64,000 bases of DNA. Source: Dyadobacter chenhuakuii. Its GTDB lineage: Bacteria; Bacteroidota; Bacteroidia; Cytophagales; Spirosomataceae. The first letter of the stretch is position 1. The number at the start of each line of letters is the position of its first letter. The translations under genes and the position numbers were made by a program. Under the pieces are notes generated by a model. The model saw only the letters and a list, made by a program, of their open reading frames with translations, was not told the origin of the DNA and made no database searches. The stretch is taken from contig NZ_CP098805.1 of the NCBI RefSeq assembly GCF_023821985.2, positions 2,852,001 to 2,916,000 of the forward strand. Direction: 5' to 3'. Shown piece by piece: positions 1 to 64,000 of the stretch.

Positions 1-1137
1 AGCTCACGTTGCAAAATTGAAAGACACTATTGCTGCTTTCTTGCCATTCTGATTCTGCTCGGTTCAGTTTCCGTAAAAGCGCAGAATAACCAGCTCAAAC
101 CGGGCTTTGATAAAGAGGAATATTTGGAATTGCTCAGGATGCACGTTCTGTTATATGACTCCACAAAGGTTGACCCTACAAAACCAAAATCTGCAATCAC
201 AAAACCGACCCATTTTACGAATGTATACAACTCTTCCGTGGTGGGCCTGGACAACAAATGGGGATTGTGGATCAGCAAAAAGCACCCTATCGCAGTGCTG
301 AATGTCCGCGGGACGACGGTGAATCCCGTCGGTTGGTTAGAAAACTTTTATGCGGCCATGGTGCCGGCAAAAGGTGAGGTTAAGCTGGCGAATGACTACA
401 CATTTCAATATCATTTGGCCGATAATCCGGACGCGGCCGTTCATATCGGCTGGCTTGTCGGGATGGCTTTTTTAGCGAGAGATATTGTTCCAAAAATCGA
501 TTCCTGCTACAAATCAGGCATTAAAGAATTTCTGATTATGGGCCACAGCCAGGGAGGCGCCATCACTTTTCTGCTTACTTCTCATCTTTATCAATTACAA
601 AAAGACAAAAAGCTGCCTGCCGATATCCGTTTCAAGAGTTATGCAAGCGCAAGCCCGAAAGTCGGAAACACTTATTATGCCTACGAATACGAGAGCCTGA
701 TTGACGGTGGCTGGGGTTATAATGTGGTAAATGCAGCAGATTGGGTGCCTGAGCTGCCCTTTTCCGTGCAGACCCTGGATGACTTTAATGAAACCAATCC
801 TTTTAAAAACATTGACCCGGTTATTAAGAAACAAAAACTGCTAACCCGGTTTGCCCTGAAGCACGCTTACAAGCAGATGAAAAACCCGAGTGTTAAGGCG
901 CAGAAAAACTATCAGAAATACCTGGGAAATTATGCGTCGAAGTCCATTAAAAAGGCATTGCCGGAGTTTCAGCCGCCGGTTTATTTCAAAAGTGCCAATT
1001 ACGTCCGCATAGGGCCTACAATTGCATTAATCCCGGATGCAGCATATTACAAGCTATTCCCAGATTCAGATACGCAGGTGTTTGTGCATCATTTGCCAGA
1101 CCCGTATTTGTATTTAATGCAGAAATACAAACATTAA
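1..1137 (+). CDS. Secreted class 3 lipase family protein (5' end cut by window edge)
   Basis: The reading frame is open from base 1. The first ~80 bases encode a hydrophobic stretch ending in an Ala-Gln site, which looks like a signal peptide, so the true start lies left of the window and the ATG at 124 is internal. The nucleophile elbow Gly-His-Ser-Gln-Gly-Gly is at 541-558 (Ser codon 547-549). An Asp in the N-A-A-D-W-V-P context near 735 and a His-His pair near 1087 could complete a Ser-Asp-His triad, as in class 3 lipases. It is predicted to be an exported ester or lipid hydrolase; the substrate cannot be read. A 23-base gap separates it from the peptidase gene, so co-transcription is possible. 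Confidence 0.8.
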   Translation, partial: SSRCKIERHYCCFLAILILLGSVSVKAQNNQLKPGFDKEEYLELLRMHVLLYDSTKVDPTKPKSAITKPTHFTNVYNSSVVGLDNKWGLWISKKHPIAVLNVRGTTVNPVGWLENFYAAMVPAKGEVKLANDYTFQYHLADNPDAAVHIGWLVGMAFLARDIVPKIDSCYKSGIKEFLIMGHSQGGAITFLLTSHLYQLQKDKKLPADIRFKSYASASPKVGNTYYAYEYESLIDGGWGYNVVNAADWVPELPFSVQTLDDFNETNPFKNIDPVIKKQKLLTRFALKHAYKQMKNPSVKAQKNYQKYLGNYASKSIKKALPEFQPPVYFKSANYVRIGPTIALIPDAAYYKLFPDSDTQVFVHHLPDPYLYLMQKYKH

Positions 1138-1160
1138 TCTCAACAAGTTTCAATTCGAAT

Positions 1161-2891
1161 ATGCGTTTATTTTTTTACTCAATCCTCTTCTCCTTTACAT
1201 TATCAGCACAGGCCCAGTACACAACCCGATTTGAAAGCAGCGGCGGCAAACAAACGCCAACTTATGAAGAAGGGATTGCTTTTTACAAACTTCTGGCCAA
1301 GGACTTTCCGCAGATTCAGATCACTGAAAAAGGACTCACCGACAGCGGGTATCCGCTTCACCTGGTGTTATATTCAAAAAGCAAAACATTCGACATTAAA
1401 AAACTAAAATCGCAGCAAAAAGCCATTCTGCTGATTAATAACGCCATTCACCCGGGCGAGTCGGATGGTGTGGATGCGTCCATGATGCTGCTGCGCGACA
1501 TAGCCGTTAATCCGGGAAAATTCCCTGAGCTGGACAATGTGATCATAGCCGTAATTCCATTTTACAACATTGGCGGTGCATTAAACAGGAACAGCACAAC
1601 GCGCACTAACCAGGCGGGGCCGAAAGAATATGGTTTTCGCGGCAATGCCCGGAATTACGACCTGAACAGGGATTTTATCAAGAATGACACCAGAAATGCA
1701 CGAAGCTTTGCGGCTATTTTCCATGAATTGGACCCCGATCTTTTTGCAGATACACACGTGAGCAATGGCGCTGATTATCAGTATGTAATGACATTGGATT
1801 ATGCACAAAAAGATAAGCTGGGAGGCAAATTGGGCTATTTCAATGATAAGGTTTTCCTGCCTTATATGTACAAGCATTTAAAAGAATCGGGATTTGAGGC
1901 AACGCCTTATGTCAATTCCTGGGGCCAGACGCCGGACAAGGGTTTTGTGCAGTTCCCCGACTGGCCGCGCTATTCAACAGGTTATGCTGCATTATTTCAC
2001 ACGATCGGCGTGATGACAGAAACGCATATGTTGAAGCCTTATGACAAGCGCGTTGCCGCAACTTACGCTTATTTGTTGGGCAACATTAAGTTCCTGGCAA
2101 GAAACCGCAGGGAGCTTCTGAAACTTCGGAAAGACACCAAAGAGGCTGTAAAAACGCAGGAGAAATTTGCTGTTTCGTGGGAAGTCAATAAAGTCAAAAA
2201 CACGCAAATTGACTTTAAGGGTTTTGAACCTGAATACGTTACCAGCAAGGTGAGCGGAACGCAAAGGTTATCATACAACCGCTCCAAGCCATTTACCAAA
2301 AAAATCCCTTTTTACGACACTTACTCGCCATTAGACGAGGTGACCAAGCCCGTTGCATACATTATTCCGCAAGGATGGCACAACATTATCGACCTCATGA
2401 AGCTGAATGGTGTAGAAGTCAAGCAGTTAGAGAATGACGGTGAAATGGAAGTGGAAACTTACTATATCCAAGAACTGGAAACGCCCAAGCAGCCATTTGA
2501 GGGCCACTACTGGCATACGAGCGTGACTACGAAGACTGTTAAGCAGCAGGTCAAATTCAAGAAAGGCGATTGGTATATTCCTGTAAACCAATGGACTAAC
2601 CGTTACATTGTAGAAACGCTGGAACCGAAAGGTGTAGATTCTTTTTTCAAGTGGAATTTCTTTGACACGATCTTGCAATCCAAGGAACATTATTCCGCCT
2701 ATGTGTTTGAAGATCTTGCCGCCGAGCTGCTCGCCAAGGACGTCAGCCTGAGGATCAAGCTGGCAGATAGGCGTAAAAATGATCCTGAGTTTGCAAAAAG
2801 TGCCGCGGCGCAGCTGGACTTTATTTACGACAATTCGCCATACCGCGAAAAGGAATATATGCGCTATCCGGTATTCAGGGTGATGAAATGA
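1161..2891 (+). CDS. M14 family zinc carboxypeptidase, secreted
   Basis: 576 residues with a signal peptide of about 19 residues ending Ala-Gln-Ala-Gln. The M14 zinc ligands are visible as H97-P-G-E100 and H199 (context A-D-T-H-V-S-N-G), and E287 in M-T-E-T-H is a good candidate for the general base. An R-N-Y-D-L-N-R-D segment between them is also typical of the family. The enzyme would remove C-terminal residues from peptides in the periplasm or outside the cell. The last ~250 residues are outside the catalytic core and unassigned. It follows the lipase gene closely, suggesting a pair of exported hydrolases. The next gene is convergent. Confidence 0.85.
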   Translation: MRLFFYSILFSFTLSAQAQYTTRFESSGGKQTPTYEEGIAFYKLLAKDFPQIQITEKGLTDSGYPLHLVLYSKSKTFDIKKLKSQQKAILLINNAIHPGESDGVDASMMLLRDIAVNPGKFPELDNVIIAVIPFYNIGGALNRNSTTRTNQAGPKEYGFRGNARNYDLNRDFIKNDTRNARSFAAIFHELDPDLFADTHVSNGADYQYVMTLDYAQKDKLGGKLGYFNDKVFLPYMYKHLKESGFEATPYVNSWGQTPDKGFVQFPDWPRYSTGYAALFHTIGVMTETHMLKPYDKRVAATYAYLLGNIKFLARNRRELLKLRKDTKEAVKTQEKFAVSWEVNKVKNTQIDFKGFEPEYVTSKVSGTQRLSYNRSKPFTKKIPFYDTYSPLDEVTKPVAYIIPQGWHNIIDLMKLNGVEVKQLENDGEMEVETYYIQELETPKQPFEGHYWHTSVTTKTVKQQVKFKKGDWYIPVNQWTNRYIVETLEPKGVDSFFKWNFFDTILQSKEHYSAYVFEDLAAELLAKDVSLRIKLADRRKNDPEFAKSAAAQLDFIYDNSPYREKEYMRYPVFRVMK

Positions 2892-2897
2892 TGCTTT

Positions 2898-3722
2898 TTA
2901 GAAACGCAGCCCCAGATTGAAATTGAATTCGCCGGTGATATTAATGCCGCCATTGCTTATCTGCCGGTTGTCATTATAAGTCTCCCGGTCGATATACCGC
3001 GACCCTAACCCTGCGTTCAAGCCAATCTGGAAGCGTTCTGTGATTTGGAAATTCACATAGTTGTTGACGATAATGCCAAAGCGAAAAATTTTTGTTTCGG
3101 TATTGTTGCCCGTATAGGTTCCTGTGTTCGGATCGTAATAACCGTTATTGCGGGACTGTTTTCCAAAGCCGGTAAAAACGCTCGGTCCAACGGCATAGGT
3201 AACTTTTCTTTGTCCGAAGGGATATATTTTCAAGCCAGGAGAAAAGTAGAAGGACTCTGTCTGATCGCCATTGCCATCAAACGTATAGTTAAAACGGTCC
3301 GGAAAAATGATGGAAATAGGCAGTATGACGCCAAAATAACCTTTTTCATCTGCCAGGATTTCATAGCTCAGCCCCAATCCTGGTCCGCTATCCAATGCTT
3401 TGAACGGCGAAAAGTTGATCAGATGCCTTCCAAAAAGATACGAGTTGCTCGCCGGTTGTGCGCGCCGCTTGCCCGGCAGATTTCTTTCGTCGATGAAAAC
3501 AGTTTGTCCGTTTCCAAACTCAATGCGGTTCAGCTCATTTTTTTTAATCACGAAACTGGCACTTCCGTCTTCCGAGCTGATTTTGTAAGAAACGCGGTCG
3601 ATCCCAACTTCTGTAACCTTCCCCTCAATGGTCGAGCCGTTTTTCTTAACGAGAACATCCTGGCCGTTTGTAACTACGAATATCGCTGATAATAATACAG
3701 TTAGCGCGAAGGATCTGATCAT
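2898..3722 (-). CDS. Hypothetical outer-membrane beta-barrel-like protein
   Basis: 274 residues from the Met at 3722; an upstream in-frame Met at 3752 would place ten extra residues before the signal peptide, so the shorter start is preferred. After the signal peptide comes a short domain with the pattern of a repeated Bacteroidetes motif (V-K-K-N-G-S-T-I-E-G-K-V, then K-K-N-E-L-N-R-I). The rest alternates polar and aromatic residues, with many Tyr/Phe/Asn, and ends L-G-L-R-F, typical of an outer-membrane barrel. The function is unknown. It converges on the M14 peptidase with a six-base gap. It could be a small porin-like or surface protein. Confidence 0.6.
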   Translation of the reverse strand: MIRSFALTVLLSAIFVVTNGQDVLVKKNGSTIEGKVTEVGIDRVSYKISSEDGSASFVIKKNELNRIEFGNGQTVFIDERNLPGKRRAQPASNSYLFGRHLINFSPFKALDSGPGLGLSYEILADEKGYFGVILPISIIFPDRFNYTFDGNGDQTESFYFSPGLKIYPFGQRKVTYAVGPSVFTGFGKQSRNNGYYDPNTGTYTGNNTETKIFRFGIIVNNYVNFQITERFQIGLNAGLGSRYIDRETYNDNRQISNGGINITGEFNFNLGLRF

Positions 3723-3837
3723 AAAACAAATGAGTTGATGAATGTCAATCAAATTTAAACAATCCTGGATACTTTTGCGGAGTATATGGACTGAACGTTT
3801 AAAAATATACTACTGTTATACCCTTGGCTTACAAGGG

Positions 3838-3877
3838 CCTTTATATTATTCAGGCTGTTTTTATATTAATATAAAGG
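3838..3877 (+). promoter_or_regulatory. Inverted repeat in the leader of the RhlE helicase gene
   Basis: A perfect 11-base inverted repeat (3838-3848 and 3867-3877) encloses an 18-base loop and ends 21 bases before the helicase start codon. There is no T-run after it, so it does not look like a terminator. DEAD-box helicase genes are often controlled through structured leaders, so an RNA hairpin affecting translation is a reasonable guess. An AT-rich operator is the alternative. Confidence 0.4.
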
Positions 3878-3898
3878 ACAGCCATTTAAAAAAATCAA

Positions 3899-5041
3899 AT
3901 GACATTTCAAGATTTAAAGCTCATTGAGCCTATTGCTAAGGCTCTTCAAGAAGAAGGATACACCACTCCCACCCCCATCCAAGCGAAAGCGATCCCCATT
4001 ATCCTGGATCAGAAAGATTTACTAGGCTGCGCGCAGACAGGCACAGGAAAAACAGCAGCATTTGCTATTCCAATGCTTCAATTGCTTCATAATAATCCAG
4101 TTGGAAAATTCGAGAAAAGCAGAATCCGCGCATTAATTTTAACGCCAACACGTGAACTTGCGATCCAGATCGGTGAAAGTTTCGCTGCTTATGGTCGGCA
4201 TACGGGTGTTAAGCATACAGTGATCTTTGGTGGAGTTGGTCAAAAACCACAAACGGATGCGCTTCAAAGGGGCGTAGACGTGCTTATCGCAACACCAGGA
4301 CGTTTATTAGACCTTATTAATCAAGGCTTTATCAAGCTGAACCAGCTCGAATTCTTTGTTCTGGATGAGGCTGACAGGATGCTGGACATGGGTTTTGTGC
4401 ATGATGTTAAAAAAGTGATCAAGCTGCTTCCCGCTAAAAGGCAATCGCTGTTTTTCTCAGCTACAATGCCACCAGCCATTGTAACATTAGCTAATACGAT
4501 TTTAAGAAATCCGCTGAAAGTAGAAGTAACTCCGGTTTCCTCCACTGCGGACACCATTCGTCAGTCTGTTTTTTTTGTAGATAAATCTGATAAAAATTCG
4601 CTTTTACTACACATTTTGAGGGACGAATCCATTGCAACTGCATTGGTTTTCACCCGGACAAAGCATGGAGCAGATAAAGTTGTGAAGGTTTTGAGAAAAG
4701 CAGGCGTGAGCTCTGAGGCAATCCATGGAAACAAATCCCAGAATGCCCGTCAGAACGCTTTGAAAAACTTTAAAAGCCAGACCACCAGGGTTTTAGTAGC
4801 AACAGACATTGCTGCAAGGGGAATTGACGTGGATGACTTGACACACGTTATCAACTACGAGATCCCTAACATTCCTGAAACTTACGTGCATAGAATCGGT
4901 AGAACCGGTCGTGCTGGCGCCAAGGGAATTGCATTTTCATTCTGTGATCTGGATGAAAAAGTCTATCTGAAAGACATTCACAAACTGATTGCCAAAAATA
5001 TCCCGGTTGTAAACGACCATCCGTACGCAACGGGCCGGTAA
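3899..5041 (+). CDS. rhlE: DEAD-box ATP-dependent RNA helicase, RhlE type
   Basis: 380 residues. All core motifs are present: a Q motif (P-T-P-I-Q), Walker A A45-Q-T-G-T-G-K51-T52, P-T-R-E-L-A, D156-E-A-D159, S187-A-T189, and H-R-I-G-R-T-G-R-A-G in the second RecA-like domain. These support ATP-dependent unwinding of RNA duplexes in ribosome assembly, RNA decay or cold adaptation. The C-terminal tail is short and lacks a long basic extension, so it is the compact form. The assignment to RhlE rather than another DEAD-box subgroup is by overall similarity. The stop is two bases before the rhodanese gene, suggesting co-transcription. Confidence 0.88.
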   Translation: MTFQDLKLIEPIAKALQEEGYTTPTPIQAKAIPIILDQKDLLGCAQTGTGKTAAFAIPMLQLLHNNPVGKFEKSRIRALILTPTRELAIQIGESFAAYGRHTGVKHTVIFGGVGQKPQTDALQRGVDVLIATPGRLLDLINQGFIKLNQLEFFVLDEADRMLDMGFVHDVKKVIKLLPAKRQSLFFSATMPPAIVTLANTILRNPLKVEVTPVSSTADTIRQSVFFVDKSDKNSLLLHILRDESIATALVFTRTKHGADKVVKVLRKAGVSSEAIHGNKSQNARQNALKNFKSQTTRVLVATDIAARGIDVDDLTHVINYEIPNIPETYVHRIGRTGRAGAKGIAFSFCDLDEKVYLKDIHKLIAKNIPVVNDHPYATGR

Positions 5042-5043
5042 CA

Positions 5044-5349
5044 ATGACAAGGAATACTTACACCGACATTAACCTCCATGAGGCCAGGCAATTAGGAAAA
5101 CAACCTGATGCTGTATTAGTTGATGTAAGGGAAACCTGGGAATTTGAAGAATTTAATGAAGGCGGAGTTAATATTCCTTTGGCCGAGATCCGCGAAAGAA
5201 GAGCGGATCTCGTTCCATATAGGCGCATTATCGTAATTTGTACAAATGGTGTAAGAAGCAAAGTGGCTGCCATGGACTACTGCCGCGTGCCGGAGTGGCT
5301 CGATAAGCAGATTTTCCATGTCCACGGTGGGATTATTGAGTCGGAATAG
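5044..5349 (+). CDS. Rhodanese-like domain protein
   Basis: 101 residues forming a single rhodanese domain. The N-terminal part has the conserved V-D-V-R-E strand-turn. The active-site loop is C66-T-N-G-V-R71, matching the six-residue CxxGxR loop of sulfurtransferases. It would carry persulfide sulfur on Cys66 in the cytoplasm; the acceptor is unknown. It starts two bases after the helicase stop, so it is probably translated from the same transcript. Confidence 0.82.
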   Translation: MTRNTYTDINLHEARQLGKQPDAVLVDVRETWEFEEFNEGGVNIPLAEIRERRADLVPYRRIIVICTNGVRSKVAAMDYCRVPEWLDKQIFHVHGGIIESE

Positions 5350-5376
5350 ATGTCCGAAGCTGAAATTTGCTAAGTC

Positions 5377-6162
5377 TTACAGGCTTGGCAAGTCCAAAAC
5401 ACCCTCAAAAACCCTAACCGCGGGCCCTATCAAATGAATGTTGTCAAATCCTGACGGCGTTTCTTCAAAATCAACTTTCAATGTGCCGCCAATTGTTTCA
5501 ATGGTAATTGGCCCGTCAAAGCCGTTGCGTAAATGCGCCGATAATGCACATGCAGTTACACCCGTTCCGCAGGAGTAAGTTTCATCCTCAACGCCCCGTT
5601 CGTAGGTCCTGACGCTTAAATGATTGTCCTCGATCACTTCAATAAAATTCACATTCGTTCCGCCTTTCGGCCCATAAACCGAACCATAGCGAATCTCACT
5701 GCCGATATTCACAACATCCGTTTCCGACACATTATCTACATAAGTGACATAATGCGGTGAGCCGGTGTTCATGAAATCAAACTCTTCATAACGCTCCACA
5801 TTGCTCACCGGCGACATTTTCAAGCTAATGACATCACCCGTAACCGTGGCCTGATGCAAACCATCAACTGCTATAAATGTCGTTGCATCCGTAAAAAGCC
5901 CTAAATCGTGCGCGAAGCGCACAACACAGCGTCCGCCATTGCCGCACATGCTGCCCTCGCCCCCATCCGCATTGAAGTACACCATTCTGAAATCGTAGCC
6001 CGGCTCATTCTGCAACAGGATCAGCCCATCGGAACCAATGCCGAACCGGCGGTGACAGATAGAAGCGATCAACTCTTTCGAAACCGGAAATGTTTTGCTT
6101 CGATCGTCAATCATCACAAAATCGTTTCCCGTTCCCTGATATTTAAAAAAAGCAATGTTCAT
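5377..6162 (-). CDS. dapF: Diaminopimelate epimerase
   Basis: 261 residues, close to the usual length. It interconverts LL- and meso-diaminopimelate in lysine and peptidoglycan precursor synthesis. The two catalytic cysteines lie in the expected contexts: C73 in M-C-G-N-G-G-R and C198 in S-C-G-T-G-V-T-A. The N-terminal F-x-K-Y-Q-G-T-G-N-D-F motif is also present. The gene is followed (on the plus strand side) by the small rhodanese gene in convergent orientation and preceded by the palindromic repeat region. No key residue is missing. Confidence 0.95.
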   Translation of the reverse strand: MNIAFFKYQGTGNDFVMIDDRSKTFPVSKELIASICHRRFGIGSDGLILLQNEPGYDFRMVYFNADGGEGSMCGNGGRCVVRFAHDLGLFTDATTFIAVDGLHQATVTGDVISLKMSPVSNVERYEEFDFMNTGSPHYVTYVDNVSETDVVNIGSEIRYGSVYGPKGGTNVNFIEVIEDNHLSVRTYERGVEDETYSCGTGVTACALSAHLRNGFDGPITIETIGGTLKVDFEETPSGFDNIHLIGPAVRVFEGVLDLPSL

Positions 6163-6175
6163 ATTATTAATGTTT

Positions 6176-6195
6176 CCGTCGGTTTAAACCGACGG
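6176..6195. repeat. 20-bp perfect palindrome, copy 1 of a pair
   Basis: A perfect 20-base palindrome centred on TTTAAA with CCGTCGG/CCGACGG arms, lying just upstream of dapF. A near-identical copy lies 61 bases downstream at 6237-6256, and both copies are followed by a short (g/a)-C-A-(t/a)-x-G-G sequence. Confidence 0.7.
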
Positions 6196-6236
6196 GCATG
6201 GGGTCCATTTAAATTGACGGACAAATAAAACAATGG

Positions 6237-6256
6237 CCGCCGGTTGAAACCGGCGG
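6237..6256. repeat. 20-bp near-palindrome, copy 2 of a pair
   Basis: Same design as the 6176-6195 element, with arms CCGCCGG/CCGGCGG and one mismatch near the centre. The compensating T-to-C and A-to-G differences between copies keep the arms paired, which argues for selection on the palindrome or RNA hairpin rather than chance. Confidence 0.65.
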
Positions 6257-6270
6257 ACAATGGAAAAACA

Positions 6271-6303
6271 AAACCCTGCAAGAAATGATCGCTTGCAGGG
6301 TTT
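6271..6303 (-). terminator. Rho-independent terminator of rplS (possibly bidirectional)
   Basis: A 12-base perfect stem (6271-6282 with 6292-6303) and nine-base loop, flanked by A-rich sequence on the left and a T-run on the right. In the minus-strand direction it follows the rplS stop by about 28 bases and reads into a T-rich tract. The flanking tracts could work on both strands. Confidence 0.75.
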
Positions 6304-6331
6304 AAATTTTTTTGTCCGAAGGAAATTTATA

Positions 6332-6694
6332 TTACTTCGATACTTTAAGCTCTTTAATACGAGCGGCTTTACCCTGACGGCCACGTAAGAAGAACAGACG
6401 TGCACGACGCACCTTACCGCGACGAATCAATTCGATTTTAGCGATACTTGGTGAAAGAATTGGGAAAACACGTTCTACGGCAATGCCGTTTGAGATTTTA
6501 CGTACTGTGAAAGTTTCACCGCTTCCGCTAAGGTTACGACGTTGCATAACCGTGCCCTGGAATTGCTGAACACGCTCTTTGTTACCTTCACGGATCTTAA
6601 CGTGTACGTTGATCGTGTCGCCTGAAGTAAATTCAGGATACTCGGATTTACGATTTTCAATCGTAGCTTCTACGAGTTTAATAAGTTCGCTCAT
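6332..6694 (-). CDS. rplS: 50S ribosomal protein L19
   Basis: 120 residues, starting at the Met in M-S-E-L-I-K-L-V-E; the frame extends further upstream but those residues are unlike L19 and overlap the promoter. The family signature is clear: F[15 protein letters not shown], the Q[10 protein letters not shown] strand, and the basic [14 protein letters not shown] region. L19 sits at the interface of the 30S and 50S subunits. It appears to be a single-gene transcription unit with its own promoter and terminator, whereas in many bacteria it is linked to trmD. Confidence 0.95.
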
Positions 6695-6786
6695 GACGAA
6701 TGCTTTTTTGGATTTAAAATGATAGCTTGCTTCCAGCGGATGAGGTGACGCCCCTTCATTCAAAACAGCTCTTGCGAAAACGAGTG

Positions 6787-6794
6787 CAAAGCTA
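6787..6794 (-). promoter_or_regulatory. Bacteroidetes-type -7 element for rplS
   Basis: The minus strand reads TAGCTTTG, an exact match to TAnnTTTG. It predicts a transcript beginning near 6780 and an untranslated leader of roughly 85 bases before the rplS start at 6694, long enough for a regulatory fold. The -33 box is not clear. Confidence 0.5.
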
Positions 6795-6825
6795 ATATTT
6801 TTTCTTTGTTTGTAAAAGCATTTAC

Positions 6826-8322
6826 ATGAAAATCCTAAATGTTGAACAGATTCGCGCACTGGATGCCTATACTATTGAAAATGAGCCGGTTTCGTCGCTT
6901 GATTTAATGGAACGGGCTTCAAAAGCATTCGTGAGATGGTTTTGCGACCAATTTGTAAATACACGCCCTGTTGCTATTTTTTGTGGCAAAGGAAATAATG
7001 GCGGGGACGGACTGGCGATTGCCCGGATTTTGAGCTCCAATAATTATGATGTTCAAGTTTACATCGTTGAATACACAGACAAAGCTTCTCAGGATTTTCA
7101 GAGCAACCTAGCCCGTTTAAAGGATCATTTGCAACCCGTTACTATCACTGCCCAGGGTTCATTCCCAACATTGGCACCCAACGTGATTTGCATTGATGCC
7201 TTATTAGGATCCGGTTTATCAAGACCCGCCGAAGGGCTGTTGGCGCATGTAATTGATTCTTTAAATGCACTTCCCAACAAGCTGGTTTCCGTCGACATTG
7301 CAAGCGGGTTGTATGCTGATAAAAGCAATCAAAAGGATGACCCGATAATAGAACCTGACTTCACCGTCTCATTTCAGCTGCCAAAGATTGCGTTTATGAT
7401 GCCTCAAAACTCGAAATTTGTGGGTTCATGGCATTTGGTGGACATTGGTTTGCATGAAGAATTTATTAAAAATGCAGAAACGCCTTACCATTATACAGAC
7501 AAGCGCACAGCAGAAAAACTAATTAAGCTAAGGGACAAGTTTTCTCATAAAGGCACTTTCGGGCACGCATTGCTTATGGCAGGGAGTTACGGCAAATTGG
7601 GCGCTGCCGCCCTTTCGGGCAAGGCTTGTCTCAGGTCCGGCGTCGGTTTGCTGACCATGCACATTCCATCCTGCGGATATGACATTATCCAGATTTCCAT
7701 TCCCGAGGCAATGGCCATTACGGATCAGAATGCCAAACATTTAAGCGAAGTAACGGATCTCACATCTTACTCAGCCATCGGCATCGGCCCGGGCGTTGGC
7801 AAAGACGCTGCGACTGTTCAAGTTGTAGAACAACTGTTGGATGGCATCAATGCGGATGATATAAAAGCCAGATTGATGATTGATGCGGATGCCTTGAACA
7901 TTTTGTCAGAAAACCGGCACCTGCTGGATAAATTACCCGAAAACACTGTCCTAACCCCACATCCCAAAGAATTCCAGCGCCTGGCAGGAGAAAGCAAAGA
8001 CGAATTTGAACGCTTACAAATCGGCATTGATTTTGCCAAAAAACACAAAGTAATTATCTGTCTGAAAGGCGCCAACACAGCCGTTATTCATCCAAACGGC
8101 GAGGTGCATTTCAACTCCACCGGCAACCCCGGCATGGCCACAGGCGGCACCGGCGACGTGCTTACAGGGATAGTAACCAGTCTTTTAGCCCAAAAATACG
8201 AACCTGAGACAGCGGCAATCCTGGCAGTATACCAACACGGCCTGGCAGGTGACCGCGCCGCCGAGCAACGAGGACAAAGCGCGCTGATCGCTTCGGATTT
8301 GGTGGAGCATTTGGGTTGGTGA
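6826..8322 (+). CDS. nnrD: Bifunctional NAD(P)H-hydrate epimerase / ADP-dependent dehydratase
   Basis: 498 residues with two domains. Residues 1-220 form the YjeF_N epimerase, with G54-K-G-N-N-G-G-D-G62. Residues 235-498 form the ribokinase-like dehydratase, with T-G-G-T-G-D444-V-L-T-G, where D444 is the expected catalytic Asp. Together they repair the hydrated forms of NADH and NADPH: the epimerase interconverts R and S forms and the dehydratase uses ADP to restore the S form. It is divergent from rplS with 131 bases between the starts. No defect is seen. Confidence 0.93.
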
Positions 8323-8400
8323 AAAGTTTTTGTTTAAATCTTTCGTTACTTAATTGAGAAAGCCACGTCTAAATGAGCGTTGCGGCGATATTAATAGGTC

Positions 8401-8419
8401 AATGTGACAATCTCACATT
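8401..8419. promoter_or_regulatory. Palindromic operator candidate of the toxin-antitoxin pair
   Basis: Seven-base arms AATGTGA and TCACATT form a perfect inverted repeat around a five-base spacer, ending 13 bases before the toxin start codon. The position fits an operator for autoregulation by the antitoxin or complex, as in many toxin-antitoxin loci. A hairpin in the leader RNA is an alternative. Confidence 0.5.
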
Positions 8420-8432
8420 AATTAACTTATTG

Positions 8433-8708
8433 ATGGCGCCGTTAAAGTTTGATTGGGATCAAGGAAATGAGAAGAAATCCTTAGAGAAGCATCTCATTAC
8501 AAATATAGAAGCAGAAAGCATTTTCCTGGACCCAAAACGGAAATACAGGATAAGCAATAGGTCGGATGAGATTCGTTTTCTTTGCACCGGCAAGAGTTGT
8601 TCAAATAAAATATTAACTTCATACTACACTATCAGAAATGGAAAAGTTAGGATCATTGGAACTAGGGTCGCCAGGATTTCAGAAAGAAAGCGATATGAAA
8701 AAGAATAG
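8433..8708 (+). CDS. BrnT-like ribonuclease toxin
   Basis: 91 residues from the ATG at 8433; an in-frame ATG at 8373 lies upstream of the palindrome and would add 20 residues that do not resemble the family. The pattern matches BrnT: F-D-W-D-x(4)-K-K-S-L-E-K-H near the start, F-L-D-P in the middle, R-F-L-C-T-G-K-S, and a basic V-R-I-I-G-T-R-V-A-R-x-S-E-R-K-R-Y-E end. BrnT proteins are RelE-fold RNases that inhibit translation. The gene overlaps the following small gene by 14 bases, the usual toxin-first order of BrnT/BrnA. Assignment by motif reading; activity is inferred. Confidence 0.75.
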   Translation: MAPLKFDWDQGNEKKSLEKHLITNIEAESIFLDPKRKYRISNRSDEIRFLCTGKSCSNKILTSYYTIRNGKVRIIGTRVARISERKRYEKE

Positions 8709-8874
8709 CAAAATTTTTTACGTACCAACGATACCAAAACATGTTCGGCTACGCGACTTCGATACGAAGTTGTCGATTGATGACTTTGACGCGCTGGTTG
8801 AAATTTCGGGCGTAAAAGGCAAAGTAACCAAACAGGACGTTGACAGACTATTAAAAAGCAAGATCGGAAGTTAG
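8695..8874 (+). CDS. Putative antitoxin partner of the BrnT-like protein
   Basis: 59 residues from the ATG at 8695, which overlaps the toxin gene by 14 bases and implies coupled translation. The sequence has a basic start, a middle L-S-I-D-D-F-D-A-L segment and a K-V-T-K-Q-D-V-D-R-L-L helix. I do not see a clear BrnA ribbon-helix-helix, so this may be a divergent or different antitoxin family. Size, position and overlap support the antitoxin role, not sequence. It is followed by 27 bases and then the convergent feoB. Confidence 0.55.
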   Translation: MKKNSKIFYVPTIPKHVRLRDFDTKLSIDDFDALVEISGVKGKVTKQDVDRLLKSKIGS

Positions 8875-8901
8875 GCTGAGTTTACCATTTCGATGCATCC
8901 T

Positions 8902-11037
8902 TCAGCTCAAAACCTGATAAACCACAAACGCCGATACATAAGCCAGCACCATTAAATAGGCTAGCTGGATCAACGGCCATTTCCAGCCGTGGGTTTCGCG
9001 TTGAACTACGGCGATGGTGCTCATACACATCATGGCGAAAACATAGAATATCAGGAGCGAATAACAAACGGCTGGCGTGAACATGGCTCCGCCGGTTTCT
9101 GGGTTCTTTTCCTTTATTAATCTTTCCTTAACCGTCGGGACGTCCTCAAAATCACCGCTGATGCTGTAAATGGTTGCCATTGTTCCCACAAAAACCTCCC
9201 TAGCAGCAAATGAGGCGAGTAACGCAATGCCAATTTTCCAGTCATAACCCAATGGCCTTATTGCCGGCTCAATGAAATGACCGAAATGGCCGGCGTAGGA
9301 ATTTTCCAGGCGTGCGGACGAAATGGCCGCATTAATTTGTTCCTCAGAAGCTTGCGGCATGCTGGCAACAACTTTTTCCTCCGCCCTCTCCATTTTATCA
9401 CCCGGGCCATATGTGGATAATACCCAGAGAATGATCGAAATAGCCATAATCACTTTTCCTGCTTCCAGCACAAATGATTTCACGCTGTCATACATGGTAA
9501 ATGCCACATGTCCCCAGCGCGGCAGCTTGTATGAAGGCATTTCGAGCATGAAATAGCCGGGTTCTTTTCTGGGAATGAACAATGACAAAATCCAGGCAGT
9601 CGCCAGCGCACCTGCAAGACCGAGGAAATACAATCCGAACAAAACCAAGCCTTGTATATTGAGGAAGCCAAGCACTTTTGTAGGCGGCACAACCAAGGCA
9701 ATAAGAATGGTGTAAATGGGCAAACGGGCCGAACAGCTCATCAATGGTGTTACCAAAATCGTCAGTAAACGTTCATAACGGCTGCTAATGCTCCTGGTTG
9801 TCATGATCGCAGGCACCGCGCAGGCCACGCCTGAGATCAGAGGGACTACGCTCCGGCCATTCAGACCGAATTTGCGCATGAGTTTATCCATAATCACCAT
9901 CACCCGTGCCATATAACCCGACTCTTCAAGAATTGATACGAGCGCAAAAAGAATAGCGATCGGCGGAATGAAAACCAAAATTCCTCCCAGTCCGGCCATG
10001 ATGCCGTCGGTAAGGAGATCATTTAAAAATCCTTGGGGCAAAACTGCTTTTGTCCATTCAATAGTGGCCGCAATCCCCGCATCCAACAGATCGCTGGGAT
10101 AAGTTGCCCATGAAAAAATGGCCTGGAAAACCAGGATCAGGACGGCAGCGAAGGTAACATATCCCCAAAACGGGTGCATCAGAATGCTGTCCAGCTTTCG
10201 CGTCCAGTAAGGTTGCTCGGTTACACCTGCTGACTTAACTGATTTAGAAATTATCGGCTTTATTTTCTCATAGCGCGCAACGGTTTCAGCTGCCAGAAAG
10301 CCGTTTTCATCAAACTCGTGCTTTTCAATCAGTTTATCCAGCGCAACCCTTGCCGGCGTTTCCAAAAATGAGAAATTATCATGCTGGCAAACATATTGCA
10401 ACGCAACGTAATCATTATCAAGGTCATACATACGCCTGACATCGGCAATCAAATCGATCTCGTTGTCTTTGGGCTCATAGAAATAGGCAAGTTCCGGTTT
10501 TTCAACCCGATCCGCCATTTGCCGCACCGCATCTTTCAAGGCATTCAAACCTTCACCTGTGCGCGCATTGATGCGCACGACCGGCACATTCAGTTTCATA
10601 GCAAGCTGCACGGCATTAACCGTCAGGTTCATACTCGTAGCCACATCAAGCATATTCAGTGCCAGGACACACGGCAGGCCAAGATCGCTGATTTCAGTAA
10701 AAAGGAGCAGATTCCTTTGAAGATTCGACGCATCGACAACTACGATAACGACATCCGGGAAGTCAGGGTGGGCAGGGTTGGCGAGAATGTCCATTACGAC
10801 AACCTCGTCCCTTGATTTGGGATAAATACTATATGTGCCCGGAAGATCTACGACGATGGCAGCAGCATCGGGCTGGCCCGACTGGCCGGGAAGCTTGAAT
10901 GTTCCGGATTTTTTTTCAACGGTAACGCCCGGAAAATTCCCGGTCTTTTGGCGTAAACCGGTTAATGCATTAAATAATGTAGACTTGCCGGCATTGGGGT
11001 TACCAACCAGCGCAACTTTTATATTCCCTTGTTTCAA
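8902..11037 (-). CDS. feoB: Ferrous iron transport protein B
   Basis: 711 residues. The N-terminal G domain has G1 G12-N-P-N-A-G-K-S-T20, G3 D64-L-P-G and G4 N128-M-L-D131, giving GTP binding at the cytoplasmic face. From about residue 285 the protein is a polytopic membrane domain with the paired Gate motifs typical of FeoB. It imports Fe(II) across the inner membrane. feoA lies 29 bases upstream on the same strand, forming the standard feoAB operon. Length is within the usual range and no FeoC gene is seen. Confidence 0.95.
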   Translation of the reverse strand: MKQGNIKVALVGNPNAGKSTLFNALTGLRQKTGNFPGVTVEKKSGTFKLPGQSGQPDAAAIVVDLPGTYSIYPKSRDEVVVMDILANPAHPDFPDVVIVVVDASNLQRNLLLFTEISDLGLPCVLALNMLDVATSMNLTVNAVQLAMKLNVPVVRINARTGEGLNALKDAVRQMADRVEKPELAYFYEPKDNEIDLIADVRRMYDLDNDYVALQYVCQHDNFSFLETPARVALDKLIEKHEFDENGFLAAETVARYEKIKPIISKSVKSAGVTEQPYWTRKLDSILMHPFWGYVTFAAVLILVFQAIFSWATYPSDLLDAGIAATIEWTKAVLPQGFLNDLLTDGIMAGLGGILVFIPPIAILFALVSILEESGYMARVMVIMDKLMRKFGLNGRSVVPLISGVACAVPAIMTTRSISSRYERLLTILVTPLMSCSARLPIYTILIALVVPPTKVLGFLNIQGLVLFGLYFLGLAGALATAWILSLFIPRKEPGYFMLEMPSYKLPRWGHVAFTMYDSVKSFVLEAGKVIMAISIILWVLSTYGPGDKMERAEEKVVASMPQASEEQINAAISSARLENSYAGHFGHFIEPAIRPLGYDWKIGIALLASFAAREVFVGTMATIYSISGDFEDVPTVKERLIKEKNPETGGAMFTPAVCYSLLIFYVFAMMCMSTIAVVQRETHGWKWPLIQLAYLMVLAYVSAFVVYQVLS

Positions 11038-11066
11038 TGGAGAGGCTTATAATCGGAACGTATCGC

Positions 11067-11294
11067 TTATTCAAGCACAATCACGGCCGCCTCGTTCAAC
11101 CTGAGCGAAAGGCAATAGGAACCGCCAACATTAATACAGATCGGATCACCAAAAGGCGCAACTGCATCCAGACGCACTTCGCACCCGGGCAGGCAGCCCA
11201 TTTCCAGTAATTTCAACGACATTGCCCGATCCGTAAAAGATTTTATGACCCCCTTTTCGCCCTTTCGAAGATGACTGACCGTACGAGCTGACAT
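11067..11294 (-). CDS. feoA: Ferrous iron transport protein A
   Basis: 75 residues forming an SH3-like FeoA domain, including L-L-E-M-G-C-L-P-G and the C-terminal L-S-L-R-L-N-E-A-A strand. FeoA is a small cytoplasmic partner of FeoB. Two starts are possible: 11315 and 11294. I chose 11294 because a GGAG lies just before it and the promoter at 11329-11359 would leave only about eight bases before the upstream ATG. The gene is transcribed with feoB. Confidence 0.9.
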   Translation of the reverse strand: MSARTVSHLRKGEKGVIKSFTDRAMSLKLLEMGCLPGCEVRLDAVAPFGDPICINVGGSYCLSLRLNEAAVIVLE

Positions 11295-11328
11295 ACACTC
11301 CTTATTTAGATTCATTTTATTTAAAGTG

Positions 11329-11359
11329 CAAATAAAGCACTATCACACCGTAATTCAAA
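11329..11359 (-). promoter_or_regulatory. Promoter of feoAB
   Basis: On the minus strand a -33 TTTG (11356-11359) is followed after 19 bases by TTTATTTG (11329-11336), which matches TAnnTTTG except at one base. Spacing fits the Bacteroidetes promoter. No convincing Fur box palindrome was recognised. Confidence 0.5.
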
Positions 11360-11442
11360 CATAACTTTTGCAATTGTGCCCCCACCCATACAAATCATGG
11401 AAAATCATGACCGTTTTATTATTTCCCTCAGGCTTTATGTAG

Positions 11443-11450
11443 TACTTTTG
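11443..11450 (+). promoter_or_regulatory. -7 element of the ccm operon
   Basis: TACTTTTG is an exact match to TAnnTTTG and lies 16 bases before the ccmB start codon, so the leader would be short. The -33 box is weak. Confidence 0.5.
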
Positions 11451-11465
11451 CAGCGCAAAGAGTAA

Positions 11466-12143
11466 ATGAGCAGCGGAATTTTGAACGAGATTAAAACCCT
11501 TATCTGGAAAGAAGTTACACTCGAATGGCGTCAAAAGTATGCGCTGAGCGGCATGTTACTTTACGTGATCAGCACCGTTTTCGTTTGCTATCTGAGCTTT
11601 AATCTCAGAAGAAATCAACTCACTCCTATTGTCTGGAACACACTATTCTGGATCATCATTCTGTTCACTGCGGTAAATGCAATCGCCAAAAGTTTCTCTC
11701 AGGAGCGCTATGGCCGGTTGCTTTATTATTACAGCCTTTGCAGTCCGCAGGCGATCATTATATCAAAAATAATTTACAATTCGCTGATAATGTTATTGTT
11801 ATCAGGAATGGGGTTTGTATTTTATTCGTTTGTAATGGGCAATGCAATCGGTGATATGGGGCTTTTTATCCTGTGCCTTTTTTTGGCCGCCATCGGTTTT
11901 GCATCCGTGCTTACCCTTGTGGCAGGGATTGCCTCCAAAGCGGATAACAGCGCAACATTAATGGCTGTTCTGAGCTTCCCGATCATATTACCCATGCTCC
12001 TGATGACGATCAAGCTGGCCAAGAATGCCATGGATGGCTTGGACTGGTCGGTTAGCACGGACGAAATCAGCACACTGTTATCAATTGATCTCATAGTAAT
12101 TACGCTTAGTTACCTGCTTTTTCCTTATCTGTGGAGAAGTTGA
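11466..12143 (+). CDS. ccmB: Heme exporter membrane protein CcmB
   Basis: 225 residues with six hydrophobic segments and the family start L-I-W-K-E-V-T-L-E-W-R. CcmB is the permease partner of the ATPase CcmA in the System I cytochrome c maturation complex. It is the first gene of a plus-strand run ccmB-ccmC-ccmD-ccmE-ccmF. The gene for CcmA is not in this window, so the ATPase must be encoded elsewhere. It is divergent from feoA. Confidence 0.88.
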   Translation: MSSGILNEIKTLIWKEVTLEWRQKYALSGMLLYVISTVFVCYLSFNLRRNQLTPIVWNTLFWIIILFTAVNAIAKSFSQERYGRLLYYYSLCSPQAIIISKIIYNSLIMLLLSGMGFVFYSFVMGNAIGDMGLFILCLFLAAIGFASVLTLVAGIASKADNSATLMAVLSFPIILPMLLMTIKLAKNAMDGLDWSVSTDEISTLLSIDLIVITLSYLLFPYLWRS

Positions 12144-12182
12144 TTTTGACTGGCGAGTAAGCATTAAAGTATAAGAGTAAAA

Positions 12183-12869
12183 ATGAGAAAGACCTGGTGG
12201 AAAATCCTCTGCATAGTAATCATATTCTATGTCATTTTTATGGGTCTGATGGGCCCGGTCCCGCGCCTTGCCATCATCAATGAGAGCATTCGTAACACTT
12301 ATTTCCACGTAGCGCTCTGGCTGGCCATGACCACGCTGCTTTTTGCGTCCATGATTTTTTCAATCCGTTATTTGAACAAAGGACGGATCGGTGATGACGA
12401 CATTGCAAGCGAGCTGGCCAAGTCCGCCATATTCTTCGGAATTTTGGGCTGCCTGACAGGCTCGGTTTGGGCTAATTACACCTGGGGCGATCCCTGGCCG
12501 AATGACCCGAAACTGAATGGTGCGGCAGTTGGCATCCTGATCTATCTGGCTTATCTGCTGCTGAGAAGCTCTTTTGAAGACGAGCAGCGAAAAGCGCGCA
12601 TTTCTTCGGTTTACAACATTTTTGCATTCGCTGTTTTTATTCCAATCATTTACATCCTGCCCCGGCTGACAGATTCTTTGCATCCGGGCAGCGGCGGAAA
12701 CAGCACATTCGGCTCCTATGATTTCAACAGCGACATCCGGAAAGTTTTCTATCCTGCTATCATCGGTTACATTCTGCTGGGATTATGGCTGGCCGAACTT
12801 CGGATCCGGATCAAAGTGATCAACCGCGTCAGGGACGAAGCATTAATAACTTCTGACAAAATAGCCTGA
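12183..12869 (+). CDS. ccmC: Heme-handling membrane protein CcmC (CcsA family)
   Basis: 228 residues with about six membrane segments. The tryptophan-rich heme-handling motif is seen as W-A-N-Y-T-W-G-D-P-W (residues 96-105). The two conserved periplasmic His ligands are probably H42 and H167. CcmC loads heme onto CcmE. It begins 39 bases after ccmB. It is distinct from the much longer CcmF below, which carries the same type of motif. Confidence 0.9.
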   Translation: MRKTWWKILCIVIIFYVIFMGLMGPVPRLAIINESIRNTYFHVALWLAMTTLLFASMIFSIRYLNKGRIGDDDIASELAKSAIFFGILGCLTGSVWANYTWGDPWPNDPKLNGAAVGILIYLAYLLLRSSFEDEQRKARISSVYNIFAFAVFIPIIYILPRLTDSLHPGSGGNSTFGSYDFNSDIRKVFYPAIIGYILLGLWLAELRIRIKVINRVRDEALITSDKIA

Positions 12870-12944
12870 ACACGCACTAAGTTTGAACGATCACAAACAT
12901 TTTAAATCAAATTTTCGTTAAGAATTTAGACCGTTACTCATATA

Positions 12945-13169
12945 ATGAAAAAAGTCTCCCTCTTACTACTCACCTTATTTTTGATCTCAGGAAACTTGTT
13001 TGCACAAGCTGTTGATAAGGGCGTGCCTATGGCCGACAAACTCCGGGAAGACGGTAAGATCTGGGTTGTTGTAGCTGTGATTGCTGTGATTTTCGCAGGG
13101 ATCGCGATCAATATGCTTCGGATAGATTCCAAAGTAAGCAAAATCGAAAAAGAATTAAATATCAAGTAA
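12945..13169 (+). CDS. ccmD: CcmD-like small membrane protein
   Basis: 74 residues with a signal-like hydrophobic start ending in F-A-Q-A, then a second membrane segment (about residues 39-57) and a charged cytoplasmic tail. CcmD proteins are poorly conserved; the call rests mainly on size, topology and position between ccmC and ccmE. In System I it helps release heme-loaded CcmE from CcmABC. Confidence 0.65.
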   Translation: MKKVSLLLLTLFLISGNLFAQAVDKGVPMADKLREDGKIWVVVAVIAVIFAGIAINMLRIDSKVSKIEKELNIK

Positions 13170-13175
13170 ACTTTC

Positions 13176-13610
13176 ATGAAAAAGATACAAATATTCGGTT
13201 TGATCATCATTGCTGTGGCTATTGGCATTATTGTCTCAACAGCCGGTGATGCGAGCACATATGTCGATTTTACAAAGGCCAAAGAGATGGCGCAGGACGG
13301 TGATGCAGAAAGCATTCACGTTGTGGGTACACTCAAAAAAGATGCATCAGGCCATATTATCGGCATGGAATACCAGCCTCAGGTTGATCCCAACTATTTT
13401 GCCTTCACATTGATCGACAACAACCAGGTGGAACAAAGGGTCGTTTACAAGAACTCAAAACCGCAGGATTTCGATAAATCGGAGCAGGTTGTGGTGGTAG
13501 GTAAAATGAAAGACGGCGCTTTCACTGCGGAGAAAATCCTGATGAAGTGCCCGTCGAAATACGAGAACGGCAAAATGGAAACGACTGAACATACAGCAGA
13601 ACAATCATGA
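13176..13610 (+). CDS. ccmE: Periplasmic heme chaperone CcmE, CxxxY type
   Basis: 144 residues: one N-terminal membrane anchor, then an OB-like domain with V-V-G-T-L and V-V-V-G-K-M strands. The heme-attachment site is C125-P-S-K-Y129, so Cys replaces the His of the classical HxxxY motif. CcmE carries heme covalently between CcmC and CcmF. Its stop overlaps the ccmF start (ATGA type), indicating coupled translation. The CxxxY form is known from some archaea and Desulfovibrio; here it is intact, not decayed. Confidence 0.88.
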   Translation: MKKIQIFGLIIIAVAIGIIVSTAGDASTYVDFTKAKEMAQDGDAESIHVVGTLKKDASGHIIGMEYQPQVDPNYFAFTLIDNNQVEQRVVYKNSKPQDFDKSEQVVVVGKMKDGAFTAEKILMKCPSKYENGKMETTEHTAEQS

Positions 13611-16201
13611 TTCACAGCACAATCGGAAGTGCAGGTCACCTGCTGGTAATAATTGCATTTGTAACAGCCCTGGTTGCCACATTCGCCTATTTTAAGGCTA
13701 GCACGGCTGGCATCACCATTGACGATGCCAAAACCTGGAAAAAATTCGGACGCGCCGTTTTTTATGCGCACGTTGCTGCCGTTATAGGCGTGGTTTTCTC
13801 CCTTTACTGGATCATCGGAAACCATTATTTTGAATATCATTACGCTTGGAAAAACTCCTCGTTGTCCCTGCCAACAGGTTATACGATTTCCAGTTTCTGG
13901 CAGGATCAGGAAGGAAGTTTCTTGCTGTGGATCTTCTGGAATGTTGTTTTGGGTTGTGTTTTAATCTTCACAAACCGCTCCTGGGAAGCACCGGTAATGA
14001 CCGTTTTTGCATTGGTGCAGGCGTTTTTGGCTTCCATGATTTTAGGCGTTGTCATTCCTGGTTTGGATCTCAAAATCGGTTCCACACCATTCCTGTTATT
14101 GAAAGAAGTAATGCCAGATCTGCCTGTTTACCAGATGGATGCGAATTTTATTCCAAAAGACGGAAACGGTTTGAATCCGCTTTTGCAAAACTATTGGATG
14201 GTAATCCACCCTCCTACCCTGTTCCTGGGTTTTGCTACAACATTGATTCCTTTCTCGTTCGCAATCGCAGGCCTTTGGACCAAAAAGATCCAGGAATGGA
14301 TCCGTCCGGCTTTGCCCTGGGCATTGTTTTCTGCCATGATCCTTTGCATAGGCATCCTTATGGGCGCTTACTGGGCCTACGAAACGCTTAACTTCGGCGG
14401 TTACTGGAACTGGGATCCTGTTGAAAATTCATCTATCGTGCCCTGGTTAATCCTGGTGGCCGCGGTGCATACAATGATCATCGGACGCAAGAATGCGACA
14501 GCGCTTAAAACGTCCTTCATTCTTACCATTGCCACATTTATCCTGATCCTTTATTCGACTTTCATGACGAGAAGCGGGGTTTTAGGAAATGCTTCGGTTC
14601 ACTCATTTACGGATTTGGGTCTTTCCGGACAGCTTCTGATTTACTTGCTGACATTCACAATTGTAGCAATCGGCTTGCTGATTTATCGTTGGAAAGACTT
14701 GCCAAGTGACGAAGAAGAAGTTTCCACCTACTCTCAGGAATTCTGGATTTTTATTGGTGCAACATTGCTTTGTTTGTCCGGTTTCCAAATCCTTGCAACG
14801 ACCTCCATCCCAGTTTATAACAAAATCGCCGAAGCATTCGGAACGGTTTTAAACATGGCGCTTCCTGCCGATCAGATCGGACATTATAACAAATTCCAGC
14901 TTTGGTTCTTCTCACTGATCGTCATTCTCACGGGTGTAGGACAGTTTTTCTGGTGGAAAAGAACGGGTAAGGACAAATTGCAAGCGCTTTACAATCCGTT
15001 GCTGATCTCACTCATTATCAGTGCTGCGATCATCACGATTCAAGGTGTTAAGGAAATTCAATACATTGTTTTGCTGACATCAGCAGTCTTTGCGATCGTT
15101 GCAAACGGGACGATTTTGATTAACATTATCCGTGGCAATTACAATCTGTCAGGCGGAGCGATCACGCATATTGGTGTGGCCTTAATGCTGATCGGGATCC
15201 TGTTTTCTTCGGCTTATACCAAAGTCGTTTCGATCAACAACTCTGGTTTGATGATTTCCCGGAGCGAAGAATTTACGAATAACGACAATAAGGAAAATAA
15301 GGAGAACATTACCCTGTGGCTTAATAAGCCCGAGAAAATGGGCGACTATATGCTTACCTGGCGCGACGTGCGCGTTGAGCCACGTAAGATTCCTGGTTAT
15401 ATTCCTAAGAGCTGGGTCGATATCATCGAGGGTGATTTCCATGCAGTTGCTTTGAGAGACATTGTTGTGGACGGGAAAAAGTATAATGTCAAAGGCGATA
15501 CAATCGAGCTTTTTCCTGAAAATTTCTATTACGAAATCGAATACAGGGAGCCATCAGGACGTATTTTCAGCTTGTTCCCAAGGGTGCAGATCAACCCGAG
15601 AATGGGTGGAATTGTTTCATCACCCGACATTCAGCGGAAGGTTGACAAAGACCTTTATACCCACGTAAACATGGTGACCAATCCAACTGCAGAGCCGGTT
15701 TGGAGCCAGACGGAGAACTTTACGATCAGCATGCGCGACACATTCTTTGTGAACGATTACGTCGCGATCCTGGATAACGTGGTGCGTACGGAGCAGGTTG
15801 AGGGCGTTAAGCTCGGAGATGGTGATGCTGCGGTAAAAGCCGTGATCCGCGTGCTCGATAAAGACAAAGAATACGTGGTAACACCTTCCTTCGTGATCCG
15901 TGATCGCATGGTGGCACGCAAGCCTGAGGTAAATAACGATTTGGGCATGCGCATTCAGTTCCAGGAGATCAATCCACAAACAGGACAATTCTCCTTCGCT
16001 GTTAACACCACTCAGCGCGACTTTATCGTGATGAAAGCCATTGAAAAGCCGTTGATTAACATTCTTTGGCTGGGAACATTTGTGTTGGTGATCGGCTTTA
16101 TTATGGCGACGATCAGACGTTTCAAAGACTTTATCAAAATGCGGGATAAGGAAAATCAGTCTGCGGATAAGAAGCCTAAAATCAAGGTGCAAGCTGTCTA
16201 G
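13607..16201 (+). CDS. ccmF: Heme lyase subunit CcmF / CcsA-type cytochrome c biogenesis protein
   Basis: 864 residues, polytopic, with the W-rich heme motif Y-W267-N-W-D270-P-V-E-N. A periplasmic domain of about 250 residues lies between the last membrane helices near the C terminus. The protein would ligate heme from CcmE to CxxCH motifs of apocytochromes. It is longer than E. coli CcmF (~650), as is usual in Bacteroidetes. The operon ends here with a strong terminator; ccmG and ccmH are not in the window. Confidence 0.9.
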   Translation: MIHSTIGSAGHLLVIIAFVTALVATFAYFKASTAGITIDDAKTWKKFGRAVFYAHVAAVIGVVFSLYWIIGNHYFEYHYAWKNSSLSLPTGYTISSFWQDQEGSFLLWIFWNVVLGCVLIFTNRSWEAPVMTVFALVQAFLASMILGVVIPGLDLKIGSTPFLLLKEVMPDLPVYQMDANFIPKDGNGLNPLLQNYWMVIHPPTLFLGFATTLIPFSFAIAGLWTKKIQEWIRPALPWALFSAMILCIGILMGAYWAYETLNFGGYWNWDPVENSSIVPWLILVAAVHTMIIGRKNATALKTSFILTIATFILILYSTFMTRSGVLGNASVHSFTDLGLSGQLLIYLLTFTIVAIGLLIYRWKDLPSDEEEVSTYSQEFWIFIGATLLCLSGFQILATTSIPVYNKIAEAFGTVLNMALPADQIGHYNKFQLWFFSLIVILTGVGQFFWWKRTGKDKLQALYNPLLISLIISAAIITIQGVKEIQYIVLLTSAVFAIVANGTILINIIRGNYNLSGGAITHIGVALMLIGILFSSAYTKVVSINNSGLMISRSEEFTNNDNKENKENITLWLNKPEKMGDYMLTWRDVRVEPRKIPGYIPKSWVDIIEGDFHAVALRDIVVDGKKYNVKGDTIELFPENFYYEIEYREPSGRIFSLFPRVQINPRMGGIVSSPDIQRKVDKDLYTHVNMVTNPTAEPVWSQTENFTISMRDTFFVNDYVAILDNVVRTEQVEGVKLGDGDAAVKAVIRVLDKDKEYVVTPSFVIRDRMVARKPEVNNDLGMRIQFQEINPQTGQFSFAVNTTQRDFIVMKAIEKPLINILWLGTFVLVIGFIMATIRRFKDFIKMRDKENQSADKKPKIKVQAV

Positions 16202-16217
16202 CGATTCTGGATCATTT

Positions 16218-16252
16218 AAAAGGGTGCGTTTGCTAAGCGAACGCACCCTTTT
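16218..16252 (+). terminator. Terminator of the ccm operon
   Basis: Perfect 13-base stem (16218-16230 with 16240-16252), nine-base loop, followed by a T-rich tract. It sits 17 bases after the ccmF stop. A-rich sequence at its left side may let it work for the minus strand too. Confidence 0.85.
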
Positions 16253-16331
16253 TATTTGTAATAACTCAAAGTTTCACGCGTAAAAGCAGCGTGCTAAATA
16301 ATGAGCATGTAAGTTTTGATCCAACACTATC

Positions 16332-18884
16332 TTAAAACCTGAAACCCAATCTGGTAAAGAAGAAAGCTCCGTTGGTGCCCATTTGCACGGGATCCCAGCC
16401 GCCACCAGATTCTGTCAGACTTGGCAGGGACTTATCTGGATAAACATTCAGAATGTTGCTGCCACCGATCGAAAGCGAAATGTTTTTGCTGAACTTGTAA
16501 TTCGCAGTTAGATCAGTCTGGACTTTCGCCTTGTAGATATCCAATTCATAGTCCCAATTGGCCAGCTTCACCTCGCCAAAGCGTATAAAACGGAGCATAA
16601 GGCTGAATTTATCAACGCCATAATCAAATGTCAGGTTGATTTTCGACGGCGGCGCCGAAGCCAGCACGAAACGTCGCTCCCTTTCATCAAAATAAGTGTC
16701 TTCTTTTCCTCGCAATCTTGGCACTGTATTAACCGGCCCCAAATCCATATCGTTAAAGTTAGCCGCCAAAGTTGTGCTCAGCCGCCCGATGCCCAGCGGG
16801 GTGGAATGCGCAATGATCAGGTCAATGCCTTTTGTGGTGGTGTAAGAAAGCGCGTTTGTGAAAAACTGGGCTTGTCCAACCCGCAGATCTTTCAGCAGCT
16901 CGCCGATATCCTCATCCTCATCGCTAAACTGCCCGGTAAGCACCACGCGATCCTTCACTTTTACATAGTAACCGTCAATCGTCACGGAAAGCCCCGGAGC
17001 CGGGTTCATCGTAAGTCCGATGCTGGCGTTCTGGGAAGTTTCCTGCTTTAACTTTGGGATGCCCAGCGCCCTGGTCACCTCGCTGTTATTATTCGCCAGC
17101 AGCACATCCACCGCTTCACCATTGACGAAATTGGTGAATGTCGAGTTGAAATATTTCTGAGCCAGTGAAGGCGCCCTGAAACCTGTGCTGACCGATCCGC
17201 GTAACGCAATGGCGTTGGTGATCTTGTAACGCAATCCGACTTTCCCATTCAACGTAGTCCCAAAATCGCTGTAACTTTCAAACCGGGCGGCTGCATCGAT
17301 CAACAATTTTTTAGTCAGATCTGCTTCTACGTCCAGGTAAGCACCTGCATTGGAGCGGGTTTTGTCCGTGACATCCGAGGGACTGTAACCCGGAAAGCCC
17401 TGCGATCCGCCTGCCAGGGAAGGATCGTAATTGTAGTACGAACCGCGCTCGCCCGCGAAAATCTTATAGCGCTCATTCCGAAATTCACCACCAAAAGCAA
17501 CGTTGAGTCCTTGCAAAATGGTTTTGTAATGACGTGTAATGTTAAGGTTTGCAACGTTTTGTGCCAACTGAAATCCGCCTGCATCAAACTCCGTCCGTGA
17601 CCCCTCGCCTAATGACGTGTTAATGGTGTTTTTCACATCAAACTGAAATTTATTAAACCCGTAAGTATTGCTGAGATCAATGTTCCATGACTTCCAAACG
17701 CCCCGAACTCCCGCTGTTACAGCTCTGTCATCGATCGTGCTTGCAATGATGGGGTCAAATCCGTTAGGGTAAATGGATGGCACATTGCGGTCATCATCGG
17801 CGAAACGTGTCCACGCATAAGCGTCGCCTCTGCGCTTGTTGATTCCCCCGAAACTATAAAACTGGATATTCTCACCGACCGGGACTTTTGCGTTGTAATA
17901 AAGCGCAGCATTATTGATCCTGGGATCGCCATACTGCCGCCTTTGAAGTTCGTCCGGATCGGAAACTGTGTTTGCGCGGTTGGTATGGTCCCGGAAATTA
18001 TAGTCGGCCGTCACATTCACAAAACCTTTTTGCGCAATTTTTACGCCGTAATTGAGGTTAACATTATAATTCAGCCCATCGAAATCCTTGTTATCAAATC
18101 GATATTTTGCCTTATAAATTCCTGCGTTCACATTGGCGGAAAGCTGATTGACTGTCTCTTTTAAAACAATGTTGATCACGCCCGCAATGGCATCAGAGCC
18201 ATATTGCGCTGCTGCGCCGTCCCTCAAAATCTCGATACGCTCAATGGCCGCAGCCGGAATGGCATTTAAATCGGTCCCCGTATTCCCGCGGCCTCTTGTT
18301 CCGAAAAGATTGACCAATGCAGACTGATGGCGCCGTTTCCCATTGATCAAAACCAATGTCTGGTCAGGTCCAAGGCCCCGCAAGGATGCAGGATCCACAT
18401 GATCCGCGCCATCAGATCCCGTTTGCCTGTTGGAATTGAAAGAAGGCGCAGCGAATTGCAAAAGCTGGTTTACATCCAGCTGGCCTTGTTTGGTGGTGAT
18501 CTCACGAATGTCAATCACATCCACGGGCGAAGGCGTGTCGGTGGACGACCGGTTTCCATTTCTCGAACCTACAATGGTTACCTGATTAAGAATGGACGCG
18601 TCGGTCATTGTAAAGTCCAGATTAGCATTGGCCGAAACCGCGCGCTCAACAACATTGTAACCGACAAATGTCGCAACGAGAACAGCATTGGACTTCCCTA
18701 CCGACAGCATATAGGCGCCGCTCCCGTCGGTAATGGTGCCATTATTGGTTCCTTTTTCCAGCACCGAAGCGCCAACGAGCGGCTCTCCGCGTTCATCGCG
18801 TACATTTCCCGAAACTTTAAGGCTTTGCGCCGTTGCATAAAATCCTGCAAGCGCAAGCAGACATGTAAAAATTGATTTTCTCAC
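16332..18884 (-). CDS. TonB-dependent receptor with carboxypeptidase-regulatory-like domain
   Basis: 850 residues: signal peptide (about 1-19), a CarboxypepD_reg-like beta sandwich (22-105: G-N-V-R-D-E-R-G-E-P-L-V-G-A-S-V), a plug domain (about 120-245, including R-G-L-G-P-D-Q-T-L-V-L-I-N-G-K-R), and a beta barrel ending in G-F-R-F. It would import a siderophore, heme or other large ligand across the outer membrane using TonB energy. The plug resembles the iron-complex subgroup. No SusD partner gene lies next to it, so it is not a typical SusCD pair. The ligand cannot be read from sequence. Confidence 0.88.
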   Translation of the reverse strand: MRKSIFTCLLALAGFYATAQSLKVSGNVRDERGEPLVGASVLEKGTNNGTITDGSGAYMLSVGKSNAVLVATFVGYNVVERAVSANANLDFTMTDASILNQVTIVGSRNGNRSSTDTPSPVDVIDIREITTKQGQLDVNQLLQFAAPSFNSNRQTGSDGADHVDPASLRGLGPDQTLVLINGKRRHQSALVNLFGTRGRGNTGTDLNAIPAAAIERIEILRDGAAAQYGSDAIAGVINIVLKETVNQLSANVNAGIYKAKYRFDNKDFDGLNYNVNLNYGVKIAQKGFVNVTADYNFRDHTNRANTVSDPDELQRRQYGDPRINNAALYYNAKVPVGENIQFYSFGGINKRRGDAYAWTRFADDDRNVPSIYPNGFDPIIASTIDDRAVTAGVRGVWKSWNIDLSNTYGFNKFQFDVKNTINTSLGEGSRTEFDAGGFQLAQNVANLNITRHYKTILQGLNVAFGGEFRNERYKIFAGERGSYYNYDPSLAGGSQGFPGYSPSDVTDKTRSNAGAYLDVEADLTKKLLIDAAARFESYSDFGTTLNGKVGLRYKITNAIALRGSVSTGFRAPSLAQKYFNSTFTNFVNGEAVDVLLANNNSEVTRALGIPKLKQETSQNASIGLTMNPAPGLSVTIDGYYVKVKDRVVLTGQFSDEDEDIGELLKDLRVGQAQFFTNALSYTTTKGIDLIIAHSTPLGIGRLSTTLAANFNDMDLGPVNTVPRLRGKEDTYFDERERRFVLASAPPSKINLTFDYGVDKFSLMLRFIRFGEVKLANWDYELDIYKAKVQTDLTANYKFSKNISLSIGGSNILNVYPDKSLPSLTESGGGWDPVQMGTNGAFFFTRLGFRF

Positions 18885-18980
18885 GAACGTTGGTGTTTGA
18901 TTTTTGGTTATTCCTGCCTTCTAAACCTTCCTATTGCGTATCTTTACACTTAATAATCTTACGCTTACAGTTCTTTTTTT

Positions 18981-19280
18981 ATGATCTCCACGCTTGTTAA
19001 ATCCGCCCTCGGCCGTCTTCGCATCATTGCTTTTCTTGAAGGCATTTCTTACCTCGTTTTGCTCGGCATTGCTATGCCGTTGAAATATCTTGCCGGTCTT
19101 CCGCAGGCTGTCCGCATTGTTGGCATGGCGCACGGCGTTTTGTTCGTGCTTTTTGTCGTTTTGCTGATCCAGGTTGCTACGGAAAGAAGCTGGTCTTTTA
19201 AGAAATCACTTCTCGCTTTCATTTCTTCGCTCGTTCCTTTTGGGACTTTTTATGCGGATGCAAAGTGGTTCAGAAGCTGA
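18981..19280 (+). CDS. DUF3817 small membrane protein
   Basis: 99 residues with three hydrophobic segments and the DUF3817 features: L-R-I-I-A-F-L-E-G near the start, M-A-H-G-V-L-F in the middle, and P-F-G-T-F near the end. Function unknown; integral inner-membrane protein. The gene is divergent from the TonB receptor with a 96-base gap containing TATCTTTA, a one-base mismatch to a -7 element. Confidence 0.8.
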   Translation: MISTLVKSALGRLRIIAFLEGISYLVLLGIAMPLKYLAGLPQAVRIVGMAHGVLFVLFVVLLIQVATERSWSFKKSLLAFISSLVPFGTFYADAKWFRS

Positions 19281-19326
19281 GAACACCGCCTGAGCCTTTA
19301 TTCAACCATTCCTACACCCTGATCAA

Positions 19327-21504
19327 GTGCAAAAAATTTCTATCCTAAACCTTATTTTTTTCTGTTTAATCATTTCAAAAAGCATTGCACAGAAACCCAA
19401 TGAAAAATATCAATACAATATTCATTCCGCGACATCCTCGCTGAACATTGATGGTGTCGCAGATGACCCGGCATGGGAATCCGCTGAGGTTGCCAACAAC
19501 TTTTTCATGATCACGCCTATGGATACCAGTTTTTCCAGGGCGCTTACGGATGTGAAAATGTGCTATGATAAGGACAACCTCTACATTCTGGTGGTTAATT
19601 ATAAGCCCGTAAAAGGCTCTATTATTGTCGAATCATTGAAAAGGGATTTTTCTTTCGGGAAAAATGACAACTTTCTCCTTTTCATGGACACATTTGATGA
19701 TAAGACCAATGGTTTTTCTTTCGGTGCCAATGCGGCCGGCGCGCCGTGGGATGGCCAGCAGGGAGACGGTGGAACGGTCGATCTGAGCTGGGACAATAAA
19801 TGGGTGAGCGCGGTAAAGAATGATGATGACAAATGGGTCTGGGAAGCCGCAATTCCTTTCAAAAGCATTCGGTATAAGCCGGGAATAACGAGATGGGGCA
19901 TTAATTTCAGCCGTCAGGATCTCACTATTTCTGAAAAATCGGCCTGGGCGCCCGTTCCGCGGCAGTTTCCTTCGGCCTCACTGGCTTATACGGGCGTGCT
20001 GGCATGGGACGTTCCCCCGCCCAATCCGGGCCCGAACATTTCCATCATACCCTACGCAGCCACGCGTTTGACAAAAGATTATCAAAAAGACACGCCCAAT
20101 AAATATAAGCCGGCCATCGGAGGCGATGTAAAAATCGGCCTTACCCCATCTCTGAACCTCGACTTAACCGTCAATCCGGACTTCTCTCAGGTGGACGTGG
20201 ACGTGCAGCAGACCAATCTGGACCGCTTTGAATTGTTTTTTCCGGAGCGCCGTCAGTTCTTTCTTGAAAATGCTGACCTTTTCGCCAATTTCGGGTACGC
20301 TACCATTCGGCCTTTTTTCTCCCGCCGCATCGGATTAGGCGTTCCGATTCAGTTTGGTGCGCGTATGAGCGGGAAGATTAACAAGAACTGGCGCATCGGT
20401 GTGCTGGACGTGCAGACGGGTTCTTCCGATAGCCAGACGCCCAGAAATAATTACGCGGTTTTTGCATTGCAAAGGCAATTATTAGCCCGGTCCAATGTCC
20501 GTTTTATATTTGTAAATAAAGATGCGACGAATTACTCGCCGGAGCAGCATCAGGCCACAAACCGCTATAACCGCAATATAGGAGCAGAATTTAACCTCGC
20601 AAGCGCTAAAAATCTCTGGACAGGAAAAGTTATGATGCTCAAATCATTCACACCTGGCAAGTCCACAGACGATTTCACGCACGCTGCTGATTTGAAATTT
20701 AACAAAGCCAATTTTTTCTGGCAGTGGCAGCACGAATATGTGGGTAAAAATTTCAATGCAGAAGTAGGTTATGTGCCGAATGCCGTCAGGATGGGTTATT
20801 ACAAGATCAGTCCGAACATTGGTTATCTGTTTTTTGTCAAAAATCCAAAGATCATCAGCCACGGCCCCAAGCTGATCAGCAATGTATTTTGGGACAAAAA
20901 ATTTGACCTCAGCGATCGTGAATTTATCCTTTCCTATAACCTGAATTTCATCAACCGCGCCACAGTTGCCGTTTGGGGATCGAGTAATTATGTCAGGTTG
21001 TTAAGGCCATTTGACCCTACCAACCTCGGTGTGGGAACATTGGCAACCGGCAGCGAGCACAATTGGAAAGCCGTCGGTTTTGACATTGTTTCAGGCCCGC
21101 AGAATCGCCTTACTTACACTGCTTCGGGGATTTTCGGCGGTTATTATCAGAATGGTCATCGTAACAATTTACGGGCGGAGCTGGGCTATCGTGTGCAGCC
21201 TTACGTAGCGATCACCATGGCTGGAAACTATAACGATATCCGCCTTCCTGAGCCTTGGAAAAGAACGCAATTATGGCTCGTAGGCCCGCGGGTAGACTTT
21301 ACATTTACCAATAACCTGTTCTTCACCACATTCATGCAGTACAACAATCAGGCAGATAACATCAACCTGAATGCGCGTCTGCAATGGCGCTATAAGCCTG
21401 CGTCCGATTTATTTATCGTGTATACGGATAACTATCTGCCCGAAAACTTCCGGGTCAAGAACCGGGCAGTCGTGTTGAAATTTACCTATTGGTGGAATTT
21501 GTAA
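19327..21504 (+). CDS. Secreted DUF5916 protein with CBM9-like N-terminal domain
   Basis: 725 residues with a GTG start and a signal peptide of about 21 residues ending S-I-A-Q. Residues ~30-230 match the family-9 carbohydrate-binding-like fold (I-D-G-V-A-D-D-P-A-W-E start, then F-L-L-F-M-D-T-F-D-D). The remainder is DUF5916, with F-F-P-E-R-R-Q-F-F-L-E-N and alternating strands that end in an aromatic residue pattern, suggesting an outer-membrane barrel. Function unknown; probably a surface-exposed outer-membrane protein. It follows DUF3817 by 46 bases without a visible terminator. Confidence 0.82.
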   Translation: MQKISILNLIFFCLIISKSIAQKPNEKYQYNIHSATSSLNIDGVADDPAWESAEVANNFFMITPMDTSFSRALTDVKMCYDKDNLYILVVNYKPVKGSIIVESLKRDFSFGKNDNFLLFMDTFDDKTNGFSFGANAAGAPWDGQQGDGGTVDLSWDNKWVSAVKNDDDKWVWEAAIPFKSIRYKPGITRWGINFSRQDLTISEKSAWAPVPRQFPSASLAYTGVLAWDVPPPNPGPNISIIPYAATRLTKDYQKDTPNKYKPAIGGDVKIGLTPSLNLDLTVNPDFSQVDVDVQQTNLDRFELFFPERRQFFLENADLFANFGYATIRPFFSRRIGLGVPIQFGARMSGKINKNWRIGVLDVQTGSSDSQTPRNNYAVFALQRQLLARSNVRFIFVNKDATNYSPEQHQATNRYNRNIGAEFNLASAKNLWTGKVMMLKSFTPGKSTDDFTHAADLKFNKANFFWQWQHEYVGKNFNAEVGYVPNAVRMGYYKISPNIGYLFFVKNPKIISHGPKLISNVFWDKKFDLSDREFILSYNLNFINRATVAVWGSSNYVRLLRPFDPTNLGVGTLATGSEHNWKAVGFDIVSGPQNRLTYTASGIFGGYYQNGHRNNLRAELGYRVQPYVAITMAGNYNDIRLPEPWKRTQLWLVGPRVDFTFTNNLFFTTFMQYNNQADNINLNARLQWRYKPASDLFIVYTDNYLPENFRVKNRAVVLKFTYWWNL

Positions 21505-21505
21505 A

Positions 21506-22879
21506 TCAATAAAATACTTCAATGTTCTTGCTTTTCAGCTGGCCGAGCTGCCTGCTGTATTTGGTCTCCGCATCGTCTTTTACAAATGGGTTGCCGCGCA
21601 GGTAAAGTTTTTCAAGTTTTTTTATTTCCAACAGCTGCTCCGGGAAATCGGGGAAGTTGTTGGAAGAAAGATCCAGCTCCTGCAATTTTACAAAAGCGGT
21701 CAGTTCCGGGGGAAAATTGGTAAACCAGTTAAAACCCAGATCCAGAATTTTCAGATTTTGCATTTTGGTAATGCTTGCCGGGAGTTTGCTAAGCCGATTA
21801 TGGTGCGCATATAATGTATGAATGCGGCTCAGTTTGTCGATCCGTTCGGGCAATGCTTTTATCTGGTTATAGGAAACGGCCAGATGTGTCAGGTTTTTAA
21901 GCTTAGTAATGCTTTTCGGCAGCATTTCCAGCTGGTTATAATACAGATCCAAGACTTCCAGATTCTTCATTTTCTTAATCCCCTTGGGTAAAACGGCGAT
22001 GTCGGATTTGTAAAAATTCAGGTCTTGCACCGTTTTCAATTTTCGAAAACTGCCGTTGGACAATGCCGACATGTGGTTACCACCAAGCCATAGCGTCCTT
22101 AATTTCTTGCATTTACGAATGGCGATAGGAATGTTGGTAAATTTATTTTCTTTTAAATTCAGCAGATATAATGTGTTGTTACCAGTGATCTGAAAGCTTT
22201 TTTCGGTGAGCTTATTTTGCTGTAAATGAAGTTGAGCCAGCTTAGGCAGGCGCGCCATATCTATATGAACCGCCTGCAACTTGTTGTTGCCCAGATATAA
22301 CTCTTCGAGGTTCGGAAACCGGTAAATGACATCTGGTAATGTCTTCAATTCCAGCTGGTTCAGATAAAGCCGCTTGGTTTTTAATGTATCCTGAAAAACG
22401 AGCGCCGTTTTCAGGTCAACGACCGAGCTGTCGCCACGCCTAACCTCGCGCACTACGGGCTGCTTCCCTACCGTTCGGACCGATACGACCGAAAACTTTT
22501 TCCCTGTTTTCGAAACTTTCCATCCATCAAAACCAGTCAGAAAAGCATATTTCGCGTGTTTATCGAGGGAGTCTTTGTCATATCCATCACCGGTCCGCAG
22601 GTCGAAGATCAAATAGTCCAGGCTTCCGGATTCATTGACATAAATCTGCGTGAATACGGTGATACCCGGATTGGGATTCTCAGGAAATGCGGACGCGATG
22701 ATCAGACTTGTTTTCTTCATCACCTCAGTCATCATTGACTGCTCTTCACTTCCGTACTCATTAGCGATTTTAATAGGGTCGATGCCCTCTTTTTCGAGAT
22801 TTTTCGAAGAGACCACCTTCATTTGTGCGCACGCACATTGCACCCACAAGCAGATTAATGCAGAGAATATAGCTTTCAT
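21506..22879 (-). CDS. Secreted leucine-rich-repeat protein
   Basis: 457 residues with a signal peptide (about 19 residues, ending A-C-A-Q). Residues ~25-150 form a domain of unknown type. From about residue 165 there are roughly ten leucine-rich repeats of about 23 residues with the pattern L-x-x-L-x-L-x-x-N-x-L-x-x-L-P, the type found in bacterial and plant-like LRR proteins. It likely binds a protein or surface ligand in the periplasm or outside. It converges on DUF5916 with a one-base gap. No catalytic motif is seen. Confidence 0.85.
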   Translation of the reverse strand: MKAIFSALICLWVQCACAQMKVVSSKNLEKEGIDPIKIANEYGSEEQSMMTEVMKKTSLIIASAFPENPNPGITVFTQIYVNESGSLDYLIFDLRTGDGYDKDSLDKHAKYAFLTGFDGWKVSKTGKKFSVVSVRTVGKQPVVREVRRGDSSVVDLKTALVFQDTLKTKRLYLNQLELKTLPDVIYRFPNLEELYLGNNKLQAVHIDMARLPKLAQLHLQQNKLTEKSFQITGNNTLYLLNLKENKFTNIPIAIRKCKKLRTLWLGGNHMSALSNGSFRKLKTVQDLNFYKSDIAVLPKGIKKMKNLEVLDLYYNQLEMLPKSITKLKNLTHLAVSYNQIKALPERIDKLSRIHTLYAHHNRLSKLPASITKMQNLKILDLGFNWFTNFPPELTAFVKLQELDLSSNNFPDFPEQLLEIKKLEKLYLRGNPFVKDDAETKYSRQLGQLKSKNIEVFY

Positions 22880-22982
22880 GACATAAAGGTTTTTATGGAA
22901 GTGCTAACATAACTAAAAGTTTAGTCATATTATTATAGTAACTTACATATTTGTCGTGAAACGGAAGTGAAGGGGTGACTGA

Positions 22983-23072
22983 GTGAATTTTGAATGAGTG
23001 AATGAGTGAATGACTGAATATTTTTTTGTCAATGATTCACTCATTCACTCATTCACTCATTCATTAATTTAC
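22983..23072 (-). repeat. Long imperfect hairpin of tandem TGAATGAG units
   Basis: Tandem 8-base units (TGAATGAG and variants) at about 22983-23019 are followed, after a spacer with a T-run, by the complementary units (CTCATTCA) at about 23031-23072. The arms can pair over roughly 35 bases. It lies immediately downstream of the polyprenyl synthase stop and could act as its terminator, but the tandem repeat structure is unusual for that. Confidence 0.7.
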
Positions 23073-23081
23073 TCATTCAAA

Positions 23082-24056
23082 TTACTTACTTCTTTCTATG
23101 GTGTATTGAACGAGTTGTTCGAGGGAATGCCGGTGTGGTGACTCAGCGAATTCGTATAGAAGTGCCCTTGCTTCCTCGACGTAACGCTGCATGACCTGCT
23201 GTGCGTAACCCAGGCCACCGGAGTCTTTTACGAACGCAATCACCTCGCTCACTTTTTTAGGTTTGTGACTTTCGTTCCGGATGATATTGATGATCCTCCG
23301 TTTTTCAAGCCAGCTAGCCTTATTGAGCGCGTAAATGAGCGGCAGCGTCATTTTTTTCTCCTTAATGTCAATGCCAAGCGGTTTGCCGATCTCATCTTCG
23401 CCGTAATCGAAAAGATCGTCTTTGATCTGGAATGCCATGCCTACTTTCTCACCGAACGCATGCATACGCTTCACAATGTCGGCCGTAGCGCCCACAGAGC
23501 TGGCTCCTACTGCGCAGCAGGACGCGATAAGAGAGGCTGTTTTTTGCTTAATGATCTGATAATAAACTTCTTCGTTAATGTCAAGCCTGCGTGCTTTTTC
23601 AATTTGAAGCAACTCCCCTTCACTCAACTCACGAACGGCAGTAGAAACGATTTTTAGTATATCAAATTCCCCATGATCCACGGACAATAGCAGCCCGCGT
23701 GAAAGCAAATAATCGCCCACAAGGACAGCTATCTTATTCTTCCACAATGCATTAACAGAGAAAAAACCGCGACGGTAATTGGAGTCATCCACCACATCGT
23801 CGTGCACGAGCGTAGCCGTATGGAGCAATTCGATCAATGCGGCGCCCCGATAAGTGGACTCGGCTATCTGGCCGCAAACACCAGCAGAAAGAAACACAAA
23901 CATCGGCCGGAGCTGCTTGCCTTTGCGGCGGACAATGTAATTCATAATCTGGTCCAGCAGCATTACGTCACTTTTCATAAACTGACGAAACTTGTGCTCA
24001 AAAGCCTTCATTTCATCTGCAACCGGGACCTGGATTTCCTTTATTGAAAGGGTCAT
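23082..24056 (-). CDS. Polyprenyl (octaprenyl-type) diphosphate synthase
   Basis: 324 residues from the Met at 24056; the frame continues upstream by 34 residues of basic character not typical of the family. Both aspartate-rich motifs are present: D86-D-V-V-D90 and D213-D-L-F-D217. It would extend farnesyl diphosphate with isopentenyl units to make the side chain of menaquinone. Product length cannot be read reliably. The neighbouring LRR gene is downstream beyond the repeat hairpin; the patatin gene is divergent. Confidence 0.9.
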   Translation of the reverse strand: MTLSIKEIQVPVADEMKAFEHKFRQFMKSDVMLLDQIMNYIVRRKGKQLRPMFVFLSAGVCGQIAESTYRGAALIELLHTATLVHDDVVDDSNYRRGFFSVNALWKNKIAVLVGDYLLSRGLLLSVDHGEFDILKIVSTAVRELSEGELLQIEKARRLDINEEVYYQIIKQKTASLIASCCAVGASSVGATADIVKRMHAFGEKVGMAFQIKDDLFDYGEDEIGKPLGIDIKEKKMTLPLIYALNKASWLEKRRIINIIRNESHKPKKVSEVIAFVKDSGGLGYAQQVMQRYVEEARALLYEFAESPHRHSLEQLVQYTIERSK

Positions 24057-24287
24057 ATTTATGGACGAGGGCTTCAAAAATCCCTCCTGATATAAAAGGC
24101 GTCGGAAAAACCGGAATTCGTTTTCATCGTTTTTCCGCTTCTGAACTCTGATCTTCAAATTTGGAATAAAATCTTCTGTTTATATCAATTTTAGTATGAA
24201 AATGTTTAGAATTGAAAAAATTAGGATTGCGATCCGTCGTTCTACCATTCAATCACTGCGCCGGCACCCCGGTTCAAACAACATTAC

Positions 24288-25199
24288 ATGAAAGCATTAG
24301 TGCTGGGAGGAGGATCAATGAAAGGCGCCTTTCAGGTTGGCGTTATACAAGCTGTGCTGGAAAATGGGTTTGAGCCCGAAATGGTTTACGGCATTTCCGT
24401 CGGCGCGCTGAATGCAACATTTCTTGCCAATGAAGCGGGAAAGCAAATGCACGAAAAGAATGCAGTGCAATGGCCGGTCGTCAGCAGGAAACTGCTTGAA
24501 TTCTGGATCAAAAACATTACGCAGCCACAGGACATTTCAATGCTCCGCTCGCGGGTAATGCTTGGTATGGCAACGCTTATGAGCCGTTTCGACGGGATCG
24601 TGGATCCTATGCCCCTGCATTCCATGATCCGGAAGCATGTGAACGATCAATATCTTCATAACAGCCCTGTTAAGCTGAAAGTAGGCGCCGTGAACATCGG
24701 CAGCGGAGAAATAAAGTATGCTTCGCCCGATAACCCGCAATTTATGAGCTATGTATATGCAAGCTCATCCATTCCTATGCTGATGCCCGCAGTCGAGATC
24801 GAGCAGCAGCTTTACCTGGATGGCGGTTTGCGGGAAGTGGCCCCTATCCGGCAAGCGATTGAAGATGGTGCTACGGAAATAGTGCTTATTGCCTGCCATT
24901 CGCCGCTTTTGTACCAGCCGGAAGACATGAACTCACGCAACCTGATCACATTGATTGAGCGCGTCAGGGACATTACCGTCAATCAGATCGTCAACAGCAA
25001 CATTGTCTGGGCCGAGTCATTTGTCGACCGCTCCAATCTGCGCGGAAAGCCGATGAAACTAACGGTGATCCGTCCGGCCGCACCGCTTTTTCTTGATTTA
25101 CAACATTTCACTTCCGAAGACATTTCCCGACTAATTGTTGAAGGTTACCGGGCTGGGATTGAAGCCGTTATTGCAGCAACCGAAAAAGTACAGAAATAA
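24288..25199 (+). CDS. Patatin-like phospholipase
   Basis: 303 residues. The oxyanion-hole glycines G-G-G-S lie at residues 7-10, the nucleophile elbow is G35-I-S37-V-G39, and the second catalytic residue is D178 in D-G-G. This Ser-Asp dyad hydrolyses acyl ester bonds of phospholipids. There is no signal peptide, so the protein is cytoplasmic, unlike exported PlpD types. It is monocistronic with a following terminator. Confidence 0.88.
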   Translation: MKALVLGGGSMKGAFQVGVIQAVLENGFEPEMVYGISVGALNATFLANEAGKQMHEKNAVQWPVVSRKLLEFWIKNITQPQDISMLRSRVMLGMATLMSRFDGIVDPMPLHSMIRKHVNDQYLHNSPVKLKVGAVNIGSGEIKYASPDNPQFMSYVYASSSIPMLMPAVEIEQQLYLDGGLREVAPIRQAIEDGATEIVLIACHSPLLYQPEDMNSRNLITLIERVRDITVNQIVNSNIVWAESFVDRSNLRGKPMKLTVIRPAAPLFLDLQHFTSEDISRLIVEGYRAGIEAVIAATEKVQK

Positions 25200-25208
25200 A
25201 AAACCAGC

Positions 25209-25263
25209 ATTATAAAGCAAGAAAGTCTGTCCCGGATCGGAACAGACTTTTTTGCTTTATAAT
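25209..25263. terminator. Nested bidirectional terminator
   Basis: An outer 12-base stem (25209-25220 with 25252-25263) encloses an inner nine-base stem (25222-25230 with 25242-25250), with a T-run between the right arms. It sits between two convergent genes, the patatin and the Oar-like receptor, and probably serves both. Confidence 0.75.
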
Positions 25264-25281
25264 AATGGTCTAGGCTGGTCC

Positions 25282-28200
25282 CTAGTTAAAAATATAACGG
25301 ATACCGATTTGTGCCTGCCAAACGTCATTGATCGTGCGACCTTTAACGAAAGCATCACGAACCAAAACTGTCTCGCCACCAATTACTTGTGTCCCCATTC
25401 TGTATGAAGGAACGCCGTCCGCAGAAACACTTGCGAAGTTAAGCGGGGTCGACTGTGTTGAGTTGGAAGAAACCGTAACCTGGTTGCCTACGCCCCATTT
25501 GTTGTTGATCATGTTTCCAATGTTGAATACGTCGGCACGCAAACGGATAATGTTCTTTTTATCTTTTGCACCCACTTTTACATAGAAATCCTGTTCAACG
25601 GTCAGGTCGAAGCGGGTTAACCATGGATATGCACCACCGTTACGTTCTGTATATTGTCCTTTTCTTTTTGACAAATAAGGATGGCTGTCGATATAGTTCT
25701 GGAAAGCTTCTTTTTGCTGTTCTGGTGAGAATGTGTAGGTCTTTCCATTTACGGTTGTAGTAGAAGTCACGAAATTCACGTCAGAAGCACTTTTCGGCAC
25801 ATATAGCAAGTCATTGTTCTGACCATCACCATTCATATCCGTCGAGCTGATGTAAGAAAGCTTCGTTCCGCTGTTGGAAACGCCGCCTAATGTGATCATC
25901 GTTGCCCCGCCGATTTTGCCACCATATTCTTTTCTGTAAGATACGTAACCTACAAAACGGTGACGCAGGTCGTTACCAGACCACGCAAGATCCAGGTTGT
26001 TCAAACCATTGATCCCCGGCACGTTGCCTTCCACTGTGCTGGAAACAGAAGCGATGTCTTTTGCCTGTCCGTAAGTATAACCCACCATTCCACCAAAGCC
26101 GCGGGTTGCCGCTTTTTCCAGTTTTCCTGTGATCGAGTAAGAGTAACCTTTGTTTGTGTTTGTCAGGACGTAAACGTTTGAAACATCTCCGTTGATAAGA
26201 CGCGCCGCAGTCGCAGCTTGTCCGGACAGTCCTGATGCAGGAAAACGGTCACGTGAGTCTGTGCCAGCAAACTGAGCAGTTGCCGGTTTAAGGTTCACGT
26301 CAATATAGCGGAGTGCATTGTAGTTTTTGTTGAAAATACCTTCCACAGTTGCTATAACGCCCCAGCCAAGCTGCTGATCAATACCAATGTTGCTTTTCCA
26401 AACCTGTGGGAATTTCAGATTTTCATCCGAAGCATTGACCTGGTAACCAGTCAACTTCTGGGATTGTTGCGGATTGTATCTGGAAGGATCTAACGTAAAT
26501 GGAAAGTTCACTGTGTTACTTCCCTGGATTGTTGCAGAGTTCACGCCATTGTTACCCAACTGATTGGATATCAATACGTAAGGAATTCTTGACAAGAATA
26601 AACCTGTTCCTCCACGTACCTGTGTCATTCTGTTTCCTTTTACGTCCCAGTTGAAACCAAGGCGAGGCGAAAGATAAATGCGCGCTTTCGGAACATTACC
26701 TGTGTTCACCTTATAGTCTGCACCTTCATTGTCTTTAAATGTCAATGCGGCTACATCTGCATTGTAATATTGTTTCGAAGTGTTCGGGATGGTGATATAA
26801 TCTCCGCGAAGACCTGCTGTAACTTTGAAGTTTGGCGCAACCTGATATTCGTCCTGAACATACAAACTAAATGTCTGTGTCTTGAATTCCTGCCAAGGTG
26901 CAGAACCGTCCGGAAGCAATGAGTAGCGATAATTGAAACGAACCAATGTGTCCGGAGCAACTGTCAGGTTTGGATTAGCCAAATATGCATTGGCTGCATT
27001 TTTAAAATCCTGGATCGATTTGAACACGTAAACACCGTTCGAAGTCGGGAAGAACAAGTTGTTCGATTTGAAATATTCGAAAGAAGCACCCGCTGTTAAT
27101 GTGTGTTTTCCGGCAAAGTAAGTCAGGTTATCCGTAATGTTCAATGTGGAGTAATCCAGACGGTTGTTCGGTGTAAAAGGATCGGAACCGATTGTCGTGT
27201 AAGTTGATCCGTCTTTCTGGATTTCTACGGTTGGGAAAATCGGCGCTTTGTATTTCCTGTCTTCGATCTGCTTATTGAATGTTCCGATCAGGTTGTTCGC
27301 AAATTTTCCTCCGAAATTGGAGTTCAGTTCCGCTACGAAAGAGCGCGTGTTATCCTGGATAATGTAGCCCGTATTCTGAGGAGAAATTGCTGACAATGAG
27401 TTGGTACGGTTACCAAATCCTGCTGTGTTACTGCTGTTGCTCTGGCTGATCAACACGTCCGAATCCGAATCGTGGTGTGAGTAACGCAATGTCAGTTTAT
27501 GTGCGTCGCTGATGTTGTAATCAATGCGCGCAAGAAATTTATTACTCTTGTTCTCATTGTTGAAACCATCGATAGCACCGATATCATACTTGAATTTATC
27601 CTTCATAAATGCGCCAAGATCTTCAAGATCAGCAGCAGTTGTGCGGGAAACATTGTCTCCTGACTGTCCGCGGTTAAGCACAAAATCCAATGCCGGGCTC
27701 GAACGTTTTACAAACTCACCGTTAACGAAGAAGAAAAGTTTGTTTTTAATGATCGGCCCGCCCAAACGGAACCCGGTTGTTTTCTCACTGAATTCCGTAA
27801 CGTTGATCTTGTTTCCGTCCGCTTTGTCCCCCGCCAGGTTTTTGTTTTTGAAAAAATGAAAAACCGAACCTGAGAATTCATTTGTTCCTGAGCGCGTTAC
27901 CGCGTTAATACCCGCACCTGCAAAACCCGATTGACGAATGTCATAAGGTGCAATGTTGATCTGAACCTCCTCGATCGCATCCAGCGATATTGCCGAAGAA
28001 CCTGTCCGGCCACCCGCTGCCGCCTCGCTACCCAATCCGAAACCGTTGTTGAAAACAGAACCGTCGATGGTAAAGTTGTTATAGCGGCTATCCTGGCCTC
28101 CAAATGAGCGTCCATTCCCATATGCATTGTATTTGGTAATGTCGTTCAGCGTTCTTCCCAATGTGGGCAGGCTGGTTAGCAAGCCCTTGTTGAATGTTGT

Positions 28201-28632
28201 TGCTGCTCCCGTGCGGTCCGAGCTGAAAATATCGCTTCCGGCACCGGTCACAACCACTTCACTAAGTTCAGTAGAACCGTCTTGCAGATCGAAATTAACA
28301 TTAGCCGCTGTTCCGAGGTTGGCAAAAATGTTTTCTTGTGATTTGTCGCTGAACCCTACAAATGAAACCGTTACAGTGTAAGGGCCACCGACACGAACAG
28401 CCGGAATCGTGTAAAGTCCCTGCTCGTTGGTCACGGAACCATACTTACTTCCTGAGGGAACGTGAATCGCTACGACAGTCGCTCCCGGAAGCACATCTCC
28501 CTTGCTGTCTGCCACACGACCTGTAATTGCTGATGAAGTAACCTGCGCCCGGGCTTCGGGACTCAGCAGGGACATTAAGAAGACAACCAGCGCAAAGCTC
28601 GCTGCCCTGAAAAGTAAACTTTTCACGTTCAT
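25282..28632 (-). CDS. Large TonB-dependent receptor, Oar-like
   Basis: 1116 residues from the Met at 28632, which gives a proper signal peptide ending E-A-R-A-Q; the longer frame upstream has no such start. An N-terminal carboxypeptidase-regulatory-like domain ([17 protein letters not shown]) is followed by a plug ([10 protein letters not shown]) and a large barrel ending in R-Y-I-F-N. This is the Oar/OmpA-related TonB receptor class, common in Bacteroidetes and myxobacteria, linked to protein or peptide export/import rather than siderophores. No substrate-binding lipoprotein gene is adjacent. Confidence 0.85.
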
Positions 28633-29040
28633 AAAATTAGTTGATTTGGTTTTTAATATTAGTAGCTTCATCAAAGGCGATGAGTAATATTTACCGTAAA
28701 ATAAATTCTTTTTTATTTCAATAACAAAATTGCAAATCCTACTAAAATACAATACTAATCGGCGTAACTGCTTGATTTGTTGAAATAATACATAATTCTG
28801 TACCAATTATTCAATATTACAAAGATTAAGAAATTGTTAACAAACCAGCGGATCCGCCCCATTGCTTTTTAAAGCAATTATTGATCTGCTAACCAGTTTT
28901 TTCGGTTGAAAAATAATTTTTTGGAACACCCGCAAAAAGATCCTGGAAAATCAATGTTGAATTAAAACAGGCCTGGTTTTGTCCTTCTTATAAATAGCCC
29001 GACTTTTACATTTCGACTATTAAACCATTTCCAATACATA
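28633..29040. other. Intergenic region, 408 bases
   Basis: This AT-rich stretch separates the divergent Oar-like receptor and alpha/beta hydrolase genes. It presumably holds both promoters and a long receptor leader, but I found no exact TAnnTTTG element for the receptor; near matches with an extra base occur around 28817-28825. No ORF, tRNA or strong hairpin was recognised. Confidence 0.5.
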
Positions 29041-29817
29041 ATGCAACTCAACTATAAACAGATCGGTGAAAGCGGAAGAGCTGTGATTATTCTCCACGGC
29101 GTTTTCGGTTTTCTCGACAACTGGCTTACAATTGGCAAGACCATTTCTGAACACGGCTTCCAGGTATATCTCGTCGACCAGCGCAACCACGGACGTTCCC
29201 CGCACGAGGGACATCTGGATTTTTCGACCTTGGCAGCAGATTTGAAGGGTTTTCTGGAAGAGCACCAAATCATTGATCCCGTTCTGATCGGCCATTCCAT
29301 GGGCGGCAAAACCGTTATGGAATACGCTGTGACTTACCCGGAAACCCTTACACAGCTCGTCATTGTGGACATAGGACCAAAAGCCTACCCTATCCATCAT
29401 AAAAGAATATTGGAAGGACTTAATGCAATTCCTATCGACGAAATCGAAAGCCGGAACCAGGCGGATGAGATATTAAGCGAATACGAGCCGATTTTAGCGG
29501 TGCGTCAGTTTTTGCTTAAAAATCTGTACAGGAAAGACGAAGGTGGTTTCGGATGGCGGTTTAACTTGCCAATCCTCACATCCGATATGAGCAAGGTAGG
29601 ATCAGAGATTGTTTCTAAACAAAAAATTGAAGCTCCCACCCTTTTTATCAAGGGTGAAAACTCCAAATACATTGTTGATGAAGACTGGGAAGGGATACTA
29701 AAAATATTTCCGAATGCCCGGCTCGAAAGCATTGCTGACGCGGGACATTGGGTGCAGGCGGAGCAACCGAAAGCATTTGTTGCCGCGCTGCTGAAATTTC
29801 TGGAAGAAACTACCTGA
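29041..29817 (+). CDS. Alpha/beta hydrolase, YbfF-like esterase
   Basis: 258 residues with the compact alpha/beta hydrolase fold. The oxyanion loop L-H-G-V-F-G, nucleophile G84-H-S86-M-G-G and catalytic H236 in A-G-H-W-V-Q-A-E-Q-P are visible; an Asp near residue 211 could be the acid. The D-Q-R-N-H-G-R-S segment is typical of the YbfF group of cytoplasmic acyl esterases. The natural substrate is unknown. Its 3' end overlaps the convergent lipoprotein gene by eight bases. Confidence 0.85.
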   Translation: MQLNYKQIGESGRAVIILHGVFGFLDNWLTIGKTISEHGFQVYLVDQRNHGRSPHEGHLDFSTLAADLKGFLEEHQIIDPVLIGHSMGGKTVMEYAVTYPETLTQLVIVDIGPKAYPIHHKRILEGLNAIPIDEIESRNQADEILSEYEPILAVRQFLLKNLYRKDEGGFGWRFNLPILTSDMSKVGSEIVSKQKIEAPTLFIKGENSKYIVDEDWEGILKIFPNARLESIADAGHWVQAEQPKAFVAALLKFLEETT

Positions 29818-30241
29818 CATATTTAAGCCGCTGATTATTGCACGGCGTAACGATCATTTCAGGACCGGATAGCTCTATTTCCCAACTGGGGCAATTAACA
29901 CAATTGACGAGTACGCATAATGGATTCGGCGGAAGCGCGACCTGCGGCTTAACAGGCATTACCTGATCATTGATGATGAGCATTCCCGGGGCGCAGCAAC
30001 GCGGTTTCCCGTCCGTGTCCAGCATCACACCGTCGGAACGGAAGATCAGCGTGTCTGCTTTGGCGAGGTCGATGGGTTCCCAGACCTTATTTCTGCCGTC
30101 GATGGCGTTTTTCTCAACTGCGGTGAGATACCATTTGCCCTGAACGGATAAAAGCTCCGGGGCGTTCATTGCCTCCATTGTGTCTTTTTTACAGGATAAC
30201 AACAGGGCGATACAGAAGGGTATGTATAGTAACTGTTTCAT
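29810..30241 (-). CDS. Cys-rich hypothetical lipoprotein
   Basis: 143 residues with a lipoprotein signal peptide (L-L-L-S-C, lipid Cys at residue 17). The mature part has an unusual number of cysteines: a Cys-Cys pair, three in the C-V-L-V-N-C-V-N-C segment, and one near the C terminus. The start resembles small lipocalin-like lipoproteins of Bacteroidetes (G-K-W-Y-L-T). I do not recognise a named family. It overlaps the convergent hydrolase by eight bases. Confidence 0.65.
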   Translation of the reverse strand: MKQLLYIPFCIALLLSCKKDTMEAMNAPELLSVQGKWYLTAVEKNAIDGRNKVWEPIDLAKADTLIFRSDGVMLDTDGKPRCCAPGMLIINDQVMPVKPQVALPPNPLCVLVNCVNCPSWEIELSGPEMIVTPCNNQRLKYVR

Positions 30242-30248
30242 TGTCTTT

Positions 30249-30256
30249 TAACTTTG
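30249..30256 (+). promoter_or_regulatory. -7 element candidate for the RsmI-like gene
   Basis: TAACTTTG matches TAnnTTTG exactly and lies 66 bases before the start codon at 30323. No -33 TTTG is found at the right distance, so the call is tentative. Confidence 0.35.
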
Positions 30257-30322
30257 TTATTTCACATATGAAACAAATCAGGTGAATAAGGTTGGAAGAA
30301 AATTTAAATTTCACATTAACTT

Positions 30323-31027
30323 ATGAATCAACTCCCTACCAAGCTTTATCTTATTCCGACCATCCTTGCAGATGATACACAGCAGAAAGTGCTAAGCCCT
30401 CAGATTCTTAGCACGATCCAAAATCTGAATGTATTTTTTGTAGAGAATGTTCGGACGGCCAGGCGCTTTATCAGCGGCCTCCGGTTAGGTAAGGTCATTG
30501 ACGAATTAACATTTATCGAGCTGCATAAGGACACGCCTGAGCACATTACGCGTGAGCATTTGCGGGCGCTTACCCAGGATGCGGGCGTGCTGTCGGAAGC
30601 GGGTTGCCCGGGTGTGGCTGACCCCGGCGCCGTGGCGGTGGGCCTGGCTCATATACTGGGCATTCAGGTGGTGCCATTGGTTGGCCCTTCCTCCATTTTG
30701 TTGGCGCTGATGGCTTCTGGGCTGAGCGGCCAGTCTTTTGCGTTTCACGGCTATCTGCCTATTGATAAGTCCGAAAGGAAAAAAGCTTTGCAGCAGTTGG
30801 AACGCGACTCTAGACAAACCGGCCAGACGCAGATTTTCATGGAAACACCATTTCGTAACAACACATTTTTAGAGGCGATCCTCGAATCCTGCGCACCGGA
30901 TACCATGCTTTGTATTGCTGCTAATGTGACGGCTGAGGATGAGTTTATTAAGACGATGTCTGTCAAAAACTGGAAATCGGCCAAGCCCGATCTGCACAAG
31001 AAACCTACGATTTTCCTGATTGGGTAA
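30323..31027 (+). CDS. RsmI-like SAM-dependent methyltransferase (tetrapyrrole methylase fold)
   Basis: 234 residues. The order of motifs fits the RsmI/YraL family: L-Y-L-I-P-T at the start, S-E-A-G-C-P-G-V-A-D-P-G (SAM-binding loop), P-L-V-G-P-S-S-I-L-L-A-L-M-A-S-G-L, and F-M-E-T-P-F-R-N. RsmI makes the 2'-O-methyl of C1402 in 16S rRNA. This form is shorter than E. coli RsmI (286) and many Bacteroidetes encode both a short and a standard form, so the exact target is uncertain. Confidence 0.82.
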   Translation: MNQLPTKLYLIPTILADDTQQKVLSPQILSTIQNLNVFFVENVRTARRFISGLRLGKVIDELTFIELHKDTPEHITREHLRALTQDAGVLSEAGCPGVADPGAVAVGLAHILGIQVVPLVGPSSILLALMASGLSGQSFAFHGYLPIDKSERKKALQQLERDSRQTGQTQIFMETPFRNNTFLEAILESCAPDTMLCIAANVTAEDEFIKTMSVKNWKSAKPDLHKKPTIFLIG

Positions 31028-31123
31028 TGCTAAAATGTTATACAATCTTTCCAACCATCTGTGCCGGGAACTGATCATAATGGTAATTAAAGTCAATAAC
31101 TCAACTACAAACTTTACTCCACC

Positions 31124-31825
31124 ATGAAAAAATGGATCCTGTTTTTGGTATTTCCGCTGGCTGCTTTCATGTCATCGTGCAAGGACGACGATTCGCTTAA
31201 TGCCGTATTTATCTCCGATTCCGCTTTTGAAACCGGCACGGATGGCTGGGCAGCTGAGTTTGCTGAATACGACACAACCACCGATTCTTCAACACTTCGC
31301 ATGTTAGCTGTCCGCTCACGGCTGCCAACCGGCCTGGATACGAGCAAATACGCCTATTTCGTTGAGGCGTCAAATCGCAGTGATGATATGTTTATGTATC
31401 TCAAAAAGAGACTGACCGGCTTTAATGCGAACCAGACTTATAACATCACATTTGAAGTAACCATTGCAACAAATTACCCCGAAGACGGCCTAGGCGCCGG
31501 CGGCGCTCCCGGCGGTTCCATGTTTCTGAAAGCCGGCGCGTCTGGTGTTCAGCCAGGCCGGAGACTGGTAAGTGGAACATACGAATTCAATCTTGACAAG
31601 GGAGCCCAGTCGGAGGAAGGCGTTGATGCGGTTATCCTTGGAAACGCAACCAACGAAAGCACTCAGAGCGCATTCAGGCTCACCAAAAAGTCCAACACGA
31701 AACCATTTGCCGTGAAGGCGAACGAGAATGGTGAGATTTGGCTCTTTGTGGGCGTTGATTCCGGTTATGAAGGTCTCAACACCGTTTATTACGACCGGGT
31801 CAAAGCATTTATATCTGCGCAATAA
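31124..31825 (+). CDS. Hypothetical lipoprotein, beta-sandwich-like
   Basis: 233 residues with a lipoprotein signal peptide (M-S-S-C, Cys at residue 19) followed by acidic residues, which in Bacteroidetes can favour surface export. The body (F-E-T-G-T-D-G-W start, T-Y-N-I-T-F-E-V-T-I strand) resembles jelly-roll carbohydrate-binding-type domains, but I cannot name a family. It stands alone, followed by its own terminator. Confidence 0.6.
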   Translation: MKKWILFLVFPLAAFMSSCKDDDSLNAVFISDSAFETGTDGWAAEFAEYDTTTDSSTLRMLAVRSRLPTGLDTSKYAYFVEASNRSDDMFMYLKKRLTGFNANQTYNITFEVTIATNYPEDGLGAGGAPGGSMFLKAGASGVQPGRRLVSGTYEFNLDKGAQSEEGVDAVILGNATNESTQSAFRLTKKSNTKPFAVKANENGEIWLFVGVDSGYEGLNTVYYDRVKAFISAQ

Positions 31826-31848
31826 CGGTTCCCTGCAACTTATGATTT

Positions 31849-31883
31849 AAAGCGCTGCTGCATTTTTAATGTAGCGGCGCTTT
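31849..31883 (+). terminator. Terminator after the 31124-31825 lipoprotein gene
   Basis: A 14-base stem with two G-T wobbles (31849-31862 with 31870-31883), seven-base loop, followed by a T-run. Confidence 0.75.
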
Positions 31884-31975
31884 TTGTTTTTGGCACATTC
31901 AGGGCATCTTTCAGGTCTGTTTGCAAAGTGTTTTGTAACTTCGTCCGAAACTATTGCAGCTCTTATCCATATAAA

Positions 31976-32614
31976 ATGACGACCGTTCAGACTTTCACAT
32001 TCAACCCATTTCAGGAAAATACCTACGTGCTTTATGACGAAACGGGCGAGGCGGTCATCATTGATCCGGGCTGTGTGGAGAAAGATGAATACGAGGAATT
32101 ATATGGTTTTATTGAAAAAAATGGTCTGAAACCGGTCGCGATCATCAACACGCATGCACACATTGACCATGTGCTGGGCGTTGCAGCTGTAAAACGGAAA
32201 TATAACATTCCCTTCGCGTTGCACCAGATCGATGAACCTTACCTGCGAGCCGTTAAAACTTACGCTTCAAATTATGGCTTTTACCAGTTTGACGAGCCCG
32301 AAATTGACCGTTATCTGACAGAAGGAGAAATTGTGAAATTCGGTACAACTGAGCTGGAAGTCATTTTTGTCCCCGGCCACGCTCCCGGACACGTTGCATT
32401 TGTAAGCCATGCTGATCATTTCGTAATTGGCGGTGACGTACTGTTTTACATGAGCATCGGGCGTTCGGATCTGCCGGGAGGAAACCATGAGATTTTAATC
32501 AACAGCATTCGCACCAAAATGTTTACATTGCCTGATGACTATAAGGTTTACGCAGGCCATATGCAGGCAACGACCATTGGTTTCGAGAAGAAGAACAACC
32601 CTTTTTTCAAATAA
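31976..32614 (+). CDS. Metallo-beta-lactamase fold hydrolase, glyoxalase II-like
   Basis: 212 residues from the Met at 31976; the frame begins earlier but the added residues are unlike the family. The metal-binding signature is H60-A-H62-I-D64-H65, with further His in P-G-H-A-P-G-H and the final A-G-H-M-Q. It fits the YcbL/glyoxalase II-like group that hydrolyses thioesters, but substrate is not certain. pssA starts three bases after its stop, so the two are probably co-transcribed. Confidence 0.85.
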   Translation: MTTVQTFTFNPFQENTYVLYDETGEAVIIDPGCVEKDEYEELYGFIEKNGLKPVAIINTHAHIDHVLGVAAVKRKYNIPFALHQIDEPYLRAVKTYASNYGFYQFDEPEIDRYLTEGEIVKFGTTELEVIFVPGHAPGHVAFVSHADHFVIGGDVLFYMSIGRSDLPGGNHEILINSIRTKMFTLPDDYKVYAGHMQATTIGFEKKNNPFFK

Positions 32615-32617
32615 CCC

Positions 32618-33337
32618 ATGATCCGCCGCAACATTCCCAACGCCCTCACCTGTGCAAACCTGCTATGCGGGTGCATAGGCGTCGTAGAAGCGTTTCACAA
32701 TAATCTGGTTATTTCCTGCATTTTAATAGGGGCAGCACTTATTTTTGATTTTTTTGACGGCTTTTTGGCGAGGCTATTGAAAGTGAGTTCTGCCATCGGA
32801 AAAGATCTTGACTCGCTGGCCGACATGGTAACATTCGGATTGCTGCCTGCCATTATCGTTTATCAGCTCCTGATGCAAAGCATTCCTGACCTGCTCGGCA
32901 TATGGAAAGCTTATCCTGCGTTTATCATTGCCATATTCTCAGCGCTAAGGCTGGCGAAGTTTAACAATGATCCCCGCCAGAGCGATTCCTTCATTGGCCT
33001 GCCCACTCCAGCCAACGCAATGCTGATCGCATCGCTTCCGGTTATCCTGTTGACCAAAGATCCGTTCTGGAAAGACATTATTGTCAACACCACCAATCTC
33101 CTCATCTTATCCGTTGTAATGTCGTTCATGCTGGTCATGGAAATGCCATTGATCGCATTGAAATTCAAGCATTTCGGCTGGAAAGGGAATGAATTCCGGT
33201 TTTTGCTGATCGCATCGACGGTGATCCTGATCCTGACGCTTAAAATCCTTGCAGTGCCCGCCATTATCATTCTTTACATCCTGCTTTCAGTGGTGGATAA
33301 TGTCACGAAAAAGGATAGATCAATTGGTAACATTTAG
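32618..33337 (+). CDS. pssA: CDP-diacylglycerol-serine O-phosphatidyltransferase
   Basis: 239 residues, polytopic membrane protein. The full CDP-alcohol phosphotransferase motif is visible: D47-G48, A51-R52, G61, D65 and D69 with the exact family spacing. The enzyme joins CDP-diacylglycerol and serine to form phosphatidylserine, precursor of phosphatidylethanolamine. The subclass II type (integral membrane) is indicated. It lies between the metallo-hydrolase (3-base gap) and fabH. Confidence 0.92.
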   Translation: MIRRNIPNALTCANLLCGCIGVVEAFHNNLVISCILIGAALIFDFFDGFLARLLKVSSAIGKDLDSLADMVTFGLLPAIIVYQLLMQSIPDLLGIWKAYPAFIIAIFSALRLAKFNNDPRQSDSFIGLPTPANAMLIASLPVILLTKDPFWKDIIVNTTNLLILSVVMSFMLVMEMPLIALKFKHFGWKGNEFRFLLIASTVILILTLKILAVPAIIILYILLSVVDNVTKKDRSIGNI

Positions 33338-33391
33338 TTTTTATTGCAACTTTGTCACGGGTGTTTTCAAGTAATTCTTCGCAAAAAAAGT

Positions 33392-34393
33392 ATGGCTTTC
33401 TCTAAAATAACCGGTCTTGGCTATTACGTGCCTGATAACATTGTCACCAATAATGACCTGACCAAATGGATGGAGACTTCGGATGAATGGATCCAGGAAA
33501 GGACCGGAATCTGCGAACGGCGCTACTTTGAGCATGGAAAAGACACCAATTACAGCATGGCCGCCGCAGCGTCCCGGCAGGCACTGGAACGCGCAGGTTT
33601 GGAGCCCAACGACATCGACGTTATCGTTTACGCCACCATTACACCCGACTATTTCTTTCCCGGCTCTGCCTTCTTAATGCAGCGCGAGCTCGGCATGGAC
33701 GGGAAGCCGGTGATCGATATCCGTCAGCAATGTTCCGGGTTTGTATATGCGCTTTCCATTGCTGATCAATTCATCCGCTCCGGCATGTATAAGACAGCAC
33801 TGGTGATTGGCAGCGAGATCCAATCTTCCTGGATTGACAAGACCACGGCCGGCAGAAACACCGCTGTAATCTTCGGAGACGGCGCTGGGGCAGCGGTTCT
33901 TACCGCCACTGAAGATCCCCAACATTGTATATTATCTACACACCTTCACGCAGACGGGCGTTTTGCAGAAGATTTATATGTAAAAGAACCAGGCAGCAGC
34001 CGCCCTGGCCGGGCTGCCACAAAAGAAATGCTCGACGAGGGTGGTTTCAATGTTCATATGAATGGAAATGCGGTTTTCAAGCACGCAATCGTCCGTTTTG
34101 GAGAGGTGATCAATGAGGCCCTGGAAGCGAATGGATTTCAGCAAAGCGATCTTGATTTACTGGTTCCGCACCAGGCCAATATCCGCATCAGCGACTATGT
34201 CCGCCAGCAATTAGGGCTGTCTGAGACACAGGTAGTTAATAATATTCAACGTTTCGGTAACACCACAGCAGCCTCCATCCCCATCGCCATGGCGGAAGCC
34301 TGGGAGCAGGGGCGGTTACAAGATGGAAACCTGATTTGTCTGGCTGCTTTCGGAAGCGGGTTTACGTGGGCTTCTGCGCTGATCAGGTGGTAA
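33392..34393 (+). CDS. fabH: 3-oxoacyl-ACP synthase III
   Basis: 333 residues from the Met at 33392. The catalytic triad is C114 (Q-Q-C-S-G-F), H260 (V-P-H-Q-A-N) and N290 (F-G-N-T-T), all in the expected places. FabH condenses acetyl- or branched acyl-CoA with malonyl-ACP to start fatty acid synthesis. This copy stands apart from other fab genes and plsX, so it may be one of several FabH homologues with a special starter unit. A CAACTTTG element upstream (near 33347) is one base from the -7 consensus. Confidence 0.9.
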   Translation: MAFSKITGLGYYVPDNIVTNNDLTKWMETSDEWIQERTGICERRYFEHGKDTNYSMAAAASRQALERAGLEPNDIDVIVYATITPDYFFPGSAFLMQRELGMDGKPVIDIRQQCSGFVYALSIADQFIRSGMYKTALVIGSEIQSSWIDKTTAGRNTAVIFGDGAGAAVLTATEDPQHCILSTHLHADGRFAEDLYVKEPGSSRPGRAATKEMLDEGGFNVHMNGNAVFKHAIVRFGEVINEALEANGFQQSDLDLLVPHQANIRISDYVRQQLGLSETQVVNNIQRFGNTTAASIPIAMAEAWEQGRLQDGNLICLAAFGSGFTWASALIRW

Positions 34394-34398
34394 ATAGC

Positions 34399-34758
34399 CT
34401 AATATTGGCCAACTGAAAGCATTACTAGCGTGCATCCCTCTATTGGTATGATATTTTTATCTTTAAGGATGCTTTTAAATTCAGGATTCTCTGTACCGGG
34501 ATTGAAGATGACGCGTTTAGGGTTTAAAGAAAGGATATAATCGTAATATTCGGGCTGATGGGTTGGATTAATGTATAACGTCACCGTATCTACATCCTTC
34601 CAATCTTGTTTGTCCAAATGAATTTCTTCACCTAATGCAGTTCCCTTTCTCCGGCCAAGGAGCAAAATCGGATGTCCGTAGGTTCTGAGTTTTTGTGCAG
34701 CCAGATAAGCGTATCTGGTGGGATTTGAGGTTGCTCCGAGGATAAGCGTGCGCTTCAT
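34399..34758 (-). CDS. CoA-binding domain protein, YccU-like
   Basis: 119 residues from the Met at 34758; seven upstream in-frame residues are not typical. A Rossmann start (L-I-L-G-A-T-S-N-P-T-R-Y-A) is followed by G-H-P-I-L-L-L-G-R and an E-G-C-T-L-V-M-L end, the signature of the CoA-binding-2 family. It probably binds CoA; the role is unknown. It converges on fabH. Confidence 0.8.
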   Translation of the reverse strand: MKRTLILGATSNPTRYAYLAAQKLRTYGHPILLLGRRKGTALGEEIHLDKQDWKDVDTVTLYINPTHQPEYYDYILSLNPKRVIFNPGTENPEFKSILKDKNIIPIEGCTLVMLSVGQY

Positions 34759-34896
34759 ACTTTTAGATTTAGTGAACAAATGGAATCATATTCCTTGCTC
34801 ATTAACATCGAAAAGATGCAAAATCGTTTCCAAGACAACAGATCGTGTGAGTGAGTACTAAAATCAGCTTTAAAAACTATTATATATTGTATCAAA

Positions 34897-35469
34897 ATGA
34901 ATGAGTCAAATGTAGGTCGGAGTTTCTGGAACGAAAAGTGGGCAAAAATTATCTTCGACGAAATCGAGAACGCTCCTCATTACGAAGTATCAAATTACGG
35001 CAGATTAAAGAGCTTTCAGAATAATCCAAAAGAAGGCGCAGTGATAAAAGGCTCTGTAATACAAGGTTACAGATCATTAAATATAAGGGTAACAGGTGGA
35101 AAGACGATCAACAGATACGTGCACAAGCTCGTAGCGGAGCATTTTGTTGACAAACCAAGCGATGAGCACATCTTCGTGATCCACTCGGATTTTGAAAAAC
35201 AAAACAACCATTTCGAGAACCTGAAATGGGTTACAAAAGCTGAAATGATCGACCACAACCGGGAAAACCCTGCATTTATCAACCGTGTTATTCCAAGAAG
35301 GACTAAAAATTATAAACTGACAGAAAGCAAGGTAAGGATCATTAAGAAGCTGTTGAAGAACGACAATAACCGCTTAAAAATGATTGCAAAGCAGTTTGGG
35401 ATCACGCATACGCAGCTTAACAGGATTCGTTCAGGAGAAAACTGGAAACATGTAACCATTGAAGATTAA
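34897..35469 (+). CDS. NUMOD4-HNH nuclease-like protein with C-terminal helix-turn-helix
   Basis: 190 residues. The N terminus has the NUMOD4 motif (Y-E-V-S-N-Y-G-R-L-K-S). The middle is an HNH_3-like core (V-H-K-L-V-A-E-H-F, then I-H-S-D-F-x-K-Q-N-N-H-F-E-N-L-K-W-V-T). The C terminus (about 140-190) looks like a DNA-binding helix-turn-helix (M-I-A-K-Q-F-G-I-T-H-T-Q-L-N-R-I). This layout is that of phage or intron homing endonucleases, yet no intron, intein or phage gene is seen near it. It could be a free-standing homing endonuclease or a domesticated DNA-binding protein. The usual H-x-D-G-N of HNH reads H-S-D-F-E here. Confidence 0.75.
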   Translation: MNESNVGRSFWNEKWAKIIFDEIENAPHYEVSNYGRLKSFQNNPKEGAVIKGSVIQGYRSLNIRVTGGKTINRYVHKLVAEHFVDKPSDEHIFVIHSDFEKQNNHFENLKWVTKAEMIDHNRENPAFINRVIPRRTKNYKLTESKVRIIKKLLKNDNNRLKMIAKQFGITHTQLNRIRSGENWKHVTIED

Positions 35470-35482
35470 AGCAAATACTTAA

Positions 35483-35779
35483 TTACACTTTTTCCTCGGT
35501 AGAAACCGTATAACCAGTGCCGTTCGCTCCTTCCTCGAAATCGACAGACAAACCGATTACGTACATAAGGTGTCGCCTGTCTACAAAGATCTTGATATCG
35601 TCCACCACATAAGTCTGGTCATGCTCGGTTGCGGTGTCAAAACCCAGCAGAAATGAACCGCTGCATGCGCCGCCTTTGAGTCCGACCCTTAATCCGTAAG
35701 TATCTGGAATTTTATTGGCGGCTAATGTTGTCCTTATTTCCGTTTTGGCCTTTTCTGTAAGCTGAACAGGGCTTTCCAT
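35483..35779 (-). CDS. HesB/IscA-like protein lacking the C-terminal CxC
   Basis: 98 residues of A-type iron-sulfur carrier fold. The first ligand position is kept as C39 in G-G-A-C-S-G. The C-terminal part, where IscA and ErpA have C-G-C, reads G-A-N-G-T-G-Y, so two of the three cysteines are missing. It therefore probably does not carry a cluster in the usual way. No isc or suf genes are nearby. It converges on the HNH gene. Confidence 0.78.
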   Translation of the reverse strand: MESPVQLTEKAKTEIRTTLAANKIPDTYGLRVGLKGGACSGSFLLGFDTATEHDQTYVVDDIKIFVDRRHLMYVIGLSVDFEEGANGTGYTVSTEEKV

Positions 35780-35882
35780 TTGAAATCTGATGCAATGTTG
35801 TGTTAAGTATCTCCATGAACACGAAAGGCTGTTAATCCATTCGCTCTTTCAAATAATTCTCTGCTTAATGCAGTTATTCCTT

Positions 35883-35890
35883 TAATTTTG
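35883..35890 (+). promoter_or_regulatory. -7 element candidate for the DUF7935 gene
   Basis: TAATTTTG is an exact TAnnTTTG match, 34 bases before the chosen start at 35925. It supports the start there rather than the upstream in-frame Met at 35898. No clear -33 box. Confidence 0.4.
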
Positions 35891-35924
35891 CGGTTTATTG
35901 ATCAAAATCAGCATTCTAAAAACG

Positions 35925-36443
35925 ATGGAATATTATTCACTGCTTGTTATTCTCGTGCTTGGCCTTGCCATAATCTTCGGCATTTATGCAACCATTACAA
36001 CCGTAGCATCCAAGTTGTCGGATAAGCAAAGATGGGAAATCCGCGGCAAACATACCGACATTACACTTCCGTTAAGGTTGCAGGCTTACGAACGCATGTG
36101 CCTCTTTCTAGAACGGATCGCACCTAATAATTTGTTGATAAGACTGGTGCCCTCGGCAATGAGCGCCCTGGAATTGCAACAGATCCTGCTGCACGAGATC
36201 CGCGAAGAATACAATCATAATGTTGCGCAGCAAATGTACATCAGCAGCAATGCATGGGAACAGGTCACGAACGCTATGAATGAAATGGTTGCAGTTATTA
36301 ACCAGGCTTCTACGGAAGTGGCTGCGGACTCTCCTCCTGCGGATCTTGCAAAAAAAATATTTTCGCACGTGATCGAGAGAGAAGTGCAGCCTTCGGCACA
36401 TGCATTAAAGGTCTTGAAAGAAGAAATCAGGACTTTATTTTAA
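35925..36443 (+). CDS. DUF7935-type single-pass membrane protein
   Basis: 172 residues from the Met at 35925. One N-terminal membrane helix (about residues 4-26) is followed by a cytoplasmic, helix-rich region with A-Y-E-R-M-C-L-F-L-E-R-I-A-P-N-N-L and E-I-R-E-E-Y-N-H-N-V-A-Q-Q-M-Y. The pattern is common in Bacteroidetes as an uncharacterised family. It lies just upstream of mutS2 in the same direction with a 97-base gap. Confidence 0.7.
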   Translation: MEYYSLLVILVLGLAIIFGIYATITTVASKLSDKQRWEIRGKHTDITLPLRLQAYERMCLFLERIAPNNLLIRLVPSAMSALELQQILLHEIREEYNHNVAQQMYISSNAWEQVTNAMNEMVAVINQASTEVAADSPPADLAKKIFSHVIEREVQPSAHALKVLKEEIRTLF

Positions 36444-36540
36444 AAAGCAACCGGCTGTCGGGTCATGGCTGTCGGATTGCGTTATGTTTTACAATATTTC
36501 AGGCCGAAAGCGGATTACCGCAGGCTGATAGCCATAAAAA

Positions 36541-38949
36541 ATGCTTTATCCCAATACATTAGAACAAAAATTAGGCTTCGACAAGCTGCGGGAGCGGCTC
36601 AAAGAAGCTTGCATAAGCCCGCTCGGACAAAGTTACGTTGAGAAAATCAAGTTTTCGGAAAATTTCGGGCTTGTCGAAAAACTGGTAAGCCAAACTGCTG
36701 AAATGCAGAAGATTATGCAGATCGGTGAAAATTTCCCTTCTCAAAATTACATTGACGCCACTTCCTTTCTGAAACGCGCGGCCATTGAGGGAATGCTGCT
36801 CACGCAGGCCGAATTTTCTGATATTAAAGTTTCGCTGCTCACTATCAGACTTTGCCTTCGCTTTTTCGCAAATGAAGAGCCGGAAGCTTACCCGATCCTG
36901 GGTGAGTATGCCAAAACAATCCGCGTCGACAAGGCCATTACGGACGCCATTGACCGCATTATTGATGATCGGGGGCAGATCCGCGATTCGGCTTCATCGG
37001 AATTATCGCGCATCAGAAAAAGGCTTATATCCGAACAGGCGGGCATTCGCAAGAAGCTGGATACGATCCTGAAATCGGCACGGAGCAATGGCTGGGTTGG
37101 CGACGATGTTTCACTCACCATACGCAATGGCCGGATGGTTATTCCGGTTGCTGCTGAGCACAAGCGTAAGCTGCGGGGATTCGTGCACGACGAGTCGGCC
37201 ACCGGGCAAACCGTATTCATTGAACCAACGGATGTTTTCGAATCCAATAACGAGATCCGTGAACTGGAATACGAGGAACGCCGCGAGATTAACCGGATTC
37301 TACTCGAACTTACGGCACAGCTCCGTCCTTACGTCCCGGATCTGCAAAAGGCCTATGGCTTTTTGGGGCTGATGGATTTCCTGAGGGCCAAAGCAAAGCT
37401 CGCTGCTGAAATGAGTGCGATTAACCCGCCCTTTTTTAATAAGCAGTTCATAGACTGGCGCGATGCAAGGCACCCGTTATTACATCTTTCTTTCCAAAAA
37501 CAAGGCAAGAAAGTGGTTCCGCTTAACATTGAATTGCAGGAAAAGCAACGCATACTCATTGTTTCCGGGCCAAATGCAGGTGGAAAATCGGTGTCGTTGA
37601 AAACAGTGGGTTTGATCCAATATATGTTCCAATGCGGCTTGCTGGTGCCGGTTGCAGAAGGTTCTACAATGGGTTTTTTCCAAAACATTTTCATTGATAT
37701 CGGTGATGAGCAATCACTTGAAAATGACCTGAGTACATACAGTTCACATCTTACAAACATGCGCCATTTCCTGGCCATGGCCAACAGGCGCACGCTTTTC
37801 CTGATCGATGAATTCGGAACCGGAACGGAGCCGGGACTAGGCGGAGCAATAGCGGAAGCAATCCTGGAAAACCTGACCAAATCAGGTGCATATGGCGTCA
37901 TCAATACGCATTATACCAACCTGAAAGTGCTCGCGGACAAAACCGAAGGCCTTGTGAATGGTGCCATGCGTTTTGACGGTGAGCACTTGGAGCCGCTTTA
38001 TCAACTCGAAATAGGAAGGCCCGGCAGTTCTTTTGCATTTGAAATCGCTTCCAAAATAGGGCTGCCGAATGCTGTGGTTGACCGGGCGAAGGAAAAGCTG
38101 GGAACGCAGCAGGTGAATTTTGAAAAACTGTTGAAAGAGCTCGACATTGAAAGACGGGTTTTCGCCGAAAAGAACATTGAAGTCGGCATTAAGGAGCGCA
38201 AGCTGGCCAAACAACTTGCCGACTACACGGCACTGAAAGAAAAGCTGGATAACAATGAGAAAAAGATCGTTAACGAGGCAAAGCAAAAAGCTAAAACGCT
38301 CATTTCTGACGCTAACCAGCTGATTGAAAACACGATCCGGGAGATTAAAGAAAATAAGGCCGAAAAGGAAAAAACAAAGACAGTAAGGGTCGAGCTTGAA
38401 AAATTTGGCAAGAAAAACCTCGAACTGGAACAAGTGACCGAACCGGCACCGGCAGAGGACATTTTCGAACCCGAAAGCGGCGACATTATCCCTGGCAGTT
38501 ATGTCCGGATTGTGGGCCAAACGGCTATTGGTGAGGTCATTGGATTAAGAGGAAAAGACGCCGAAGTGCGGATCGGTGACCTGAAATCTACCATTAAGCT
38601 GAATCGATTGGAAAAGGTTTCCAACAAAACTTACAAAGCCACAACAGGCGAAAAGAAGTTGAAAACCAGTGCTAAGGGCGTTGATTTGAATGAGCGTATG
38701 CTCAATTTCAGTTTCAATCTGGATATGCGCGGCAAACGCGGGGAAGAAGCATTGGGGCTTGTGGACCAATTCATGGACAACGCCATCATGCTCGGCTACG
38801 ACGAACTGCGCATCGTACACGGTAAAGGCGACGGAATACTCAGGACGTTGGTCAGGAACCATTTGAGGGGTTACTCGCAAGTTTCCGGCATGCAGGACGA
38901 GCATCCGGACCGCGGCGGGGCGGGTGTTACCATTGTGAAGTTGAAATAG
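36541..38949 (+). CDS. mutS2: Endonuclease MutS2
   Basis: 802 residues: helical core and clamp regions (1-310), MutS-type ATPase with Walker A G343-P-N-A-G-G-K349-S350 and a D-E-F-G-T-G-T-E Walker B/signature region, a long charged coiled coil (about 520-640), and a C-terminal Smr nuclease domain (about 720-802) with L-D-M-R-G-K-R and V-H-G-K-G-D-G-I-L-R. MutS2 suppresses homologous recombination and, in some bacteria, acts on collided ribosomes. There is no MutS mismatch-recognition domain I. All domains appear intact. Confidence 0.93.
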   Translation: MLYPNTLEQKLGFDKLRERLKEACISPLGQSYVEKIKFSENFGLVEKLVSQTAEMQKIMQIGENFPSQNYIDATSFLKRAAIEGMLLTQAEFSDIKVSLLTIRLCLRFFANEEPEAYPILGEYAKTIRVDKAITDAIDRIIDDRGQIRDSASSELSRIRKRLISEQAGIRKKLDTILKSARSNGWVGDDVSLTIRNGRMVIPVAAEHKRKLRGFVHDESATGQTVFIEPTDVFESNNEIRELEYEERREINRILLELTAQLRPYVPDLQKAYGFLGLMDFLRAKAKLAAEMSAINPPFFNKQFIDWRDARHPLLHLSFQKQGKKVVPLNIELQEKQRILIVSGPNAGGKSVSLKTVGLIQYMFQCGLLVPVAEGSTMGFFQNIFIDIGDEQSLENDLSTYSSHLTNMRHFLAMANRRTLFLIDEFGTGTEPGLGGAIAEAILENLTKSGAYGVINTHYTNLKVLADKTEGLVNGAMRFDGEHLEPLYQLEIGRPGSSFAFEIASKIGLPNAVVDRAKEKLGTQQVNFEKLLKELDIERRVFAEKNIEVGIKERKLAKQLADYTALKEKLDNNEKKIVNEAKQKAKTLISDANQLIENTIREIKENKAEKEKTKTVRVELEKFGKKNLELEQVTEPAPAEDIFEPESGDIIPGSYVRIVGQTAIGEVIGLRGKDAEVRIGDLKSTIKLNRLEKVSNKTYKATTGEKKLKTSAKGVDLNERMLNFSFNLDMRGKRGEEALGLVDQFMDNAIMLGYDELRIVHGKGDGILRTLVRNHLRGYSQVSGMQDEHPDRGGAGVTIVKLK

Positions 38950-38975
38950 CGTTTATTGACAGCATAGCAACAAAA

Positions 38976-38999
38976 AGAGGGTGCCTTCCGGCACCCTCT
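38976..38999 (+). terminator. Terminator of mutS2
   Basis: Perfect 10-base GC-rich stem (38976-38985 with 38990-38999) with a TTCC loop, preceded by A-rich and followed by T-rich sequence; it can serve both mutS2 and the convergent MFS gene. Confidence 0.85.
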
Positions 39000-39022
39000 C
39001 CTATTTTATAAGCCCAGCAAAA

Positions 39023-40261
39023 TTAATGTGCTGCAGCCGCCGTAGTTGTGGTTGTTGAACGTCTGCCTTTCATCCAGAAGAACAAAATCCCGAATGCAAC
39101 GATCAAAATCGCAGGGAAAATGATCATGGTGCTAAGCGTCGCCTGACCGGCTGCCAGTTCCATTTCATCACCTGTAAGACCTGCTGCAATTTTTTCAGCT
39201 TTCGCATCATCAAGCCATTTACCGATAACAGGCTGCCAGATCGCAGTTGAGAACATACCCACACCACCTACGATGGACATTCCCAACGCGCCGCTAAGCG
39301 GAACATTCTGTGCAATAAAACCAATCATTGTTGGCCAGAAAAGGCCCACGCCCATCGCGAAGATAACCGCTGCCGCATAAGCCGCTCCGCCTGTTACCGT
39401 GCTGAACAAATAGATTCCGATAGCCGCCAGGACAGACGAGCCCCAAAGGATCCCTGTTGCGCCAAGTACTTTCACGATTGGCGCAGCGAAGAAGCGGATC
39501 AAAGCCATTAAGCCTGTTACGAGCGCAAGAATAAGCATTGGACTTGCGCCGCTTTTGCTCATGATCAAACCAGTCCATTGCTGTGGCCCGAACTCAGAAA
39601 TAGCCGTTAGCATCATGCAAAGGAATATAAATATGAACAAAGGCGAGGCCATTGCTTTCAGGTTTTCGCCGATAGAAGTTACACCTGCAACGTGAGGTCT
39701 AGGAAATGCCTGTCCCCAGAACAAGAATGCATAAATCACAGCCGGGATCATAATCACCCAGATTTGCGCCTGCCATCCCAGGTTCGCATCGGTCATAAAT
39801 TTAGATATCAAGCTTCCTACAACGATTCCGCCCGGGAACCACATGTGGAAACGGTTGAGCATCTTATTCATTTTCAAACCTTCGTAAGTGTCCGCTATCA
39901 TTGGGTTACAGGCCGCTTCCGTACACCCGTTTCCAATTCCAATAAAAAATGTCGAGATCAAAAGGCCGGTATAACCGCCTGCATATATGGTAAGAAGAAT
40001 GCCGATTACGTGGCAGACAAATGCAATCTGCATGATGATTTTTGGGCCCACTGTGTGGTAAACAAGTCCGCCAATGATCATGGACAAGGGAAAACCGAGG
40101 AAAAACATAAGGTTAATAAACCCAAGCTGCTCCGCAGTCAGGCCAAATTCATCCCCCAGCTGTGGAAGAATACCCGCCCGGATACTGAAAGAAAAAGCGG
40201 TGGTAATAAGAGCAAAACAACTAGCATTAAAAAGCCTGTCGCTATTAATTGTTTGAGTCAT
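39023..40261 (-). CDS. MFS transporter, sugar-type
   Basis: 412 residues with about 12 hydrophobic segments, typical of the major facilitator superfamily. The segment G-L-V-Y-H-T-V-G-P-K is in the place of the loop 2-3 signature. The C terminus is a Thr/Ala-rich tail. It is divergent from the Gfo/Idh/MocA gene cluster, suggesting that it carries the sugar or sugar derivative these dehydrogenases use. The substrate cannot be read directly. Confidence 0.8.
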   Translation of the reverse strand: MTQTINSDRLFNASCFALITTAFSFSIRAGILPQLGDEFGLTAEQLGFINLMFFLGFPLSMIIGGLVYHTVGPKIIMQIAFVCHVIGILLTIYAGGYTGLLISTFFIGIGNGCTEAACNPMIADTYEGLKMNKMLNRFHMWFPGGIVVGSLISKFMTDANLGWQAQIWVIMIPAVIYAFLFWGQAFPRPHVAGVTSIGENLKAMASPLFIFIFLCMMLTAISEFGPQQWTGLIMSKSGASPMLILALVTGLMALIRFFAAPIVKVLGATGILWGSSVLAAIGIYLFSTVTGGAAYAAAVIFAMGVGLFWPTMIGFIAQNVPLSGALGMSIVGGVGMFSTAIWQPVIGKWLDDAKAEKIAAGLTGDEMELAAGQATLSTMIIFPAILIVAFGILFFWMKGRRSTTTTTAAAAH

Positions 40262-40406
40262 GAGACTAAAAGGGTTTGTTATTTAAATGGATGATTAACC
40301 TTATGGAGACTGCTGTTTTTATGTAAGAATTTCACAGAAAAAACAAATAAACGCTTTTTCTACTGCATTTAGTTATGCCCGGGAAGTGTTTTTTAAGTGT
40401 TAAAAT

Positions 40407-40414
40407 TATATTTG
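40407..40414 (+). promoter_or_regulatory. -7 element of the sugar-oxidation gene cluster
   Basis: TATATTTG matches TAnnTTTG exactly, 72 bases before the start at 40486. The -33 region is T-rich but not a clear TTTG. Confidence 0.45.
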
Positions 40415-40485
40415 TAAGAAGTAAGAGTCATCTATACTACTCTTTAACATGTTATAAATCTTTTCAAAACTTTAAACCAACTGGA

Positions 40486-41631
40486 ATGTCAAGAAAGATT
40501 AGGATGGGTATGGTGGGCGGATCGCTTGATGCCTTTATAGGCGGCGTCCATCGCCGTGCTGCTATTATGGATGGAGAAATAGAGCTGGTTTGTGGTGTGT
40601 TCAGTTCCGATCCTTCCAAATCGAAAGAGACGGGCAGAGCCTTATATTTGCCGGAGGATAGATTATACAACGATTTCGAGGAGATGATCCTCAAAGAAAA
40701 AGAGCTTCCCGAAGGAGAACGCATGGATTTTGTGGCCATTGTAACGCCCAACCACATGCACAAGGCCCCTACTAAACTAGCCCTTGAAAACGGTTTTCAC
40801 GTCGTTTGCGATAAGCCAATTACATTAAATACGGAGGAAGCGGAGGAAATTACAGCATTGGTTGAAAAAACTGGCTTGATTTTCTGCCTTACCCACAATT
40901 ATACAGGTTATCCTATGGTCAAAGAGGCGAAACATATGATCGCTTCGGGTGCTATCGGCAAGATCCGGAAAGTGATTGTGGAATATCCGCAAGGCTGGCT
41001 GGCAACATTGGTGGAAGTGACTGGTAACAAGCAGGCTGCATGGAGAACTGACCCAAAACGCTCAGGCGCTGCAGGCGGCTTAGGCGACATTGGAACACAT
41101 GCCGAAAACCTGGCCGAATACATTACCGGGCTGAAAATCACTCAGGTTTGTGCCGATCTGACGATTTTCGTGGAAGGCCGCTTACTGGACGACGATGCGC
41201 ATGTACTGCTGCGTTTCGACAATGGTGCAAAAGGAATTCTGCAAAACAGCCAGATTGCCAACGGCGAAGAAAATGACTTGAACATTCGTGTTTACGGCGA
41301 AACAGGAGGCTTGCAATGGAAGCAGCTGGATCCGAACACATTGATCCACAAAACCAACCAGGGCGCACGGATCATCCGCACCGGTGTAGGTAACTTATCC
41401 AAAGCCGCTCAGGTGCACACCCGCATTCCCGCAGGTCACCCGGAAGGCTATTTTGAGGCATTTGCGAACCTATACCGCAATTTTGCCATCCATTTGAGAG
41501 CATACTGGGAAGGCGGCAAAGCTGATCCCGTTTATGATTTCCCGTCGGCACAGGATGGCCTTAGGGGTATGAAGTTCATTGATGCCGTCATAGCATCAAA
41601 TGCTTCGGATACCAAATGGACAAATTTCTGA
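40486..41631 (+). CDS. Gfo/Idh/MocA family oxidoreductase (1)
   Basis: 381 residues from the Met at 40486; the frame is open upstream by 37 residues that overlap the promoter. A Rossmann domain ([11 protein letters not shown]) binds NAD(P). The family motif is C-D-K-P-I around residue 109. A second domain carries G-D-I-G-T-H (dimer and substrate loop). It would oxidise a hydroxyl on a sugar or sugar acid in the cytoplasm. It has no Tat signal, unlike many exported family members. It is the first of three consecutive carbohydrate genes. Confidence 0.85.
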
Positions 41632-41669
41632 TCTAATCTTTTTTCACCTTTTCATTCAATACCCGTTTT

Positions 41670-42815
41670 ATGAACAAAATTAAAGTTGGCGTTGTCGGAA
41701 CCGGCTTCATTGGGCCCGCACACATCGAAGCTTTGAGACGTCTTCCCAATGTAGAAGTTGCTGCACTTTGCGAAGTAACCGCTGAGCTTGCAAAAGAAAA
41801 AGCAGATGGACTCGGAATCGCCCGTTCCTACACATTTGATGAATTACTGAAACAAGATGACATTCAGGCCATTCACATTTGTACACCAAACTTTCTTCAC
41901 TATTCCCAGTCAAAAGCCGCATTGCTTGCCGGGAAACATGTTATTTGTGAAAAACCACTTGCTAAGGACCTGCATGAAGCAGAGGAACTGGTAAAACTGG
42001 CTGCTGAAACTGGCTTGGTTAATGCAGTTCACTTTAATTTGCGTTATTACCCTCTGGCGCGCCAGATGAAATCCATGCGTGAAAAAGGGGAATTGGGGGA
42101 AATTTATTCTTTCATCGGTTCTTACCTGCAAGACTGGCTGTTTTACCAAACCGATTACAACTGGCGCCTTGAACCGGACAAATCCGGCGATTCCCGCGCG
42201 ATTGCCGACATTGGCTCGCACTTAATGGATATTCTCGAATACATTACGGGATTGAAAACCGTTGCCGTTATGGCCGATTTCAACACCGTTCATAAAACGC
42301 GTAAAAAACCGCTTAAAGCCGTTGAAACTTATTCAGGCAAAATGTTACAGCCGGAAGATTACGCAGACGTCCCCATTACAACCGAAGATCATGCGAACGT
42401 TTTGCTTCGTTTTGATAATGGTAACAAAGGGGTTATCACCGTTTCACAAGTTTCCGCCGGCCGTAAAAACCGCATGAGCCTGGAAATTTCCGGTTCGAAG
42501 AAAACATTCAGCTGGTGCTCAGAATCTCCCAACGAAATGTGGATCGGAAACCGTGACAAAGCCAATGAAATCCTGATGCGGGACCCGTCTCTGGTGAATG
42601 AAGACGTTCGCTCCACCATCACTTTCCCGGGCGGACACAACGAAGGCTTCCCGGACACTTCAAAACAAATGTTCAAAGAAGTGTACGCCGCCATCGCAGA
42701 AGGCAAACAACCAGAAAAACCAACATTCCCAACCTTCGCAGACGGCTACCGCGAACTGCTGATCTGCGAAAAAATCCTGGAAAGCAACAAAGCACAGGCT
42801 TGGGTAACTATTTAA
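41670..42815 (+). CDS. Gfo/Idh/MocA family oxidoreductase (2)
   Basis: 381 residues. The Rossmann start is V-V-G-T-G-F-I-G-P-A-H; the catalytic-lysine motif is C-E-K-P-L-A, and A-D-I-G-S-H follows in the second domain. It shares family and length with the gene before it but little detailed identity, so the two are probably not a recent duplication and may act on different steps. A cytoplasmic NAD(P)-linked sugar dehydrogenase is inferred. The isomerase gene follows after 18 bases. Confidence 0.88.
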   Translation: MNKIKVGVVGTGFIGPAHIEALRRLPNVEVAALCEVTAELAKEKADGLGIARSYTFDELLKQDDIQAIHICTPNFLHYSQSKAALLAGKHVICEKPLAKDLHEAEELVKLAAETGLVNAVHFNLRYYPLARQMKSMREKGELGEIYSFIGSYLQDWLFYQTDYNWRLEPDKSGDSRAIADIGSHLMDILEYITGLKTVAVMADFNTVHKTRKKPLKAVETYSGKMLQPEDYADVPITTEDHANVLLRFDNGNKGVITVSQVSAGRKNRMSLEISGSKKTFSWCSESPNEMWIGNRDKANEILMRDPSLVNEDVRSTITFPGGHNEGFPDTSKQMFKEVYAAIAEGKQPEKPTFPTFADGYRELLICEKILESNKAQAWVTI

Positions 42816-42833
42816 TTTTGAATCAATAACATT

Positions 42834-43886
42834 ATGAAAACAATAAAAGGACCTGGAATCTTTCTTGCCCAGTTTTTGGGCGATGAGGCTCCGTTTAATT
42901 CATTGGATTCTATCGCTGATTACATGGCGGGGTTGGGCTATAAAGGCTTGCAGCTTCCTACCTGGGATCCGCGTGTGATTGATGTGAAGCAGGCTGCTGA
43001 ATCGCAGACCTATGCGGATGAGCTGAAAGGAAAGCTGGCTGATAAAGGCTTGGAAATCACTGAACTGGCGTCTCACATTATCGGACAATTGGTTGCTTCG
43101 CACCCGGTGTATGATGAAATGTATGACGGTTTTGCGGTTCCGGAAGTTCGGAATAACCCAAAAGCACGTGCAGAATGGGCAACGCAGCATTTGAAATATG
43201 TTGCCAAAGCGAGCGCAAACCTGGGTTTGAAAGCCAGTGCAACATTCTCAGGCGCATTGGCGTGGCCATTCCTTTACCCATGGCCGCAACGCCCTGCCGG
43301 TTTGGTTGAGACTGCATTTAAAGAACTGGCAGCGCGCTGGAAACCGATCCTGGATGTTTATGACGAGAACGGCGTGGATGTATGCTATGAGCTGCACCCG
43401 GGCGAGGACTTGTTCGATGGCTCAACATTCGAAATGTTTGTTGACTATCTGGACGGCCATACGCGCGCCAACATTAACTATGATCCAAGCCATTTTGTCT
43501 TGCAGCAATTGGATTATCTGCAATTCATCGACCTTTACCACGACCGCATCAAAGCGTTCCACGTAAAAGACGCGGAATTCAATCCAACCGGTAAGCAAGG
43601 CGTTTACAGCGGTTTTGCTGGCTGGGCCGATCGTGCGGGACGTTTCCGCTCATTAGGCGATGGTCAGGTTGATTTTAACAGCATTTTCTCGAAATTATCT
43701 CAGTATGATTATGATAGCTGGGCGGTTTTGGAATGGGAATGCTGCATTAAGTCACCCGTTCAGGGAGCTGCGGAAGGCGCACCGTTTATTGAGAGCCATA
43801 TTATTGAAGTTACAACCAAAGCATTTGACGATTTTGCCGGAACCGGTGCCGATGAGGCATTCAACCGCAAGGTGTTAGGACTTTAA
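42834..43886 (+). CDS. TIM-barrel sugar isomerase/epimerase family protein
   Basis: 350 residues of the xylose isomerase-like TIM barrel family (AP endonuclease 2 fold). Candidate metal ligands are an Glu in C-Y-E-L-H-P-G-E, Asp in N-Y-D-P-S-H, His in F-H-V-K-D and a final Glu in L-E-W-E. Members isomerise or epimerise ketoses, or eliminate 3-keto-glycosides. It is in an operon with two Gfo/Idh/MocA dehydrogenases, supporting an oxidise-rearrange-reduce pathway on a sugar. A terminator follows. Confidence 0.85.
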   Translation: MKTIKGPGIFLAQFLGDEAPFNSLDSIADYMAGLGYKGLQLPTWDPRVIDVKQAAESQTYADELKGKLADKGLEITELASHIIGQLVASHPVYDEMYDGFAVPEVRNNPKARAEWATQHLKYVAKASANLGLKASATFSGALAWPFLYPWPQRPAGLVETAFKELAARWKPILDVYDENGVDVCYELHPGEDLFDGSTFEMFVDYLDGHTRANINYDPSHFVLQQLDYLQFIDLYHDRIKAFHVKDAEFNPTGKQGVYSGFAGWADRAGRFRSLGDGQVDFNSIFSKLSQYDYDSWAVLEWECCIKSPVQGAAEGAPFIESHIIEVTTKAFDDFAGTGADEAFNRKVLGL

Positions 43887-43909
43887 TTGTCGACTTCACA
43901 AGTATATTG

Positions 43910-43941
43910 AAAACCTATTTTCCTTATGGAAGATAGGTTTT
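43910..43941 (+). terminator. Terminator between the isomerase and the ThuA fusion gene
   Basis: 14-base stem with one mismatch (43910-43923 with 43928-43941), a four-base loop and a long T-run. It suggests the ThuA fusion gene has its own transcript or is expressed by partial read-through. Confidence 0.75.
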
Positions 43942-43965
43942 TTTGCTATATCAGTTAACCCCATT

Positions 43966-46900
43966 ATGACTCTAAGAATGAGTAATTTTTTAAATCAAAT
44001 TTTACCAAAACAGCTGCGGAAGATTGGCATTGTGGCTATGGCCTGTTTTTGTGTAAATGCAACCGCGCAAACGGTGACCCCTGAAAAGCGGGTGCTTGTT
44101 TTCTCAAAAACGGCAGGCTTCCGACATGCATCGATCCCGGCCGGACGGACGGCGCTTATTAAGCTGGGCAAAGAGAAGGGCTTTGCAGTGGATACAACAG
44201 AGAATTCCTCTGTTTTCAATGAAAAAAACTTGCAAAAATACAGCGCTGTCGTTTTCCTGAATACAACAGGCGACATCCTGAACGACAAGCAGCAGGATGC
44301 ATTTGAACGTTACATTCAGGCTGGCGGTGGTTATCTGGGCATTCACGCGTCTACGGACACAGAATATGAATGGCCGTGGTATAACAAGCTGGCAGGCGCG
44401 CAATTCCTGAGCCATCCGGGCAATCCGAATGTGCAGGAAGGTGAGGCTTATGTGGTGAATGACAAGCACGAATCCATGACCGATTTTCCTAAAAAATGGA
44501 AGATTAAGGATGAGTTTTATGATTTCAAAAACTTCAATCCGAAAGTGAATGTGCTGGTTAAGATCGATGAAAAGTCTTACAAAGACGGCAAAATGGGCGA
44601 TGACCATCCCATGTCATGGTACCACGAATACGACGGTGGAAAGGCATTTTATACCAATTTCGGCCATGAGGACGCAACATTCGTTAACCCCGTTTTTGTA
44701 AAACATTTAACCGGCGGCTTGAATTACGTCATGGCTTCCAAGCTGGATTATTCAAAATCCCGTCCCGAAGAAAACCGCTTCACCAAGAAAGTGCTGGCAA
44801 CAAAACTGGACGAGCCAACCGAGCTTGTTGTGCTTGACGATCAACGCGTTTTGTTAAGTGAGCGTAAAGGGAAGCTTAAACTTTATAATCCGAAAACAGG
44901 TAAGATCAAGGTTGTCGCTGATGTTCCGGTTTATATCAAACAAGAATATGGCTTAATGGGATTAAACATTGATCCTAATTTCAAGACCAACAAGCTGGTT
45001 TACCTTTACTATTCGCCGCCTTCAACTGAAAAAGACACTGCTCAGCATTTGTCGCGCTTCAAATACGATGATGTAAAAGACACATTGCTGCTTTCAACCG
45101 AGGAAGTTTTGCTGACTGTGCCTGTGAAAAGAAATGATTGCTGCCATACGGGAGGTTCTATCGCCTGGGATGCAAAGGGCAATCTGTATTTGTCTACGGG
45201 TGATGACGTAAACCCCTTCCAATCAAATGGTTATGGACCAATCGACGGACGGCCGGGACGTGAAGGCTGGGATGGTCGCCATACCTCGTCAAACACGAAT
45301 TCCTTGCGTGGTAAGGTGCTCAGGATCAAGCCAAGATATGGCGATCGTCGTGCGAACATGCCGGGCGGGACCAACTTGTACGACATTCCGGAAGGAAACC
45401 TGTTTCCTCCCGGAGACCCGAAAGCCAGACCAGAGATTTATGTTATGGGAACGAGAAACCCGTATCGTATTTCAGTGGATCAGCATACCGGTTATTTGTA
45501 TTGGGGTGACGTAGGCCCGGATGCATCCAATGATGATCCAAAACGCGGCCCGCGCGGTTATGACGAGGTTAACCAGGCAAGAAAAGCAGGCTACTTCGGT
45601 TATCCGCTGTTTATTGCTGACAATAAGCCATACGTCGAATTCAATTTTGCGGACAGCACGTCGGGAAAACCGTTCGATCCGGCTAAGCCTATCAACAATT
45701 CACCGCATAACACTGGTTTACAGGAACTTCCGCCTGCGCAGCCTGCATACATTTACTACCCATATGCCGATTCACCTGACTTTGGCGCTATTGTAGGCAA
45801 AGGCGGCCGTAATGCAATGGCTGGCCCTGTTTACTATGCTGCTGATTTTCAGGATAGCAAGAGCAAATTCCCTGGTTATTATAGTGGCAAATTCTTCTCT
45901 TACGACTGGATCCGTGATTACATTAATGTTGTAACCATGAATGAGCAGGGTGATTTGCAGAACATTGAGCGCTTCCTGCCTAATACGAAATTCAGTCACC
46001 CGATTGATATGCAGTTTGCTAATGACGGCTCATTGTATACATTGGAATACGGCCCGAACTGGTTTGCACAAAATGATGAGGCGAGCTTGTCGCACATTAC
46101 TTACAATGCAGGAAACCGCGTTCCGGTTGCATTAGCAACTGCTACAAATACAGTGGGAGCGGTTCCTTTAAAAGTTAATTTCTCGTCAAAAGGCTCTATC
46201 GATCATGACGGCGATGCGGTGAAATATGAATGGACGTTTGGTAAAGGATTTCCAAAAAGCACGGTTGCCAATCCAAGCTTCACTTATGCAAAACCAGGTG
46301 AGTACATCGCGATTTTGAAAGTGACGGACAGCGCCGGCAATTCGAACACTTCTGAAGTAACTGTGAAAGCTGGCAATGCGATTCCAAAAGTGGATGTGGC
46401 CATCAAGGGAAACAAGACTTTCTATTGGAATGATAAACCTGTAAACTACGAAGTTTCCGTTGCGGATAAGGAAGACGGAAGCCTGGCCGACAAGAAGATT
46501 CCGGAAGATGAGGTAACATTGACCATCAATTATCTGGAAGGCTTTGATAAAACGCAATTGGCACAGGGCCACGTTGCGAATACAGGTTTTGAAACGGGCA
46601 AACGGCTGATCGAGCTGAGCGATTGCAAGGCTTGCCATTCGATTGATAAGAAATCGATCGGACCGGCTTACATAGAAGTAGCAAAACGCTATGAAAAAGA
46701 ACGCAACTCGGTTAAAACACTGGCTGACAAGGTGATCAGAGGCGGTGGCGGTGTTTGGGGAGAGCAGGCTATGGCAGCGCATCCGCAGCATAAGCCGGAA
46801 GAAGCGGAAGAAATGGTGAAATACATTCTTTCCCTGGCGAAGGAAAAAGTGGTGGATAAAAAGCCGCTCAAAAGCAGTTATGTGACCGAAGCCAAGAAAA

Positions 46901-47385
46901 AAGACGGTTCGTACATTTTCACGGCCAGCTATACCGACAAGGGGAGCGCAGCCATGGGACCATTAACCGGCTCAAAAACGATTGCATTGCGTCCTGCAAC
47001 ATTGCTGGCGAACGCGGCAGACAGCACCAGCAACATTTTCAAATTCAAAAATGAAAAGAGCGGTGAAATGGTCATTGGAACAAAAAACGGCAGTTTCATC
47101 ACATTTGATGACATTGATCTGAGTGGAATTTCAAATCTGTCGGTGGCCGTTACTTCGGTTGCGGAACGGACAGCAGGCGGAATACTTGAAATTCACCTCG
47201 ATGGTGTTGCCGGACCAAAAGTTGGCGAAGGAAAGGTTGATAAGGCCGAAACCATCAACATTGCTATTAAAGCGCCGGCAGACAACAAGATGCACAAGCT
47301 ATTTTTCGTGTTCAGAAACTCCTCAGCAGGCCCGAAACCGCTTTTCGGAATCGAATGGATAAAGTTCGATAGCGCAGCGATGTAA
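43966..47385 (+). CDS. Secreted ThuA / sorbosone-dehydrogenase-like / PKD / cytochrome c / CBM6-like fusion protein
   Basis: 1139 residues with a signal peptide (ending N-A-T-A-Q; a second start at 43978 is possible). Domains in order: ThuA (about 42-260; V-L-V-F-S-K-T-A-G-F-R-H), a PQQ-type glucose/sorbosone dehydrogenase propeller (about 270-700; C-C-H394-T-G-G), a PKD domain (about 720-800), a monohaem cytochrome c (C887-K-A-C890-H891), and a C-terminal CBM6-like sandwich (about 1010-1139). The propeller could oxidise a sugar in the periplasm and the haem domain carry the electrons away. The ThuA part is implicated in trehalose or other disaccharide use. The domain order is found in other Bacteroidetes, but the substrate is unknown. 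Confidence 0.87.
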   Translation: MTLRMSNFLNQILPKQLRKIGIVAMACFCVNATAQTVTPEKRVLVFSKTAGFRHASIPAGRTALIKLGKEKGFAVDTTENSSVFNEKNLQKYSAVVFLNTTGDILNDKQQDAFERYIQAGGGYLGIHASTDTEYEWPWYNKLAGAQFLSHPGNPNVQEGEAYVVNDKHESMTDFPKKWKIKDEFYDFKNFNPKVNVLVKIDEKSYKDGKMGDDHPMSWYHEYDGGKAFYTNFGHEDATFVNPVFVKHLTGGLNYVMASKLDYSKSRPEENRFTKKVLATKLDEPTELVVLDDQRVLLSERKGKLKLYNPKTGKIKVVADVPVYIKQEYGLMGLNIDPNFKTNKLVYLYYSPPSTEKDTAQHLSRFKYDDVKDTLLLSTEEVLLTVPVKRNDCCHTGGSIAWDAKGNLYLSTGDDVNPFQSNGYGPIDGRPGREGWDGRHTSSNTNSLRGKVLRIKPRYGDRRANMPGGTNLYDIPEGNLFPPGDPKARPEIYVMGTRNPYRISVDQHTGYLYWGDVGPDASNDDPKRGPRGYDEVNQARKAGYFGYPLFIADNKPYVEFNFADSTSGKPFDPAKPINNSPHNTGLQELPPAQPAYIYYPYADSPDFGAIVGKGGRNAMAGPVYYAADFQDSKSKFPGYYSGKFFSYDWIRDYINVVTMNEQGDLQNIERFLPNTKFSHPIDMQFANDGSLYTLEYGPNWFAQNDEASLSHITYNAGNRVPVALATATNTVGAVPLKVNFSSKGSIDHDGDAVKYEWTFGKGFPKSTVANPSFTYAKPGEYIAILKVTDSAGNSNTSEVTVKAGNAIPKVDVAIKGNKTFYWNDKPVNYEVSVADKEDGSLADKKIPEDEVTLTINYLEGFDKTQLAQGHVANTGFETGKRLIELSDCKACHSIDKKSIGPAYIEVAKRYEKERNSVKTLADKVIRGGGGVWGEQAMAAHPQHKPEEAEEMVKYILSLAKEKVVDKKPLKSSYVTEAKKKDGSYIFTASYTDKGSAAMGPLTGSKTIALRPATLLANAADSTSNIFKFKNEKSGEMVIGTKNGSFITFDDIDLSGISNLSVAVTSVAERTAGGILEIHLDGVAGPKVGEGKVDKAETINIAIKAPADNKMHKLFFVFRNSSAGPKPLFGIEWIKFDSAAM

Positions 47386-47409
47386 GGTTTTGATGTTGAT
47401 TTAAATAAA

Positions 47410-47444
47410 AAATGCTGGCTTCGAGATGGAGCCAGCATTTTTTT
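47410..47444 (+). terminator. Terminator after the ThuA fusion gene
   Basis: Stem 47410-47420 with 47430-47440, nine-base loop, then a T-run; flanking A and T tracts make it usable from both strands, and the convergent TIGR02757 gene ends just beyond. Confidence 0.85.
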
Positions 47445-47462
47445 ATTTTGTACAGGAAAAAA

Positions 47463-48266
47463 TCACTTCGCAAATCCCTCAATCCCTAACCCAAAAAGCG
47501 CGAAATCATACTTCACGGGATCTTCCGGGCTTAGTTGCTTTAATGATGCGGTGAGCTCTTTGGCGGTTTGCCAGTCGGTGAGCGGGCGTTTGATGAGGCC
47601 TAGCAGTCGTGCGACGCGGTCCACGTGGACGTCGCAGGGGCAGACTAGCTGGGATGGTTTAATGGTGTTCCAGATGCCAAAGTCTACGCCTTTGTCGTCT
47701 TTCCTGACCATCCAGCGCAGGAACATGTTCAGGCGCTTGCAGGAGGATTTTCTTAGTGGTGTGGCAATGTGTTTGGCCGTTCTGGTTGGGAAGTCCTCCG
47801 AGTCGCGGAATAAATTATGAAAACCTATTAATGCGTTTTCAATAGTTTCTTCGCCTTCCTGCATATGGCTGCTGAATGCAAATTCAAGCGATTCATGCTG
47901 GCGGTAATACTGTTGGAAAAAATGCAGGAAATAAAGCGTATCCGTCGAGTTGAATGTGCGGTGTTTAAAATGCAGGAATGGTTTTAGGTCGCTTTCTGTG
48001 TGATTCAGAACGAAGTCGTAAGGTGCGCCATCCATCAGCGCAGACAATTCGTGACATTTATTAATAATCGTTTTTCGTTGTCCCCAGGCAAGCACAGCCG
48101 CCCAAAAGCCCATAATCTCAATGTCCTGTTTTACAGAAAATGAATGCGGAATGCTGATCGGGTCCATAGGAATGAATGCGGGCTGATTATATTGCTCAGC
48201 CTTTTCTTCCAGTAAATCCGTGACGAATGATGAAAATGTAGGGATGATAACCTCAGTGCCGTGCAT
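47463..48266 (-). CDS. TIGR02757 family protein
   Basis: 267 residues from the Met at 48266; upstream in-frame sequence belongs to the preceding gene. Family features include D-P-I-S-I-P-H-x-F, the W-G-Q-R-K-T-I motif and a Cys-Pro-Cys-D-V-H-V-D-R-V-A-R segment. The last resembles the HhH-GPD-type glycosylase region, so a DNA-related function has been suspected for the family, but it is uncharacterised. The start overlaps the small membrane-protein gene by 14 bases, so the two are probably translationally coupled. Confidence 0.8.
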   Translation of the reverse strand: MHGTEVIIPTFSSFVTDLLEEKAEQYNQPAFIPMDPISIPHSFSVKQDIEIMGFWAAVLAWGQRKTIINKCHELSALMDGAPYDFVLNHTESDLKPFLHFKHRTFNSTDTLYFLHFFQQYYRQHESLEFAFSSHMQEGEETIENALIGFHNLFRDSEDFPTRTAKHIATPLRKSSCKRLNMFLRWMVRKDDKGVDFGIWNTIKPSQLVCPCDVHVDRVARLLGLIKRPLTDWQTAKELTASLKQLSPEDPVKYDFALFGLGIEGFAK

Positions 48267-48465
48267 GGCTTCCTCCGAACAGGTAAGCCAAAACTTTTGA
48301 AATACCCGAAAAAAACATAATGATGCCCGAAAACAAGAAGGTAAAGATGGCAATAAACGGATAGAGAATCGTGAACATCACGCTCCATAATTTATAGCCG
48401 GTTGTGTTTTTCAGTGCTGCTCGCTCCTCTTCTCTTTTTGAACGAAATTGAGGTAAATGCTTCAT
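48253..48465 (-). CDS. Small hypothetical membrane protein
   Basis: 70 residues: a basic cytoplasmic N terminus (K-R-E-E-E-R-A-A-L-K) and two hydrophobic segments (about 27-48 and 51-63). No family recognised. It starts 18 bases after the LysM gene stop and overlaps TIGR02757 by 14 bases, so it belongs to the LysM - membrane protein - TIGR02757 unit. Confidence 0.65.
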   Translation of the reverse strand: MKHLPQFRSKREEERAALKNTTGYKLWSVMFTILYPFIAIFTFLFSGIIMFFSGISKVLAYLFGGSHARH

Positions 48466-48483
48466 AATGTTGATGTGGGATGC

Positions 48484-49527
48484 TTATTCAAGATAACTCA
48501 CAACTGCCCGGAATCGTTTGCTGTTAGGCGAAACTTTTTCAAAAGCCCTTGAAGATAACTTGATTACAATATCATCGTTAATGCTCGTATCGGGAATACG
48601 GCCAATGATGCGTACAATGATTTTTTCCTGATTATATTCATTCAAAACCTCCACCAAAGCGCCCACAGGAGCGGTGCGGTGCAAGCCCAGAAATTTGCTG
48701 GTGCTTTCATCCGTCTCGATCACTTCCGCAAGACCGGATTCTGATTTCTTCTTGCCCTTTACGACTTTTGGAGGCGCAACTTCTTCAACCGGCTTTACTA
48801 CTTTCTCAGGAACAATGGCTTTTGCCTTTACAGAATCCTTTACCACAGTGGTTGTAGTAGTAACCTTTGGCGCAGGCGCAGCAACCGTCGGAGCCGGCTT
48901 TTCTGGTGCTTTCTCGCTGACAATCAGCTCCTGTCCGTCTTTCAGATTGTCGTCGGCCAGGTTGTTCCACTTTCTCAGATCGGCCATTAATACGCCGTAT
49001 TTTACTGCAACACGGTAAAGCGTTTCACCTGGTTCAACTTTGTGTATGCCGTTGGCTGGCGCAGCGACGGTTGCGCTGGCAGTTGGTGCAGATGTTGTTG
49101 TGGGTGCCGGTGCAGCGGGTGTTACAGCGGCGGGTGCTGTGGGAGCAGGTGTGGCAGCAGCCGGTGTGGTTACAGTCGGTTTTACCTCCTTCGCCTCAGC
49201 TTTTGCTTCTTTTTTATCCTCTTTCTTGTCTTCCTTTTTCGAATCCTTCTTGCTGGTTTTCGGCGTGTAAGGCACCCTTATCGTTTGTCCCGACTGGATC
49301 TGATCAGCCATACCGGGATTAGCCTCGCGAAGCGCCTGAATGGAAGTGCCATACTGACGGACCACCGCAAACATGGTCTGCCCCTGGTTTACCCTATGCA
49401 GAACGAAAATCTTACCTCCCACTCTTTCGACCCCAACGGAGTCAACCTTATAACTCCCGTTTGACCGGGCCTCACTCATACCTGTCAACAAACCTAACAA
49501 AATGGTCAGGCAAAAAATGTATTTCAT
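48484..49527 (-). CDS. Secreted double-LysM protein with RlpA-like barrel
   Basis: 347 residues with a signal peptide of about 20 residues. First LysM at about 41-91, then an Ala/Thr/Pro/Val-rich linker with Lys/Glu repeats, second LysM at about 163-208, another linker, and a C-terminal double-psi beta-barrel-like domain (about 265-347: G-L-A-E-V-I, H-R-T-A-P-V-G, I-V-R-I-I-G-R-I, V-I-K-L-S). LysM domains bind peptidoglycan. In RlpA the R-I-I-D-L-S catalytic Asp would be at the Lys of V-I-K-L-S, so lytic activity is unlikely. It may be a wall-binding scaffold. Confidence 0.8.
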   Translation of the reverse strand: MKYIFCLTILLGLLTGMSEARSNGSYKVDSVGVERVGGKIFVLHRVNQGQTMFAVVRQYGTSIQALREANPGMADQIQSGQTIRVPYTPKTSKKDSKKEDKKEDKKEAKAEAKEVKPTVTTPAAATPAPTAPAAVTPAAPAPTTTSAPTASATVAAPANGIHKVEPGETLYRVAVKYGVLMADLRKWNNLADDNLKDGQELIVSEKAPEKPAPTVAAPAPKVTTTTTVVKDSVKAKAIVPEKVVKPVEEVAPPKVVKGKKKSESGLAEVIETDESTSKFLGLHRTAPVGALVEVLNEYNQEKIIVRIIGRIPDTSINDDIVIKLSSRAFEKVSPNSKRFRAVVSYLE

Positions 49528-49530
49528 TTA

Positions 49531-50343
49531 TTATGAAAGTGTTAGACTCGAAAACTCGTTGTTATTTTTAAGATAAACCAATGTAGATGCTTTTAACATC
49601 ATCGTTGAGCGGCCCATTCCTTCGCGTTCTTCAGATAGTTGTTCATGTAAAACCAACTGCCTTTGATCCGTCACAATGAGGAGGTATTGAACTGATTTAT
49701 CCCGATCGTAAATATAATAAGAAAACATTATATAGGGTCTTTTCTCCAAATAATCAATCGTTACGGCTTCATGCCCGTTGGTTATTTCACGGATAAATGA
49801 GGCCAGCTTTTGGAAATAAACGCTGTCCTTCCTGTAACGAACCGGTTCCTGTAAAATTACTTTTTCCATTTGCGGCCCATAATTTTCTTTCAGCGACGCG
49901 GTTGCAGCTGTCTCCACATTACATTCTTTATGAATAAACTGCTCTCCCGACTTGGTTGCGACTTCTATATGCCTGGAATCCAGCTGCCTTACCATTAAAT
50001 GTCCGGGTAAGGCCCACCGAAAATGCCCGTCGGTGGCTGAGAATGCCAGCAAGTCGGTGGGTTCGGGAATATCCGGATAGCGATAATTGTGCAGGAAAAT
50101 GCTGTTCTGGGAAAATGCGGTCAGGGAACTCCACCAATCAGCTTCGTCGGGCGAATGATGCCACAGCTGTGTCATTTGTGCCGTATCAATGACACAAAAT
50201 GATACTTTTTTCAATGTCGTGTCGCGCAACTCTACCACCCAGAGATCGCTGTCGGGATCGGCGTTGGGTAAAATCCGCCAGATATTTTGTAAAAACCGTT
50301 GAGAAAAGACCTTTTGCAATTTTTTAGCTTTATTTTGAAACAA
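49531..50343 (-). CDS. DUF4905 protein
   Basis: 270 residues, no signal peptide. It has repeated strand patterns resembling a beta-propeller fragment (R-L-D-S and V-A-T-K-S-G-E segments), as in the DUF4905 family of Bacteroidetes. Function unknown. It lies three bases upstream of the LysM gene on the same strand, so it is likely the first gene of that operon, and is divergent from kdsB with a 31-base gap. Confidence 0.72.
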   Translation of the reverse strand: MFQNKAKKLQKVFSQRFLQNIWRILPNADPDSDLWVVELRDTTLKKVSFCVIDTAQMTQLWHHSPDEADWWSSLTAFSQNSIFLHNYRYPDIPEPTDLLAFSATDGHFRWALPGHLMVRQLDSRHIEVATKSGEQFIHKECNVETAATASLKENYGPQMEKVILQEPVRYRKDSVYFQKLASFIREITNGHEAVTIDYLEKRPYIMFSYYIYDRDKSVQYLLIVTDQRQLVLHEQLSEEREGMGRSTMMLKASTLVYLKNNNEFSSLTLS

Positions 50344-50374
50344 AATTCAACAAAAATATAGACCAACCGACCTC

Positions 50375-51115
50375 GTGCGAATATTAGGAATAATCCCTGC
50401 CCGCTACGCTTCCACCCGTTTTCCAGCCAAAGCACTGGTTGATATAGGCGGAAAAAGCATGATCCAGCGGGTTTATGAACAATCGTCCAAAGCTACACAA
50501 CTCGATCAGGTAATTGTTGCCACGGATGACGAAAGAATCTTTAACCATGTTGTGGATTTCGGCGGCAAGGCCATTATGACGGACAGCGCTCACCAGAGCG
50601 GGACAGACCGGTGTTTCGAAGCACTTTCCAAAACGGATGGCATATACGAATATGTGATCAACATCCAGGGCGACGAGCCATTTATCAGCCCCGAACCCAT
50701 TGATAATCTGGCAGAAGCATTGAATGGTGAAGTGGAACTCGCAACGCTTGTCAAAGTGATTGACAGCGATGAAATCCTTTTCAATCACAATGTACCCAAA
50801 GCCGTTCTGAACAAACGCAACGAAGTCCTGTATTTCAGCAGGCAAACAATCCCTTATTTACGCAACCCGGAATCGGGCCAATGGCTTGGCGCTCATACAT
50901 TTTACAAACATATAGGCATCTACGCTTACCGGGCGGACGTCCTTGCGGAAATCACTAAATTACCCGTTTCCTCGCTCGAAAAAGCAGAAGCACTGGAGCA
51001 ACTTCGGTGGCTGGAAAATGGTTATGCAATCAAAGCGGTGATCACTTCTGACGACTCTCATGGCGTAGATACGCCTGAGGACCTGATTCGCGTAAGCAGA
51101 AAGTTTTTGCTTTAA
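50375..51115 (+). CDS. kdsB: 3-deoxy-manno-octulosonate cytidylyltransferase
   Basis: 246 residues with a GTG start, which fits the family N terminus (I-I-P-A-R-Y-A-S-T-R-F-P-A-K). The nucleotide-binding P-A-R-x(2)-S-T-R and the Q-G-D-E-P motifs are present. It activates Kdo with CTP for lipopolysaccharide synthesis. The gene is monocistronic, 31 bases from the divergent DUF4905 gene. All key residues appear conserved. Confidence 0.94.
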   Translation: MRILGIIPARYASTRFPAKALVDIGGKSMIQRVYEQSSKATQLDQVIVATDDERIFNHVVDFGGKAIMTDSAHQSGTDRCFEALSKTDGIYEYVINIQGDEPFISPEPIDNLAEALNGEVELATLVKVIDSDEILFNHNVPKAVLNKRNEVLYFSRQTIPYLRNPESGQWLGAHTFYKHIGIYAYRADVLAEITKLPVSSLEKAEALEQLRWLENGYAIKAVITSDDSHGVDTPEDLIRVSRKFLL

Positions 51116-51274
51116 ATACCGGCATCTGGAACGCTATTTGTAACTTTTTAGGCAGCGCGCTTTCAGATTTTATTCTCTTAAAAAACGTTAAAATGGGTAT
51201 TTTTATACGACCCGTTCAAACTGGGGCGTTACCCTTGTAGTGATTTTATTAACAACAATTGAAAAAACGTATCT

Positions 51275-52843
51275 ATGCAATATAACATTCTTTGGGCAGA
51301 TGACGAAATAGATCTTCTCAAACCACATATCATGTTTTTGACCAATAAAGGTTATAGTGTTACGCCTGTTAACAGCGGCGCCGATGCACTGGACCGCATT
51401 GAAAATGACCGGTTTGACATTGTTTTTCTGGACGAAATGATGCCGGGTATGACCGGCCTCGAAACATTGGCACAAATAAAACAGCAACAGCCGAATTTGC
51501 CTGTTGTGATGATTACAAAGAGTGAGGAAGAGCATATTATGGAAGATGCCATCGGTTCCAAAATCGATGACTACTTGATCAAACCACTGAATCCCAACCA
51601 AATATTACTTTCTGTAAAGAAGATCCTGGACAATAAAAGACTCGTTACTGAAAAAACGACATTAAGTTACCAGCAGGAATTCCGGAACCTGGCAATGCAA
51701 TATCAGGACCGGATTGGACATGAAGAATGGGCGGATATTTATAAAAAGCTGATTTACTGGGAGTTGGAACTGGAAAGCTCCGAAGACCAAGGTATGGCGG
51801 AGGTTTTCAGCATGCAAAAAAGCGAGGCGAATGCTAATTTCTGCAAATTCATTGAAGACGAATACGAGGAATGGCTGAACGATCCGCGTTCGGATAAGCC
51901 TATTTTGTCACATCAATTGATGAAACAAAAGGTTTTCCCGCATCTTAAGGGATCGGATGAACCATTGTTTTTCCTGCTGATTGATAATTTCCGTTATGAC
52001 CAATGGAAAATGATCCAGCCGATTTTGCAGGAATATTTCAACATTGAGGAAGAGTCTTCCTACTACTCGATCCTGCCTACAACGACCGGATATGCCCGTA
52101 ATGCGATTTTCTCAGGCCTTATGCCGAGCGAAATGGAGCGTAAGCATCCGCAATGGTGGGTAAGTGACGAAAATACGCCCGAAGGTGAAGAGGGATTGAA
52201 CAATCACGAGCATGACTTCCTGCAAAAGCAGCTGGAAATGAACCACCTTAATAACGTAAAAAGCTCCTATCACAAAATCCTGAACGCCAACCAGGGTAAA
52301 GCATTGATTGACAACTTCAACAACATGCTGAATAACCAGCTGAATGTGGTGGTTTACAACTTTGTGGATATGCTATCGCATGCACGGACGGACGTTCAGA
52401 TGATAAAAGAACTGGCGCCGGATGAGGCTGCTTACAGGTCTATTACCAAATCCTGGTTCCAGCATTCACCACTTTTGGACTTCATTAAAAAGGTGGCGGA
52501 GAAAAAATGCAGATTGATCCTGACTACGGACCACGGCATGATCCGCGTTCAGAAACCGGTAAAAATCATTGGTTATCGTGAAACGAATACGAACCTCCGT
52601 TACAAACACGGAAAGAATTTGGGCTTTGATGATAAAAACCTGATGGTGTGCCGCAAGCCTGAAAGAATTTTCCTTCCAAAACCACACGTTTCTACATCTT
52701 ATGTGTTTACCAAGGAAGATTATTTCTTTGCGTACCCGAACAACTATAATCAATACGTGAATTTGTACCGGGATACATTCCAGCACGGAGGCGTGTCGCT
52801 GGAAGAAATGATTATTCCGATCATTGATTTAACTGCAAAGTGA
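51275..52843 (+). CDS. porX: PorX-like response regulator with PglZ/alkaline phosphatase domain
   Basis: 522 residues. Residues 1-120 form a receiver domain with phosphoacceptor D53 in F-L-D-E-M-M-P-G and the D-D-E acidic patch at 9-11. Residues ~170-522 match the PglZ domain: T-T-T-G-Y-A-R-N-A near 265, and T-T-D-H-G-M near 413 supply metal ligands of an alkaline phosphatase-like fold. PorX is the two-component regulator of type IX secretion and has been shown in other Bacteroidetes to act as a nucleotide-hydrolysing enzyme. The sensor partner PorY is not adjacent. Confidence 0.88.
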   Translation: MQYNILWADDEIDLLKPHIMFLTNKGYSVTPVNSGADALDRIENDRFDIVFLDEMMPGMTGLETLAQIKQQQPNLPVVMITKSEEEHIMEDAIGSKIDDYLIKPLNPNQILLSVKKILDNKRLVTEKTTLSYQQEFRNLAMQYQDRIGHEEWADIYKKLIYWELELESSEDQGMAEVFSMQKSEANANFCKFIEDEYEEWLNDPRSDKPILSHQLMKQKVFPHLKGSDEPLFFLLIDNFRYDQWKMIQPILQEYFNIEEESSYYSILPTTTGYARNAIFSGLMPSEMERKHPQWWVSDENTPEGEEGLNNHEHDFLQKQLEMNHLNNVKSSYHKILNANQGKALIDNFNNMLNNQLNVVVYNFVDMLSHARTDVQMIKELAPDEAAYRSITKSWFQHSPLLDFIKKVAEKKCRLILTTDHGMIRVQKPVKIIGYRETNTNLRYKHGKNLGFDDKNLMVCRKPERIFLPKPHVSTSYVFTKEDYFFAYPNNYNQYVNLYRDTFQHGGVSLEEMIIPIIDLTAK

Positions 52844-52860
52844 TTTAAGGTTCATATAAA

Positions 52861-52904
52861 AAAAGGAAAAGCATCCCGTCGCTCGACAGGATGCTTTTCC
52901 TTTT
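52861..52904. terminator. Bidirectional terminator between porX and ftsE
   Basis: Perfect 16-base stem (52861-52876 with 52889-52904) with a 12-base loop, A-tract to the left and T-rich to the right. Confidence 0.88.
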
Positions 52905-52919
52905 CCAGGCTTATTTCAA

Positions 52920-53597
52920 TCAGCCTTCTATAACACTTCCGTTCTCGCATTTCAAAACACGCGCCGGGAATTTCCTCAGGAATTCGTGGTTATGGGTTGC
53001 CATCAGAATAGCGACGCCAGCGTTGTTGATCGTCTTAAAAACCTGCATAATCTGCTCCGCTACTTCCGGATCCAGATTACCCGTGGGCTCATCGGCGATC
53101 AGTATCCGCGGCTCGTTCAGCATGGCGCGGGCAATTACGACCCGCTGCTGCTCACCGCCCGAAAGCTGGTGAGGCATTCTTTTCTGTGCAGTTCCAAGTC
53201 CTACCTGCATTAAAACCTCAGCAATGCGCTTTGAGATTTTGCCCTTATCGTCCCAGCCAGTTGCTTTTAAAACAAATGACAGGTTATCCTCAACAGAGCG
53301 ATCGGAAAGCAACTGAAAGTCCTGAAAAACAATGCCTATTTTACGGCGGAGAAACGGAATATCAGATCTTTTAATGTTGTGCAGCTCGTAACCAACTACT
53401 TTGGCAGATCCTGTGTGCAGCCACAAGTCCGCGTACAACGTCTTCAAAAGAGAACTTTTTCCGCTTCCGGTCCGTCCGATCATGTAGACGAACTCACCGT
53501 TTTTTATTTCAAAATGTACATCGTTTAAAACAGGCCGCTCACCCTGATAAATATCTGCCCGATCCAGTATGATAATTGGCTCTGTTGACTCCGTCAT
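52920..53597 (-). CDS. ftsE: Cell division ATP-binding protein FtsE
   Basis: 225 residues of a typical ABC ATPase: Walker [10 protein letters not shown], signature L-S-G-G-E-Q-Q-R and Walker [12 protein letters not shown]. The sequence fits FtsE, which pairs with the membrane protein FtsX to control peptidoglycan hydrolases at division. ftsX is not next to it here. It begins six bases after the aldolase gene, so it is co-transcribed with an enzyme of sugar metabolism. A different ABC family is possible but less likely. Confidence 0.85.
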
Positions 53598-53603
53598 AAA
53601 AAA

Positions 53604-54266
53604 TTAGGTATTTGGATTTCCCTTTTTGTAATCAGCAAGGAATTTTTCCAGTCCGATATCCGTAAGCGGGTGTTTCAGCAATGCTTCCATCGCGCTCAAA
53701 GGACCAGTCATTACATCTGCACCAACTTCTGCGCATTGGATAATGTGCATTGGGTGACGAACAGATGCTGCCAGAACTTGTGTATCAAAACCGTAGTTTC
53801 TGTAAATCAAAAGGATTTGCTCGATCAACGCGATACCGTCTGTTGAAATATCGTCCAGACGACCGATGAATGGAGAAACATATGTAGCACCTGCTTTTGC
53901 AGCCAAAAGAGCCTGTCCTGCTGAGAAAATCAATGTACAGTTGGTACGAACACCTTTTCCAGAGAAATATTTCAAAGCTTTAACGCCTTCTTTCGTCATA
54001 GGGATCTTCACAACGATCTTGTCGTCGATCTCGATCAATTCTTCACCTTCACGGATCATTCCAGCCAAATCGATTGAAATAACCTCTGCACTTACATCTC
54101 CTTCTACGATGTCGCAGATTGCTTTGTAGTGGCGCATGATGTTATCCCTGCCCGTAATTCCTTCCTTAGCCATTAACGATGGGTTGGTAGTAACGCCGTC
54201 CAAAACACCAAGTGCCTGTGCTTCCTGAATCTCTGCCAGGTTAGCAGTATCAATAAAAAATTTCAT
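53604..54266 (-). CDS. fsa: Fructose-6-phosphate aldolase / small transaldolase
   Basis: 220 residues, the size of the small TalC/FsaA class. The Schiff-base lysine is K87 in V-V-K-I-P-M, equivalent to K85 of E. coli FsaA. The N terminus F-F-I-D-T-A-N and T-T-N-P-S-L are also diagnostic. It may cleave fructose 6-phosphate or act as transaldolase in the pentose phosphate pathway; sequence does not decide between them. It is upstream of ftsE on the same strand with its own promoter. Confidence 0.9.
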
Positions 54267-54295
54267 AACGGGAATTTATTGGTTAGAATATTCCA

Positions 54296-54325
54296 CAAAA
54301 GTAGAAAACCCTGGTCAAAAGCAAA
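54296..54325 (-). promoter_or_regulatory. Promoter of the fsa-ftsE unit
   Basis: On the minus strand TACTTTTG (54296-54303) matches TAnnTTTG, with a TTTG at 54322-54325, 18 bases upstream. It lies directly after the SRP RNA terminator T-run. Confidence 0.5.
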
Positions 54326-54363
54326 AAGAAAGAGGAGAATAGAACCGAAAGGACATAAAAAAA

Positions 54364-54454
54364 GGCAAACCGAGAATCTCACCGCATCGACCACCTACCC
54401 TTGCTTCCGTCAGGACCTGGGGGATTCGGAAGGAGCTGGTAGTTCCGATTTGCC
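54364..54454 (-). ncRNA. ffs: Signal recognition particle RNA (small bacterial type)
   Basis: On the minus strand the conserved SRP core C-C-C-C-A-G-G-T-C-C, then G-A-C-G-G-A-A-G-C-A and A-G-G-G-T-A-G-G, is seen at about 54396-54423. The ends G-G-C-A-A-A-T-C-G-G and T-C-G-G-T-T-T-G-C-C pair as a 10-base terminal stem, giving a 91-base hairpin RNA. A TTTTTTT run follows the 3' end. With Ffh the RNA targets ribosomes making membrane proteins. A promoter sits just upstream. Confidence 0.92.
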
Positions 54455-54459
54455 AGGTG

Positions 54460-54467
54460 CAAAGATA
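54460..54467 (-). promoter_or_regulatory. -7 element of the SRP RNA gene
   Basis: TATCTTTG on the minus strand matches TAnnTTTG exactly and puts the transcript start at about 54454, the first base of the terminal stem. Confidence 0.6.
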
Positions 54468-54514
54468 AAGACATTTTATTGACAAAAAGAAAACATTCAT
54501 TTAACGTTTGGGCT

Positions 54515-54522
54515 TACTTTTG
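54515..54522 (+). promoter_or_regulatory. -7 element of the TPR lipoprotein gene
   Basis: TACTTTTG matches TAnnTTTG, 27 bases before the start codon at 54549. The -33 box is unclear. Confidence 0.45.
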
Positions 54523-54548
54523 TGCGAATCAATTAGAAATGAACAGTT

Positions 54549-55250
54549 ATGCCGCGTTATTTTTTTTTATTTTTCCTCTATTTATGTGTTTCATGTGCCC
54601 AATCTTCTGATGCTTTTTTGCAAAAAGGGAAAGAATTAATGCAACAGGGCAAGACCCGTGAAGCCATTGAGTTCATCAACAAAGCCATTGAAAAAGACGA
54701 TGCGAACGCTGATGCATTCAATTTACGGGGCGTTGCTTATTACGAACTGAAAGAATACCCAAGCGCACTCCTCGACTTTGGCCAGGCAATCAAAATAAAA
54801 CCAACCTCCTACCGACCCTATTTTAACCGTGCGCTGCTTTACACAGATGAGAACAAGCTGGATTCCGCATTTGCAGATTACAACAAATCAGCCGAACTCG
54901 CGCCGGACACCGCCGACGTCTTCCTTAACCGCGGTCAGTTATTGGTGTTAATGGAAAGACCCACCGAAGCTATCGCTGACTTTGAGAAAGCCACCAAACT
55001 GGATGACAACAACAAAATGGCCTGGTATAACCTCGGAAATACCTACTATCGCAACAAAGACTACAAGAAAGCCACGCTGGCCTTTCGCCAGACCGTACGT
55101 TTGGACGCAGCTTATGGCAAAGCATTTTATGGGCTCGGCCTTGCGCAATGGAATGATGGTGAAAAGGATTTGGGTTGTACGAATCTGAAACAAGCCCTTA
55201 ATGTTGGTTACTCGGATGCTGCCAATGCGCTGGCGCAATTTTGTAAATAA
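54549..55250 (+). CDS. TPR-repeat lipoprotein
   Basis: 233 residues. A lipoprotein signal (L-C-V-S-C, lipid Cys at 16) is followed by about six tetratricopeptide repeats (F-N-L-R-G-V-A-Y-Y, F-N-R-A-L-L-Y, F-L-N-R-G-Q-L-L, W-Y-N-L-G-N-T-Y-Y). TPRs form protein-binding superhelices; the partner is unknown. It is probably anchored in the outer or inner membrane facing the periplasm. Divergent from the SRP RNA, and followed 23 bases later by a small membrane protein gene. Confidence 0.82.
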   Translation: MPRYFFLFFLYLCVSCAQSSDAFLQKGKELMQQGKTREAIEFINKAIEKDDANADAFNLRGVAYYELKEYPSALLDFGQAIKIKPTSYRPYFNRALLYTDENKLDSAFADYNKSAELAPDTADVFLNRGQLLVLMERPTEAIADFEKATKLDDNNKMAWYNLGNTYYRNKDYKKATLAFRQTVRLDAAYGKAFYGLGLAQWNDGEKDLGCTNLKQALNVGYSDAANALAQFCK

Positions 55251-55273
55251 AACCAATCTAACCCCACTTCGAT

Positions 55274-55603
55274 ATGAGACTTTTTAAGATTGCTTCCGGA
55301 ATACTTTTCATCGCTTTTGCTTATTTACAGCTTAACGACCCCGATTCGGGCTTATGGATTGCTATTTACAGTTTTGCAGCGCTTGCCTGTTTTATGAGCA
55401 TTCGTGAACTGGGGCCTAGCTGGGTGTTTTATGCGCTTGGTGCGGGATATCTGGCTGCGGCTGTGCTGCAATGGCCGCCGGAATTTGAAGGGGTATTCTT
55501 TGGAGAAACTGCCATGCGAAGCCTCAACATTGAATTGGCAAGAGAGTCGCTCGGCTTGGGAATCTGCACGATTGTGATGATTGTGATAGGCAAATGGGGC
55601 TGA
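55274..55603 (+). CDS. TMEM220-family small membrane protein
   Basis: 109 residues with four hydrophobic segments. The L-Q-L-N-D-P-D motif after the first helix and the W-I-A-I-Y segment match the TMEM220 family. Function unknown. It sits 23 bases after the TPR gene in the same orientation and its stop is one base before the end of convergent birA. Confidence 0.8.
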   Translation: MRLFKIASGILFIAFAYLQLNDPDSGLWIAIYSFAALACFMSIRELGPSWVFYALGAGYLAAAVLQWPPEFEGVFFGETAMRSLNIELARESLGLGICTIVMIVIGKWG

Positions 55604-55604
55604 T

Positions 55605-56372
55605 CTAATCTTTCAGCCATTCTATTTCTTTCAGCCCGACTTCCAGCATGCCGCTTTCGGAAAGCAATTTCAAAACCAGCTTGCCCTGCAAAGTAACATG
55701 GCTTACCGTGCCTTCAAGAACGCGGTCCTGATATTTAAACCGAACAGCGTGATTGTATCCGAACAGGTTTGTCAAATAATCTTTACGGATACGATCATTT
55801 AATGTTCTGGATTTCAAATCAGCGTAGGAATGATCGAGGCAGCGAAGCAGCTTGTGAAACTCTTCGCTGAGCACAAACTGCCGGCCTGTTTCCCTGCCAA
55901 TAGATGTTGCGTAAGAATTCGCAAAGGCTGCCTGGTTAATGTTAGCGCCTATGCCTATGATCGAGCTGGCAATTCTGCTTCCCTGAATGGAATTTTCGAT
56001 CAGGACGCCGCTTACTTTTTTGCCATTCACATGCACATCATTTGGCCATTTCACTTTGGCGTTATTTACGTATAATGCAGCATAAGCACGGATTCCCAAA
56101 GCAACTGTCTGGCTTAATAAAAACTGGTCTCCTACCGGCAGGAAACCGGGGGTTAAAATGACCGAGAATGTGAGATTCTGACCCGGATCGGCCACCCATT
56201 CGGTCCCTCGCTGCCCCCTCCCTTTTACCTGATTGTCGGTTATGACAATAGTCCCTTCGTCGAACAACCCTGCGTGCACTATTTCAGCCGCTATGTCGTT
56301 TGTAGAGTGACAAGTTGGCAGATATATAACTTTTTTACCAATTATTAAGGTATCCTGTATAGAGTTGTACAA
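55605..56372 (-). CDS. birA: Biotin-[acetyl-CoA carboxylase] ligase
   Basis: 255 residues, catalytic domain only. The biotinyl-AMP loop is G51-R-G-Q-R-G56 (canonical GRGRRG), followed by K108-W-P-N-D-V and K-K-V-S-G-V-L-I-E. There is no N-terminal winged helix, so it should not repress the biotin operon. It attaches biotin to the carrier protein of acetyl-CoA carboxylase. The gene is divergent from rsfS with a 44-base gap. Confidence 0.92.
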   Translation of the reverse strand: MYNSIQDTLIIGKKVIYLPTCHSTNDIAAEIVHAGLFDEGTIVITDNQVKGRGQRGTEWVADPGQNLTFSVILTPGFLPVGDQFLLSQTVALGIRAYAALYVNNAKVKWPNDVHVNGKKVSGVLIENSIQGSRIASSIIGIGANINQAAFANSYATSIGRETGRQFVLSEEFHKLLRCLDHSYADLKSRTLNDRIRKDYLTNLFGYNHAVRFKYQDRVLEGTVSHVTLQGKLVLKLLSESGMLEVGLKEIEWLKD

Positions 56373-56416
56373 TTTTTTTGTTTTACTTTAGGGTTTAGAA
56401 AAGGAATTAACTACGA

Positions 56417-56800
56417 ATGAAAGAACGCAAAAATAAAGAACTATCCTCAAAAGATCTCTCTGAGCTGGTAGCAAAAGGAATGATAGAAAAGAAGGGCCTG
56501 GACATCGCAATACTTGACCTCAGAAATGTAAAAAACTCAATCACTGATTTTTTTGTAATTTGTTCGGGTAACTCCGACACGCAGATAGATGCTTTGGCCA
56601 ATTCGGTTGAAGACGAAGTTTATAAAATGTCCAAAACAGAACCCTGGCAGAAGGAAGGAAAGGCGAATGGAGAGTGGATCTTGATTGATTATGTCGACGT
56701 TGTCGCACACATATTCAACAAAGATCGCCGCAAGCATTATGATCTGGAAGAACTTTGGGGAGATGCAGAGGTGACATACCTGGAAGATTCCATGGTATAA
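56417..56800 (+). CDS. rsfS: Ribosome silencing factor RsfS
   Basis: 127 residues of the RsfS/Iojap family. Typical features: A-I-L-D-L-R near residue 33, D-F-F-V-I-C-S-G-N-S-D-T-Q, and W-I-L-I-D-Y-V-D-V-V-A-H-I-F. It binds L14 and blocks subunit joining in poor nutrient conditions. ftsH follows after 72 bases in the same direction, an order found in many Bacteroidetes. Confidence 0.92.
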   Translation: MKERKNKELSSKDLSELVAKGMIEKKGLDIAILDLRNVKNSITDFFVICSGNSDTQIDALANSVEDEVYKMSKTEPWQKEGKANGEWILIDYVDVVAHIFNKDRRKHYDLEELWGDAEVTYLEDSMV

Positions 56801-56872
56801 ATGACCGGCAGGTGAACATTCGCCTGGACCGGAATGTTGTTTATTATATTTCCTCTTAATTAAAAACACAGA

Positions 56873-58930
56873 ATGTCCGAAAACGATAACAAAAGAGGGC
56901 CTCTCAGTCCTAAAAGTCCCCAAAAAGGATATCAGGGCTGGATTATCGCTGCTCTGATTGCCACTATACTTGGAATAACATATCTAAACCGGACCTCAAC
57001 CATTCGCGAGACGACGCAAAAGCGTTTCGAGAAAATGATGGCTGACAAAGAAGTCGAACGGGTAACGATTGTTAATGACAAGTCTGTTGAGGTAACGCTG
57101 AAACCAGAGGCCCTGAAACAAGATAAATACAAGGTTGTTGCAAAGGAGAATAACTACTTCGGTGGTGAGACAGTTTCTCATTACCAATTCCAGGTAACGT
57201 CCGCTGAAACATTTAAGAAAGATTTCGACAAGATGCAGGAAGGCATTCCTGACGATGACAAGGTGCCTTTTGTTGTAGATACGCGCAACGACTGGACCAG
57301 CTTCCTCGGAACCTGGGGCTTTTTCATTGTCATGATCCTGGTGATGTACTTCATTCTGGGCAGAATGTCCGGCGGCGTTGGGCCGGGTGGTCAGATCTTT
57401 AACATTGGTCGTTCACGTGCTACATTGTTCGATGCTGAAAACAAAGTTAAAATTACTTTTAACGACGTTGCAGGCCTTGACGAAGCGAAAGAAGAGATCA
57501 AAGAGATCGTTGAATATCTGCAAAGCCCGGACAAATTCAAGAAGCTGGGTGCTAAAATTCCAAAAGGTGCATTGCTTGTAGGACCTCCGGGAACGGGTAA
57601 AACATTGTTGGCCAAGGCAGTTGCCGGTGAAGCTGGCGTTCCATTCTTCTCCCTGTCCGGTTCAGACTTTGTTGAAATGTTCGTGGGTGTGGGTGCGGCG
57701 CGTGTTCGTGACCTTTTCAAGCAAGCAAAAGAAAAAGCGCCTTGTATCATCTTTATTGATGAGATCGACGCAGTTGGCCGTTCACGTGGACGTGGTGCAA
57801 TGCCAGGTTCCAATGATGAACGCGAAAATACATTGAACTCGCTGCTGGTTGAAATGGATGGTTTTGCTACCGATTCCGGTATCATTATCGTAGCAGCAAC
57901 CAACCGTCCTGACGTTTTGGACCCAGCTTTGCTTCGTCCAGGCCGTTTTGACCGTCAGATCTCAGTTGATAAGCCGGATGTTATCGGTCGTGAAGCGATT
58001 TTCAAAGTGCATTTGAAACCTTTGAAATTGTCGACTGACGTTAACATTCAAAAACTATCATCTCAGACGCCCGGTTTTGCGGGAGCTGAAATTGCGAACG
58101 TTTGTAACGAAGCAGCATTAATTGCAGCCCGTCGTAACCGTGAGGAAGTAACTATGCAGGATTTCCAGGATGCAATGGACCGGGTTATCGGTGGTTTGGA
58201 AAAGAAAAACAAACTGATCTCCCCTGAGGAAAAGGAAATCGTTGCTTACCATGAAGCAGGTCACGCAGTTGCAGGCTGGTTCCTGGAACATGCTGATCCA
58301 TTGGTTAAAGTATCGATCGTTCCCCGTGGTGTTGCTGCATTAGGTTACGCCCAGTATCTGCCGAGAGAACAGTATTTGTATCGTACAGAACAGCTGTTTG
58401 ACGAAATGTGCATGACATTAGGCGGTCGCGCTGCGGAAGATGTGGTTTTCGGCAAGATCTCTACCGGTGCATTAAGTGACCTTGAACGCGTTACGAAAGT
58501 GGCGTATAGCATGGTAACTATGTACGGAATGAACGAGCGTATCGGAAACATTTCTTACTACGATTCCAAACAAAGCGACTACGCATTCACGAAGCCATAT
58601 TCCGAATCAACGTCACAAGCTATTGATGAAGAAGTTAGAAAGCTGATCGATCAGGCATACCAGTTTGTTAAAAATCTTTTATTCGAGAAGCGGGACAAAT
58701 TGGAAGTGTTGGCGAAAGAGCTTTTGGAAAAAGAAATTTTATTCCAGAGTGATCTTGAAAAACTGATTGGAAAACGTCCTTACGAGAAGGAAACGAGCTA
58801 TCAGGCCTACATTAACCGTCGTTCCAATGAAGAAGCAGCGATCCATGAGGAAGTTGTAAAACATACATTGGAAAAAGACAACAAAGAAGAAGAATTGGCA
58901 GAAGCAGGTAAAGACGTTTCAAACGAATAA
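56873..58930 (+). CDS. ftsH: ATP-dependent zinc metalloprotease FtsH
   Basis: 685 residues. Two N-terminal membrane segments (about 22-40 and 144-164) flank a periplasmic region. The AAA+ ATPase has Walker A G237-P-P-G-T-G-K243-T244, and the protease has the zinc site H460-E461-A-G-H464. The protein forms hexamers that extract and degrade damaged membrane proteins and regulators. The C-terminal tail is acidic. All catalytic residues are present and the length is normal. Confidence 0.96.
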
Positions 58931-58958
58931 GGCGCTTTGACTTCATAATGATATATAT

Positions 58959-58983
58959 AGCCGGGCAATCACATTGTCCGGCT
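58959..58983 (+). terminator. Terminator of ftsH
   Basis: An 11-base stem with one G-T wobble (58959-58969 with 58973-58983) is followed by a T-rich stretch. The T-stretch also contains the -7 element of the next gene. Confidence 0.75.
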
Positions 58984-58985
58984 AT

Positions 58986-58993
58986 TATTTTTG
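58986..58993 (+). promoter_or_regulatory. -7 element of the aldose epimerase gene
   Basis: TATTTTTG matches TAnnTTTG exactly, 32 bases before the start at 59025. It overlaps the terminator tail of ftsH, a compact arrangement. Confidence 0.45.
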
Positions 58994-59024
58994 TAACAAA
59001 CATCCATCCCAAACCCCGCAACAA

Positions 59025-59972
59025 ATGTCTTTTGAAATAATTGAACAACAATTTGGCGAGCTTACTGAACTTGTAATCCAGGAATCAACAACTGGAAATC
59101 GCTGTGTTATTATTCCTGAGTTAGGCGGCATTGTTCGCCAGTTATCACTAAGAAAAGGCATTACTTTATTTTCTCTGTTAAAGACGCCGCCTACTCCCGA
59201 CAGCCTCCTTGCGGATACAAAGAGCGCTAGCGAACTCCTCTTTCCGTTTGCCAGCAGGATTCCGGATGGGAAATATAAGTTTCTGGGTAAAGAATATCAG
59301 TTGGTTAAAAATGAAACCGGCAACCTGAATGCTATACATGGATTGGTGAGAAAACAATCATTCAACATTGAGGAGCAGGACATTCAGGCCGACAGGGCTT
59401 CGGTGAAACTCTCCTATTCGATCAATAATCCCGAAGGCTATCCATTTGCCGTGGATTTCTCTGTGCTCTATACATTGCACGCAGACGGGCGGTTTGTATT
59501 AACTTATGAGGCGATTAATCAAGGTAATGAGCCGGCTCCGGCAATGTTTGGATGGCATCCGTATTTCGTTCTTGGTAATGAGCAGGCCGACGCATGGAAG
59601 ATCAACATTCCATCTGATGAAATTGTAGATTTTGACAATAACCAGATTCCGGTTGGCAGAAAGCCGTTTCTTGTAGAAAAGCCGACCAAAATATATCAGA
59701 AAGCTTTTGATAATTGCTTCGTGGTAAATGCTGCGTCTGACAGTGTTACAACTGAGCTGATTTCAGAGAATCAGGATATTACATTGCGGATCAAACAGGA
59801 AACCGGAGAAGGCAAGTTTAATTATCTGGTCGTATACACTCCGCCTGCGCGCGATTGTGTGGCTATTGAGCCATTAACAGCAAATGTGGATTCATTCAAT
59901 TCCGGCGAAGGGCTTAACATTCTTGCGCATGGAAAGAGCATTTCCGGCTCCATTACGCTTACGCTGGTTTAA
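59025..59972 (+). CDS. Aldose 1-epimerase family protein
   Basis: 315 residues from the Met at 59025; the frame is open upstream but the added residues overlap the promoter. Expected residues are seen: His in A-I-H-G-L-V, His in F-G-W-H-P-Y-F, and Glu in A-I-E-P-L-T-A-N-V-D-S-F-N. It interconverts alpha and beta anomers of hexoses; the ligand preference is not clear and the family includes phospho-sugar and other forms. Cytoplasmic, no signal peptide. Its stop overlaps the convergent nucleotidyltransferase gene by four bases. Confidence 0.82.
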   Translation: MSFEIIEQQFGELTELVIQESTTGNRCVIIPELGGIVRQLSLRKGITLFSLLKTPPTPDSLLADTKSASELLFPFASRIPDGKYKFLGKEYQLVKNETGNLNAIHGLVRKQSFNIEEQDIQADRASVKLSYSINNPEGYPFAVDFSVLYTLHADGRFVLTYEAINQGNEPAPAMFGWHPYFVLGNEQADAWKINIPSDEIVDFDNNQIPVGRKPFLVEKPTKIYQKAFDNCFVVNAASDSVTTELISENQDITLRIKQETGEGKFNYLVVYTPPARDCVAIEPLTANVDSFNSGEGLNILAHGKSISGSITLTLV

Positions 59973-61105
59973 GAGCGGTGTTGCTTGTACCAAAAAGCCT
60001 TATGCCAGAGCAACTTCCAGTGAGTGAGATAGCGTAAATGGGCAGCGATAATTGCACATTTAATGCTCAAATTATCTCTATGGCGCATATTATAAGTAAA
60101 TATGCGCCACGATTTTGACTTCAATACCGGACGTTCGTTTTCCCAATGCGTAAGAATTGCATTTCTAAAATGTTCGGAAGGAGCGTTCACAGTATCTGCC
60201 ATGTTCGGGCTTGAAAAGGTTTCACCAGTAAGCATATGGGCCATCGCCAGCGATTCCATGAGCAGCCGGTTGAAACCTTTCTTTATGGTCATATTCTGAA
60301 TGTAATCCCAATCAAGTTCACCCGCATGTTTCCGTAAAAGTCTTACGAAATCGCCCATGTATTTCAGCTTGTCCCACTGCTCGATGCCGCCATGATGAAT
60401 GACCATCAGGAGCAATTGGTTTTCCATGCGGGGAATATGGATAGCAGCACCAGCCATTTGCACCTCAATCATATCCTTTGAAAGTTCTTCCCAGGTCAGA
60501 TCATAGCAGTAACGCGGGTAACTCGGCCTCCACTGGACTTCCAGCGACTGCAATGTATGTTCCCCGACCGGTTCCAAAGGAAGCTGATAATCCGTATCCA
60601 GATAGGCCTGTCTCAATGCATCCTTACTTAATAAATACCTGCGGTAAGCGTCTGGTGCAAAGCCACTTGATTTTAATGTGTCAAGACTTTGCGGAACATC
60701 TTCTTCCTTGACAAAAAAGTCAATATCGCCGAATTCCCGCTGATTGGGCTTGTCATACAACAGCCAGGCCCACAATGCACCTTTCATTAAAAAAGCTTTG
60801 ACGTCAGCCGCAATAAGCTGCTGATATAAGCGCACGGAAATTCCTAAAAACGCCATATTTGTCACGGCCTGCCCCATCGCGAATTCTTTCAAAGCCGCTA
60901 AATGTTTAACAGGAATTTCAGGCTGTTCTGCCCCATTTTGCAAATGATCCAGCAATAATGGTCTCACCTGATGCCAGTTGGCCAGCCTTGTGAATTTTGG
61001 CCAGATTACCTCGCGTTGATGTATTTGGAATGGCAGTTTTGATTTCCCTCCGAGCGCAGCTTCAATCAGCAGGGCCAGTTCGGGCGAAATTTTCAGGTCT
61101 GGCAT
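59969..61105 (-). CDS. Nucleotidyltransferase family protein in lasso-like operon
   Basis: 378 residues of the PF14907 type (NTP_transf_5). Key residues: K108-G in L-M-K-G-A-L, and D127-I-D129 in F-G-D-I-D-F-F, the metal-binding pair of nucleotidyltransferases. Such genes appear in some lasso-peptide clusters and beside HprK-like kinases, where their function is uncertain; the natural substrate might be the peptide product. The gene starts one base after the kinase stop, so it is the last gene of the operon. Confidence 0.8.
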   Translation of the reverse strand: MPDLKISPELALLIEAALGGKSKLPFQIHQREVIWPKFTRLANWHQVRPLLLDHLQNGAEQPEIPVKHLAALKEFAMGQAVTNMAFLGISVRLYQQLIAADVKAFLMKGALWAWLLYDKPNQREFGDIDFFVKEEDVPQSLDTLKSSGFAPDAYRRYLLSKDALRQAYLDTDYQLPLEPVGEHTLQSLEVQWRPSYPRYCYDLTWEELSKDMIEVQMAGAAIHIPRMENQLLLMVIHHGGIEQWDKLKYMGDFVRLLRKHAGELDWDYIQNMTIKKGFNRLLMESLAMAHMLTGETFSSPNMADTVNAPSEHFRNAILTHWENERPVLKSKSWRIFTYNMRHRDNLSIKCAIIAAHLRYLTHWKLLWHKAFWYKQHRS

Positions 61106-61106
61106 A

Positions 61107-62024
61107 TTATCCGGCTATTAATTGTTCCGGAATGCATTCACTGACCCATTTTTCCAGGTTTTCAAATCCGTCCGGACGTTTCTTCTTCCACAGCTTCGCG
61201 GATTTGCTGCATTGAAAGCTCTGTAAAAAAAGTCTTTTCAAAACGTCCCTGGTAAGCAGCTGGCTGGGCAGCGGGAAGTGCTTCAATGTCTCGGTAGGGA
61301 TCTCAGCAGCAGACAGCGCTGCCAGCGGCTTCCTATTGCGCGCTCTATGCAAAAAAAACACCTCCTTTAATGGCACTGGCTCATGTGAAAAATCTGATTT
61401 CGGCTCATAAGAGAATTTGTTGACACCTTCGCTCACCGGATGTAATTCGGATTCCGAGTAGTGCAGGCCGGCGACCGTCTTGTCCCAGATTTTAAGCTGT
61501 GGATATGCAGGAACAATGTAAGCTGATCCATCTTCATGGAAGGCGATGGCGGTTAAATCGTCGCTTAGTAATTTGCAACCTGCCTTAATAAACGCAGCTG
61601 CCGTTGTTGACTTTCCGGCTCCCGGCGTTCCCATGAAACACCAGCCTTCATTGCCAACCTGCACCGAGCTTGCATGCAGGAGAAACAACCCGCGTTGAAA
61701 CAGGATTAAACCAATAGCCTCACTTACTGTAAACAGGCTTATCAGATTACCGTCATTAGTTAATGCATTAACATACAAATAATTGCCATTTGTGGCTTTA
61801 AACGATGCTATATTATCCCAATGCAGATAAAGATTCTCGTCAGCATCTTTCCCGAATGATGCCCGCACGCCTCTTCGATATAATTGTGTTTTGCCCAGAG
61901 CAGGCAATTCGAATGCTGCTGATTTGATATATAAATCGGGATCGGATTTAGCGTCTCCGTCACTTAATTCGGGAAGTTGTATTTCGGAAAGGATATTTAA
62001 CCCAAAGGCTTTATAATAATGCAT
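61107..62024 (-). CDS. HprK-like kinase in lasso-like operon
   Basis: 305 residues from the Met at 62024. The C-terminal half has the P-loop G132-T-P-G-A-G-K138-S-T and L-L-S-D155-D156, matching HPr kinase motifs; H117 in L-L-H-A-S-S precedes it. The N-terminal half is unlike the HprK sensor domain. In lasso-peptide clusters such as paeninodin, related kinases phosphorylate the C-terminal serine of the precursor. Target here is unknown. It starts 16 bases after the B2 gene stop. Confidence 0.82.
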   Translation of the reverse strand: MHYYKAFGLNILSEIQLPELSDGDAKSDPDLYIKSAAFELPALGKTQLYRRGVRASFGKDADENLYLHWDNIASFKATNGNYLYVNALTNDGNLISLFTVSEAIGLILFQRGLFLLHASSVQVGNEGWCFMGTPGAGKSTTAAAFIKAGCKLLSDDLTAIAFHEDGSAYIVPAYPQLKIWDKTVAGLHYSESELHPVSEGVNKFSYEPKSDFSHEPVPLKEVFFLHRARNRKPLAALSAAEIPTETLKHFPLPSQLLTRDVLKRLFLQSFQCSKSAKLWKKKRPDGFENLEKWVSECIPEQLIAG

Positions 62025-62040
62025 GTATATTATGGTAAAA

Positions 62041-62481
62041 TCATTTCCAAACCCAAATTCGCTGATAAAGAACTGATTCCGGCCAGTTACCCATAATGAC
62101 GAAGCCGTTTTTTTCCACCCACGCATGCGCCTCAAATTGCTTGGCAGGATTTACTTCGATGCCTATTTCTAATGTTAATGCGGGCACTTTACGGAGCAGA
62201 TATTTGGTTGCCAGCGCGCGCGGGAGACATAGCAATTCTAATGGCAGCATATGAGAAGCAGTATCCACGGCCCAGACAGTCTGATCGATTCTTTCCTGGG
62301 ATATTTCACCGGTGTGTTCACTTTTGCAAAGCCAATGGAATATTTTCCTGAATGTGCCAAAGGGTAAAATCGCCAGACCCGTTTTGATAAGCACCAGACT
62401 CACAGCCGCTTTCAGAAAAATGAGCTTTCCTTCATGCGATAAACCGTTCCATTTGGCAATATGGTGCTTAAATCGTCCCAA
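62041..62481 (-). CDS. Lasso-peptide biosynthesis B2-type (transglutaminase-like) protease
   Basis: 146 residues. A hydrophobic N-terminal stretch (residues 20-42) is followed by the B2 signature: nucleophile C85 in L-C-L-P-R-A-L and H119 in A-H-A-W-V-E, with N132 near where the third residue (Asp in McjB) is expected. B2 proteins cleave the leader from the precursor peptide. It begins six bases after the PqqD-like gene, so the two may act together as in split B1/B2 systems. Confidence 0.87.
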   Translation of the reverse strand: MGRFKHHIAKWNGLSHEGKLIFLKAAVSLVLIKTGLAILPFGTFRKIFHWLCKSEHTGEISQERIDQTVWAVDTASHMLPLELLCLPRALATKYLLRKVPALTLEIGIEVNPAKQFEAHAWVEKNGFVIMGNWPESVLYQRIWVWK

Positions 62482-62487
62482 TCGTCC

Positions 62488-62757
62488 CTAATTAGTTACC
62501 TCCACCAGTTTTTCAGAAATAAGGTCTTTCAGCAAAAAATCTATGTCATTTTTACAAGTTTCAGCATCAATCTCATATTCGCTGATCACTGCATCACAAA
62601 GAGAATCAATGGTTTGCGGGCCTTTTTCCAGATTATCCCAGACAAGCATTCCTACTTCATTCAGTCCGTAATAAGCACCTTTGCTGTGATTGAGTATGAC
62701 TGTTTCGCCGGCTACTTTGGAGCTAATCTGGTCTGAGGTAAGTTGGTATTTATTCAT
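62488..62757 (-). CDS. PqqD-like RiPP recognition (B1-type) protein
   Basis: 89 residues with the winged-helix PqqD pattern: V-I-L-N-H-S-K-G-A-Y-Y-G-L-N-E-V-G-x-x-V-W-D and D-I-D-F-L-L-K-D-L. PqqD-like proteins bind the leader of a ribosomal peptide and bring it to the processing enzymes. It is the first gene of a four-gene operon with its own promoter at 62799-62831, leaving about 35-45 bases of leader and no room for a precursor gene. Confidence 0.85.
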   Translation of the reverse strand: MNKYQLTSDQISSKVAGETVILNHSKGAYYGLNEVGMLVWDNLEKGPQTIDSLCDAVISEYEIDAETCKNDIDFLLKDLISEKLVEVTN

Positions 62758-62798
62758 GAGGGGCTATTCTGATGTTATATAATGTGTTTTGATTTGTA

Positions 62799-62831
62799 CA
62801 AAGTTAAAAATTTTAATTACTCAATCTCAAA
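62799..62831 (-). promoter_or_regulatory. Promoter of the lasso-like operon
   Basis: Minus strand: a -33 TTTG (62828-62831), 21 bases, then TAACTTTG (62799-62806), an exact TAnnTTTG. The -33 box lies inside the end of the ALDH gene, so the operon can be transcribed independently of it. Confidence 0.6.
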
Positions 62832-64000
62832 CTTTATTCCCTGCGCCAGCGGGAGTGCCGTTCCGTAATTGATCGTGTTTGTCTGCCTGCGCATATAAAC
62901 TTTCCAGGCATCCGAACCCGATTCACGACCGCCGCCCGTTTCTTTTTCTCCGCCAAATGCCCCGCCAATCTCCGCTCCCGAAGTGCCAATGTTTACATTA
63001 GCAATCCCGCAATCGGATCCTGCATGAGAAAGGAACAGCTCTGATTCTCTGATATTTAGCGTAAAAATAGCAGATGATAATCCTTGCGGAACGTCATTCT
63101 GAATGGCGATGGCTTCTTCCATATCATTGTATTTGATCAAATAAAGAATGGGCGCGAAGGTCTCATGTTGCACAATTGCATATCTATTTTGAACCTCCGC
63201 AATACAAGGCGCAACGTAACATCCAGACGAAAATTCTGGCCCATTCAGCACTTGCGGCTCGACAATAAAAGTGCCACCGGCGTCTATCACTTTTTCTACG
63301 GCAAGCTGATATTGAGAAACAGCATCCTTATCGATCAATGGACCGACGTGCATGTTGGCATCAAGGGGATTTCCAATGCGCAGTTGCGCGTATGCTTTGA
63401 CCAGCCGCTGCTTCACCTCTTCATAAATCTCAGCCTGGACAATGATCCTTCGGGTAGATGTGCATCGCTGGCCAGCTGTTCCTACTGCCCCGAATACGAT
63501 GCCGGGGATAGCAACGTGCAGGTCGGCCGACGGCGTGATGATGATGGCATTGTTACCGCCCAGTTCAAGCAAGCTTTTACCCAGCCGCCTAGCCACAGCT
63601 TCACCCACAGCCTTCCCCATCCGTGTGCTTCCCGTTGCCGAAACCAATGCAATCCGCGGATCATTTGCCAGCCATGCTCCTACTTCGCGGCCGCCCGTTA
63701 AAATACACGACACGCCTTCCGGCACATCGTTTTCTTCAAGCACTGTTTTGATAATGTTTTGTGATGCCAATGCCGTTAGCGGCGTTTTTTCCGAAGGTTT
63801 CCAGATACAAACATCCCCGCAAACCCACGCCAGCATGGCATTCCACGACCAGACGGCAACCGGAAAATTAAATGCAGATATAATGCCGACGACACCGATC
63901 GGATGCCATTGCTCATACATCCGGTGTTGCGGGCGTTCGCTATGCATGCTTAATCCGTAAAGCTGGCGCGAAAGACCCACTGCAAAATCGCAGATATCGA
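62817..64000 (-). CDS. ALDH7-type aldehyde dehydrogenase (5' end cut by window edge)
   Basis: The frame is open to the right edge, and the six residues before the in-frame GTG at 63980 (I-C-D-F-A) still fit the family, so the start is outside. E-L-G-G-N-N and the catalytic Cys in G-Q-R-C-T-S-T identify the fold. Features such as L-S-R-Q-L-Y-G and H-R-M-Y-E-Q-W-H-P point to ALDH7A1, alpha-aminoadipic semialdehyde dehydrogenase, which oxidises the lysine-degradation intermediate. The end is 60 bases before the PqqD-like gene. Confidence 0.85.
   Translation of the reverse strand, partial: DICDFAVGLSRQLYGLSMHSERPQHRMYEQWHPIGVVGIISAFNFPVAVWSWNAMLAWVCGDVCIWKPSEKTPLTALASQNIIKTVLEENDVPEGVSCILTGGREVGAWLANDPRIALVSATGSTRMGKAVGEAVARRLGKSLLELGGNNAIIITPSADLHVAIPGIVFGAVGTAGQRCTSTRRIIVQAEIYEEVKQRLVKAYAQLRIGNPLDANMHVGPLIDKDAVSQYQLAVEKVIDAGGTFIVEPQVLNGPEFSSGCYVAPCIAEVQNRYAIVQHETFAPILYLIKYNDMEEAIAIQNDVPQGLSSAIFTLNIRESELFLSHAGSDCGIANVNIGTSGAEIGGAFGGEKETGGGRESGSDAWKVYMRRQTNTINYGTALPLAQGIKFEIE

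Follow-up and report, generated by a model that had tools for sequence, protein, structure and literature searches.

The window analysed here is a 64,000-nucleotide stretch of the 6.08-Mb genome of Dyadobacter chenhuakuii. Within it, the gap between an nnrD/yjeF-type gene for an NAD(P)H-hydrate epimerase/dehydratase (6826-8322, forward strand; Pfam Carb_kinase and YjeF_N) and the feoB gene for a ferrous iron transporter (8902-11037, reverse strand; Pfam FeoB_N, Gate and FeoB_C) holds two small forward-strand frames, at 8433-8708 and 8695-8874, which overlap by 14 bases. Both had been described in the initial annotation, which read the first as a BrnT-like toxin gene and the second as an unusual partner without a recognizable ribbon-helix-helix (RHH). 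Upstream of the pair, on the same strand, lies a promoter-like motif, GTTAC-N16-CGTCT (8345-8370), with a -35-like box at 8345-8349 and a -10-like box at 8366-8370, followed by an inverted repeat with arms of 7+7 bases (AATGTGA-CAATC-TCACATT, 8401-8419).

The BrnT pattern of the first gene was borne out by a match of its 91-amino-acid product to PF04365 with 53.1 bits, above the curated Pfam cut-off of 34.5. Residues K19 and H20 are invariant in all 10 alignment rows and correspond to K16 and H17 of BrnT by alignment with 3u97; according to PMC13284704, this Lys-His pair is needed for toxicity and matters in both BrnT and RelS. The toxin is under purifying selection, with a pairwise dN/dS of 0.11-0.17 in the 7 computable pairs, the remainder being saturated. 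Given that BrnT is an RNase toxin that cuts RNA, as stated in PMC11980606 and PMC5086665 and as is also known for the family, an RNase and growth-inhibiting action is predicted for this protein. The initial annotation had preferred the shorter toxin start at ATG 8433 and had used the inverted repeat as its support. The start itself stands, while the support comes from GTTAC-N16-CGTCT instead: a longer frame from ATG 8373 would begin 2 bases past the -10-like box, and the transcript expected from this motif would begin after ATG 8373, so that the longer frame is disfavoured.

The partner gene encodes a putative antitoxin of 59 amino acids, or of 78 if translation begins at ATG 8638. Neither form matched Pfam up to an E-value of 10, and searches of NCBIfam, PHROGs and PADLOC returned nothing meaningful (best PHROGs E-values 0.07 and 0.14), so that the profile search proposed in the initial annotation for the 59-residue protein yielded neither a BrnA/CopG_antitoxin match nor a match in any of these family libraries. 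A partner profile run against PDB sequences found unrelated enzymes at best (E 0.08). The start is uncertain between the two lengths. ATG 8695 is without counterpart in five of the seven loci that carry the pair, where the only available starts are an 8638-type ATG or a TTG/CTG, whereas G072 and the toxin-less partner gene of G071 do have an equivalent; ATG 8638 has a counterpart in all seven pair loci, and this conservation may belong to the toxin, since the codon sits within the toxin 3′ coding sequence. The partner is likewise under purifying selection (pairwise dN/dS 0.10-0.37 in 9 computable pairs, the remainder saturated).

To place the toxin, a BrnT tree of 99 rows and 104 columns was used, in which many forks are unresolved and from which L010 (the same locus as L003), L166 and L172 (the last lacking BrnT) were left out. 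The ten toxins with partners of the window type (type A) form one clade with support of 100/95, and the sister of this clade (99/87) consists of five toxins with RHH partners (L104, L105, L106, L108 and L113). These sister partners, from other Bacteroidota, have 81-89 residues, in which a DTT-type N-terminus is followed by a C-terminal RHH, and the two that were searched, L104 and L105, matched CopG_antitoxin PF12441 with 39.3 and 40.7 bits. Partner labels on the tree were set by eye from neighbouring frames, and the 68 rows labelled 'R' comprise every partner outside the two RHH-less types; in a Pfam check of four such rows three were above the cut-off and L005 was below it (22.8 against 28). 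The second RHH-less type, marked by AVIKNxHT and also without a Pfam match, goes with another BrnT clade (100/99), and was seen at L014, L017, L029, L031, L032, L033 and other loci. Outside the window, the second brnT gene of the same genome (L002, G000:C1:5036752-5036910, minus strand) is broken into two frames by a run of T, next to an intact AVIKN-type partner, and at L119 and L146 BrnT and its antitoxin are apparently fused in one frame.

The lack of a recognizable RHH in the window partner was confirmed by Pfam and by fold comparison with a positive control. An AlphaFold2 model of the partner (mean pLDDT 78, pTM 0.44) gave 13 Foldseek matches with no RHH among them, and in a VIA comparison with 14 chains every Z stayed below 2. 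The AlphaFold2 model of the sister partner L104 (pTM 0.42) brought mostly RHH folds to the top in Foldseek, the first being the PutA RHH, CopASO and Arc, at probabilities of at most 0.99 and E-values of at least 0.18. Where such a partner came from was approached by Smith-Waterman comparison against shuffled sequences. The partners of G083 and G070 are linked to L007 at z 11.6 and 11.0, and L007 is linked to the partner of L004, a more distant relative found in a Chitinophagales MAG, at z 9.4. The L004 partner in turn resembles four sister partners at z 4.0, 3.0, 3.0 and 3.0, with 2 to 9 of 500 shuffles scoring equally high (z 4.0 and 2 of 500 for L104). A profile HMM built from all five sister partners matched L004 with an E-value of 0.0034 (Z fixed at 100) over HMM positions 3-45, that is, ahead of the RHH. 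The DTT--ID---P motif of the sister N-terminus is present in L004 and partly in L007, while a DTT/DST-type motif is absent from the window partner, which is linked to L020 at z 6.3 and to L007 at z 3.5. The link to a CopG-type N-terminus thus runs through the intermediates L004 and L007, since hhalign with the full partner alignment against the RHH partners found nothing; restricted to L007, L020 and L004 it gave an E-value of 0.018 at a probability of 2.6%. These comparisons suggest, and only suggest, that the partner is what survives of the N-terminal segment of an antitoxin of the CopG type, in which case that segment would be the one that binds the toxin and the RHH would have been lost rather than replaced.

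We next consider the distribution of the pair. The C-terminal end of nnrD was matched in all 48 genus genomes, and the nnrD-feoB interval (window 8323-8901; loci L042-L089) was searched in each. Toxin and partner are together at the site in 7 of the 48 genomes (G000, G056, G068, G072, G077, G079 and G083), the partner is there without a toxin in two (G070 and G071), no genome has the toxin without the partner, and 39 have neither gene. Since the G083 toxin is split over two frames by a frameshift, all six intact toxins at the site are accompanied by the partner, and three of the nine partners lack an intact toxin, a pattern that would follow from an antidote role of the small protein. Small overlapping genes that co-occur, with a toxin never found without its partner at the site, are what a type II toxin-antitoxin pair presents. 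Beyond this site, a search of 222 family genomes gave 8 partner matches, every one inside the genus Dyadobacter, and a partner model run on 390 order genomes recovered 8 genus genomes and four weak matches (L098-L101, E 0.002-0.006), none convincing outside the genus; these four were put down to chance, being located within longer frames or opposite them, with no visible adjoining BrnT frame. The window itself was the sole match among 395 phylum genomes at an E-value of 0.001. No partner match was obtained in 72,556 plasmid records, a phage search gave two distant BrnT matches, and 19 candidate stretches in viral contigs yielded no confirmed case.

The other occupants of the interval define it as an exchange site that carries the BrnT pair, a DUF433/DUF5615 pair, a lone partner or nothing. 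DUF433/DUF5615-type frames are present at no fewer than 11 of the 48 sites by sequence likeness, the families having been verified for the L044 pair alone, and an incomplete set of these frames is present at three further sites. On a tree of nnrD/feoB pieces, in which one of the 48 rows (L061) is without the feoB piece, the toxin-or-partner state changed at least 5 times and the DUF433 state 5 times. Close relatives carry different cargo: the pair in G068 against DUF433 in G084, the pair in G072 against DUF433 in G059, and the BrnT pair in G000 against a nearly empty gap in G051. The cargo states are weakly clustered, with 24 and 27 of 500 label shuffles equally low, consistent with cargo that is often exchanged or lost. 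In G081 the gap holds a frame (L047, 2046-2519) without a Pfam match at E 0.001, which we take to be reminiscent of a macro domain.

The upstream motif is conserved with the pair. GTTAC-N16-CGTCT is exact in six of the seven pair loci and in one of the two lone-partner loci (G071), and G083 has the variant GTGAC with a 15-base spacer. None of the remaining 39 nnrD-feoB intervals contains GTTAC-CGTCT, although one has a looser TTAC-CGTC match, and the motif is absent upstream of the sister-clade BrnT loci L104, L105, L106, L108 and L113. With NAA added, it occurred at 211 sites in the 48 genus genomes, as compared to 76 for a reversed control and 26 with a 14-base spacer; in the window genome alone the shorter pattern was not enriched (9 exact sites against 26 reversed) and the longer, NAA-containing pattern gave 3 sites against 2. 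Of these 211 sites, 130 were read in listing order up to G079, with the pair's own sites left out. Only three lacked a downstream frame, and the downstream frames mostly start 14-60 bases past the motif. By cluster names assigned by hand from family counts, the frames behind it included Gp49 (7 sites), HigB (6), RelE-type pairs (6) and DUF1016 (8), with smaller clusters of DUF433 (1), DUF6883/DUF4926 (2), KilA-N (2) and DUF5618 (2); other clusters were Wzz (17), a secreted protein (12), the gene after dnaA (8) and others. In the converse direction, among the HigB and Gp49 matches listed, and with one Gp49 locus left out as too short, the exact motif was present within 250 bases upstream of 1/30 HigB and 3/29 Gp49 loci, or 2/30 and 7/29 with one mismatch, against 0/59 in downstream controls. 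Several Gp49-type toxin genes (L342-L371) have GTGAC-N16-CGTCT upstream, a variant that, with the shorter spacer, is also that of G083. GTTAC-N16-CGTCTNAA was also seen ahead of many accessory genes of the genus, and likewise of the gene that comes after dnaA and of one of the Wzz type (L173, L175, L182-L311).

Promoters of extracytoplasmic function (ECF) sigma factors have the general form of two short boxes, and GTTAC-N16-CGTCT, with its two short boxes at a fixed spacing near gene starts, resembles this form. A sigma-70 scan of 8200-9000 found no site. CGTCT appears in listed ECF promoters of Sinorhizobium (PMC6180224). SigP/PorX was tried as a matching sigma system and set aside, as neither box occurs in the text of PMC8265659. 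The genus-wide set of motif sites is a possible ECF-sigma regulon, and the module itself would come under ECF control.

In contrast to this motif, the inverted repeat is probably a chance occurrence. It is present as the initial annotation had reported, 13 bases ahead of ATG 8433, and its proposed role as an operator is unsupported: when the 110 bases upstream were shuffled 1000 times with dinucleotide composition kept, 107 of the shuffles contained an inverted repeat with arms of at least 7 bases, and G072 (D. psychrophilus), which is the nearest relative, keeps 5 of the 7 palindrome base pairs and has two broken. The other five pair loci have no equivalent of the palindrome, two of them having different repeats. 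Autoregulation through this repeat, which the initial annotation had inferred, is likewise unsupported, given a repeat that could be due to chance and lacks conservation, and a partner without a recognizable DNA-binding domain; the module is probably not autoregulated.

Together, these data lead us to favour, as moderately probable, a type II toxin-antitoxin module made of a BrnT toxin and an RHH-less antitoxin derived from the CopG/BrnA type, expressed from an ECF-type promoter and located at an exchange site. In such a module the toxin would be an RNase that cleaves RNA, and the partner would be an antitoxin from a CopG/BrnA-type ancestor minus its C-terminal RHH DNA-binding domain, whose remaining short segment would cap or sequester the toxin and so neutralize it. 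With the autorepressing domain gone, the operon would be driven by an alternative sigma factor from GTTAC-N16-CGTCT, a kind of promoter that would also serve further toxin-antitoxin genes and accessory genes in Dyadobacter, and the module would occupy the nnrD-feoB site, where varied toxin-antitoxin cargo comes and goes. The suggestion of a new antitoxin family for BrnT in the initial annotation holds in so far as the partner is uncatalogued and tied to one BrnT clade; against it stands the suggested distant origin from a CopG/BrnA-type N-terminus, and the antitoxin role is putative.

One alternative sees in the partner a regular BrnA/CopG antitoxin that still binds the palindrome and autoregulates, its RHH having diverged past recognition. 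The AlphaFold2 model does contain two consecutive helices, 28-41 and 46-57, joined by a four-residue turn with RHH-like spacing, and the palindrome is plausibly placed. However, Pfam, Foldseek and VIA recover no RHH for the window partner, while Foldseek does recover RHH folds for the L104 control; the partners of L007, L020 and G068 stop short of the second helix or soon after it starts; and the palindrome has the chance-like and poorly conserved character described above, which together make this explanation quite improbable. Less easily dismissed, and in our estimate somewhat unlikely, is the replacement of the RHH antitoxin by an unrelated small BrnT-neutralizing protein with no descent from CopG-type antitoxins. 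It would account for the empty hhalign result and for the direct comparison of the window partner with the five RHH partners, which stayed at shuffle level (z -1.3 to 0.1); but L004, which branches first within the clade of type-A toxins, resembles the sister N-terminus in 4/4 comparisons, and stepwise links at z 9-12 join it to L007 and to two Dyadobacter partners.

Another proposal denies the small frame any antitoxin function, BrnT being inactive and hence tolerated and the frame a passenger. That the toxin is broken or absent at 3/9 partner sites would suit it, yet it is hard to reconcile with the purifying selection on the partner and with its persistence at sites that have a broken toxin or none, as well as its constant presence beside an intact toxin at the site, and we regard it as very unlikely. 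As for the motif, its frequent position ahead of accessory and transposase-like genes is what might be seen if GTTAC-N16-CGTCT were another regulator's binding site, or a remnant of a cargo-carrying mobile unit, and not a promoter. The rigid 16-base spacing (211 against 26 sites), the short distance from the motif to most downstream frames, its recurrence before the gene after dnaA and the Wzz-type gene, and the occurrence of CGTCT in Sinorhizobium ECF promoters all argue for a promoter and leave this alternative unlikely. Returning to the RHH-less module under an ECF-type promoter, a wider proposal would be that one ECF-type sigma factor governs a set of toxin-antitoxin and accessory modules in Dyadobacter and that the BrnT module went furthest, its antitoxin having shed the DNA-binding domain and its expression being set by the alternative sigma factor in place of autorepression; this is put forward tentatively, as a possibility short of an even chance.

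Type II antitoxins usually serve as both antidote and repressor. The pair resembles BrnTA of Brucella abortus in having a BrnT-family toxin gene first and a small antitoxin gene second, but BrnA has a C-terminal RHH and controls brnTA transcription, as given in PMC11980606, whereas the window partner has no recognizable RHH. The Bacteroidota pairs of BrnT with CopG_antitoxin PF12441 (L104, L105, L106, L108 and L113) are nearer still, with toxins of the sister clade and an N-terminal motif common to L004 and partly to L007; they differ in antitoxin length (81-89 amino acids with an RHH, against 59 or 78 without) and in lacking the promoter motif upstream. In PaaR2-PaaA2-ParE2 of E. coli O157, as described in PMC8630535, the antitoxin is also without a detectable DNA-binding motif and transcription is controlled otherwise, and the authors ask whether an ancestral DNA-binding domain of PaaA2 decayed; that system has a ParE-type toxin and a separate repressor, PaaR2, whereas the Dyadobacter pair lacks a third gene and has an ECF-like promoter. 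Mycobacterium tuberculosis RelS-RelI likewise combines a BrnT-like toxin with an antitoxin other than BrnA, but PMC13284704 reports a putative HTH region for RelI. A literature search covering mostly openly accessible papers found no description of an RHH-less BrnT partner, nor of such a motif in Bacteroidota.

If the pair works as proposed, the antidote and repressor jobs would have been separated in one lineage while its nearest relatives still combine both. It would then allow the loss of a DNA-binding domain from an antitoxin to be traced, which is what PMC8630535 leaves as a question for PaaA2, against a sister clade that keeps the domain, and the cost and order of that loss would be open to study by partner swaps between the sister modules. 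The common promoter motif, in addition, makes it possible to examine concretely if an alternative sigma factor switches several of the genus's toxin-antitoxin modules together.
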